Source of the DNA: an archaeon
GTDB taxonomy: Archaea > Nanobdellota > Nanobdellia > Woesearchaeales > GW2011-AR15
NCBI GenBank assembly: GCA_018671515.1
Contig: JABHHN010000045.1
Coordinates: 1 to 40,159, forward strand
DNA: 40,159 nucleotides
Direction of reading: 5' to 3'
The notes below the pieces were generated by a model. It made no database searches. It was not told the DNA's origin and saw only the letters and a program-made list of their open reading frames with translations. Shown one piece after another: positions 1-40,159 of this stretch (position 1 is the first letter of the stretch; each line of letters begins with the position of its first letter). Position numbers and translations under genes: made by a program.

Positions 1-139
1 GTATCAAATCTAGACATCATAAAACTCAAAAAGTAGAATTTCTGACAAGAGTAATTGCATTTAATATAGATCGATTGATAAGATTGAACAAAAAAGTTAT
101 TCTGATAATAATCAGAATAACAAGGGTTTCATATTAGCC
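1..139 (+). mobile_element. IS end with transposase C-terminus, left copy
   Basis: Exact reverse complement of the last 139 bases of the window; identity stops sharply at 139/140. Reading from base 3, an open frame begins IKSRHHKTQKVEFLTRV, continues with a run ending IDRLIRLNKK and stops with TAG at 135-137. The basic/aromatic helix is like the C-terminus of DDE transposases of the IS4/IS5 type; that family call is recognition by eye. The outer edge reads GGCTAATATGAAACCC from outside, typical of an IS terminus starting with GG. The element continues beyond the window, so only its 3' end is seen. Confidence 0.6.
96..121. repeat. 11-bp perfect hairpin inside the IS end
   Basis: GTTATTCTGAT and ATCAGAATAAC are perfectly complementary and separated by the 4-nt loop AATA. 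The copy at the right end lies at 40039-40064. It sits about 20 bp inside the IS edge and could be a transposase-binding or transcription-blocking structure. Its role is unknown. Confidence 0.8.
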
Positions 140-185
140 GATATTAAGAAAAAATTTAAATATGAATGACTATATTTGTTAATCT

Positions 186-983
186 ATGCTAAAAACAAAT
201 ATCGACAGAATTATGGAAGTCCTTAATACAAAGAAGGACGTATCACTACATGACCTTTCTAAAGAACTTAGTATTCCTATTGCACATTTAGAAAGTACTG
301 CAAAATTATTAGAAGGTGACAGAAAAGTCAAGATTGAATATAAATTCATGAAACCACACCTTATATTAATTGAAGAAAAAGAAAATAAATCTGCACAACC
401 CAATAAAAAAGAAGAAGGACCAATAAAAGCCACAGGAAACATATTTGATAACTCTACAGACACTCAAGATTCTAACAAAATAGATGATAAAAAATATTCA
501 ACATTAGGTCAAGAAGAAATTTCTGGATTTTCAAAAGAATTGTCCCCTTTTGAACAAGAAAAAAAGGAAAAAGAAAAAAAAGAACCTCAAAAAGTTGTAG
601 TAGTAAACCCTCTTGCAAACAAGGAAACAGAGAAAAAAGAAGATAAACCTATTGAACCTAAACAAGAAGAAAAAGATAAAGTGATTGATGCAGATACTAA
701 TTATTATGACATCTCTAATGAAAATGACGAATTGTTTGAAGATAAAAATTATTTGCTAAATGAATTATCAGGATTAGAAAAAATAGATTTTATGATAGAA
801 GAAGCAAACAAGCAACTTGATGAAGACAAGATAAAACAGATTCATAAAATTTATGAGGAAATATACAAAGAATTTTCCACATTAGAAAATATCTCAACTA
901 ATGAAAAAAACGTACTAAAAGATAAAATTGCAATATTATTCAATAGAATAAAAGTAAGATTTCTAGAAGAAAATATTTATTAA
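186..983 (+). CDS. Winged-helix/charged-linker protein, pilus operon lead gene
   Basis: 265 aa, function not known. Residues 1-60 look like a small winged-helix domain (helices around DRIMEVLNTKKDVSLHDLSKEL and a wing near DRKVKIEYKF). A long Lys/Glu-rich, probably disordered linker (about 65-170) follows. The C-terminal 70 residues are predicted helical (ELSGLEKIDFMIEEANKQL). It has no signal peptide or membrane segment, so it is probably cytoplasmic. It lies 88 bp upstream of the pilus secretion ATPase on the same strand, which suggests a link to that machinery. There is no Shine-Dalgarno before ATG 186; a leaderless start is likely. Its promoter region is only 46 bp long, up to the IS end. 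Confidence 0.75.
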   Translation: MLKTNIDRIMEVLNTKKDVSLHDLSKELSIPIAHLESTAKLLEGDRKVKIEYKFMKPHLILIEEKENKSAQPNKKEEGPIKATGNIFDNSTDTQDSNKIDDKKYSTLGQEEISGFSKELSPFEQEKKEKEKKEPQKVVVVNPLANKETEKKEDKPIEPKQEEKDKVIDADTNYYDISNENDELFEDKNYLLNELSGLEKIDFMIEEANKQLDEDKIKQIHKIYEEIYKEFSTLENISTNEKNVLKDKIAILFNRIKVRFLEENIY

Positions 984-1063
984 TTTTTTTTATAATTCAA
1001 TTAAACCAATAGGCAGATTCCAAAAGATTTAAAATGTATATCTACCTCTAAATTTAAAAAAGA

Positions 1064-1070
1064 GGTGAGG
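1064..1070 (+). promoter_or_regulatory. Strong RBS with possible anti-SD hairpin
   Basis: GGTGAGG lies 1 nt before ATG 1072, within AGAGGTGAGG. The upstream ACCTCT (1044-1049) is complementary to AGAGGT (1061-1066) across an 11-nt loop, so the ribosome site could be masked by a 6-bp stem. Confidence 0.5.
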
Positions 1071-1071
1071 A

Positions 1072-2538
1072 ATGGAATCCAAGAACATAGATTCTTATAC
1101 AATATTAGTAAATCAGATACCTATTAAGATTTCAATCTATAGTCATAAAGGTCATCCCGTTCCGTTTTATCACCTTTCACTTCTAAATATTACTGACCAA
1201 ACAAAAAGGATAATTGAGAGAATCCGTGAACAAATCATAAATCAGATTAGTTTTGATCTTCTAAATAAGAAAGATAATGAAGGAGAAGATGAAATAAAAA
1301 CACAGTTCAAACAAAATATCATGAAACTTATGAAAGAGCAATTCTCTGAACTAGATGAAAATACCCTTCATCTTTTATCAAATTATATTCTTATAACTAG
1401 TTTAGGAATGGCAGAACTCGAATTTCTCTTAAAAGATAGTAATCTAGAAGAAATTGTCGTTAATAATGCAAAAGAACCTGCATGGGTTTATCATAAAAAA
1501 CATGGTTGGTTAAAAACAAATGTTAATTTCGATAATGAAAAAAGAATTAGACATTTTTCAACTATGATTGGAAGAAATGTCGATAAAGGAATTACTTTAT
1601 TAAATCCACTTTTAGATGCTCATCTAAAGACAGGAGACAGAGTAAATGCAACACTTTCTCCAATAACTACCAAAGGAAATACAATCACTATTCGAAAATT
1701 CGCAGAAACTCCTTGGACAATTGTAGATTTTTTGGAATTGGGAACAATAGATTACTCATCTGCAGCAATAATTTGGCTTGCAATACAATATGAACTATCT
1801 ATTCTCGTAATTGGTGGAACAGGTTCTGGAAAAACATCATTTCTAAATGTCATATCTAATTTTTTCCCTCCTAATCAAAGAATTATTTCAATTGAAGATA
1901 CAAGAGAATTAAGATTATCAGATACTCTGCACTGGGTGCCAATGAGTTCACGTCTTCCAAATCCAGAAGGAAAAGGAGGAATTACTATGCTTGATTGTAT
2001 GGTAAATACATTAAGAATGAGACCTGATAGAATTATAGTTGGAGAAGTAAGACGTTCAGAAGAACTTGAAGTAATGTTTGAAGCAATGCACACTGGTCAC
2101 TCAGTCTATGCTACATTTCACGCAAGAGATACTACTGAAGGAATTGCAAGACTAACTCATCCACCAATAAATCTTTCAAAAATATTATTATCATCTTTAG
2201 GTCTTGTTGTTGTCCAAAACAGAAACAGAAGAACTGGTGAGAGAAGAACATTTCAGATTGCTGAATTGACTGAAAATGGTGAGCCTAATCTTTTAATGCA
2301 ATATAATGCTAAAACAAAAGAAATGATGAATGTAAATACTCCTAAAAGATTATTTGAAACATTAAATATTTTTACGGGTTTAACAGAAGAAGATATTTAC
2401 AAAGACCTTGATGAAAAAATAATGGTCTTAAAATGGATTGTAAAAAATAATATAAAAGATGTAAATGAAATTGGAATGATAATGAGTGATTATTACACTG
2501 ATAAAAAAGATCTGATGCTAAAAATAACAGGTAATTAG
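1072..2538 (+). CDS. Type IV pilus/archaellum-like secretion ATPase
   Basis: 488 aa, VirB11/TadA/FlaI-type hexameric ATPase that would power assembly of type IV-like pili at the inner face of the membrane. The N-terminal part (about 1-150) is the usual regulatory region. The RecA core has Walker A GGTGSGKTS at 248-256, the Asp box IISIEDTREL (about 271-280), Walker B RIIVGEV (about 320-326) and the His box MHTGHSVYATFHA (about 338-350). All catalytic motifs are intact and the length is normal for archaeal members. It abuts the first TadC-like gene with no gap, so the two are co-translated. Whether it serves pili, an archaellum-like filament or secretion cannot be told from sequence alone. Confidence 0.92.
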   Translation: MESKNIDSYTILVNQIPIKISIYSHKGHPVPFYHLSLLNITDQTKRIIERIREQIINQISFDLLNKKDNEGEDEIKTQFKQNIMKLMKEQFSELDENTLHLLSNYILITSLGMAELEFLLKDSNLEEIVVNNAKEPAWVYHKKHGWLKTNVNFDNEKRIRHFSTMIGRNVDKGITLLNPLLDAHLKTGDRVNATLSPITTKGNTITIRKFAETPWTIVDFLELGTIDYSSAAIIWLAIQYELSILVIGGTGSGKTSFLNVISNFFPPNQRIISIEDTRELRLSDTLHWVPMSSRLPNPEGKGGITMLDCMVNTLRMRPDRIIVGEVRRSEELEVMFEAMHTGHSVYATFHARDTTEGIARLTHPPINLSKILLSSLGLVVVQNRNRRTGERRTFQIAELTENGEPNLLMQYNAKTKEMMNVNTPKRLFETLNIFTGLTEEDIYKDLDEKIMVLKWIVKNNIKDVNEIGMIMSDYYTDKKDLMLKITGN

Positions 2539-3369
2539 ATGGTAACCTTAAGTTTTATTGATAAATCAAACCCTAAAATTGCAAAAGCACTTAGAACTGC
2601 AAGTATACAAGAAGAACCTGAAATTTTTATAAATAAGAATATAAAAAATGCACTTATTTTATCCATAATAATCACAATATTAGCTACAATAGTTGTAATT
2701 GAAGGTGATTTGAGAAGAGATTGGAGTCCTGTAGCTTATGTTGCAATTCCTATTGTGTTGATATCTTTTTTTCTAATATTTGTCAAAGTTTTTATGAATG
2801 CTCCAAATCTTATAATAAAAAAAAGAAAAAGAGAATTAGAATCTGATTTATTATATTCTGCAAGATTTCTTCTTCTAAAAATGGAAAGTGGTTCACCAAT
2901 ACTTAATGCATTAATTGATGTATCAAATTTACATACAAAATCAAGTAAATATTTCAAAGACATCGTTGCAGATATTTATCTTGGAACTCCACTTGAAGAA
3001 GCTATTGACTGGTCAAAAAAATATAGTCCTTCAAAATCTTTTGCAAAAGTCCTTGAAGAAATAAGAAATTCTTTAAAAACTGGATCTGATATTGAAAGAA
3101 GCCTTAAATCAACACTTGATGAAATGACTAAAGATCATGTAATTGCAATAAAAGAATATGGGAAAAAATTAAGTCCAGTTTCAATGTTTTATATGATAAT
3201 TGGAACAATACTTCCATCATTAGGTTCTGCAATGATTGTAGTTGGCCTAGGATTTGTAAATTTAAATATTACTTTTACAGTATTTTTATTTTTTTTATTC
3301 ATTTTAGCGGTTGTCCAAATCTTTTTTATAATGTTTTTTAAAGCTCTAAAACCCGCGGTGATGAATTAA
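2539..3369 (+). CDS. TadC/GspF-like pilus membrane platform protein (short)
   Basis: 276 aa, type II secretion F (T2SSF) family. Membrane segments are at about 37-55 and 65-88, then a cytoplasmic helical T2SSF domain (about 95-205, with LLYSARFLLLKMESGSPILNAL and GTPLEEAI), then two more segments at about 213-240 and 243-268. This domain in pilus systems couples the ATPase to the growing filament. The start is the base after the ATPase stop. Its TAA overlaps the next ATG by one base (TAATG), so translation is probably coupled. Archaeal systems often carry two F-type proteins, as here. Confidence 0.85.
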   Translation: MVTLSFIDKSNPKIAKALRTASIQEEPEIFINKNIKNALILSIIITILATIVVIEGDLRRDWSPVAYVAIPIVLISFFLIFVKVFMNAPNLIIKKRKRELESDLLYSARFLLLKMESGSPILNALIDVSNLHTKSSKYFKDIVADIYLGTPLEEAIDWSKKYSPSKSFAKVLEEIRNSLKTGSDIERSLKSTLDEMTKDHVIAIKEYGKKLSPVSMFYMIIGTILPSLGSAMIVVGLGFVNLNITFTVFLFFLFILAVVQIFFIMFFKALKPAVMN

Positions 3370-4388
3370 TGTTAAAACATTTAGGAGAAATTTGTGAACT
3401 TCATTTTCCTAGAAAAATAAGGCTTAATTTAAGAGAATATTTAATAAAAGCAGGTCATTATACAACACCTTATGAAAAAATAGGTATCTCTTTTATTGGT
3501 GCAATTATTTTTAACATCATTGTTTACATATTCTTTATTCTTCCTGGTTTAAAAACAATATCCACAGGAATATTACTTATATTTTTATCAATAATTGTGT
3601 TTGTCATTTCATATTATATTTCAATCCTATTATCTGGTGTTGCATTGTATGTCTATTTTGAAATAAGTATCTATAAAAGGACTATTGAAATTGAAGAAGT
3701 CCTGCCTAATTTTTTACAAGAAGTTTCAGTTAATCTAAGAGCTGGAATGACTTTTGATAAAGCACTTTGGAATTCTGTAGAACCTGAATTTGGTGTCTTA
3801 GAAAAAGAAATTGAAATTGTAGCAAAAAAAGTAATGAGCGGTGAAGATACTGAAACTGCACTTTTAGAATTTGCAAATAAATATAATTCTCCTTTACTTA
3901 GAGAATCCATGGATTTAATTGTTATTGGTCTTAAAAGTGGTGGACAAATAAGCGATTTAATTGATAGAGTTGTTTTTAATGTACAGGAAGCATCATATCT
4001 TAAAAAAGAACTGATTGCAAATGTTACAAGCTATATAATTTTTATAACATTAGTTGCAATCATAATTGCTCCAACATTATTTGCATTATCTTTTAATCTC
4101 ATGCAAATAATACAGAGTCTTGGTGAAAAACTTATGACTAGTGGTGCTCAGAATCTTGTTGCAGGATTTAGTTTTGGTGGATCAAATGTAGATCCAAATG
4201 ATTTCATTAAATTTTCAAGATATAGTATAGTAATAATAGCAATTGCTTCATCAATGATAATTGCTGATTTAAGAGAAGGAAATATCAAAGGTGGAATTAA
4301 GTATATTTTCATATTCATATTTGTTGCTTTCTTTGTATATGAAATAATGTTAAAAGTATTTATTGGAATGTTTGGTTCTATTGTATAA
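3369..4388 (+). CDS. TadC/GspF-like pilus membrane platform protein (long)
   Basis: 339 aa, second T2SSF-family protein of the operon. Two N-terminal membrane segments (about 40-60 and 65-95) lead into a T2SSF domain with the conserved LPNFLQEVSVNLRAGMTFDKAL (about 113-134) and IVIGLKSGGQISDLIDRV (about 183-200). C-terminal segments are at about 217-245, 277-297 and 305-330. With its partner it would form the cytoplasmic/membrane platform of the filament. It is the last gene of the operon and converges with the dehydrogenase 22 bp away. Confidence 0.87.
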   Translation: MLKHLGEICELHFPRKIRLNLREYLIKAGHYTTPYEKIGISFIGAIIFNIIVYIFFILPGLKTISTGILLIFLSIIVFVISYYISILLSGVALYVYFEISIYKRTIEIEEVLPNFLQEVSVNLRAGMTFDKALWNSVEPEFGVLEKEIEIVAKKVMSGEDTETALLEFANKYNSPLLRESMDLIVIGLKSGGQISDLIDRVVFNVQEASYLKKELIANVTSYIIFITLVAIIIAPTLFALSFNLMQIIQSLGEKLMTSGAQNLVAGFSFGGSNVDPNDFIKFSRYSIVIIAIASSMIIADLREGNIKGGIKYIFIFIFVAFFVYEIMLKVFIGMFGSIV

Positions 4389-4410
4389 AAGAATAATGAA
4401 TTTTAAATTA

Positions 4411-5349
4411 TTAAACTACTCTATTCTGAATTTTATTATTTAAAAATCTAATAATATTTTCAAAAACAATTTCTGTCCGAATATTGATTGCTTCTTTTGT
4501 TGCATAACCTATATGTGGAACAATAATTGTATTAGGTGAAAAAAGCAATGGGTAATTTTTTTCTAAAGGGGGTTCCATATCTACTGAATCAAGTCCTGCA
4601 CCTGCAATTAAATTGTTTGATAAATTCTTTGCAAGTGCATCATTATCAATTATTCCCCCTCTTGCAGTATTAATTATTATACTCTCTTGCTTCATTAAAT
4701 TTAATTTTTCCTGATTAATTAAATGTTTTGTCTCTTTATTTAATGGAAGATGCAACGAAACTATATCTGATTTAGATAATAATTCATTTAATCCTACATA
4801 ATATATTCCTTCTTTTTTTGTTCTGGAATATGCAATTATTTTACAACCAAAAGCTTTAGCAATCTCTATTAACCTCAATCCAATTGCACCTGTTCCAATT
4901 ACACCAAGCGTCTTTCCCTTTAATTCAGTTCCTAAAAATCCTTCTCTTGTAGATAATTCTCTTATTTTTTTATCTCCCCAAACAATTTTTCTCAAAACTG
5001 CAATCATTAAACTTATTGCAAGTTCTGCAACTGAATTTGTTGAATAACCTGAAGAATTTGATACAATAATATTATTTTCTTTACAGACATTTAAATCAAT
5101 ATGATCACATCCTGTAAAAGCAACACTCAACATTTTTAGATTTTTACACTCATTTATTACAACAGAACTAAATGGAAGATTTGAAATTATAACCATATCT
5201 GCATCTTTAACCCTTTCAATTATTTCTTGATTACTATTTGGTCTTGAGTCATATGTTTTTAATTCAACATTGTAATGTTCCAATTTTTTTCTAAAATCCA
5301 ATATTTTTTTATCAGTTGCACCTATTGGTTCTATAATTGCACATTTCAT
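4411..5349 (-). CDS. D-isomer-specific 2-hydroxyacid dehydrogenase
   Basis: 312 aa, NAD-dependent dehydrogenase of the SerA/LdhA/GyaR superfamily. The Rossmann motif is GVIGTGAIG. The NAD/substrate signature includes LHLPLNKET and NTARGGIID (catalytic Arg), followed by Glu in GLDSVDMEPP and His in VPHIGYAT, which completes the Arg-Glu-His relay. The length fits a two-domain enzyme without the C-terminal ACT/ASB domains of full SerA, so phosphoglycerate, glyoxylate/hydroxypyruvate or another 2-oxoacid are all possible substrates. ATG start. Convergent with the pilus operon. Confidence 0.88.
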   Translation of the reverse strand: MKCAIIEPIGATDKKILDFRKKLEHYNVELKTYDSRPNSNQEIIERVKDADMVIISNLPFSSVVINECKNLKMLSVAFTGCDHIDLNVCKENNIIVSNSSGYSTNSVAELAISLMIAVLRKIVWGDKKIRELSTREGFLGTELKGKTLGVIGTGAIGLRLIEIAKAFGCKIIAYSRTKKEGIYYVGLNELLSKSDIVSLHLPLNKETKHLINQEKLNLMKQESIIINTARGGIIDNDALAKNLSNNLIAGAGLDSVDMEPPLEKNYPLLFSPNTIIVPHIGYATKEAINIRTEIVFENIIRFLNNKIQNRVV

Positions 5350-5403
5350 ATTTTTTTATTATAAATTAAATATATTTAAATCTATTTAATGAGAGAAAGA
5401 AAA

Positions 5404-6135
5404 TTATCTAAGAAGTAAAGCCCCAATTATCAATAAAATAAATGAAACTATTTTTTTGAATAGTTTATCATCTATTTTTGAATGGATAAAAATACCTACA
5501 GCTGAACCTAAAATCATTGCTGGTACTAAAATTAATCCCATCTTAATTATTTCTAAATTAATAATTCCTGAATAAGTATATGTGATAAGCCTTGAAATAT
5601 GAAAAATAAAAAAACTCATTGTACATGTTGCTCTAAATACTGCCTTTTTAACATTAATATGAGATAAATACATTACAATTGGAGGACCGCCAGTTCCCAT
5701 CAAGGCATCTAAAAATCCACCTATAAACCCTGCTATCATAACCATTATTTTATTAATTTTTTTTTGTATATGTAAATTATTTTTAGAAAATAATGTTTTT
5801 GCAGAAAATAAAATAATAAACACACCTAATATTTTTTTTAGAATTTCATTTTCTAAATTACTTAAAAAATAAGTTCCAAATATAACACCAATAATTGAAA
5901 AAACAAAAATATAAAATATAATTTTTTTATCAATATTTTTTCTAAACTTGTATAATAAATAAATATCTGCAAAAATTTGGACTGTCAAAAATAATGGTAA
6001 TATTATCTTTAAATCCAAGAATAAAAGTAATATTGGTACTGTAAAGAGTCCTGCTCCAAACCCTGTTGAGCCTTTTATTACAAAAGCAAAAAAAAGAACT
6101 ATACCAATCAATGATAATATTTGGATTTCAAGCAT
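5404..6135 (-). CDS. TauE/SafE-family anion permease
   Basis: 243 aa, very hydrophobic, with 7-8 membrane segments. It has the two family repeats: GSTGFGAGLFTVPILLLF near residues 22-40 and LMGTGGPPIVMYLS near 144-158. Members export or import small anions such as sulfite, sulfoacetate or other organosulfur or carboxylate compounds; the substrate cannot be read from sequence. It lies 54 bp upstream of the dehydrogenase on the same strand, so the two may be co-transcribed, and the dehydrogenase product or substrate could be the cargo. Confidence 0.85.
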   Translation of the reverse strand: MLEIQILSLIGIVLFFAFVIKGSTGFGAGLFTVPILLLFLDLKIILPLFLTVQIFADIYLLYKFRKNIDKKIIFYIFVFSIIGVIFGTYFLSNLENEILKKILGVFIILFSAKTLFSKNNLHIQKKINKIMVMIAGFIGGFLDALMGTGGPPIVMYLSHINVKKAVFRATCTMSFFIFHISRLITYTYSGIINLEIIKMGLILVPAMILGSAVGIFIHSKIDDKLFKKIVSFILLIIGALLLR

Positions 6136-6193
6136 AGTGTATTGAAAATCTACATTTATATTAATGTTTCCAACAAAAACAAAATTTAGAAAA

Positions 6194-6202
6194 TTATATA
6201 TA
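6194..6202 (+). promoter_or_regulatory. TATA box for the pilin transcript
   Basis: TTATATATA in an AT-rich but otherwise gene-free stretch. The archaeal spacing of about 25 nt puts the start near 6224, giving a leader of about 85 nt that contains the 14-codon upstream ORF. Confidence 0.45.
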
Positions 6203-6260
6203 GGACAAATCTAAATTATATGGATTATAATATTATTTAGTTGATTAGAGGTATAAGAAA

Positions 6261-6305
6261 ATGAAAATCATAAGATTTTCATATCTCAAATTCGGAGGAA
6301 TTTAA
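6261..6305 (+). CDS. 14-codon upstream ORF in the pilin leader
   Basis: ATG to TAA encodes MKIIRFSYLKFGGI. It has its own Shine-Dalgarno, AGAGGT at 6247-6252, with 8-nt spacing. Its two Gly codons (GGA GGA, 6294-6299) are the Shine-Dalgarno of the pilin, and its stop ends 4 nt before the pilin ATG. The start codon lies in a 9-bp perfect stem (6261-6269 with 6274-6282, loop ATAA). It could be a leader peptide coupling or tuning pilin translation, or a chance ORF over an inverted repeat. Confidence 0.4.
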   Translation: MKIIRFSYLKFGGI

Positions 6306-6309
6306 GAAA

Positions 6310-6801
6310 ATGAAAAAGAAAAAAGGACAAGTCGCTATGGAATCACTTATGGTCTATGGTATCGCGTTATTAATTGTTGCTTTAGCAATAGGTGCACTGA
6401 TATATTTTGGAGTATTAGACTTAGGAGGAATGCTTCCAGATAAGTGTGATATTAAAGGTGGAACATTTACATGTAAAGAATATGCTGTGTTTGGTGATGG
6501 AAATATCCAAATGGAAATTCAAAATAGCTATGGAAAAACTGTAACTGTCTCAAAAGTACAAATTAATCCTGAAGAAGACAGTGTTGGAATTCTATCCGCT
6601 ACAGATTGTGTTGCAGCTGAAACAGATGTTACAATTGCCAATGGAAACACAGGATTATTTAAAATTCCTGATAGTTGCGCAGATTTAGAAGAATTTGTTG
6701 GGAAAAAAATAAGAGGAGAAATTGCTATTACTTGGAATACTGCTGGATCACAAATTACCAAAACAAGTTATGGTTCTCTTCAAGCAACTGTTTCAGAATA
6801 A
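6310..6801 (+). CDS. Class III signal peptide pilin-like protein
   Basis: 163 aa. The N-terminus MKKKKGQVAMESLMVYG is a class III (type IV prepilin-like) signal: basic head, cleavage predicted between G6 and Q7, Glu at +5, then a hydrophobic helix to about residue 33. The rest is a small extracellular beta-rich domain with Cys at about 46, 55, 100 and 119 that could form disulfides. Such proteins are cleaved by an EppA/FlaK-like peptidase and polymerise into pili. The secretion operon at 1072-4388 is the obvious partner. A good GGAGGA site 10 nt before the ATG suggests strong translation. It converges with uppS. Confidence 0.85.
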   Translation: MKKKKGQVAMESLMVYGIALLIVALAIGALIYFGVLDLGGMLPDKCDIKGGTFTCKEYAVFGDGNIQMEIQNSYGKTVTVSKVQINPEEDSVGILSATDCVAAETDVTIANGNTGLFKIPDSCADLEEFVGKKIRGEIAITWNTAGSQITKTSYGSLQATVSE

Positions 6802-6853
6802 ATTTTAATTATTTTTATTTCTAATTTTTTTATTAATTTTCTAAGAAATATTT

Positions 6854-7561
6854 TTATTTACCGAATCTTCTTTTCCTATTTGAATACTCTATCATACACT
6901 CTTCAAAATCATCTTTCTCTAATTCTGGAAATAATTTATCTAAAAATATAAATTCAGAATAGGCTGACTGGTATGAAAGAAAATTAGATATCCTTTTTTC
7001 TCCACCTGTCCTTATGACTAAATCTGGTTCTTCTGCAATATAGAGATTTTTCTTAAATACTTCTTCATTTATATCTTCTATATCTAATTCACCAGATTTT
7101 ATTTGCTGAGCAATTTTTTTTGTTGCATCAATTACTTCTTCACGACCACCATAAGCCATAGCGAAATTTATTACATAACCTTTGTTATTTTTCGTTTTTT
7201 CCATTATAGATTTTAATTTTTCTTGAAGCTCTTCTGGAAACATCCATAATCTTCCGATTATATTAATCTTTAAGCTATTATCTTCTATTCTTGAATCATT
7301 TTTGAATTTTTCAAAATTTTCAGTAAATATTTTCATAAGATAATTAAATTCTTCTTTTGGTCTATCAAAATTTTGTATTGAAAAAGTATAAAGTGTTATT
7401 TCTCTAATATCATATTCTTTACACCACTCAAGTATTTTTTCAAGTTTTTTAACTCCCCATTCATGTCCTTTCCAAGGTTTTAACATAAGCCTTTTACTAA
7501 ATCTTCTATTTCCATCCATTATAATTCCTAAATGATTTGGAATGTTTTCTAATTTTCTCAT
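6854..7561 (-). CDS. uppS: Cis-prenyltransferase (polyprenyl diphosphate synthase)
   Basis: 235 aa, full length. It condenses isopentenyl diphosphate onto an allylic primer to make the long-chain lipid carrier (dolichyl/undecaprenyl type) for glycan export. The signature IIMDGNRRF is at residues 13-21 (catalytic Asp16, phosphate-binding Asn/Arg). The C-terminal RTGGEKRISNFL and SEFIFLDKLFPEL motifs bind the second substrate. The MAYGGREEV segment is also present. Archaeal cells use the product for N-glycosylation, which fits the Asn-rich secreted proteins nearby. ATG start. Single-gene unit, divergent from the RNA/dnaG region. Confidence 0.93.
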   Translation of the reverse strand: MRKLENIPNHLGIIMDGNRRFSKRLMLKPWKGHEWGVKKLEKILEWCKEYDIREITLYTFSIQNFDRPKEEFNYLMKIFTENFEKFKNDSRIEDNSLKINIIGRLWMFPEELQEKLKSIMEKTKNNKGYVINFAMAYGGREEVIDATKKIAQQIKSGELDIEDINEEVFKKNLYIAEEPDLVIRTGGEKRISNFLSYQSAYSEFIFLDKLFPELEKDDFEECMIEYSNRKRRFGK

Positions 7562-7661
7562 TATCTAATAGAAATTAAGTGCATATATTTAAAAATTTTT
7601 CTTTATAAAAATTAAAAGAAAAAAGACATTTTATAGAGAGAAAAGACATCATTTAGATACC

Positions 7662-7669
7662 TTTATATA
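7662..7669 (+). promoter_or_regulatory. TATA box of the GC-rich RNA candidate
   Basis: TTTATATA, a near-ideal archaeal box A. The usual 22-27 nt spacing places transcription start near 7691, just where base composition changes from AT-rich to GC-rich. Confidence 0.6.
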
Positions 7670-7690
7670 GAATTGTATATTCTTTTTTTT

Positions 7691-7855
7691 GCAACTTGAA
7701 CAAATGGGTCCTCATACTAGCTGACTGCTTGTAGTAGTTTGTCGTGAATTTGAGACACTCTTGTTTAATCCAGCCCGTCACGAGAGTACCCACGGGAGCT
7801 CACGGCAAAGCCAAAGCTATGAACTTGGGGGTTAGTGCTACGGGCGACAAATTTT
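7691..7855 (+). ncRNA. Structured non-coding RNA candidate
   Basis: About 165 nt of much higher G+C than its surroundings, with no good reading frame, preceded by a strong TATA box and ending in an AAATTTTTAC T-run. Candidate stems are TTTGTCG (7738-7744) with CGACAAA (7845-7851), ACTCTTG (7757-7763) with CGAGAGT (7781-7787), GCCCGT (7773-7778) with ACGGGC (7840-7845), and an inner GGC-AAA-GCC hairpin near 7804-7812. GCCCGT/ACGGGC encloses a nested hairpin followed by ACA after one nucleotide, which is H/ACA-like. I looked for SRP RNA (GGAA tetraloop, AGCAG), RNase P (GGAAAGTCC, ACAGAA), tRNA and 5S signatures and found none. Individual stems of 6-7 bp can arise by chance. Confidence 0.5.
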
Positions 7856-8079
7856 TACAATTATAAAAATAGAAATCCAAAAACGGATTTCTAAAATGCC
7901 AAGAAGAAGTCCAAATTTGTGCATTTAATCACTAGAACAAGTAACAATCATTCAATCATCAAGTCATTAGTATCAGTATCAAAGATGGAAAGATAGTATA
8001 AAATAGTTTGAGTAAATGAAGAGTAAATAGACTATTTTCTTGTTCTATAGGACACCAAATTTAATAGGAGGAGATTATA
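7856..8079 (+). other. dnaG leader with inverted repeats
   Basis: Remainder of the only gene-free stretch above 500 bp (7562-8079). It holds a perfect 8-bp hairpin AGAAATCC/GGATTTCT (7871-7892), a 9-bp pair TAGAACAAG (7933-7941) with CTTGTTCTA (8039-8047), an 8-bp pair AAAATAGT (8000-8007) with ACTATTTT (8031-8038), and GAGTAAAT repeated at 8010 and 8021. The 3' arms are contiguous and end 17 nt before the dnaG Shine-Dalgarno. A TATA-like GTATAAAATAG lies near 7996-8006. Confidence 0.4.
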
Positions 8080-9363
8080 ATGGGAAAAATAAACCCTGTT
8101 TCATCAAAATATATAGTACATGCAACAATAAATATCGAAGGTGTCGTTGATAGACCTGACGTCATAGGTGCAATATTTGGCCAGACTGAAGGATTATTAG
8201 GCTCTGAGTTAGAGTTAAGAGAATTACAAAGATCCGGAAGAATAGGAAGAATAGAAGTTCAGACTGAAACAAGATCTGGAAAGACTACAGGTACAATAAT
8301 CATCCCTTCAAGTCTTGACAAGGCAGAAACTGCAATTGTAGGAGCATCTCTTGAAATTATACAGAGAATTGGTCCTTGTAATGCAAAAATCTTAATTACA
8401 CAAATAGAAGATATAAGAATATCGAAAAGAAAATTCGTTATTGATAGAGCAAAACAACTTCTAAAACAACTTATTGATGAAGTCATGCCTGATTCAAGAG
8501 AAATTTCTGATGAAGTAGCAGAATCTGTTAGGGTAATGGAAATAATGGAATATGGAAAAGAAAGACTTCCAGCAGGACCTGCAATAGATGAATCAGATGA
8601 TATTTTAGTTGTTGAAGGAAGAGCAGATGTTATAAATCTTCTAAAACATGGATTCAAAAATGCAATTGCAATAAATGGAACATCAGTTCCTCATCAGATT
8701 GTTGAATTAGCAAAAAGTAAAGAAATAACAGTTTTTGTTGATGGAGATAGAGGAGGAAATCTAATTATTGAAGAATTATTTAGTCTAACAGATATAGATT
8801 TTATAGCAAAAGCCCCAGATGGTAAAGAAGTTGAAGAAATAACCAAAAAAGAAATTCATAAAGCTCTAAGGTCAAAAATATCTTCTGAACAATATAAATT
8901 AGATAAAAACGGTACTAATGGTACATCTCAACCTAGAAAAAATAATCAAACACAACAAAGAAGACCAGTGAGAAGACCGGTTCAACAAAGACCTGTTAGT
9001 AATAATAGATCTGCAGCACCTCAAAGACCAAACACAACCAGAGCCCCTGAAAAAAGGGCAATTAAAGATATTAAATCTTCTGATAAGAAAAAATATGAAG
9101 ACATACTAAATTCTTTAGTTGGAACACGTGGTGCTTATCTATTAGATGAAAAATTAGACATATTAGGTAAAGTACCATTAAGTGAACTGCAAAGCACTAT
9201 AACATCAATTAAAAATGGCGTGTTTGCTATTGTTTTTGATGGTGTAATTGATAGTGAATTAATTTCAGTTGCTGAAAAATCTAGTACAAAAGTTATTGTT
9301 GGAATGGATACAAAAGTAAAGAATCATAGAGAAATTATCATACAAACAGTTGATGATTTCTAA
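8080..9363 (+). CDS. dnaG: Archaeal DnaG primase-like protein
   Basis: 427 aa. Archaeal DnaG is a TOPRIM protein found mainly with the RNA exosome, where it helps poly(A)-tail recognition, and with some primase activity reported. The TOPRIM domain has the catalytic Glu179 in LVVEGRADV and the Asp pair D221/D223 in VFVDGDRGG. The N-terminal 150 residues are the conserved archaeal DnaG region (IGAIFGQTEGLLGSELELRE). A Gln/Arg/Pro-rich low-complexity linker (about 283-328) joins it to the C-terminal domain. A strong AGGAGGAG site at 8064-8071 fixes the ATG. The exosome-associated COG1325 protein lies 27 kb away. Convergent with the HD gene. Confidence 0.95.
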   Translation: MGKINPVSSKYIVHATINIEGVVDRPDVIGAIFGQTEGLLGSELELRELQRSGRIGRIEVQTETRSGKTTGTIIIPSSLDKAETAIVGASLEIIQRIGPCNAKILITQIEDIRISKRKFVIDRAKQLLKQLIDEVMPDSREISDEVAESVRVMEIMEYGKERLPAGPAIDESDDILVVEGRADVINLLKHGFKNAIAINGTSVPHQIVELAKSKEITVFVDGDRGGNLIIEELFSLTDIDFIAKAPDGKEVEEITKKEIHKALRSKISSEQYKLDKNGTNGTSQPRKNNQTQQRRPVRRPVQQRPVSNNRSAAPQRPNTTRAPEKRAIKDIKSSDKKKYEDILNSLVGTRGAYLLDEKLDILGKVPLSELQSTITSIKNGVFAIVFDGVIDSELISVAEKSSTKVIVGMDTKVKNHREIIIQTVDDF

Positions 9364-9402
9364 GATTTATTTTTAATTTTTTTTCTATATTTTTTTATAT
9401 AA
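9364..9402. terminator. T/A-rich bidirectional terminator between convergent genes
   Basis: The 39-bp gap between dnaG and the HD-domain gene holds long T runs on the plus strand (TTTTTT and longer) with no stem. This fits archaeal U-tract termination. Confidence 0.45.
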
Positions 9403-10131
9403 TTATTTGTAATACTTTTTTTTTGATTGAATTATAGTTAAAGCCCTTTTCTTAATTTCATCTTTTCTTTTATTAAATTCATTTCTAGACCAATTGTAAT
9501 AAAATTGATTTTCATTTGTTTTTTGGAGTACTTTTTTATACCAATAAACACCAATCATATATGCACCTTTTGGGTTTGATCCATATAAATATGCTTTTTC
9601 AAAAGTATCAATTGCATTTGGACTCCAACTATACAACGTATCTAAATCTCTTAATATTTTACATTCTTTATAATGTATAGGAAATAATAATTCAAATTTT
9701 TTAAAAAATGGTGAAGCAGCAAGAGAATGTTTATGAATAGAATATGCAATTTTTTTTTGTAATTTATTATTTAATTTATATTTTAAAACTTTTTTATTAA
9801 ATATTAATTTAGAACCATAACCATCATAAAACTGCTCAACAATATAGAAAAGCAAATTACTAGATTGTTCTTTTTTAGATTTCCACACATCATGCCAACA
9901 TATTGCAGGTAAAAGAATTGAATAATTGATATTAACTTTCTCTTCTTGAATAAATTTATCTAAGTCATCAAAGATTGCATTTATATGATTTATTGAATGT
10001 TGAGGATCTTTACTTTTTTTCATAATATTTATCCCTTCAAGACATAATTTCTTAAATTTTTTATCAAGATCTATATTATTTTTTGATATGAATTCATTAA
10101 GTTCCATTTTATTGAAATAAATATTATTCAT
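9403..10131 (-). CDS. HD-domain phosphohydrolase-like protein
   Basis: A divergent HD-superfamily protein. Counting from an alternative upstream TTG (10170), the metal-ligand pattern is H58/H62 in HSINHINAIF, H93-D94 in AICWHDVW, H146/H148 in YSIHKHS and D175/D177 in LRDLDTLYSW. HD proteins hydrolyse nucleotides or other phosphoesters; the substrate is unknown. I prefer the ATG at 10131 (242 aa) because the TTG has no Shine-Dalgarno, though none is clear for the ATG either. Very Lys/Asn/Ile-rich. Stands alone between dnaG and the parvulin gene. Confidence 0.7.
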   Translation of the reverse strand: MNNIYFNKMELNEFISKNNIDLDKKFKKLCLEGINIMKKSKDPQHSINHINAIFDDLDKFIQEEKVNINYSILLPAICWHDVWKSKKEQSSNLLFYIVEQFYDGYGSKLIFNKKVLKYKLNNKLQKKIAYSIHKHSLAASPFFKKFELLFPIHYKECKILRDLDTLYSWSPNAIDTFEKAYLYGSNPKGAYMIGVYWYKKVLQKTNENQFYYNWSRNEFNKRKDEIKKRALTIIQSKKKYYK

Positions 10132-10244
10132 AGATAAATGTTTATTTTTAATATAAATAAATTCAACCAAAAAATCTAAAAATAAATGAAATCAAAATAA
10201 AAAAATTAGAATAAAAAACAAATATAAAAAATTAAAAAAACAAA

Positions 10245-11477
10245 TCACTCCATGTCATCAAATCTTGTAATGACAGCTACGTCTCTGATTCCTTCAAGCA
10301 TCTCTGTAAAGATAGTTCTCTGAGTCTCAGTTGTCAATGTAAAATTGATTTCTTCTTTTACATCTTCAAATGGAAGATTTCCTTCTTCTTTTTTCTCAAA
10401 TACTTTAATTATATGTATACCAAAAACTGTTTCTACAGGTTCTGAATATTCTCCTGCATTTAGTTTAAATGCTTCTTCTAAAAATACTTGATCAAACGGA
10501 TCTGCTTTTGTAACATATCCTTGAAGTGATGGACCTTCTAATGCCCCACCTGAAACATCTGCATTCGGCTCTTCTGAATACTGTTTTACTACTTCAATAA
10601 AATTTGATTCATCAATATACCCATAAACTAATTTTGCAAATTCAATTGCTTCTTCTTTTGTCCTATTTGATTCACATCTAACAGATTCTTCATGACAAAT
10701 TATCAAATGATTTACTTTTATAGCTTCAGGTATAACAAAAGTTTCAGAATTATCTTCATAATATTTCTCAATCTCTTCATCTATTAAAGAAACTTGATTA
10801 ATAACTGAATCATTTATCAATTTTGTAATCAATCTTTCTCTTTTATATATTTCTTCAAGTTCATCAATTGAAATATTTTGTTCTGCTAAGATATCTTCTA
10901 AATCTAATAGATTTACACCTGCTTGTTCAGCTAAAATACTTAATGATTCTTTTATTTCTTCACTAGTTACATCGTAACCTCTATCCATAGCTTCCTGAAC
11001 TAATAATTCTTCATCAATTAATTGATCCATATATTGTTCTTTTGTAATCATCTGTTTTAATTGGGGTGGTAATCTTTCATATCTAACATCTAACTCTTCT
11101 ATAGATATCGCATTACCATTAACTACTGCCATTAGTGGAACTTCTTCTTCATTTGCAAAGTATTTATTATTTATATTAGCAAAAAAGTTTATCACAGAAT
11201 TTTTACTGCTTTTAATTTCATTTATTTGCACATATATAAATAATGCACTTGAGAGCAAAAGTAAAACTATTATGGTAACTGCTAAAAGATTCAATAAATT
11301 TTTCTTATTTAATCTTACTTCTTTCTTTTTAGGTGTATGTGTTCTATGTGTTGTTCTTGTATGTGTTTCCGCCTTTTTTGAATGATTTTTTTCATGTGCT
11401 TTTGGCGGATGCTTTTCTACATTAGTATTAGAATGTGCTTTTTTTCTTGGAATTTTTTTTACTATTTTATTTTTCAA
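10245..11477 (-). CDS. Membrane-anchored parvulin-type peptidyl-prolyl isomerase
   Basis: 410 aa. The N-terminus is a His/Lys-rich cytoplasmic tail (1-60), followed by one membrane segment (about 62-85, LLNLLAVTIIVLLLLSSALF). Outside lies a SurA/PrsA-type N domain beginning MAVVNGNAISIEELDVRYE and a parvulin rotamase domain from about 255 (KVNHLIICHE, SGGALEG, EYSEPVETVFGIHIIKV). It would act as an extracytoplasmic foldase, plausible here because the Cys-rich surface proteins next door need folding. The start is TTG, chosen for the GGGGGGAT site upstream. An insert with two Cys (CHEESVRC) sits in the rotamase domain. Confidence 0.85.
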   Translation of the reverse strand: MKNKIVKKIPRKKAHSNTNVEKHPPKAHEKNHSKKAETHTRTTHRTHTPKKKEVRLNKKNLLNLLAVTIIVLLLLSSALFIYVQINEIKSSKNSVINFFANINNKYFANEEEVPLMAVVNGNAISIEELDVRYERLPPQLKQMITKEQYMDQLIDEELLVQEAMDRGYDVTSEEIKESLSILAEQAGVNLLDLEDILAEQNISIDELEEIYKRERLITKLINDSVINQVSLIDEEIEKYYEDNSETFVIPEAIKVNHLIICHEESVRCESNRTKEEAIEFAKLVYGYIDESNFIEVVKQYSEEPNADVSGGALEGPSLQGYVTKADPFDQVFLEEAFKLNAGEYSEPVETVFGIHIIKVFEKKEEGNLPFEDVKEEINFTLTTETQRTIFTEMLEGIRDVAVITRFDDME

Positions 11478-11662
11478 TTTAATATCCCCCCATTGAAGAT
11501 TAGTAATTAAATAGGAAATTGATATTTAAAATTAATGTTTTTATTTTACCATGCATCATATTTTTATTATTTTTCTCTAATAAAATTTTTATTAATTTTA
11601 AAACAAAATAAATTAAATAAAAAAGTAAAATATTTATAATTAAGTTTTAATTCATAATACAT

Positions 11663-14356
11663 ATGAGTGGAATAGGTCCTTTTTTTAGTGCTGTTTGGAG
11701 AGTTATAAGACCACTTATTTCACCAATCTTTAAATTTCTAATTGGAAATGGGTTAAGAGCCATTGGAGCTTCCATTATTGGATTTTTTTCAGCCGGAGTT
11801 GGATTATATATTTTAATAACTGCAATAATATTAATTGTATTATTTGGTGCAACATGGGGAATACAAAGTAATAGAAATAATGGTACTGGTGACAATTTCC
11901 CAGATCCTGACAATGATGGTATTCTTTCACATGAACCAATATCTTATTTCAAATCATTATTTTGGTGGATAAAACCATTAGAAACACATTTAATCCCATA
12001 TAAAACTTGTTCTATAGAACAAGAGATACCATGTACAAAAGAAAATATAGATGATTTATGTAATTGTAGAGATAATTGTCAAGATGAAACAACTGCAATT
12101 AATTGGCAAAATGAAAGACAATTTGATGATGACCATAATGGTATAGGTAATATTTGTGAAGGTTCCACAGCAATTATATCACCTACGATTCCTGACCCTA
12201 CAACAATCCCTAATCCTATTACTCCAACACCAATACCTGAACCTCCTGTTGTCCCTTTAGTAAGTGAAACATATGACCAATGCCAACTTATACTTTCAAG
12301 TAATCAATATGAAACTATAAGTGATTGTCAACAGGACATAAATAAGCAAGTCTTGAAACATTATTTTGATTTTGATGATGATGGGTTTTTTATAGGTATC
12401 AAGCATGATTTTTGTTGTCCAATAAGTATTAATCAAATAGATGGAGATACAAGAGAATATCAAAATAGAAACCAAATAATTACAGGTATTATTTATAATT
12501 TTGAAAGTGAACCAACACATATTTTAGATTGTGATGATAAAATTAATGATGATCTTGGAATTTGTCCAACAGATAATCAAGACCCTCAATACAATCCAGA
12601 TTTAATTGATTGCACAAAGATTCAATATTCTGGATGTTCAAAATGTATAAATCCTTCAGCAATTGAAATACCTGATGATGGTATTGATAATGATTGTGTT
12701 GGTGGAGACGAAATGACAGGTAGTGGTGGAGCCGTTGCTCCTACAACTAGTAATGACCAAGATAATGACTTAATCTCTGACTCAGATGACCTGTGTATTG
12801 ATATTCCAAATGGGGGTTCTATTGGAAGCTGCACAATACAATTATATAAAAATGGAAAATTTTTAGGAAATGTCATAAGAGACATAACATGTAAAGATGA
12901 CAATGCTTGTTTAGATGGTTATTCCTTTGATACTTCTAATAGTCTTCTTATATCAGATACTGACCCACTTAATAATATTGAAAATCCTAATAGAAATATT
13001 ATAAAACTTAATGATTATGAAGTTAAAAAAAATGATTTTAAATGTTCTATATATTTTCAAGAATTTAAGAATCAAGATGCAGACTTTGATGGAATTGGAA
13101 ATATTTGTGATCCTTGTCCACAAGATTATATTGATGCAACACAAACAGATGATAGTGACCATGATGGTATCTGCAAAGAAATATTTAATTTTGGAAAAAA
13201 AGTAAATAAGTTATCTACACCAGCACCTTCTTCACTTCATTATGCATCAAGTGGTGGTCAGGATACATGTGTAGATAAACCTAATGGGCCACTTTTAGGA
13301 TCTTGTATTTCTGGTGATTTTGGAAATTATTTACAAGAATGTGAAATAGATTCAACTTGTGGAAGCGGAGGAGTGTGTGCTAAAAATCAAGAAATACAGG
13401 TCTGTGATGGTTCTTCTTTTGGTTCATATGATCTTTCATATAAAGATGCTTATCCACCTGGTTTGACAGGATATTATTGCGACTGGGAAAAATTTAACAA
13501 AGAAAATGAAGATTATGAATTAGATGTGGATGAAACACAAATAGATGATGATAATACAAATGGACATAAAGATTTTGATTATCAAGAAAGAGCATGTACA
13601 AAACCAAATCCAAAAAATAATAATAATAAAGTTTTACAATGTACTAAAGGCGGGATTTTTACACCTGACCAAAAATACTGGGATAAACCATATAACGGTA
13701 TGTGCAGTATGTATGATATGGTGTGCATAAGAAATCCTAAAGATGGTGATTCTTATTGTGTTGATCCTATGTTTGACTATACCATCCCTGATTCTACAGT
13801 TAATAGTTTTTCATTAAATTCTCTAAAATTTAAAATCAATGAACAAATAGATAGACTCTGGAAAGATGAACTTAAAATGTATGAAAAAATTCATACTGAA
13901 ATGATTGATAGTGGAAAATATAAAAGAGTAAATTATTATGCTGGAACAACAAATGATCATCTTGAATATCCTAAATTTTATGTACCTCAAAAATCACCAT
14001 ATTATTGTACCTTTGGTGTTGATGATTATTTAGGGAACATACTTGATTTTGAAGATTCATTATTTTATGACAAAAGTACAAAACAATTTAATGCAGATTT
14101 AACAAAAATAACAAAAGTTGACGAACAATCAAATTATATGATTGCACTTCTTGGGCAATACACTTGCTATGATAATAAAATTTTCCAATGTAGATATTAT
14201 AATCAAAAACCATCATTTATGGAAATAATAACTGATTCTTATGGATGTAATATACCTACTTATAATGACAATGGTGTTGAAATCTCTAACCCAAGTTTAT
14301 TATTTGTACAAAAACCAGATGTACTTGAAGATTTTTGGCTTGTACATACAAATTGA
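11663..14356 (+). CDS. Giant Cys-rich surface protein with Ca-binding repeats
   Basis: 897 aa. Short N-terminal hydrophobic stretches (about 10-30) and a clear membrane segment at about 36-66 (LRAIGASIIGFFSAG onwards) anchor it. The rest appears extracellular. Thrombospondin type 3-like or EF-hand-like Ca-binding DxDxDG motifs recur: DPDNDGI near 76, DDHNGIGNIC near 154, DFDDDGF near 237, DQDNDLISDSDDLC near 368 and DADFDGIGNICDPCP near 474. Many Cys residues suggest disulfides, and a Pro/Thr/Ile-rich spacer (PTIPDPTTIPNPITPTPIPE) sits near 175-194. No enzymatic motif was found. It probably has a leaderless start behind a TATA-like AATATTTATAATT (about 11629-11641). It is 74 bp upstream of two HerA-like ATPases on the same strand, which suggests a joint surface or translocation system. 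Confidence 0.75.
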   Translation: MSGIGPFFSAVWRVIRPLISPIFKFLIGNGLRAIGASIIGFFSAGVGLYILITAIILIVLFGATWGIQSNRNNGTGDNFPDPDNDGILSHEPISYFKSLFWWIKPLETHLIPYKTCSIEQEIPCTKENIDDLCNCRDNCQDETTAINWQNERQFDDDHNGIGNICEGSTAIISPTIPDPTTIPNPITPTPIPEPPVVPLVSETYDQCQLILSSNQYETISDCQQDINKQVLKHYFDFDDDGFFIGIKHDFCCPISINQIDGDTREYQNRNQIITGIIYNFESEPTHILDCDDKINDDLGICPTDNQDPQYNPDLIDCTKIQYSGCSKCINPSAIEIPDDGIDNDCVGGDEMTGSGGAVAPTTSNDQDNDLISDSDDLCIDIPNGGSIGSCTIQLYKNGKFLGNVIRDITCKDDNACLDGYSFDTSNSLLISDTDPLNNIENPNRNIIKLNDYEVKKNDFKCSIYFQEFKNQDADFDGIGNICDPCPQDYIDATQTDDSDHDGICKEIFNFGKKVNKLSTPAPSSLHYASSGGQDTCVDKPNGPLLGSCISGDFGNYLQECEIDSTCGSGGVCAKNQEIQVCDGSSFGSYDLSYKDAYPPGLTGYYCDWEKFNKENEDYELDVDETQIDDDNTNGHKDFDYQERACTKPNPKNNNNKVLQCTKGGIFTPDQKYWDKPYNGMCSMYDMVCIRNPKDGDSYCVDPMFDYTIPDSTVNSFSLNSLKFKINEQIDRLWKDELKMYEKIHTEMIDSGKYKRVNYYAGTTNDHLEYPKFYVPQKSPYYCTFGVDDYLGNILDFEDSLFYDKSTKQFNADLTKITKVDEQSNYMIALLGQYTCYDNKIFQCRYYNQKPSFMEIITDSYGCNIPTYNDNGVEISNPSLLFVQKPDVLEDFWLVHTN

Positions 14357-14396
14357 TTTCTTTTTATTTTTATATCTAAAATTAATTATTACGCAT

Positions 14397-14407
14397 AAAA
14401 TATATAA
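14397..14407 (+). promoter_or_regulatory. TATA box, first HerA-like ATPase
   Basis: AAATATATAAA lies 24-34 nt upstream of ATG 14431, predicting a leaderless transcript. No Shine-Dalgarno is present, which agrees. Confidence 0.5.
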
Positions 14408-14430
14408 ACGTTCAAGACAAAATATTAAGT

Positions 14431-15771
14431 ATGTATGATATTGTAATAGGTAGAAGTAAGAAAGATCTTAAAAAACTAGGAACAAAAGGTTCAATATTTC
14501 TTGGAAAACATTATGTAAAAATGGGAAGGACTGAAAGTCTTTCAAACAAAGTCCATCTTGATATTTCTGGAGCACACGTCATTTTTATTTGTGGAAAAAG
14601 AGGTGGTGGTAAGTCTTATACTATGGGAGTTATTGCAGAAGGACTTGCTGATCTTGAAGAAGACATTAAAGAAAATTTGGCAATAATCATGCTTGATACC
14701 ATGGGGATTTACTGGACCATGAAATATGGTAATGATAAAGAAAAAGATCTTCTTGATGAATGGGGATTGAAATCTAAACCACTTCCTATTAGAATTTTTA
14801 CACCTATTGGTTATTATTATGAATATAAAGAAAAAGGTATTCCTACTGACTACCCATTCGCACTAAAACCTTCAGATCTAGATATTTCAGATTGGATTTT
14901 AACCTTTGGAATAGAAAGATATTCTCCAGTTGGTGTTCTACTTGAAAGAGTTACTTTTATATTAAAAAAAACAAAAGGATCTTTTGGTCTTGATGATATG
15001 ATTGAAGGAATAAAATCAGATACAACAAGTGATCAAAATACAAAAAATGCTGCAGAAAATATGATTAGAAATGTTGAAACTTGGAAATTATTTGATGAGA
15101 AAGGAATTGATCTAAACGACCTGGCTAAAGGTGGAGAAGTAAGTGTCCTTGATGTATCTTGTTATGCAACGCAACCAGGTGGATGGCAGATTAAATCATT
15201 AGTAGTAGGACTAGTTTCAAGAAAATTATTCATAAATAGAATGCTTGCAAGAAAAGATGAAGAATATGAGGAAGTACACAAATCAATCCATTATTTTTCA
15301 GATGATGATACTAATCAAAAACAAGAATTACCATTAATCTGGTTAGTAATTGATGAAGCACATGAATTTTTACCAGTTACAGGAAAAACTGCTGCGTCAG
15401 ATCCTTTAATTACAATACTTAGAGAAGGAAGACAACCAGGTATTTCATTGATACTTGCAACACAGCAACCAGGAAAAATACATACTGATGTAATGACGCA
15501 AAGTGATACAATTATTTCACATAGAATTACCGCTAAATTAGACACAGATGCATTAGGAATGTTAATGCAATCTTATATGAGAGATGGGATGGATAGATAC
15601 CTAAATGAACTTCCAAGGATAAAAGGATCAGCAATAATTCTTGATGATAATAATGAAAAGATGTATCCTATTCAGATAAGACCTAGATTCACATGGCATG
15701 GAGGAAGTAGTCCAACTGCTGTTAAGAAAAAGAAAAAAGCAATTGATCTTGATTTTAAAAAGAAATTATAG
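14431..15771 (+). CDS. HerA/VirB4-like P-loop ATPase, copy 1
   Basis: 446 aa, HerA/FtsK-superfamily ATPase (DUF87-like). Walker A GKRGGGKS is at 55-62, Walker B WLVIDEAHEF at 304-313, and an Arg/sensor region follows (ILREGRQPGISLILATQQPGKI). The sequence MTQSDTIISHRITAKLDTDAL after it is typical of HerA and VirB4 relatives. HerA proteins work as hexameric pumps on DNA or substrate proteins. There is no NurA nuclease gene next to it, which argues against the classical end-resection HerA. It is paralogous to the next gene, of equal length with long matching blocks. A basic C-terminal tail (VKKKKKAIDLDFKKK) is present only in this copy. Confidence 0.85.
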   Translation: MYDIVIGRSKKDLKKLGTKGSIFLGKHYVKMGRTESLSNKVHLDISGAHVIFICGKRGGGKSYTMGVIAEGLADLEEDIKENLAIIMLDTMGIYWTMKYGNDKEKDLLDEWGLKSKPLPIRIFTPIGYYYEYKEKGIPTDYPFALKPSDLDISDWILTFGIERYSPVGVLLERVTFILKKTKGSFGLDDMIEGIKSDTTSDQNTKNAAENMIRNVETWKLFDEKGIDLNDLAKGGEVSVLDVSCYATQPGGWQIKSLVVGLVSRKLFINRMLARKDEEYEEVHKSIHYFSDDDTNQKQELPLIWLVIDEAHEFLPVTGKTAASDPLITILREGRQPGISLILATQQPGKIHTDVMTQSDTIISHRITAKLDTDALGMLMQSYMRDGMDRYLNELPRIKGSAIILDDNNEKMYPIQIRPRFTWHGGSSPTAVKKKKKAIDLDFKKKL

Positions 15772-15851
15772 ATCTTGAATTTGATTTTATTTTTTAAATT
15801 TAACCATGTTTTTGATAATTATTATTTTAATATCTTTTTTTATCATTACTT

Positions 15852-15906
15852 AAAGAATTTTCTAAAAAGAAAATTCTTTTCTATAAGAAAGTGCAAAGCA
15901 CTTTCT
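15852..15906. repeat. Two adjacent perfect hairpins between HerA genes
   Basis: First: AAAGAATTTTC (15852-15862), loop TAAAAA, GAAAATTCTTT (15869-15879), 11 bp. Second: AGAAAGTGC (15886-15894), loop AAA, GCACTTTCT (15898-15906), 9 bp. They lie in the 265-bp gap after the first ATPase and before the TATA box of the second. They could be a terminator, a protein-binding site or remnants of a small mobile repeat. Confidence 0.7.
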
Positions 15907-15986
15907 AATTAATGATTATGAAATTTCATGTAAAAATACTCAGTAGTAAAATTCATAGTAATAAAACAAATATATTTTTCTCACAC

Positions 15987-15999
15987 AAAATATATAAAG
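15987..15999 (+). promoter_or_regulatory. TATA box, second HerA-like ATPase
   Basis: AAAATATATAAAG. The predicted start is near 16020, leaving a short leader that holds the AGAGG site at 16026-16030 before ATG 16037. It is nearly the same box as for copy 1 (AAATATATAAA). Confidence 0.5.
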
Positions 16000-16036
16000 A
16001 ATACTTCATAAATAATATACAAAAAAGAGGAAAATT

Positions 16037-17377
16037 ATGCTTGATCTAAAGACACCAATAATAATAGGACGTGGACCTGCTGATGCTAAAAAATATGGGC
16101 ATCGTGGATGTATTCTCCTTGGGAAAAAATATCAAGATACTGATGTATACAAGAGTGAACTATCAAATCCTGTTTTTATGGATGTTTCTGGTGCACATGT
16201 TGTATCAATCTTTGGAAAAAGAGGTGGTGGAAAATCATACACTATGGGTGTCATTGCTGAAGGATTCTCTTTATTAGAGGAAAAGGTTAAAAAAAATCTT
16301 TCTGTTATTCTACTAGACACTATGGGAATATATTGGACTATGTCTCATCCTAATGAAACCGATAGAAAGTTATTAGAAGAATATGATTTAATGCCAAGAT
16401 CAGTAAAATCTAGAATATTCACACCTATTAAATATCATGCAGAGTATAAGAAAAAAGGAATCCCTACAGATTATCCCTTTTCAATAAATCCAGCTGAACT
16501 TGATACTGACGACTGGCTTGTTACATTTAAACAAGATAAACATTCACCAATCGGTGTTCTTATTGAAGATGCAATATCTAAATTACAATCTATAAAACAA
16601 AAATATACTTTACAAGAAATTGTAAAAGAAATAAGAGACAATAAAGATTTTAGTCATGATAGTAAAATGGAAGCAGTCTCTATGTTTGAAGTTGCTGATA
16701 GATGGGGTGTATTTGGAGATATAAGTACAGATCTTAATTTTTTAGCAGCACCTGGTGAAATTACTGTTCTTGATGTATCTTGTTATGCAACAGAACCAGG
16801 TGGATGGGACATTAAAACAATGGTTGTTGGCCTTGTATCTAAACATTTATTTGTGTCTCGTATGCTTAAAAGAAAACAAGAAGAATATGATCAACTAAAA
16901 GAATCAACGAGTTTTTTTCATGATGGACATAATGTAGATATTAAGAAAAAAGAACATAATGATATGCCACTTGTCTGGCTTGTAATTGATGAAGCACATG
17001 AATTTCTTCCAAGAAAAGAAGAAGATGCAAATGCTGCAACTGAACCTCTAAAAATAATAATGAGAGAAGGAAGACAACCAGGAATTTCTTTAATAATTGC
17101 AACACAGCAACCTGGAAAGATACATACAGATGTAATGACGCAGTCTGATATGGTTTTATCCCATAGAATCACAGCAAATATTGATACTGAAGCATTATCA
17201 TTACTTGCTCAAAGTTATAATAGAGATGGACTTATTTCAGCAATGGAAGAACTACCAAGAATAAAAGGAACTGCAGTTGCATTTGATGATGCAAATGAAA
17301 AAATACATAAAATAAGAGTTCGACCTAGAATTTCATGGCATGGTGGTGGAAGCCCAAACGCATTAACTATGTTGTGA
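16037..17377 (+). CDS. HerA/VirB4-like P-loop ATPase, copy 2
   Basis: 446 aa, paralogue of the preceding gene. Walker A GKRGGGKS is at 60-67, with Walker B WLVIDEAHEFLP and the EGRQPGISLIIATQQPGKIHTD block. Both copies share HRITA and the C-terminal RPR.(F/S)WHGG.SP signature. Differences concentrate in the middle (about 150-210) and in an acidic/His insert before Walker B (FHDGHNVDIKKKEHND), suggesting different partners or a hetero-hexamer. It has its own TATA box and Shine-Dalgarno. It ends 8 bp from the convergent metzincin gene. Confidence 0.85.
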   Translation: MLDLKTPIIIGRGPADAKKYGHRGCILLGKKYQDTDVYKSELSNPVFMDVSGAHVVSIFGKRGGGKSYTMGVIAEGFSLLEEKVKKNLSVILLDTMGIYWTMSHPNETDRKLLEEYDLMPRSVKSRIFTPIKYHAEYKKKGIPTDYPFSINPAELDTDDWLVTFKQDKHSPIGVLIEDAISKLQSIKQKYTLQEIVKEIRDNKDFSHDSKMEAVSMFEVADRWGVFGDISTDLNFLAAPGEITVLDVSCYATEPGGWDIKTMVVGLVSKHLFVSRMLKRKQEEYDQLKESTSFFHDGHNVDIKKKEHNDMPLVWLVIDEAHEFLPRKEEDANAATEPLKIIMREGRQPGISLIIATQQPGKIHTDVMTQSDMVLSHRITANIDTEALSLLAQSYNRDGLISAMEELPRIKGTAVAFDDANEKIHKIRVRPRISWHGGGSPNALTML

Positions 17378-17385
17378 TTTTAATT

Positions 17386-19476
17386 TTATATATTTCTTTG
17401 TTCTACAACTGCATTTGATGCTATTTCATCTGAATTACATAGTGCCTTTAAATCTTCATCTAAAATTTGATTACAACATGCTTCTCTTGCAGTATCTGCT
17501 TCCATGCCTGTTTTTTCAAACATATAATTTATATAATCTTTATACTCAAAACCTTCATCATCATAATACTCTCCAGAAGTATCTACTTCACCTAATTCAA
17601 TATATGAGCACTCTTCTTTTAAACAAGAATTTTTTACATCCAAATCATCTAAATCACTACATCTATGAGGATATTCTTCAATTAAATAATTTTTATATCC
17701 AAGTTCAAATATTTTTTCAAGGTAATATATCTGTATTGGATTATAATAATCATCAGAATATCTATGACCATAACCCATTACATCATTTCCACAAGGACTA
17801 AATTCATTTTTATATGATTCATCATTAGTAGAATCCCTGGTATGATGTGGAAAACAACCCATATTCCAATTATATTCAGGTTCACCATTTCTATCTAACT
17901 CACCTATACGATGACATTTAAATCTATCCTTTGGAAGATGACTCCATATAGGACATACTTTATTTTGATCTACTGGTTTTCTATTTTTAAATGAAGAAGT
18001 AGGTATATCAGGATGATAATATGCATTCCAATTTAATATTTCACTTTTTTTAAAATATTTAATTACTTCATTAGAAACTTTAGTTTTCAAAAAATTTGTA
18101 TGAAAGAATTTAAATGAATGACCTAATTCATGTGTTATTAAAACTTCATTACCTGCATTCCCTATAAATGAATGACCTAATGATAATGTATTCCCACTAA
18201 TCTCATCTATTTCCCAATTTGAATATCCACCACCATAATAATAATCCGATTTAACTAATTGTATAATTATAACATTTTCTGTTTTAGGACATAATGATGC
18301 TATTTCTCTTGTTATTTTATCATTTACTGTTTGGTCACCTAATGAATATGTTGTACTATCTACTCTACAAAAATCATATTTATCATCATCATTTTTAATC
18401 ATATCTCCTTCTTTTTTTCTTTCACTCCAAATATTTGTTATTTGATATTCATTTGGATAATTAACGAAAGGTTCTTTGATTTTTATATACTCATAAAACC
18501 TTTGTACATCCTCTTCAAATTTTGTTTTACCTATTTCTGTTATCCCATAATTACAAGGAACAAATATTATTTGTAATTTTGGTTTAATATTTGAAGGATT
18601 AATAAAAGTACACCCACAATTACATTTTTCTTTTTTTGAAGTTCCAATTAAGTGTATTTTATCACCAACCTCATCTCCTTGATAAACCTCACAATCATCA
18701 CAAGAAGGTGTTGTTGGATCATAATCACAATGATCTAAAATTATATCAGAGTTTATTCCTATCTGAAAAACCCTATTTAATTGTTCATCAGTACAATCTA
18801 TAATACCATCTTTATCCCAATCAACATCTAAAATTTCATTAAGACGTTCCTTTTTTAATTCTTCATCATTTAAAATAAGAATTTCAATCCAACCTCGTTC
18901 CATATCACATTTATAAACTCTATTTTTACCTTTAATTACATCATCATTAGTCTCTAAATTACATTGTAAAAAATAATCATCATTACAAATATACCAATCT
19001 CCTTGAACATTATTAAAAGTTTTAGGAGCCAATAAATCTCCTGTTTTAGAACATTTTAATGTCCACATTTCATTAATACATTCAAAATTTAAAAACCCAT
19101 GCATTTTAAAAATTTCATGAATTCTATCTCCTGTACATTCTCTTGCTTTAAATACTCCATTTTCATTTATACAAACAAATTTTTGATTATTTAATAACTT
19201 ATATTCAAAATCACATTTTTTTGATTGTTCTAATTCAATTTCTGTAATACATTCTTTCCATTGACCATTACTACAACAATATTCTTTTATTTGTTGATCA
19301 TTTGATTCACATTTTCTCCAATAACCTTCATAACAAAATAGTTCATTTTCTACTTCTCCTTTTCCAAGTACATTTTCATCATAACACGCAACTAAACTAT
19401 TATTTGGAAAAATTAAAGAACAAGAACTGACAAAAAATATAACAAATATAAACAGTATAAAAAAATATTTTTTCAT
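17386..19476 (-). CDS. Cys-rich lipoprotein with metzincin-type protease site
   Basis: 696 aa. A hydrophobic signal with a lipobox-like FVSSC (about residues 15-19) suggests a membrane-anchored extracellular lipoprotein. The first 200 residues are Cys-rich repeats with aromatic/Lys content. A DWDKDGIIDC Ca-binding motif (about 218-227) matches the type in the 897-aa protein. The protease core has HELGHSFKFFH at 449-459, i.e. HExxHxxxxxH, and a candidate Met-turn VMGYGH with Met567. Metzincins normally have Gly at the third residue after HExxH; here it is Lys456. Cys residues in the C-terminal 100 residues suggest a disulfide-stabilised tail. Role unknown; pilus or surface-protein processing, or attack on neighbouring cells, are possible. 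Confidence 0.72.
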   Translation of the reverse strand: MKKYFFILFIFVIFFVSSCSLIFPNNSLVACYDENVLGKGEVENELFCYEGYWRKCESNDQQIKEYCCSNGQWKECITEIELEQSKKCDFEYKLLNNQKFVCINENGVFKARECTGDRIHEIFKMHGFLNFECINEMWTLKCSKTGDLLAPKTFNNVQGDWYICNDDYFLQCNLETNDDVIKGKNRVYKCDMERGWIEILILNDEELKKERLNEILDVDWDKDGIIDCTDEQLNRVFQIGINSDIILDHCDYDPTTPSCDDCEVYQGDEVGDKIHLIGTSKKEKCNCGCTFINPSNIKPKLQIIFVPCNYGITEIGKTKFEEDVQRFYEYIKIKEPFVNYPNEYQITNIWSERKKEGDMIKNDDDKYDFCRVDSTTYSLGDQTVNDKITREIASLCPKTENVIIIQLVKSDYYYGGGYSNWEIDEISGNTLSLGHSFIGNAGNEVLITHELGHSFKFFHTNFLKTKVSNEVIKYFKKSEILNWNAYYHPDIPTSSFKNRKPVDQNKVCPIWSHLPKDRFKCHRIGELDRNGEPEYNWNMGCFPHHTRDSTNDESYKNEFSPCGNDVMGYGHRYSDDYYNPIQIYYLEKIFELGYKNYLIEEYPHRCSDLDDLDVKNSCLKEECSYIELGEVDTSGEYYDDEGFEYKDYINYMFEKTGMEADTAREACCNQILDEDLKALCNSDEIASNAVVEQRNI

Positions 19477-19564
19477 CTACATAAAAACATATTTGTATGA
19501 TATTTAAAGATTATCATAATATTTTTATTTCTACATCTATTATCATTTCATTAGGTGATTTAAT

Positions 19565-19861
19565 ATGACATATTCAAAATCTTTTCCAAGGACAACAGAT
19601 AAATCCACATATCCTATATGGGAAGAAATAAAATTAACTGATGTTGAAGAAACAGAACAAGAAGTCAGAACAAGAAAAGAAAATATCAATCTTATGAAAG
19701 AATGTATTACAGATGCAAAAGAAATTATTGAAAATAAAGGATTAAAAGATTATCAGACTGATGTAATTAATATGGCGATTTCTTTATTTGAGAAAAGAGC
19801 ATCACATGTTGTATATTACAAGGAAGAAAAAGCAAAAGAAAAATTTGATAAAAATATTTAA
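19565..19861 (+). CDS. Small conserved archaeal hypothetical protein
   Basis: 98 aa, soluble and charged, predicted mostly helical from residue 25. It begins with an aromatic/basic YSKSFPRTTDKSTYPIWEE segment and has ECITDAKEIIENKGL and LFEKRASHVVYYKEEKAKEKF motifs. I recognise the style of a small protein common in DPANN genomes but not a function. A good AGGTGAT site (19553-19559) precedes ATG 19565. Its stop region overlaps that of the next, convergent gene by 4 bp. Confidence 0.75.
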   Translation: MTYSKSFPRTTDKSTYPIWEEIKLTDVEETEQEVRTRKENINLMKECITDAKEIIENKGLKDYQTDVINMAISLFEKRASHVVYYKEEKAKEKFDKNI

Positions 19862-20154
19862 TTAAAAAAAGATTTTATTACTTCCCATAAAGTTCTTTTT
19901 GGTGCATTCTTTTTTTTTGTTTCTAATTCAACAAATAATTCTGGATCTGCATTTGTCATACTTGCCATTGATGCAAAAAACATTGTTCCAAAAACAAGTG
20001 CAAAAGCAACACCCCATCCTTTATTTATTCCCCATGCCTCAGACTTAGGAATTATCAATAAAGCAGAAATCATAAATCCCATCATGCTTACAGCCATATA
20101 TCCACCTGATAACGGAGCCATCCTGTATTTTTTCAATTCTTTTTTCTTAGCCAT
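19858..20154 (-). CDS. Small two-helix membrane protein
   Basis: 98 aa from ATG 20154, chosen because ACCTC on the plus strand (20163-20167) gives a GAGGT ribosome site 8 nt upstream; an upstream TTG at 20163 would overlap that site. It has a basic head (AKKKELKKYR), two membrane segments at about 16-36 and 43-65, and a basic tail ending ELETKKKNAPKRTLWEVIKSFF. No known function. Confidence 0.7.
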   Translation of the reverse strand: MAKKKELKKYRMAPLSGGYMAVSMMGFMISALLIIPKSEAWGINKGWGVAFALVFGTMFFASMASMTNADPELFVELETKKKNAPKRTLWEVIKSFFN

Positions 20155-20250
20155 GATCATCAACCTCTTTTATATGATTTTTTAGAAGTCTGAAATATAT
20201 AAATTTAGTGATTGGTCAAATTTAAATATTAAAAACTAATCTCTACCATT

Positions 20251-21417
20251 ATGGCAGAAGACATCACAGCTCATATTGGATTTATTGGAGGTAGTGGATT
20301 AGAGGAACTTATTTCTAAAGAAGATGGTTTTGAAGATGTTAAATCATATTATAATATATTTACACCTGAAGGAAGAATTTCTAAATTAGATGTTGGAACA
20401 AAAGATGGTAAAAAAGTATATTTTATATCCAGACATGGAAGAGACAGAGAATATAGTCCAAATAATGTACCGTATAATGCATATATGTGGCTTTTTGCAA
20501 ATGCAAAAAGAATTGAACCATTTTTAAATGAAAAAGAAGGAATCCCTGAATTATTTAATGCTAGTTACTTAAAAAAATTTCCTCATTTAAAAGATGAAAA
20601 AGGAATAGATCTAAGAACAGAAGTTCAACTTGAATTTAAAACAAAAAAAGAAATTGAAAAATATAAAGTTGATCATGTATTTGCATTTTCAGCTACTGGT
20701 TCTTATGATGATAAAGTTCCATTAGGTGCATTTATTATTAATGATAGTATTGGAATGGGTGTTGGTGATAGTCCGATTACTCCTTTTGATTTAAAAGATT
20801 CTCAACATCCAATTCCTGAATTAGGTATTGAAAAAAAAGGCATTGATTTTTTAAGTGAAGTAGGAACAGAATTAAATTATGAAATACACAATGGTATATA
20901 TTTAATGAATACAGCAGGTGAAGCATTTGAATCTGCTTGGCAAGTTGCTAATCAACAATATCCCGCAAGAGCTCACGAGGCTTTTATGAAATTTTTTGAA
21001 AAAACAAAAGATTCCAAAAAATGGAGAGTAAGAACTGCATATAAAGGTGCAGATTGGTTATTTGATGGAGAATTAACAAAATTATATGATGGATTAAATT
21101 ACCCTGGTTCAGAACATCTAAAAATTGCTGGAATGCAAGTTGGTATGACTTCATTCAATGAAGCAGCTCTTGCTTCTCAATTAGGAATGAAATATAACTT
21201 AATTTCTGCACCTGTAAATTGGGGTGTTGGAATGAACCCTGAAGACTTTAAATTTTCAAAACATTTACTTACTCCTCATTTCGAACAACAATTAGGAGTT
21301 CAAAGTGTTGATCTATCTGTAGTTTCTCATGATTTAACTGAAAAAGTTATGGAAGAATATAAACCTTTAATTAAAACATACGCATCAGGAATTATAAAAA
21401 ACTATCAACCAAATTAA
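20251..21417 (+). CDS. Divergent purine nucleoside/MTA phosphorylase family protein
   Basis: 388 aa. It starts with the family phosphate-binding IGFIGGSGLEEL, then ISRHGRDREYSPNNVPYNAY (cf. RHGRxHxxPPxxVNYRAN), SATGS (cf. VGSL) and NTAGEAFESAWQ (cf. TEGPRFET). It ends with VGMTSFNEAALASQLGMKYNLIS, the adenine/purine-site region of MTA phosphorylase and PNP. These enzymes cleave methylthioadenosine or purine nucleosides with phosphate. It is 100 or more residues longer than usual (260-290). An extra 50-60 residues lie between the RHGR and SATGS motifs, and further insertions occur around 250-285. Substrate uncertain. Convergent with lysE, 5 bp apart. Confidence 0.75.
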   Translation: MAEDITAHIGFIGGSGLEELISKEDGFEDVKSYYNIFTPEGRISKLDVGTKDGKKVYFISRHGRDREYSPNNVPYNAYMWLFANAKRIEPFLNEKEGIPELFNASYLKKFPHLKDEKGIDLRTEVQLEFKTKKEIEKYKVDHVFAFSATGSYDDKVPLGAFIINDSIGMGVGDSPITPFDLKDSQHPIPELGIEKKGIDFLSEVGTELNYEIHNGIYLMNTAGEAFESAWQVANQQYPARAHEAFMKFFEKTKDSKKWRVRTAYKGADWLFDGELTKLYDGLNYPGSEHLKIAGMQVGMTSFNEAALASQLGMKYNLISAPVNWGVGMNPEDFKFSKHLLTPHFEQQLGVQSVDLSVVSHDLTEKVMEEYKPLIKTYASGIIKNYQPN

Positions 21418-21422
21418 TTTAA

Positions 21423-22025
21423 TCAAACCAAACTTATTCCTTTAATCAAGAGTTTTATAGAAAACACCATCAAAAATAATCCTAAAAACCTAATTGTATA
21501 AACAAAGTATTTTGATTTTAATAAAGATCTAGACTTGTTTATAAAATGAATAAATATAAAATTTGAAATAACAAATGTTCCTAATTCTAATACAACAAAA
21601 AGAAATCCTAATAGGAAACTTTTAGTTCCCAATATTATAGGTACTCCTATAGTTATCCAAAATATATACATATTTGGATTGAGATATTGAGTAATTATCG
21701 CCTTTTTGAAAGATTGAGGTTTTACTTTTTTAATACTTATCTCTACTTTCTTATAAACAATATTTTGTATTGCCATATACCCTAAAAACAAACCCCCAAG
21801 TAAAGATAGTCCACCAATAAACATATTTGATAAATTAGATAGAAAAAATATTGCTAAAAATATAATTGGTAAATCTGTAACAAAAGGAATTATTGCAACT
21901 TTCATACCTTCCTTCTTACCATGCTGCAGTGTTTCAGAAATAATTAATGCCATCAATGGACCAGGAATCATTGCTCCATTTATTCCTAAAATTATTGCTG
22001 TAACAAAAATTGATAAATCAACCAT
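21423..22025 (-). CDS. LysE/RhtB-family amino acid exporter, copy 2
   Basis: 200 aa with about six membrane segments. The N-terminal NGAMIPGPLMALIISETLQHGKK contains the family PGP motif, followed by the IPFVTD segment. LysE/RhtB proteins expel amino acids or their derivatives. It is closely related to the upstream copy (shared LIISETLQHG.KEGMKVAI), so a local duplication. Last gene of the trp-region transcript, 21 bp after its sister, with an AAGGT site before its ATG. Confidence 0.87.
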   Translation of the reverse strand: MVDLSIFVTAIILGINGAMIPGPLMALIISETLQHGKKEGMKVAIIPFVTDLPIIFLAIFFLSNLSNMFIGGLSLLGGLFLGYMAIQNIVYKKVEISIKKVKPQSFKKAIITQYLNPNMYIFWITIGVPIILGTKSFLLGFLFVVLELGTFVISNFIFIHFINKSRSLLKSKYFVYTIRFLGLFLMVFSIKLLIKGISLV

Positions 22026-22046
22026 ATTTAATACCTTAATAAACCT

Positions 22047-22664
22047 CTAAATAACTCCAATCAAACCCAATCCATTCTTTCCCAGATACAAAGCATACAC
22101 AAACAATAATCCACCAAGCACTCTCATTGTTAAAATATATTCTCTACTTTTTAGAACTTTCCTTGCTTTACCAACTAATAATACCCATCCTAAATTTATC
22201 CCTATTACAACTGTATAAAATGATATTAAAAAAGAACTTTTCATACCTAAATTTGGTGCTTTAATAATAATCGGTGCAGCTATTGAAAACCAAAATATGT
22301 ATAGATTTGGATTAAGAAGATTTGTTGTTATTCCTTTGATTAATGACTGTGGTTTTACTTTTTTTATATCTATTTTTACTTCTTTTAATTTAAGCATAGT
22401 TATTGCAAGATATGTCAAATAACTGCCCCCAATCAATGAAACAATTCCTGTAAACGTTGTAATTTGTGAAAGTCTTGATGTAATGATTATTGCTATAATC
22501 ATCACAGGAGCATCAGTTATAAGTGGAGCAATAGCAACTTTCATACCCTCTTTTATTCCATGTTGTAATGTCTCAGAAATTATAAGTGCTAAAAGTGGAC
22601 CAGGAGATATACCTGCAGCTATTCCAAAAATTATACCTGAAACTATTAAAGAAAAATCAAACAT
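22047..22664 (-). CDS. LysE/RhtB-family amino acid exporter, copy 1
   Basis: 205 aa with six predicted membrane segments, ISPGPLLALIISETLQHG near the N-terminus and a TDAPVMI segment. It lies 2 bp after trpS and so is translated from the same message as the Trp genes. Export of tryptophan, an intermediate such as anthranilate or another amino acid is possible; co-transcription favours an aromatic or indole-related cargo, as inference only. Confidence 0.87.
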   Translation of the reverse strand: MFDFSLIVSGIIFGIAAGISPGPLLALIISETLQHGIKEGMKVAIAPLITDAPVMIIAIIITSRLSQITTFTGIVSLIGGSYLTYLAITMLKLKEVKIDIKKVKPQSLIKGITTNLLNPNLYIFWFSIAAPIIIKAPNLGMKSSFLISFYTVVIGINLGWVLLVGKARKVLKSREYILTMRVLGGLLFVYALYLGKNGLGLIGVI

Positions 22665-22666
22665 AA

Positions 22667-24439
22667 TTAATCCCTTAACATGAATTTTTCAATATTTTTT
22701 CTTGCAATTTCTTTTTTCTTTCTATGTTCTTCCAAGAAATTATTTAGTTTATCAATTAATATCTGTTTTAATTCACCAGAAAGTAATTTTCCAGATTTAT
22801 AATCATTATAGATTTTTTCAAGCTTCTTATCATCTTCCTCAAAGAATGTCAACCATTGATATGAAACATCAATATCTGGATTTCCACCAAATTTTCTATG
22901 TTCTTCAAGTGTATCTCCTCCACCCGAAAAAGCATGCTTCATTATCTTCTTTCTTACAGTCTTTGGAGAGTCATCAGTAAATATTGCTGTGCTTTCTGCT
23001 GAAGATGACATTTTCCCTTGTGCGCCCATTCCTTGTAATCCTGGAAGGAATCTACAAAGTATTGTTGCAGGTTTATAATACCCTAAACTCTCAGCAACAT
23101 CTCTTGTCAATCTGAAATGTACATCTTGATCAATTGCACAAGGAATCAAAACTCTTGTCTTTTTCTTCTCCATTACACTTGGAAGAACTGCTGGAACTGA
23201 CTGCATTGCTGTATAGAATATTATTCCAATATTTTTATCATTTCCAAATCCAAATGTTGATTTTATTGTTGAAAAAGTTATTTTTTTTGCTATTTTACAT
23301 GCATGAGAATACATGTGTCCTGCATATTCAGTATTTAGGAAAATATGTGTCTTTTTTGGATCAAATCCAAGTGCAATTATATCCAATATATTTTCATACG
23401 CCCATTTCTTTGTCTCTGCCAAAGTAAGATTATCTTTTGCCAAAAACTTTTCTTCATCAGGAATCTGAAATAATAATGGTACATCAAATTTATCTTGCAA
23501 CCATTTTGTAAACATCCATACAAAAAGATGACCCATGTGAACAGGTCCACTTGGTGCTCGTCCAGTATAAAGATAAAACTTATCACCTTTCTTGTAGTCT
23601 TTTAGTATCTCATCAAAATACATATGTGAATAGAATATTTTTCTTTTCAAATATGGATGATCTGATTTTACAACTGATTTGAACTCTTTTAATATTTTAT
23701 TATCCAGTTTTTTTGTACCAAACTGTCTCACTAATTTATCATAATCAATATCTCCTTTTACATCCCATGGAGTCACAATAAAATTATTTGTTTCTTCTAC
23801 TTCAAAAAGTTCAATTGTTGTTTTTTCACCTGAAATAATTTTTGTATATTTTTTAATATCACTAACAATTTTATCTATATCATTATCACTTATACTAATG
23901 TCTGACCATACTAAAAAAAGAACATCTTTTGAATTTTTATCAATCAAAGTTGATTTTCCTGCACCATATAGATGACTGATTAATACTTCTTCTTTTTGTT
24001 TTAATAATATATCATCAGGTTTTATTTTCATAGATTTCCCATCCATGTAAATAAAATCTTCACCACCAATTGACAAATCAAATACTAATTTATCATCTAA
24101 TTTATCAATATCCTGAGCAGACATAATAGTACAATTCTTTAATTCTGTCATAAAAAATAAATCTTTTATTGCAGAATGTTTAGGAATTTCTTTTCCTTTA
24201 GCAATTGTTTTTAATTGATATTCTAATGGAAATGATTTATTATAATTCTTAAAAAACATAGAACGTTCTTCAATTTGTTCATTAAATTTATCAAAATTTT
24301 TCACAATATATTCTTCTACTTTCTTCTTTTCCTTTTCCAAATCTTTGCTATGTTTATTCTCCAAATTCTTTATAACAATACCATAAAATCTTGAATTTGG
24401 AAATTTTAGTGATAATCTTTTAGTTTTAGTTATTTTCAT
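22667..24439 (-). CDS. trpS: Tryptophanyl-tRNA synthetase fused to a B3/B4 domain
   Basis: 590 aa from ATG 24439, which has GAGGT 4 nt upstream; an upstream ATG at 24484 would overlap the previous gene by 32 bp. Residues about 215-590 are a complete archaeal/eukaryotic-type TrpRS: FIVTPWDV, HIGH-type HMGH at 301-304 and KMSSS at 476-480. It charges tRNA-Trp. Residues about 1-205 are a PheRS-beta-like B3/B4 domain: SFPLEYQLKTIAKGKEIP, a DxD-containing AQDIDKLDD, and GGEDFIYMDG. B3/B4 domains in PheRS edit mischarged tRNA and also occur alone. TrpRS has no known editing domain, so the fusion is notable. Both parts are in one frame with no repeat at the joint. Confidence 0.88.
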   Translation of the reverse strand: MKITKTKRLSLKFPNSRFYGIVIKNLENKHSKDLEKEKKKVEEYIVKNFDKFNEQIEERSMFFKNYNKSFPLEYQLKTIAKGKEIPKHSAIKDLFFMTELKNCTIMSAQDIDKLDDKLVFDLSIGGEDFIYMDGKSMKIKPDDILLKQKEEVLISHLYGAGKSTLIDKNSKDVLFLVWSDISISDNDIDKIVSDIKKYTKIISGEKTTIELFEVEETNNFIVTPWDVKGDIDYDKLVRQFGTKKLDNKILKEFKSVVKSDHPYLKRKIFYSHMYFDEILKDYKKGDKFYLYTGRAPSGPVHMGHLFVWMFTKWLQDKFDVPLLFQIPDEEKFLAKDNLTLAETKKWAYENILDIIALGFDPKKTHIFLNTEYAGHMYSHACKIAKKITFSTIKSTFGFGNDKNIGIIFYTAMQSVPAVLPSVMEKKKTRVLIPCAIDQDVHFRLTRDVAESLGYYKPATILCRFLPGLQGMGAQGKMSSSAESTAIFTDDSPKTVRKKIMKHAFSGGGDTLEEHRKFGGNPDIDVSYQWLTFFEEDDKKLEKIYNDYKSGKLLSGELKQILIDKLNNFLEEHRKKKEIARKNIEKFMLRD

Positions 24440-24452
24440 ATTGACCTCATTA

Positions 24453-25190
24453 TTATTCATTATTATATAATTCTTTCTTTTCAAATGTCATAATCATAAA
24501 CTCCGGAACATCATAAGGATCTGTCCAACCATATTTTTTTACAAATTCTTCAGTAAATGGTGGATATTCTGTAAACTTATGAATAAAACTATATTTTTCA
24601 AATATATTTTTATAATCTCTTTCTGATCTAATATAAACAGGAATTAAAATATTTTTTTTAAGTTTTATATTTGACATTTCAATATCCTTGTATTTTTCAA
24701 TTTTTGCAAAATCTATTCCTTTTTTTGAATATTGTTTAATAATCTCTGGATTAAAAACTGCAAAAATTAATATTCCATTTTTATTTAGTAATTCATTAAA
24801 TATTGAAACATGTTTTTGAATATCATCAATAAATTGAAAGACCATTATTGAAACAATCAAATCAAATTTTTTATTTATATTTTTTAATTTACTCGTGTCT
24901 CCTACTAAATAATCTATTTCTTTTGGAGAATTAGATTTTGCAATGTTAATCATTTCATTTGAAATATCCATACCAGTTACTTTAAATCCTAATGAATTTA
25001 ATTTATTAGAAAATCCGCCTGTTCCACAACCATAATCTAATACTTCATTATTATTTTGTTTAAAATTTTTATTTATTTCTGACAATATTACAGGCCAAGC
25101 AATAACAATATTATCTGCTGCACCTGGATCTATTTCATCATCTTTATGAGTATTAAATTTATTTGCTAACTTATCCCAACTTTCTTTCAT
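24453..25190 (-). CDS. Class I SAM-dependent methyltransferase
   Basis: 245 aa. SAM-binding motif I is VLDYGCGTGGFSNKL, the acidic motif II is VTGMDISNEMI, and later motifs include FDLIVSIMVFQFI. The substrate is not recognisable; the fold is UbiE/Coq5-like. It overlaps the YggS gene by 4 bp and precedes trpS by 13 bp, so it belongs to the trp supra-operon. Role in tryptophan metabolism unknown. Confidence 0.8.
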   Translation of the reverse strand: MKESWDKLANKFNTHKDDEIDPGAADNIVIAWPVILSEINKNFKQNNNEVLDYGCGTGGFSNKLNSLGFKVTGMDISNEMINIAKSNSPKEIDYLVGDTSKLKNINKKFDLIVSIMVFQFIDDIQKHVSIFNELLNKNGILIFAVFNPEIIKQYSKKGIDFAKIEKYKDIEMSNIKLKKNILIPVYIRSERDYKNIFEKYSFIHKFTEYPPFTEEFVKKYGWTDPYDVPEFMIMTFEKKELYNNE

Positions 25191-25831
25191 TTTCTTTCCC
25201 CAAATATTGCTATTCCGATTCTTACCATATTAGAACCTTCCTCAATTGCAACTTCATAATCATTTGTCATTCCCATTGATAATATTTCATAATCATATTT
25301 ATCAAATATTTCTTTCATCATCTTAAAATAAACTCTTGTATCTTCTGCCTCCTTAAAAAACGGAGCCATACACATAAATCCTTTAATATTTATATTTTCA
25401 AAATGTTTTATTTGTTCAATAAATTTTTCAACTTCATCTGAAAAAAGTCCATATTTTTGTTCTTGTTTTGCAATATTGACTTGTATTAAAATATCCTGCA
25501 CCTTATCAATCTGTTTTGCTCTTTTATTTATTTCTTCAACTAATTTTATTGAATCAATTGTTTGTATCAAATCAAATATTTTAACTGCATTTTTTACTTT
25601 ATTTGTCTGCAGATGACCAATAAACTGATATTTTACATTTTTTTCTTTGAAATAATTAATCAACATATCATATTTTTCAATTGATTCCTGGATCCTATTT
25701 TCAGCAATAATTTTTACACCTAGTTCTATTGCCTTTTTTATTTCATCTATTGATTTTCTTTTTGAAACTGCAACCAATTTTACATTACTTGGTAATTTTT
25801 CAAATATTTTTTCTAAATTTTTTTTAATCAT
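25187..25831 (-). CDS. YggS/PROSC-type PLP-homeostasis protein
   Basis: 214 aa, full length. Pyridoxal-phosphate-binding TIM-barrel protein without enzymatic activity that buffers PLP. PLP lysine region VKLVAVSKRKS, then GVKIIAENRIQES, YQFIGHLQTNKVKN and MGMTNDYEVAIEEGSNMVRIG, which binds the phosphate. Its place in an operon with PLP-dependent TrpB is sensible. It overlaps the genes on both sides by 4 bp. Confidence 0.92.
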   Translation of the reverse strand: MIKKNLEKIFEKLPSNVKLVAVSKRKSIDEIKKAIELGVKIIAENRIQESIEKYDMLINYFKEKNVKYQFIGHLQTNKVKNAVKIFDLIQTIDSIKLVEEINKRAKQIDKVQDILIQVNIAKQEQKYGLFSDEVEKFIEQIKHFENINIKGFMCMAPFFKEAEDTRVYFKMMKEIFDKYDYEILSMGMTNDYEVAIEEGSNMVRIGIAIFGERK

Positions 25832-26673
25832 TTTTGTGCAATCAAGAATAATATTCCTGGACCTATTCTTTCATAATATTTTATATTCATTTTTTCTTGT
25901 ATTGATTCTCTAATTTTTTTATAATCCCTAAAAAATTCAATACCATGAAATAGAGGTTGTCTATGTGTATGATTAAATGTCATCTTATCTTCTATTTCAA
26001 TCTTATCAGTCAGATCTAAATAATAAAATAATCCATCTTTCTTTAATATTCGAAATACTTCTTGAATGAATGTTTCAAAATTCTCAACATGATGACCCAC
26101 AATAGAACATTCAACAATGTCAATAGAATTATCTTCAATTCTTAATTTATTATCTTCTGAAATATCATTTAAATCAAATGGTGGATGAATCTCTAATTGT
26201 GGTATGCATTTTTTTGATTCTTTAAGGAATTTTTGATGGATGTCAATCCCAATTATTGAACTTGTATTTGTCAAATATTTAGTATAACCATATGCAGTTT
26301 TTCCATCTCCAATTCCAATAGAAACAACTTTTAGATTCTCTTTTTTCTTAATCTGTTCTGAAATTTTCTCTATCAATAAATTTTGTCCAAATTTAATCTG
26401 ATTTACTTTTCTATTATCTTTTTCAAAATCAAAATTTTTACCAAATTCTAAATTATTCTGAATATTTTGTTCATCAACATGTAATTTTTTTGAATTTTTT
26501 ATATATTCTAATAAAATTTCTTCTGGAAAAATGTCTTCTAAATTAACATATTCTTCATTTAGCTTTGATAATTTTAGATAATTTGTATAATTCTTGTTCA
26601 AAATAAGATAGACATCTCTGACTTGCTTTGCAAAATCTACTGTTTCTATTTTATTATCATCTTTTAATTTCAT
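25828..26673 (-). CDS. SAM-dependent methyltransferase
   Basis: 281 aa. A non-catalytic helical N-terminus (about 1-90) precedes motif I VVSIGIGDGKTAYGY and IIGIDIHQKFL. The later IVECSIVGHHVENFETFI and LKKDGLFYYLDL blocks are typical of class I small-molecule methyltransferases. The target is unknown. It overlaps trpA by 4 bp and YggS by 4 bp and so is the first gene after the Trp enzymes. Not similar in detail to the second methyltransferase. Confidence 0.8.
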   Translation of the reverse strand: MKLKDDNKIETVDFAKQVRDVYLILNKNYTNYLKLSKLNEEYVNLEDIFPEEILLEYIKNSKKLHVDEQNIQNNLEFGKNFDFEKDNRKVNQIKFGQNLLIEKISEQIKKKENLKVVSIGIGDGKTAYGYTKYLTNTSSIIGIDIHQKFLKESKKCIPQLEIHPPFDLNDISEDNKLRIEDNSIDIVECSIVGHHVENFETFIQEVFRILKKDGLFYYLDLTDKIEIEDKMTFNHTHRQPLFHGIEFFRDYKKIRESIQEKMNIKYYERIGPGILFLIAQK

Positions 26674-27464
26674 AAAACATCCCTAATACTAATAATAAAA
26701 TCTGATACTTCATTTAAACATTTCTCTTCATCTGTGATTTTATCATCTTTAATGTATTTTTCATAGATTTTTGCAATAGCACTTCCTATGATTACTCCAT
26801 CTGAACCATATCCAATCATCTTTTTTGATATTTTTGTGTCTGATATCCCAAAACCAGTCATTACTGGGATATTTTTTATTGATTTTATCTGTTCAATTTT
26901 TTGCTTTGTCAAATTATCTACTACTTCTGCACCTGTAACATTTGATGTCCTCATAAGATATACAAATCCTTTTGCAATGGAAAGGATTTTTTTCATCCTT
27001 TCTTCATTTGTATAAGGTGTGATTATGAAAATAAAATACACTTCATTTTCTTCACATGATTTTATAAGATCTCCTGCTTCTTCTAATACAATATCGGGAA
27101 CAATTATTCCCTGCACATTTCTTTGTTTTAATTCATTAACAAATTTTTCAATTCCATATTGTAATATAACATTATAATAAGTTGTAATAACAATTGGTAT
27201 ATTCTCATTATATTTCCTTATCTTACCAATTGATTTCAAAACATCAATTGGTGTTGTTTTTCCCGCCAATGCCCTTATACATGCTTTCTGAAATGTCTCT
27301 CCATCAACTTGTGGATCTGAAAATGGTATCCCTAATTCAAGTATATCTATTCCTGAATCAATCATTTGTTTTATCAGTCTATGTGAAAATTCTTTATCAG
27401 GATCCCCATAATAAACATGTGCCATAAATCTGTTCTTTCCAAAAAAATTATCTAGTTTATTCAT
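26670..27464 (-). CDS. trpA: Tryptophan synthase alpha subunit
   Basis: 264 aa, normal length. It cleaves indole-3-glycerol phosphate to indole for TrpB. The catalytic Glu is in ILELGIPFSDP and the Asp in the following PQVDGETFQKA. The N-terminal RFMAHVYYGDPDKEF form is the one seen in several archaea. Later motifs PVMTGFGISD and GVIIGSAIAK bind the substrate phosphate. An AAGGTG site precedes the ATG. Two bases separate it from trpB. Confidence 0.93.
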   Translation of the reverse strand: MNKLDNFFGKNRFMAHVYYGDPDKEFSHRLIKQMIDSGIDILELGIPFSDPQVDGETFQKACIRALAGKTTPIDVLKSIGKIRKYNENIPIVITTYYNVILQYGIEKFVNELKQRNVQGIIVPDIVLEEAGDLIKSCEENEVYFIFIITPYTNEERMKKILSIAKGFVYLMRTSNVTGAEVVDNLTKQKIEQIKSIKNIPVMTGFGISDTKISKKMIGYGSDGVIIGSAIAKIYEKYIKDDKITDEEKCLNEVSDFIISIRDVL

Positions 27465-27466
27465 TT

Positions 27467-28645
27467 TTACACCTTAATATCTAGCAAATTTATTGCGCTC
27501 TGTACATCTTTATCTCCTCTTCCTGAAAAATTCAAAACTACAATCTCATCTTTGTCTAATTTTCCTTCTAATTTTAGAAGATAAGCTATTGCGTGTGATG
27601 TTTCAAATGCAGGAAGAATTCCTTCTTCTTTTGACATTATTTGAAATGCAACAAGTACTTCTTCATCTGTTGCATATTCTGTCTTCATTCGTCCTTTATC
27701 TTTCAAATAAGATAGTTCTGGTCCCCTTGCAGGATAATTAAGCCCTGTTGCTCTACTTTCTGTCTTTGAATCCATTCCAAATTCATCTTGAAGCATGTAT
27801 GTCATTGCACCTTGAAAAACACCTGGGCTTCCCTTAAAAAATGCTGCTGCATGTTTTTCATCTACTGCATTTTTTCCTCCACCTTCAACAAATATTAATT
27901 CTACTTCCTCATCATCAATGAATTCATAAAATGCACCTAAAGCATTGCTTCCTCCACTTCCACATGCAATTATTTTATTTGGTAGTTTTCCCTCAGATTC
28001 CATTATCTGAGATTTTATTTCCTTACCGATTATAGATTGAAAATGTCTAACAATTGTTGGATATGGATGTGGTCCAACTGCAGAACCTATTACATAATGA
28101 CTTGTTTCATTATTTACAATCCATTCAACTAATGCTTCATCAACTGCATCTTTTAGGACTTGATGTCCACGTGTAACTGGAATGACTTCTCCTCCCAATA
28201 ATTTTATTCTTTCAGCATTTAATGTCTGTCTTTTAGTATCTTTTAATCCCATGAATACTTTTGTCTTTAATCCAAAAGCATTACCTGCCATTACAGTTGC
28301 TACACCTTGCTGTCCTGCTGCAGTTTCAGTAATAAAATGTTTTTTTCCCATTTTTTTTGCAAGTAAAGCCTGACCTATAGTGTTATTTAATTTATGAGAA
28401 CCACCATGAACAAGATCTTCTCTTTTTAGATAAAGTTTGAATCCAAGTTTTTTAGATAGGTTTTTTGCAAAATAAAGAGGAGTCTCTCTACCTGCAAAAT
28501 TTTTCAGATAGTATTGAAACTCTTTATTGAAATTTTCATCATCCTTAAATTTAATAAAAGCTTCTTCTAATTCCTCTAATGCAGTATATAATATTTCAGG
28601 TACAAACATACCACCAAATTTACCGAATTTACCTAATGATTTCAA
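27467..28645 (-). CDS. trpB: Tryptophan synthase beta subunit
   Basis: 392 aa, TrpB1-type. The PLP lysine is in GGSHKLNNTIGQALLAK and the phosphate loop in CGSGGSNALGAF. HFITETAAGQQG and NFSGRGDKDV are also present. It condenses indole with serine. The start is TTG, supported by AGGGGTG upstream, and it overlaps the trpF stop by 4 bp. It partners with the adjacent trpA. Confidence 0.96.
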   Translation of the reverse strand: MKSLGKFGKFGGMFVPEILYTALEELEEAFIKFKDDENFNKEFQYYLKNFAGRETPLYFAKNLSKKLGFKLYLKREDLVHGGSHKLNNTIGQALLAKKMGKKHFITETAAGQQGVATVMAGNAFGLKTKVFMGLKDTKRQTLNAERIKLLGGEVIPVTRGHQVLKDAVDEALVEWIVNNETSHYVIGSAVGPHPYPTIVRHFQSIIGKEIKSQIMESEGKLPNKIIACGSGGSNALGAFYEFIDDEEVELIFVEGGGKNAVDEKHAAAFFKGSPGVFQGAMTYMLQDEFGMDSKTESRATGLNYPARGPELSYLKDKGRMKTEYATDEEVLVAFQIMSKEEGILPAFETSHAIAYLLKLEGKLDKDEIVVLNFSGRGDKDVQSAINLLDIKV

Positions 28646-29271
28646 AAATTAACACCCCTAATTATTTTTATTATTTCAAAAATTTTATTGTAATCTTTAA
28701 TTCCTGGTTTTTTCTCAACACCTGAACTTATATCAACCGCGTAAGGATTAATAGATTTTATTATTTTCTCTACATTATCAATATTTAATCCACCAGCAAT
28801 AAAAAATAATTTGTTGATATCTTTAATTTGTTTATAATTTATTTCAATCCCTGAGCCACCATATTTTCTTTTTGAAAAACTGTCAAAAAGAAAAAAATCA
28901 GCACCAATTAATTTCATTTTTAACAATGAGTTCTCATCTTTTATCTTTATAGTTTTAATAATTTTTTTATCAGTGAATTTTTTTATATTTTCAAAATATG
29001 AAACATTTTCATCACCATGAATCTGCAATAAATCAAGTCCACATAAATTTGATATATGAACTACATCTTCAAGACTTTTATTTACAAATACTCCAACAAA
29101 TTGTATTTTTGTTTTTCCAATTTTTAAGATTATATTTCTTGCATTTTCAGGAGTAATATATCTTGGACTTTTTTCATAGAAAATAAACCCAATATAATCT
29201 ATTTCATTATTTATACAAAATTTTGCATCAGCATAATTTGTTATCCCACATATCTTTATTTTTGGAATCAT
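28642..29271 (-). CDS. trpF: Phosphoribosylanthranilate isomerase
   Basis: 209 aa. It converts phosphoribosylanthranilate to CdRP. The catalytic Cys is in IKICGIT and the catalytic Asp lies in the LFDSFS block. VGVFVNK, LLQIHGDE, FFIAGGLN and VDISSGVEKKPG complete the (beta/alpha)8 barrel. Overlaps trpC and trpB by 4 bp each. Confidence 0.95.
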   Translation of the reverse strand: MIPKIKICGITNYADAKFCINNEIDYIGFIFYEKSPRYITPENARNIILKIGKTKIQFVGVFVNKSLEDVVHISNLCGLDLLQIHGDENVSYFENIKKFTDKKIIKTIKIKDENSLLKMKLIGADFFLFDSFSKRKYGGSGIEINYKQIKDINKLFFIAGGLNIDNVEKIIKSINPYAVDISSGVEKKPGIKDYNKIFEIIKIIRGVNF

Positions 29272-30056
29272 ACAATTAGCTCCATCATTTTATTTTCCAT
29301 ATTCTCACAAGTCATAAGACTAGTTCCAACAAGCACTGCATCTGCATTAGCATATTTGGCCTTCAAAACATCAGGCCTTGAAAATATCCCTGATTCACAT
29401 ACAATAATCTTGTCATCTGGTATAAATCTTGATAGATTGAGAAAATTATTAATATCAATATTAAATGTTTTAAGATCCCTATTATTAATTCCAATAATTT
29501 GTGCACCAGCTTCTATTGCTATTTCAATTTCAGTATATGAATGTGTTTCAACTAAACAATCCAAATCCAATGAATCTGCAATTTCTATTAATTTTTTTAA
29601 TTCATCTTTTGTTAATATTGATGCTATCAACAATATTGCATCTGCTCCATTTGCTTTTGATTCATATATTTGATATTCGTCAAATATGAAATCTTTTCTA
29701 AGCACAGGAAGAGGCACAATTTTTTTTATATCCCCAATAAATTTAATATCACCTTGAAAATATTTTTGATCTGTTAGTACAGATATTGCTGAAGCTCCAT
29801 AATCAAAATAATTTTTTGCAATTTTTTTATGGTCAAAATCTTCTTTTATCAATCCCATTGAAGGAGATACTTTCTTGATTTCTGCAATTAGAGCTATCTT
29901 ATTTTTTTTAAGACTCTCTTTAAAGCTTGATTTAAAAAAATTACTTTGGGATATTTTTTCTTTTATTATTTCTATTGAAAATTCTTTTTTTCTTTTTTCC
30001 AGTTCTCCTTTTTTGTGCTCAATTATTTGATCAAGAATTGTATTAGTTATTTTCAT
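29268..30056 (-). CDS. trpC: Indole-3-glycerol phosphate synthase
   Basis: 262 aa from ATG 30056, preferred because AAGGTGA sits 5 nt upstream; an earlier ATG at 30071 lacks a good site. It closes CdRP to indole-3-glycerol phosphate. ALIAEIKKVSPSMGLI carries the catalytic Lys; VLRKDFIFDEYQIYES, GINNRDLKTFNID and CESGIFSRPDV are the other active-site blocks. It overlaps the end of trpD by 14 bp. Confidence 0.95.
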   Translation of the reverse strand: MKITNTILDQIIEHKKGELEKRKKEFSIEIIKEKISQSNFFKSSFKESLKKNKIALIAEIKKVSPSMGLIKEDFDHKKIAKNYFDYGASAISVLTDQKYFQGDIKFIGDIKKIVPLPVLRKDFIFDEYQIYESKANGADAILLIASILTKDELKKLIEIADSLDLDCLVETHSYTEIEIAIEAGAQIIGINNRDLKTFNIDINNFLNLSRFIPDDKIIVCESGIFSRPDVLKAKYANADAVLVGTSLMTCENMENKMMELIV

Positions 30057-31068
30057 TTGTTTCACCTTCATTTGTTTCTTTGATTAATTGATTTAATTTT
30101 TGTAATGCATTGCCTGTTTCAATTGATTTTTCTGCTAATTTAATTCCTTCTTCTATTGAATCTACAATTCCTGAAACATATATTGCTGCCGCTGCATTTA
30201 GAACTACAATATCTCTTTTTGGTCCTTTATCACCTTGTAAAATACTTAAAATAATTTGTTTGTTTTCTTGTGGTGTTCCACCTTTAATTTCATTAATACT
30301 TCCAGAATATCCATAATTTTCTGGATCTAAATTATAAGTATTTATTTCTCCATCTTTAATTTCAGTAATTTTTGTTTTTGAAAAATTTGAAATTTCATCC
30401 ATTCCATCTGAATTAACAATTAATGCATGTTTTGTTCCTATTTCTTTTAAGACTTCTGCAATTTTTTCACTCAATGAATTATCATATACCCCTATGACTT
30501 GTCTTTTTACATTTGCGGGATTACATAGTGGCCCAAGAAAATTAAATATTGTTCTAAACCCTAATTCTTTTCTTATTTTTCCTACATGTTTAAATGAAGG
30601 ATGATATATTGGAGCAAACATAAAACAAATCCCTATTTTTTCTAAAATATTTTTATTTTTTTGGGGAGATATGTTTAATTTTACACCTAATGATTCTAAA
30701 ACATCTGCTGATCCACATTTTGATGAAGCACTTCTATTTCCGTGTTTTGCTACAGGTACTCCTGCTCCTGCTACTACAAAAGAAACTGCAGTAGATATAT
30801 TGAATGTTCCAGAATTATCTCCACCTGTTCCACATGTATCAACCATATTTTTTACATCAGTGTCAATCATTACTGCCTTGGATCTAATAACATTTAGTGC
30901 AAAAATTATTTCTTCATTTGTTGCTCCTTTTATCTGTAATGCTGTTAAAAAAGATGCTACTTGTGATTCTTCTAAACCTCCAGACATTATTTTTTCAAAT
31001 GCATACTTTGTTTCTAATTCATCTAAATTTTCTTTTTCAACCAATTTTTTTAAGATGTTTTTTATCAT
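30043..31068 (-). CDS. trpD: Anthranilate phosphoribosyltransferase
   Basis: 341 aa. It joins anthranilate to PRPP. The PRPP loop is DTCGTGGDNSGTFNIST, followed by the conserved KHGNRSASSKCGSADVLE and the Mg-binding region around VNSDGMDEIS. ATG start with GGTGAGAG upstream. Overlaps trpG by 4 bp and trpC by 14 bp. Confidence 0.96.
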   Translation of the reverse strand: MIKNILKKLVEKENLDELETKYAFEKIMSGGLEESQVASFLTALQIKGATNEEIIFALNVIRSKAVMIDTDVKNMVDTCGTGGDNSGTFNISTAVSFVVAGAGVPVAKHGNRSASSKCGSADVLESLGVKLNISPQKNKNILEKIGICFMFAPIYHPSFKHVGKIRKELGFRTIFNFLGPLCNPANVKRQVIGVYDNSLSEKIAEVLKEIGTKHALIVNSDGMDEISNFSKTKITEIKDGEINTYNLDPENYGYSGSINEIKGGTPQENKQIILSILQGDKGPKRDIVVLNAAAAIYVSGIVDSIEEGIKLAEKSIETGNALQKLNQLIKETNEGETNENN

Positions 31069-31673
31069 CTTTCTCTCACCATCTTGATTATATTCTGAAT
31101 TAATATTCCACCTTCTGGTGTAAGAATAGATTCTGGATGAAATTGAACACCTTCAACAAAATAATCAATATGGCGTACTCCCATAACTATTCCATCTTTT
31201 GTTTTTGAAGAAATTTCAAGAGATTCTGGTATGTCATAGCCAACTTGTGAATGATATCGTCCTCCAAGCATTGGATTGAATATTTTTTCATATATTGTTT
31301 TACCATCATGATATATTTTTGAATGTTTTCCATGAATTGGAATTGGTGCCCTATCAATTTTTCCACCAAATGCTTCTACAATACATTCATGTCCAAGACA
31401 GATTCCAAAAATAGGAATTTTATCATAAAATTCCAAAACTACTTCTTTACAGATTGGAACTTCTTTTGGAACATAACCACCAGGGGATATTACAATAAGA
31501 TCTATTTTTTCATCATTTACTATTTTTTTTATTGTATCAATTTTTACATTATTCCTATATACAATTACATTGCAATCATTCTTTTCAAATTCATCAACCA
31601 AATTAAAAGTAAATGAATCAAAATTATCAATAAAAAGAATGTTTAGTCTTTTTTCATTATTTGTATCATTCAT
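31065..31673 (-). CDS. trpG: Anthranilate synthase glutaminase component
   Basis: 202 aa, class I glutamine amidotransferase. The nucleophile Cys is in FGICLGHE and the His/Glu in VQFHPESILTPEGG. It feeds ammonia to TrpE. I prefer ATG 31673 because AGGTGG lies 5 nt upstream; a GTG at 31682 is possible but would overlap that ribosome site. Overlaps trpE by 8 bp. Confidence 0.95.
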   Translation of the reverse strand: MNDTNNEKRLNILFIDNFDSFTFNLVDEFEKNDCNVIVYRNNVKIDTIKKIVNDEKIDLIVISPGGYVPKEVPICKEVVLEFYDKIPIFGICLGHECIVEAFGGKIDRAPIPIHGKHSKIYHDGKTIYEKIFNPMLGGRYHSQVGYDIPESLEISSKTKDGIVMGVRHIDYFVEGVQFHPESILTPEGGILIQNIIKMVRER

Positions 31674-33312
31674 CAAAACCACCTGTAATTTTTAATGCCT
31701 TCATACAAGCCATAGCTTTTTTTGTTGTCTCATCAAATTCTTTTTCAGGAATTGAATCATATACTATCCCTGCACCTGCACGTACATAAGCCACATCGTC
31801 TTTTAATACCATAGAACGAATAACTATACATGAATCAATATCTTTTGAAGGTGTGATATAAATTACAGCACCGCCATAAAACCCACGTTTTGTTTTTTCA
31901 TATTGTCTTATTAATTCCATTGATCTTACTTTTGGTGCACCTGTAAGTGTTCCCATATTCATAGTTGCAAGATATGCATGTAATCCATCAAATTCTTTTT
32001 TTAATACACCACTTACATTTGAAACTAAATGCTGTACATGTGAGTATTTTTCAACAACAAATGATTCATCAACAACTCTTGTACCTGGAACTGATACTCT
32101 TGCAATATCATTTCTTGCTAAGTCAACAAGCATTGTATGTTCAGCAATTTCTTTTTCATCTGTCTTAATATCAATTTCATACCTAGAATCTAATTCCTTA
32201 TCTATTTCACCATTAACAATTCCTCTTGGTCTTGTTCCTGCAATTGGTCTAATTTCTACAATTTTTTTATCAGAATCTCCTTCAACCCTTAGATGCATTT
32301 CTGGACTTGCACCAATTAAAACTGAAGACCCAAAATTTTCATAGAACATATATGGAGAAGGATTAAGTTTTTTTAGTGTCTTATATATGTCAAAATTTTC
32401 TGTATTGATATTTGATTTTAATGTTCTTGAATAAACACATTGAAAAATATCACCTTGATTGATATTTTCTTTTATTTTTTCTACGTTTGTTATAAATTCT
32501 TCTTTTGAAACATCAGTTTTTATTTCTTGTTTTATTGATTTTCTTTCACTTAAATTAAATTCTATATCTTCATGAAGAATTTTTTCATAATTTTCTATTT
32601 TTTTTAAACATTCATCAAAAAGAGTTTCATGATCATCATCAAGCTTTATTGCATTTGCTACAAAATAAGTCTTTTTTTCTTTATGGTTTACAAAAAATAA
32701 ATTATCTAAAAAAAAAAATTCATAATCATTTTCATTTATTTCATCAATTTCATTTTTCTTAAGATCTTCAAACTGATCTATAAAATCATAAGATATTGCA
32801 CCAAATAATCCACCATAACATACAAATGGTTTGAATATTGGCTGGAATTTAAAAGCAAGAGTCCTAATGATATCAATATGTGTCTTAAGATTTAATCTAT
32901 CATCTTCAGTTACATTTTCTCTTTGTGGTTTTAATTTACCTGAAATACAATCTTCTTCAATTTTTAATTCATCACAAAAAGAAAAATCATCTTTCATGTA
33001 ATTTAATATTTTTTTTCCTAATTCATTTAATGCCTTTATGTTGAAGTTTTCTCCTTTACCTGTTAATCTTATACAAGGATCTGCACTTCCAATACTATTC
33101 TCACCATATTTTTTAACAACTGCTGCAGATTCTAAAAAAATACAATTTTCTTTTCTTCCATAGTCTGTTAGTTTTGCAAAAAATTCTTCTGGATCTATTG
33201 CCTTCTCTATTTTTTTATATAGTGGAACAATGCTTCCTAACTTTACCTGTTTTATCAGATTTCTAAAATAATCCGTGTTTCCATTTAAATTAAATTTTTG
33301 TCTTGATTGCAA
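31666..33312 (-). CDS. trpE: Anthranilate synthase component I
   Basis: 548 aa. It converts chorismate to anthranilate with TrpG. Catalytic blocks include GASPEMHLRVE, EIRPIAGTRPRG, EHTMLVDLARND, MGTLTGAPKVRSMELI and the C-terminal VRAGAGIVYDS. The N-terminal region carries the PLYKKI segment usually placed near the tryptophan feedback site. The start is TTG with an AGGTGAT site. First gene of the supra-operon, with a leader of about 185 nt if the TATA box at 33518 is used. No run of Trp codons was seen in that leader, so classical attenuation is not evident. Confidence 0.96.
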   Translation of the reverse strand: MQSRQKFNLNGNTDYFRNLIKQVKLGSIVPLYKKIEKAIDPEEFFAKLTDYGRKENCIFLESAAVVKKYGENSIGSADPCIRLTGKGENFNIKALNELGKKILNYMKDDFSFCDELKIEEDCISGKLKPQRENVTEDDRLNLKTHIDIIRTLAFKFQPIFKPFVCYGGLFGAISYDFIDQFEDLKKNEIDEINENDYEFFFLDNLFFVNHKEKKTYFVANAIKLDDDHETLFDECLKKIENYEKILHEDIEFNLSERKSIKQEIKTDVSKEEFITNVEKIKENINQGDIFQCVYSRTLKSNINTENFDIYKTLKKLNPSPYMFYENFGSSVLIGASPEMHLRVEGDSDKKIVEIRPIAGTRPRGIVNGEIDKELDSRYEIDIKTDEKEIAEHTMLVDLARNDIARVSVPGTRVVDESFVVEKYSHVQHLVSNVSGVLKKEFDGLHAYLATMNMGTLTGAPKVRSMELIRQYEKTKRGFYGGAVIYITPSKDIDSCIVIRSMVLKDDVAYVRAGAGIVYDSIPEKEFDETTKKAMACMKALKITGGFDE

Positions 33313-33517
33313 TTATATCACCTATTTGTATTTTTATTGAATAATCTTGATTTAGAATTTCCTAAAAAATAAATGAAGACATAGAAATCCTATATTATTG
33401 AAAAGTTAATGAGAAAAATACTACAACTGCCAATTGTTTATTAGAGAGGAATCTACCAATAAAACCCTATAATTTTTTATTATATTTCTTTGATTCATGC
33501 AGTTTGTAGAAAAAAAT

Positions 33518-33530
33518 CTTATATATAAAG
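33518..33530. promoter_or_regulatory. Shared divergent TATA element, trp operon and ACT protein
   Basis: CTTATATATAAAG reads as a TATA box on both strands. On the plus strand it is 52-65 nt upstream of ATG 33583; on the minus strand it is about 205 nt upstream of the trpE TTG. The 270-bp intergenic region holds no other strong signal that I can see. Confidence 0.45.
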
Positions 33531-33582
33531 TATGTGTCTTAAATAGATAAATTTATTAAAAATAGTCATTTTATATTAAATT

Positions 33583-34212
33583 ATGTCACAAATAGAACAA
33601 AATTTTAGAAATTTTTTAAGTAATAGACCAGAAATAGAGAAATGTTATTCTTCTGGATTAATCAATAGACGTGCATTAGCTAGACATCTAATAAAAAATA
33701 AGATAGCTGATAAAAACCAGATGGATGCAATAATTGCAATGCTGCGGCGTTATGATTTTAAAAAAATAAATAAAATCAATCTTGATTGTTTTAATGATGT
33801 AATAACTTCAATAAAAGATGGTATTCTTATTATTACATATGAAAAAGACCAAGAATTAATTAAAAAAATAGACAAAATAATCCTTAAAACTAAATCCAAT
33901 GACACACTAAAAGTAGTTGTTGGCTCAACAAATATTACTTTATTTATTGATAAAAAAAATGAGAATATAATTAAAGAAAATCTAAAAAATTTCAAAATTT
34001 TTAGAAAACAAGATAAAATATCAGAAATCAGTCTTATTTTCCCAGAAAGTCCAACTGATACAAAAGGAATTCTCTCAGTAGTCTCAACAGAACTGTTCAT
34101 TAATGATATTTTAATAAGTGAATTCTTAACTGCAAGTTCTGAATTGTTGATTTATGTTAAAGAAGAATTTGTACTTAAGAGTTATGAAATATTGAAAAGA
34201 TTGAAAAAATAA
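33583..34212 (+). CDS. HTH plus ACT-like domain protein, candidate trp regulator
   Basis: 209 aa, soluble. Residues 1-65 look like a helix-turn-helix (IEKCYSSGLINRRALARHLI then MDAIIAMLRRYDF). The C-terminal portion has two beta-alpha-beta stretches (about 75-110 and 145-209) with ESPTDTKGILSVVSTELFINDIL, typical of an ACT-like ligand domain. ACT domains bind amino acids. Divergent transcription from trpE with a shared TATA box suggests control of the trp operon, but this is context only. The family occurs in other archaea with no assigned function, as far as I know. Confidence 0.65.
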   Translation: MSQIEQNFRNFLSNRPEIEKCYSSGLINRRALARHLIKNKIADKNQMDAIIAMLRRYDFKKINKINLDCFNDVITSIKDGILIITYEKDQELIKKIDKIILKTKSNDTLKVVVGSTNITLFIDKKNENIIKENLKNFKIFRKQDKISEISLIFPESPTDTKGILSVVSTELFINDILISEFLTASSELLIYVKEEFVLKSYEILKRLKK

Positions 34213-34386
34213 AAATAAAAAAATTATTTAGCTATTGGTTTAAACACCACACCAAAAACTTTAGAAAGATATTGAGTATTTTCCATTATTTATTCTGAAG
34301 CCTGTCTCCGAGATTCAGGCAATTCCATTTATTTTGTATTTGCATCTCTGACAAAAAAATAAATTAAAAATTGTTATGAAAAATAA

Positions 34387-35970
34387 TTACAAAATATCTT
34401 CTAATTGATATGTTGGTAAAACAAAATCAACAATTTTCAACTTTTCTATTCTTTTATCAAATTCAGAAACTATTTTTGTTATTGTTTTATTTCTTTTTCT
34501 TTTTAATCTTGATTTTTTAGCATCTATTAATTCTACTGACGCATCTATATAATCCTTAATACTAAATAAAACTTCATCTTCAATCATATCTCTTTGCTCC
34601 TTTTCTCTTGGAACATGACCATTTCTTAATTTTTTATGATGTCTCAAAAGATACCATTGTCTTAATATACCAATTCTATCTTCCAGATTTTCCATTAATA
34701 CTTTAAAATCAGAAAGTTTATCTGGATATTCATTTGATTCAGGTGCTGAATAAAAATAATTGTTATTGTAACCTAATGAAAATAAAGTTGTAAAAAGTGG
34801 AAAATCTAATTTATCTATATTTGATGTTGAAAAATGGTTCTTAAGTGAATTAGAATCTGATTTTTTATCAAAAGAAATTAAATATAAGCCCGCTTGTACT
34901 TTATATTTTTCAAATAATTTCCCTAAGAAATTTACTGCCTTTATATTCTCATCTACCATTCTAAATTTAGTATTTCCTTTATCCCAACGTGTTAAATGAT
35001 CAAGATTAAATCCCTCAATTCCTATGTCTAAACGATATAATATTTCTTTATTTGCTGCATATTCTACTTCTTTTTGAAATGACACATAATCATTTGCCCT
35101 TGCTTGAAATTTAATTCTAATAGGAACTCCTTCAGAACTTTTCAATTTAGAATTACTTAATAAATCTGCTAAAGTTACAAGTCTTTTAGCACCTTTTTTT
35201 TGATCTACTAAAAAATCATCATCAATAAAATCAAAAATTCTATTTTTAGGTTTAATTTTTTGAACTGAAATTATTTCCTCAAAAATTTTTTCATTATTTC
35301 TTGTTCTTGTTTTTCTATCATACATTTCCCAAATTTTACAAAAAGAACAACAACCATAACAACCTCTTGAACCAGAAATACTAGTTGAATAAGGATTATC
35401 ATTTTTCCAAATACTATTTACATATTCTCTTTTAGGAAAAGGCAAATCATCTAAATTTGAGATAAATGGTCTATTATCATTTCTTACTAATTTACCATGT
35501 TCATCAACATATGTAATTCCTAATATTTCTTCAAATTCAATCAAATTATTATTTAAATATGCTGTCATTAATTCTAAAAAAGTTTCTTCCCCTTCTTTTC
35601 TTACAACATAATCAATATTTGGGTTATGTGCTAAATCTGTTTCAAGATTTCCTAATGTAGCATAACCCCCTAATACAACTAAAGGATTATAATCAGGGAT
35701 TTTTTTAATTGCACTAGCCAAATCTAATGCTTTATCATAATTTAATTCTGTTGCAGAAATACCTATTATAGGAGCTTTATTTCTATTTATTATTCTTATC
35801 TGATTTTCAATTGAATCTTCTAATCCTGTATATTCTCCTGGATGAACTATTCCTACTTTAAAATCTGAATGCGCTTCAACATATGATGCAATATAACCTA
35901 GACCCAAAGAAGGATTTGTATTTTTAAAAGTAACTGGATTCAATGCATGTATCAATAATGCGTCATACAT
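34387..35970 (-). CDS. Radical SAM protein with B12-binding-like domain
   Basis: 527 aa. The N-terminal 180 residues resemble the cobalamin-binding Rossmann domain of B12-radical SAM enzymes (PSLGLGYIASYVE, IIGISATELN, VLGGYATLGNLETDL, DYVVRKEGEETF). I see no DxHxxG axial His motif. The radical SAM core starts at SRGCYGCCSFC, with the [4Fe-4S] Cys at 204, 208 and 211 (CxxxCxxC). A C-terminal basic helix-rich region (about 430-527) is unusual. The reaction is unknown; methylation, methylthiolation or tetrapyrrole/lipid chemistry are options. ATG start. Single gene. Confidence 0.85.
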   Translation of the reverse strand: MYDALLIHALNPVTFKNTNPSLGLGYIASYVEAHSDFKVGIVHPGEYTGLEDSIENQIRIINRNKAPIIGISATELNYDKALDLASAIKKIPDYNPLVVLGGYATLGNLETDLAHNPNIDYVVRKEGEETFLELMTAYLNNNLIEFEEILGITYVDEHGKLVRNDNRPFISNLDDLPFPKREYVNSIWKNDNPYSTSISGSRGCYGCCSFCKIWEMYDRKTRTRNNEKIFEEIISVQKIKPKNRIFDFIDDDFLVDQKKGAKRLVTLADLLSNSKLKSSEGVPIRIKFQARANDYVSFQKEVEYAANKEILYRLDIGIEGFNLDHLTRWDKGNTKFRMVDENIKAVNFLGKLFEKYKVQAGLYLISFDKKSDSNSLKNHFSTSNIDKLDFPLFTTLFSLGYNNNYFYSAPESNEYPDKLSDFKVLMENLEDRIGILRQWYLLRHHKKLRNGHVPREKEQRDMIEDEVLFSIKDYIDASVELIDAKKSRLKRKRNKTITKIVSEFDKRIEKLKIVDFVLPTYQLEDIL

Positions 35971-36011
35971 AATTAATAAATCAAGAAATAATTAATATAC
36001 AAATGTTTTTA

Positions 36012-36461
36012 CTATTGAGTAATAATTTGTTTTAAAATCTCAACTGCGACTTCTCTTTTATTAGGATACGCTGCTATTGCAATTTTGATATGAAGACAAT
36101 TTCCAGCATCTGTTAATTCATATTTATCAACAAGAAATTTATCTTTGTTCAACCTTATATAGAAATGAAGTCCTTCGTCAAGGCGTGATTCTAATTGATC
36201 TAAAAGCACCTTTTTATCCCCATTTGAGATTTTAGAAAAAAGCTGTTTTAAAAATTTATTTAGAAGTTTAATTTTCTTTACTTCTAAACTAATCACTCTG
36301 ATAACTTTTCCATCTGTAACTATTTGTTTTTTTGATTTAGGTTTAACTTTTTCCTTTTCGTCAACATATGGAAACATCTCAATTACTTTATTCTTAATTA
36401 GTTCAATATCGTCTGATTCATATGAAAATATTCTTAAATTTACATAATGTGCATGCTTCAT
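36012..36461 (-). CDS. COG1325-type exosome-associated RNA-binding protein
   Basis: 149 aa. It begins KHAHYVNLRIFSYE and ends with FYIRLNKDKFLVDKYELTDAGNCLHIKIAIAAYP, the pattern of archaeal proteins annotated as predicted exosome subunits with a dsRBD-like fold. Probably RNA binding. A basic linker (EKVKPKSKKQ) lies near residue 42. ATG 36461 is preferred over an upstream TTG (36482). It may work with the archaeal DnaG/exosome set. Confidence 0.75.
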   Translation of the reverse strand: MKHAHYVNLRIFSYESDDIELIKNKVIEMFPYVDEKEKVKPKSKKQIVTDGKVIRVISLEVKKIKLLNKFLKQLFSKISNGDKKVLLDQLESRLDEGLHFYIRLNKDKFLVDKYELTDAGNCLHIKIAIAAYPNKREVAVEILKQIITQ

Positions 36462-36764
36462 CTTGAAATCTTGAAAAATCAATTATTATTAAACTTTATT
36501 GGATATTAAATTATTAATTTACAATATAGTGTTCAACTATGCTGCACACAAACCTATGCAAGCCATTTTTGGCTTGCTATGACCAAAATATTAATTAAAA
36601 TATGTAATTAAATCAAATAAAAAATTCAACTCCTCCTCTATTAAAATATAATTAATATACAAAAACATATACTAGTATCAATAATAGAAACATTTATATA
36701 TTAGTTTCTTTATTTGTACATATTAAGTAATATTTATTCAGATTTTTAGTATAAAAAAAGAAAC
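36462..36764. other. Gene-free region with one hairpin
   Basis: About 300 bp, divergent. A perfect 7-bp hairpin GCAAGCC (36558-36564), loop ATTTTT, GGCTTGC (36571-36577) is the clearest element. A TATA-like TTTATATATTAG (about 36693-36704) probably serves the recombinase-like gene. No RNA gene was recognised. Confidence 0.4.
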
Positions 36765-37310
36765 ATGAAACAAAATAGCGGTAGCCATGCAAAGTTCCTA
36801 AGTGAAAAAGACTATAATAGATTGAAATGTGAAATAAAAGAGATTAGAGATATTTTCTTAATCAAAGTCTTATATGAAACTGGTTGTGAACTAAACAAAC
36901 TAGTAAAAATTAAAGTAAAAGATATTGTTAATGACTCTATTTGTTTTGATGAAAATAATAACAATCAGAGAAAATCATCCATTTCAAAAAACCTTGCTAA
37001 TAATCTTCAAAAATATATAATTGGAAACTGGTTAAATGAAAATGATTATTTATTTAAGACCAGGCAAAGTGGACATATTTCAACAAAAAGAGTACAACAA
37101 TTAATTAATGATTATAGTATAAAAGCAGGATTACATAAAATCAATACTCAATTCATAAGATATACACATATTGCTCATGCATATCAAAAAGGCATACAAA
37201 ATCAGATAATTTCTAAACAAATTGGTCTAACAAAACAAAGAGTATTTCAAATTATCACAGACTTGAATATAACATCAAATTTAGGAGGATATAATAAATT
37301 TTTTAATTGA
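36765..37310 (+). CDS. Catalytically degenerate tyrosine-recombinase-fold protein
   Basis: 181 aa, only the catalytic domain of the Xer/phage integrase family. The fold markers are clear: FLIKVLYETGCELNKLVKIKVKDI (cf. YxTGLRxSELxxLxxxDI), ISTKRVQQLINDYSIKAGL, and FIRYTHIAHAYQKGI (cf. LRHTxATHLLxxG). Most active-site residues are changed: Arg I is Glu42, the HxxR box has Gln129 with Arg132 kept and His to Tyr133, the second His is Leu155 and the nucleophile Tyr aligns with Ile164. It therefore cannot recombine by the usual chemistry and is more likely a DNA-binding or regulatory protein. Confidence 0.7.
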   Translation: MKQNSGSHAKFLSEKDYNRLKCEIKEIRDIFLIKVLYETGCELNKLVKIKVKDIVNDSICFDENNNNQRKSSISKNLANNLQKYIIGNWLNENDYLFKTRQSGHISTKRVQQLINDYSIKAGLHKINTQFIRYTHIAHAYQKGIQNQIISKQIGLTKQRVFQIITDLNITSNLGGYNKFFN

Positions 37311-37312
37311 AA

Positions 37313-37987
37313 ATGGAAAATAAAAAAAATAATATCATTTTGATAATAATTGCAAATTTAATATTTGTTACTATATTTTTTTCTCAGACAAGTATTGTAA
37401 TCTCAGACCCAACATTAAATAATTCTAACACAACTGCTGAAGGAGGAAATTTGACACCACTCAATATTTATTCAAGTCAACAGCAGACAGGAAGATGGCA
37501 AGGATTTTTTGGTTCTGTTTCTGGTGGAATAACACTAGATGATGGAAGCAATAATACATTTTATGATTGGGGTTTAGTTGAAGCAAATGGAGAAATTTTA
37601 GCAACAAGACAAATTATTACTGATTGGAGTAATATCAATTGTTCAAATCAAACAGAAATATACAAAGAAGAAGAAAGATTAGATATCACTAATGGAAGTA
37701 TAGATAGTATTAATGAAACATTCACTAACACTGCACACCCAACATTTCAAGTATCAGGGCTTACCATAAGTGATTGTAGAGCAACACGAACATATAGTAA
37801 TGGAACTGAAGATGCTGCATTTTGGAATGTTATGTTAAATGTAAACTCAACACTTACAGTTTATACCTCTATAATGGATAATGATCAAATAGGATTTAAT
37901 GAATCATTATATGATTTCCAGCTTTTAGTTCCAGTAAATTGGACATCTGGACAATCAACATATAATATATATATAGAACTTACTTAA
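37313..37987 (+). CDS. Secreted Asn/Thr-rich surface protein
   Basis: 224 aa from ATG 37313; an upstream TTG at 37307 overlaps the previous gene by 4 bp. A membrane/signal segment lies at about 7-28 (IILIIIANLIFVTIFF), followed by an extracellular beta-rich domain with many N-glycosylation sequons (NNSNTT, NCSNQT, NETFT, NVNSTL). The pattern NLTPLNIYSSQQQTGRWQGFFGSVSG resembles secreted proteins common in DPANN genomes. Function unknown, possibly envelope or surface. Follows the recombinase-like gene closely, so maybe co-transcribed. Confidence 0.65.
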   Translation: MENKKNNIILIIIANLIFVTIFFSQTSIVISDPTLNNSNTTAEGGNLTPLNIYSSQQQTGRWQGFFGSVSGGITLDDGSNNTFYDWGLVEANGEILATRQIITDWSNINCSNQTEIYKEEERLDITNGSIDSINETFTNTAHPTFQVSGLTISDCRATRTYSNGTEDAAFWNVMLNVNSTLTVYTSIMDNDQIGFNESLYDFQLLVPVNWTSGQSTYNIYIELT

Positions 37988-38076
37988 ACAAAAATTATTT
38001 TAATTTTTAAATGCCAAACAACTTATTGTTAAACATAAACAAAAGTAATATAAACTAAATAGTCATCGTTTGAGTA

Positions 38077-39036
38077 ATGAAACACAATATCAATGTAACA
38101 ACATATCTGATCATTCTTTTTTACCTTTCTCAACTAATTGGATTATTTGTTGTAAATCAAAGTATACAAGATGTAATAAAAGTAGATGGAATTACCCAAG
38201 TTCAATATGAAGAAGTAGCAGTTGAAAGACCTGAAACAGAGGGTGCTGAATCTTTTAATTTTATGCTTGGTTCTATTTTTGTTGGAACAATGTTAGTATT
38301 AGTCCTAATAAAATTCAGACTTCATAAAGTTTGGAAAATCTGGTTTCTCTTAGCAGTTGGATCCACATTAGCTATTTCACTAAGTATTTTTTTAGATAAT
38401 AGAATTGCTTATATTATAGGATTTATATTTGCATATTTCAAAATTTTTAGACCAAATGTATATGTACATAATTTTACAGAAGTATTCATGTATTCAGGAA
38501 TTGCTGTCCTTTTAGTACCTATATTTGATGTATTCTGGATGCTGATGTTACTTTTAGCAATATCTGTTTATGATGCTTTTGCAGTTTGGAAATCAAAGCA
38601 TATGATAAAAATGGCAAAATTCCAATCAGAAACAAAATTATTTGCAGGATTAAATATCCCATATGAAATTAAAGGACATAAAAAAGGAAAAGTTGTCTCA
38701 TTAAATTCTCCACCTTTACCAGATCATATGAAAAAAGTAAATATAAAATCTAAAATGAATGCTCATGTCAAACAAGAAGGTAGTGTAAGATCTGCAATTC
38801 TTGGTGGAGGGGATATTGCATTCCCATTACTTTTTGCAGGAAGTGTCATGATTGATTTAATAAAATCTGATATTCCGAGAAATCTTGCATTTCTAAAAAC
38901 TTTGCCAGTGCCTCTTTTTGCAGGATTCGCATTGATATATCTTTTCTGGAGAAGTGAGAAAGGTAAGTTCTATCCAGCAATGCCATTTATTACAGTTGGA
39001 TGTCTATTAGGATATGGAATTGTATTATTGATTTAA
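38077..39036 (+). CDS. Presenilin/signal peptide peptidase family protease
   Basis: 319 aa, nine predicted membrane segments, family A22 intramembrane aspartyl protease. The catalytic Asp pair is D166 in ISVYDAF and D246 in LGGGDIAF (GxGD). The C-terminal PAL motif is present as YPAMPF, with Met for Leu. These enzymes cut leftover signal peptides or single-span membrane proteins within the bilayer. The start is probably leaderless, with a TATA-like AATATAAACT about 25 nt before ATG 38077. Possible substrates are the many membrane-anchored secreted proteins of this window. Confidence 0.9.
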   Translation: MKHNINVTTYLIILFYLSQLIGLFVVNQSIQDVIKVDGITQVQYEEVAVERPETEGAESFNFMLGSIFVGTMLVLVLIKFRLHKVWKIWFLLAVGSTLAISLSIFLDNRIAYIIGFIFAYFKIFRPNVYVHNFTEVFMYSGIAVLLVPIFDVFWMLMLLLAISVYDAFAVWKSKHMIKMAKFQSETKLFAGLNIPYEIKGHKKGKVVSLNSPPLPDHMKKVNIKSKMNAHVKQEGSVRSAILGGGDIAFPLLFAGSVMIDLIKSDIPRNLAFLKTLPVPLFAGFALIYLFWRSEKGKFYPAMPFITVGCLLGYGIVLLI

Positions 39037-39128
39037 ATTTTTTATATAATATACAAATATTTGTTTTTTTTAATTTTATCAAATAATAGTAACCACTATA
39101 AATCAATATATTGGTGAAATAAAAAATA

Positions 39129-40001
39129 TCAAAAAAGATAATATCCATTAAACCTAGAATCATTAAATTGAAATTTGGTTAATAATTGAAATGAAGAATT
39201 ACGTTTTAATTCTTTTTCTCCAAAAGGTATATCAATAAATCTTGAAGGTGTAGTATACCCCATACCATTCATAATTGTTCCATCAGAAAAATATAATATA
39301 TCTGATAATTTAAATTTTGTAGCTAAACCATCTAAATTGGGTTTAAAAAAACCTGAAAATGAAAAATCATTTTCAATTGGATTTTTATAATCAACAAAAC
39401 CAATTGAAATATCTTCACTTAATGGTTTATTATTTTTATCATAAACAGTTACAACTAATTCATTTTTTTCTGGAGCATATATAGTATTATCATGAGTATA
39501 TTTTTTTACATTTTTTAATACTGGAATTTGATCTTCAAAACGCATATGTGTATCCCATAATTCACATATAACTAAATCAATAAAAACCCTTTTATCAAGA
39601 TTATAAAATTCTTTTGAGGGCTTATATTTTTTTGCATCTTCTTTATGAATTTCTAAATGTTGTGTATACCCTTCAAATCCTCTAGAATATAATTTTGTAT
39701 TTCTTCCTTTATTTTTTATTTTTTTAAAACCCAATTCATTTGTAATTTTTTCAACTAAAAAAATATTTTCTTTAATATGATCAACTAAAGAAACATAACC
39801 AACTCCTTGTTGAAGTGCAGTATAACCTAAAATACCTGTTCCTGTTCCCAAGTCAACTAATCTTAAATTCTTCAACTCTTCCTTTGAATATGTATCTAAT
39901 GTATTTTTAATAGATTTTTGTAAAGTCAAAGTTCTATCAATATCTGTCAAACAAGCTACACTTAATGATACATTAGAAATTAAATTTGGATTTTGGCTCA
40001 A
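39129..40001 (-). CDS. PRMT-like class I SAM methyltransferase, possibly 5'-truncated
   Basis: About 290 aa. SAM motif I LVDLGTGTGILGYTAL, VSLVDHIKENIFL, then DLVICELWDTHMRFEDQI resembles the ELWD/E-loop region of protein arginine methyltransferases and their relatives, and the C-terminal part is beta-rich. The protein target is unknown. The only plausible start is TTG 40001; no ATG exists upstream before the stop at 40023-40025, which lies in the IS end. The IS may have removed the original 5' end and promoter. ACLTDIDRTLTLQKSI near the start looks like the normal family N-terminus, so little is missing. Confidence 0.72.
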   Translation of the reverse strand: MSQNPNLISNVSLSVACLTDIDRTLTLQKSIKNTLDTYSKEELKNLRLVDLGTGTGILGYTALQQGVGYVSLVDHIKENIFLVEKITNELGFKKIKNKGRNTKLYSRGFEGYTQHLEIHKEDAKKYKPSKEFYNLDKRVFIDLVICELWDTHMRFEDQIPVLKNVKKYTHDNTIYAPEKNELVVTVYDKNNKPLSEDISIGFVDYKNPIENDFSFSGFFKPNLDGLATKFKLSDILYFSDGTIMNGMGYTTPSRFIDIPFGEKELKRNSSFQLLTKFQFNDSRFNGYYLF

Positions 40002-40020
40002 AGACTCTGAAACTAAATTA

Positions 40021-40159
40021 GGCTAATATGAAACCCTTGTTATTCTGATTATTATCAGAATAACTTTTTTGTTCAATCTTATCAATCGATCTATATTAAA
40101 TGCAATTACTCTTGTCAGAAATTCTACTTTTTGAGTTTTATGATGTCTAGATTTGATAC
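40021..40159 (-). mobile_element. IS end with transposase C-terminus, right copy
   Basis: Base-for-base reverse complement of 1-139, including the transposase tail (stop at 40023-40025 read on the minus strand) and the 11-bp hairpin (40039-40064). The IS terminus, GGCTAATATGAAACCC, faces inward, 19 bp from the methyltransferase start. The two inner flanks differ, so no target duplication links these copies. Confidence 0.6.

Follow-up and report, generated by a model that had tools for sequence, protein, structure and literature searches.

An archaeal tryptophanyl-tRNA synthetase joined to an N-terminal B3/4 domain of the PheRS-beta editing and CtdA superfamily

A 590-residue protein encoded in the window, i.e., the 40,159-nucleotide stretch of contig JABHHN010000045.1 that was analysed, is best explained as an active tryptophanyl-tRNA synthetase (TrpRS) that has acquired an N-terminal module of the aminoacyl-tRNA deacylase type, belonging to the B3/4 (PheRS-beta editing/CtdA) superfamily. 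The gene is one open frame on the minus strand, from an ATG at 24439 to a stop codon at 22667 (Table 1).

The catalytic part was described in the initial annotation as a complete archaeal/eukaryotic TrpRS with HMGH and KMSSS, and the profile, both signatures and the fold search agree with this. The NCBIfam TrpRS profile matched residues 218-589 (E 3e-153, 510 bits against a cut-off of 478), and Foldseek matched the full-length AlphaFold2 model to yeast, human and P. horikoshii TrpRS at about 42-48% identity. Residues 221-590 are of the archaeal/eukaryotic type by full-length profile, signatures and fold, while the full-length model has a pTM of 0.69 and the placement of the B3/4 domain relative to TrpRS is uncertain in it. 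In the window genome, no TrpRS other than the fusion exceeds the family cut-off. No second ordinary TrpRS over the cut-off was found in the 11 genomes checked, which have one TrpRS each, and a fusion that is redundant beside an ordinary enzyme is thereby ruled out. The next-best matches to the profile, probably TyrRS, fell short of the cut-off at about 100 bits.

The N-terminal extension of about 200 residues had been likened to the B3/B4 domain of PheRS-beta and to a freestanding family. Profile search, structure prediction and fold search all support this identity, and the boundary was about right, as the domain covers residues 1-215. The Pfam B3_4 profile (PF03483) matched this region at E 3.6e-6 and, for the domain alone, 27.1 bits against a cut-off of 29.3; three fused homologues (G009, G006 and G008) and one free homologue (G046) scored over the cut-off, at 34.7-38.8 bits. 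The best PDB match of a profile made from eight TrpRS-type domains was the B3/4 domain of E. coli PheRS-beta (E 0.0023). The AlphaFold2 model of residues 1-216, predicted from an alignment of 28 sequences, had a pLDDT of 96.1 and a pTM of 0.90. Foldseek against the PDB placed CtdA first (9mkl and 9f7e; E about 1e-12, TM 0.84 and 0.80), followed by bacterial and then archaeal and eukaryotic PheRS-beta, with E values for PheRS-beta down to 5e-11. On the predicted model and these matches the domain has the B3/4 fold, and its assignment is more than a chance B3_4 similarity. A viral origin was also rejected, as no related protein was found in viral contigs.

An assembly artefact is ruled out by the same fusion architecture in seven other, independent genomes, so the assembly error that the initial annotation had listed as a refutation does not apply. 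The ATG start is backed by homologues that begin with MKI[TNK] at the same place. No ATG lies near the domain junction in the window gene, where the only candidate is a GTG inside the conserved FIVTPW motif. A separate internal translation start for the catalytic half was therefore rejected, and both halves are most likely translated together.

A survey of archaeal TrpRS for this architecture, as proposed in the initial annotation, found that the fusion recurs. The TrpRS-linked B3/4 domain is rare, being present in 10 of about 850 genomes searched. Eight of these have full-length fusions (G000, which is the window genome, G009, G005, G007, G002, G008, G006 and L098), and two have the domain as a separate gene: one of 222 residues with trpS directly after it (L102), and one of 231 residues about 1.6 kb before trpS (G046). 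Among 353 genomes from the order, 8 had a TrpRS-type domain at E below 1e-80, and the other matches were more distant B3/4 proteins with E above 1e-24. The window genome is part of a group for which the closest public genomes bear the names Woesearchaeota, Nanoarchaeota or Aenigmatarchaeota. B3/4-TrpRS has been kept in several genera and is linked to two TrpRS lineages. The nearest catalytic half, at 80% identity, is that of the complete genome GW2011_AR15 (G004), and it lacks the N-domain, which is therefore dispensable there. As in the fused relatives, a YggS-family gene is found just upstream of trpS in GW2011_AR15.

Table 1. Features of the B3/4-TrpRS gene and its surroundings in the window, and loci with B3/4 on other synthetases
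Feature	Position	Strand	Basis or remark
B3/4-TrpRS fusion gene, 590 aa	22667..24439	minus	Frame, translation, Pfam and NCBIfam profiles
N-terminal B3/4 domain, residues 1-215	23795..24439	minus	Pfam B3_4; AlphaFold2 pLDDT 96; Foldseek CtdA TM 0.84
FMTELK, residues 96-101	24137..24154	minus	F96 at B3/4 Asn (PheRS N-beta-250), E99 at Ser; both invariant in TrpRS-type
SAQD, residues 107-110	24110..24121	minus	Bacterial PheRS H-beta-261 position (S/A/D here), then H/Q109 and invariant D110
SHLYG, residues 155-159	23963..23977	minus	In place of CtdA-like (R)WNWR; invariant G159 lies roughly at PheRS G-beta-315/318
TrpRS part of archaeal/eukaryotic type (catalysis and anticodon binding), residues 221-590	22670..23779	minus	NCBIfam E 3e-153; Foldseek
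HMGH signature, residues 301-304	23528..23539	minus	Translation
KMSSS signature, residues 476-480	23000..23014	minus	Translation
trpE-G-D-C-F-B-A run, upstream of fusion	26670..33312	minus	Same strand as fusion; not linked to fusion in other genomes
B3/4-ProRS loci			L002, L048, L049
B3/4-PheRS-beta loci			L003, L050, L051, L055
B3/4-MetRS loci			L042, L056, L060, L083, L087, L088, L090, L182, L184, L190

The TrpRS-type domains form one clade (support 100/99) apart from freestanding B3/4 proteins and those linked to MetRS, ProRS, PheRS and LysRS, and this clade was found only with TrpRS, fused or near trpS, and with no other synthetase. The catalytic halves of the fusions are not one clade, and at least six fusion changes are needed on the TrpRS tree. 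G006 and G008 have a different TrpRS lineage (30-34% identity) under N-domains that are 34-53% identical to the rest; the N-domains of G002 and G006 are 53% identical and their catalytic halves 30%. The N-domain diverges faster than the catalytic half (41-45% against 80% identity). In AU tests on the same ten genomes for both halves, the N-domain data rejected a grouping of the window with G009 and G005 (p 0.0008), which the larger catalytic tree places together with AR15, while the catalytic data rejected the window with G007 (p 4.6e-5), a pairing that has 100/99 support in the N-domain data. These rejections in both directions show that the halves have been re-assorted while the domain stayed with TrpRS. 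The N-domain seems to go with tRNA-Trp and not with any one catalytic domain, and from the re-assortment we infer that its function is linked to tRNA-Trp or to charged forms of that tRNA.

Pocket positions were assigned by alignment only, with ten TrpRS-type domains compared to 36 others. Where PheRS has Asn-beta-250, all ten carry Phe (F96); in the comparison set 34 of 36 have Asn, CtdA and E. coli PheRS among them. Three residues further on, the TrpRS-type domains all show Glu (E99) at a position that is Ser in nearly every other domain. The His-beta-261 position is S, A or D, and no Glu was aligned at the Glu334 position in the TrpRS-type domains. The canonical PheRS-type site (Asn250/His261/Glu334, T. 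thermophilus numbering; PMC3275996) is thus absent, and since both Asn-beta-250 and His-beta-261 are missing, a PheRS-like hydrolytic site cannot be assumed for the TrpRS-type domain. Archaeal PheRS is also without His-beta-261 (PMC3275996). The TrpRS-type invariants are F96, E99, D110, G125, K140, D143 and G159, several of which lie at positions equivalent to the PheRS pocket, and D110 is preceded by H or Q, with His likewise in the MetRS-linked domains. Judged from this alignment, the pocket region has been remodelled and conserved, as opposed to having simply decayed.

The editing role proposed in the initial annotation is plausible: the likeliest single reading of the domain is cis-proofreading of mischarged tRNA-Trp (e.g., Phe-tRNA-Trp), to which we give an even chance. 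After tRNA-Trp has been charged by the catalytic half, the aminoacylated 3' end would swing into the B3/4 pocket, where wrongly loaded tRNA-Trp would be hydrolysed, most likely that carrying Phe, Tyr, or oxidised or otherwise modified Trp, while Trp would be spared. In origin the domain was probably a protein of its own, acting in trans and encoded close to trpS, that was later joined to trpS; it would then have remained with TrpRS as the catalytic half was exchanged or joined anew. In this scheme, tRNA-Trp binding, hydrolysis and the substrate are all what we infer for the N-domain. Points in favour of cis-editing are CtdA as the nearest solved fold, the single clade with its eight fusions and two copies near trpS, the two TrpRS lineages, the discordant histories of the halves, the pocket invariants, the sole TrpRS and the proofreading seen in an engineered class I TyrRS-B3/B4 chimera (PMC3275996). 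Furthermore, human TrpRS can form Phe-tRNA-Trp in human cells and TrpRS accepts hydroxy-Trp (PMC11415595), so a substrate to edit exists. The loss of the Asn, His and Glu334 equivalents, AR15 without the domain, the faster divergence and the rarity count against it.

The main rival, which is possible although we find it somewhat doubtful, is that a non-catalytic B3/4 fold has been retained as an additional site where tRNA-Trp binds or docks, to the benefit of aminoacylation. A direct precedent is the N-terminal AlaX-like domain of Plasmodium falciparum TrpRS, which has lost its catalytic residues and which the enzyme requires to bind and aminoacylate tRNA (PMC3680381), and the canonical residues are replaced here too (N to F, His gone). 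However, the TrpRS-type domains have gained new invariant polar residues, E99 and D110, at PheRS-pocket-equivalent positions instead of drifting, the domain stands as a gene of its own in two genomes, which does not resemble a mere RNA-binding appendage, and the AR15 TrpRS is presumably active without the domain.

B3/4 domains are not restricted to TrpRS, as Woesearchaeota relatives have them on five further synthetase types, namely MetRS, ProRS, PheRS-beta (an extra copy) and both LysRS classes. The domain lies between the anticodon-binding and tRNA_bind domains in MetRS, at the N-terminus in ProRS and at the C-terminus as the extra copy in PheRS-beta, and the last two are present in the window genome (L002 and L003). 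In LysRS class I it is N-terminal in L093 and C-terminal in L181, and in class II it is C-terminal (L180 and L183). Lysine thus resembles the TrpRS case, with B3/4 attached to catalytic domains that serve one amino acid but are unrelated to each other. L190 (1526-4525), which shares its genome with the separate B3/4 and trpS genes of L102, encodes in a single frame a 1000-aa MetRS that carries B3/4 and then an AlaXM domain for alanyl-tRNA editing, a warning that an editing module may act on something other than the product of the synthetase to which it is fused. Altogether, this spread suggests that DPANN archaea have in B3/4 a mobile module for quality control. We tentatively propose that the window gene is a natural TrpRS with a dedicated cis-editing B3/4 domain and a rebuilt site (Phe/Glu for Asn/Ser), and one case of a lineage-wide grafting onto the Trp, Met, Pro, Lys (both classes) and Phe synthetases.

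The domain could also be a tethered trans-editing factor that acts on another mischarged tRNA and whose fusion to TrpRS serves only its delivery or co-expression. CtdA edits the product of ArgRS though it is PheRS-related (PMC10018355, PMC11415595), and the AlaXM domain beside B3/4 on the L190 MetRS is a tRNA-Ala editor by family. We nevertheless consider this explanation unlikely, as the TrpRS-type clade is never found with another synthetase and occurs on two TrpRS lineages.

The trp run upstream of the fusion looks complete, which is unusual for a small-genome archaeon, and two methyltransferases and a YggS-family gene lie between it and the TrpRS gene. That the domain senses or regulates tryptophan or Trp-tRNA in connection with this adjacent operon is very improbable even though the fusion gene ends the trpEGDCFBA cluster, because trpB is absent from the domain-bearing G002, G007, G009 and G046 and is found beside an unfused trpS in G003; more generally, no link of the domain to tryptophan biosynthesis was found, as trpB presence does not track the domain. 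Two adjacent genes for LysE/RhtB-type amino-acid exporters (21423-22664) are located directly downstream of the TrpRS gene, and two similar 446-aa genes lie side by side at 14431-17377, with related genes near trpS in several relatives. Genes that look by sequence like the Asp/Glu racemase family are found near trpS in G046 and GW2011_AR15 (L037:6289-6996 and L038:8089-8823), and a D-amino-acid link is possible.

To our knowledge, TrpRS is generally listed among the synthetases without post-transfer editing. Only about half of the synthetases edit (PMC7373986). The recurrence of the domain, always beside or joined to TrpRS, suggests that tryptophan loading may be proofread in these archaea, and a natural B3/4-TrpRS makes it directly testable whether tRNA-Trp is ever proofread. 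The B3/4 superfamily and editing-type appendages are already known, and neither B3/4 on TrpRS nor its spread over several synthetases was found described in the literature, which is weak evidence since the string B3/4 itself is not searchable.

CtdA is a proven freestanding deacylase of canavanyl-tRNA-Arg (PMC10018355), and it shares the superfamily and the whole-domain fold with the TrpRS N-domain (PDB 9f7e and 9mkl, TM 0.84). However, it is freestanding, acts on tRNA-Arg and has 12% identity to the N-domain. The VDLYN...GGEN and CRRWNWRQ motifs of the two solved CtdA proteins are lacking in the TrpRS-type domain, where VDLYN and RRWNWR are replaced by xxxFM and SHLYG. The B3/4 domain of PheRS-beta, which performs post-transfer editing of Tyr-tRNA-Phe, is alike in fold, and the TrpRS-type loop around G-beta-318 is nearer in length to PheRS than to CtdA, but the Asn250, His261 and Glu334 equivalents are lost and the TrpRS host is a class I synthetase. 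The MetRS, ProRS, LysRS-I, LysRS-II and PheRS-beta fusions likewise have a B3/4 module appended to a synthetase, but their domains fall on separate tree branches and the aligned ones keep the canonical Asn. The initial annotation saw no functional match among other TrpRS extensions, which needs correcting in view of the N-terminal editing-type domain of apicomplexan TrpRS (PMC3680381), although this AlaX-like domain has an unrelated fold and is reported to be without metal ligands and to have a role in tRNA binding (PMC3680381). A comparable design is an engineered one from 2008, in which an iodo-TyrRS with a grafted PheRS B3/B4 domain proofreads (described in PMC3275996). It also places the PheRS B3/B4 module on a class I aromatic synthetase, but it is man-made, has canonical editing residues and edits Tyr-tRNA-Tyr. 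The B3/4 fusions are natural counterparts of this chimera and possible parts for engineering synthetase specificity.
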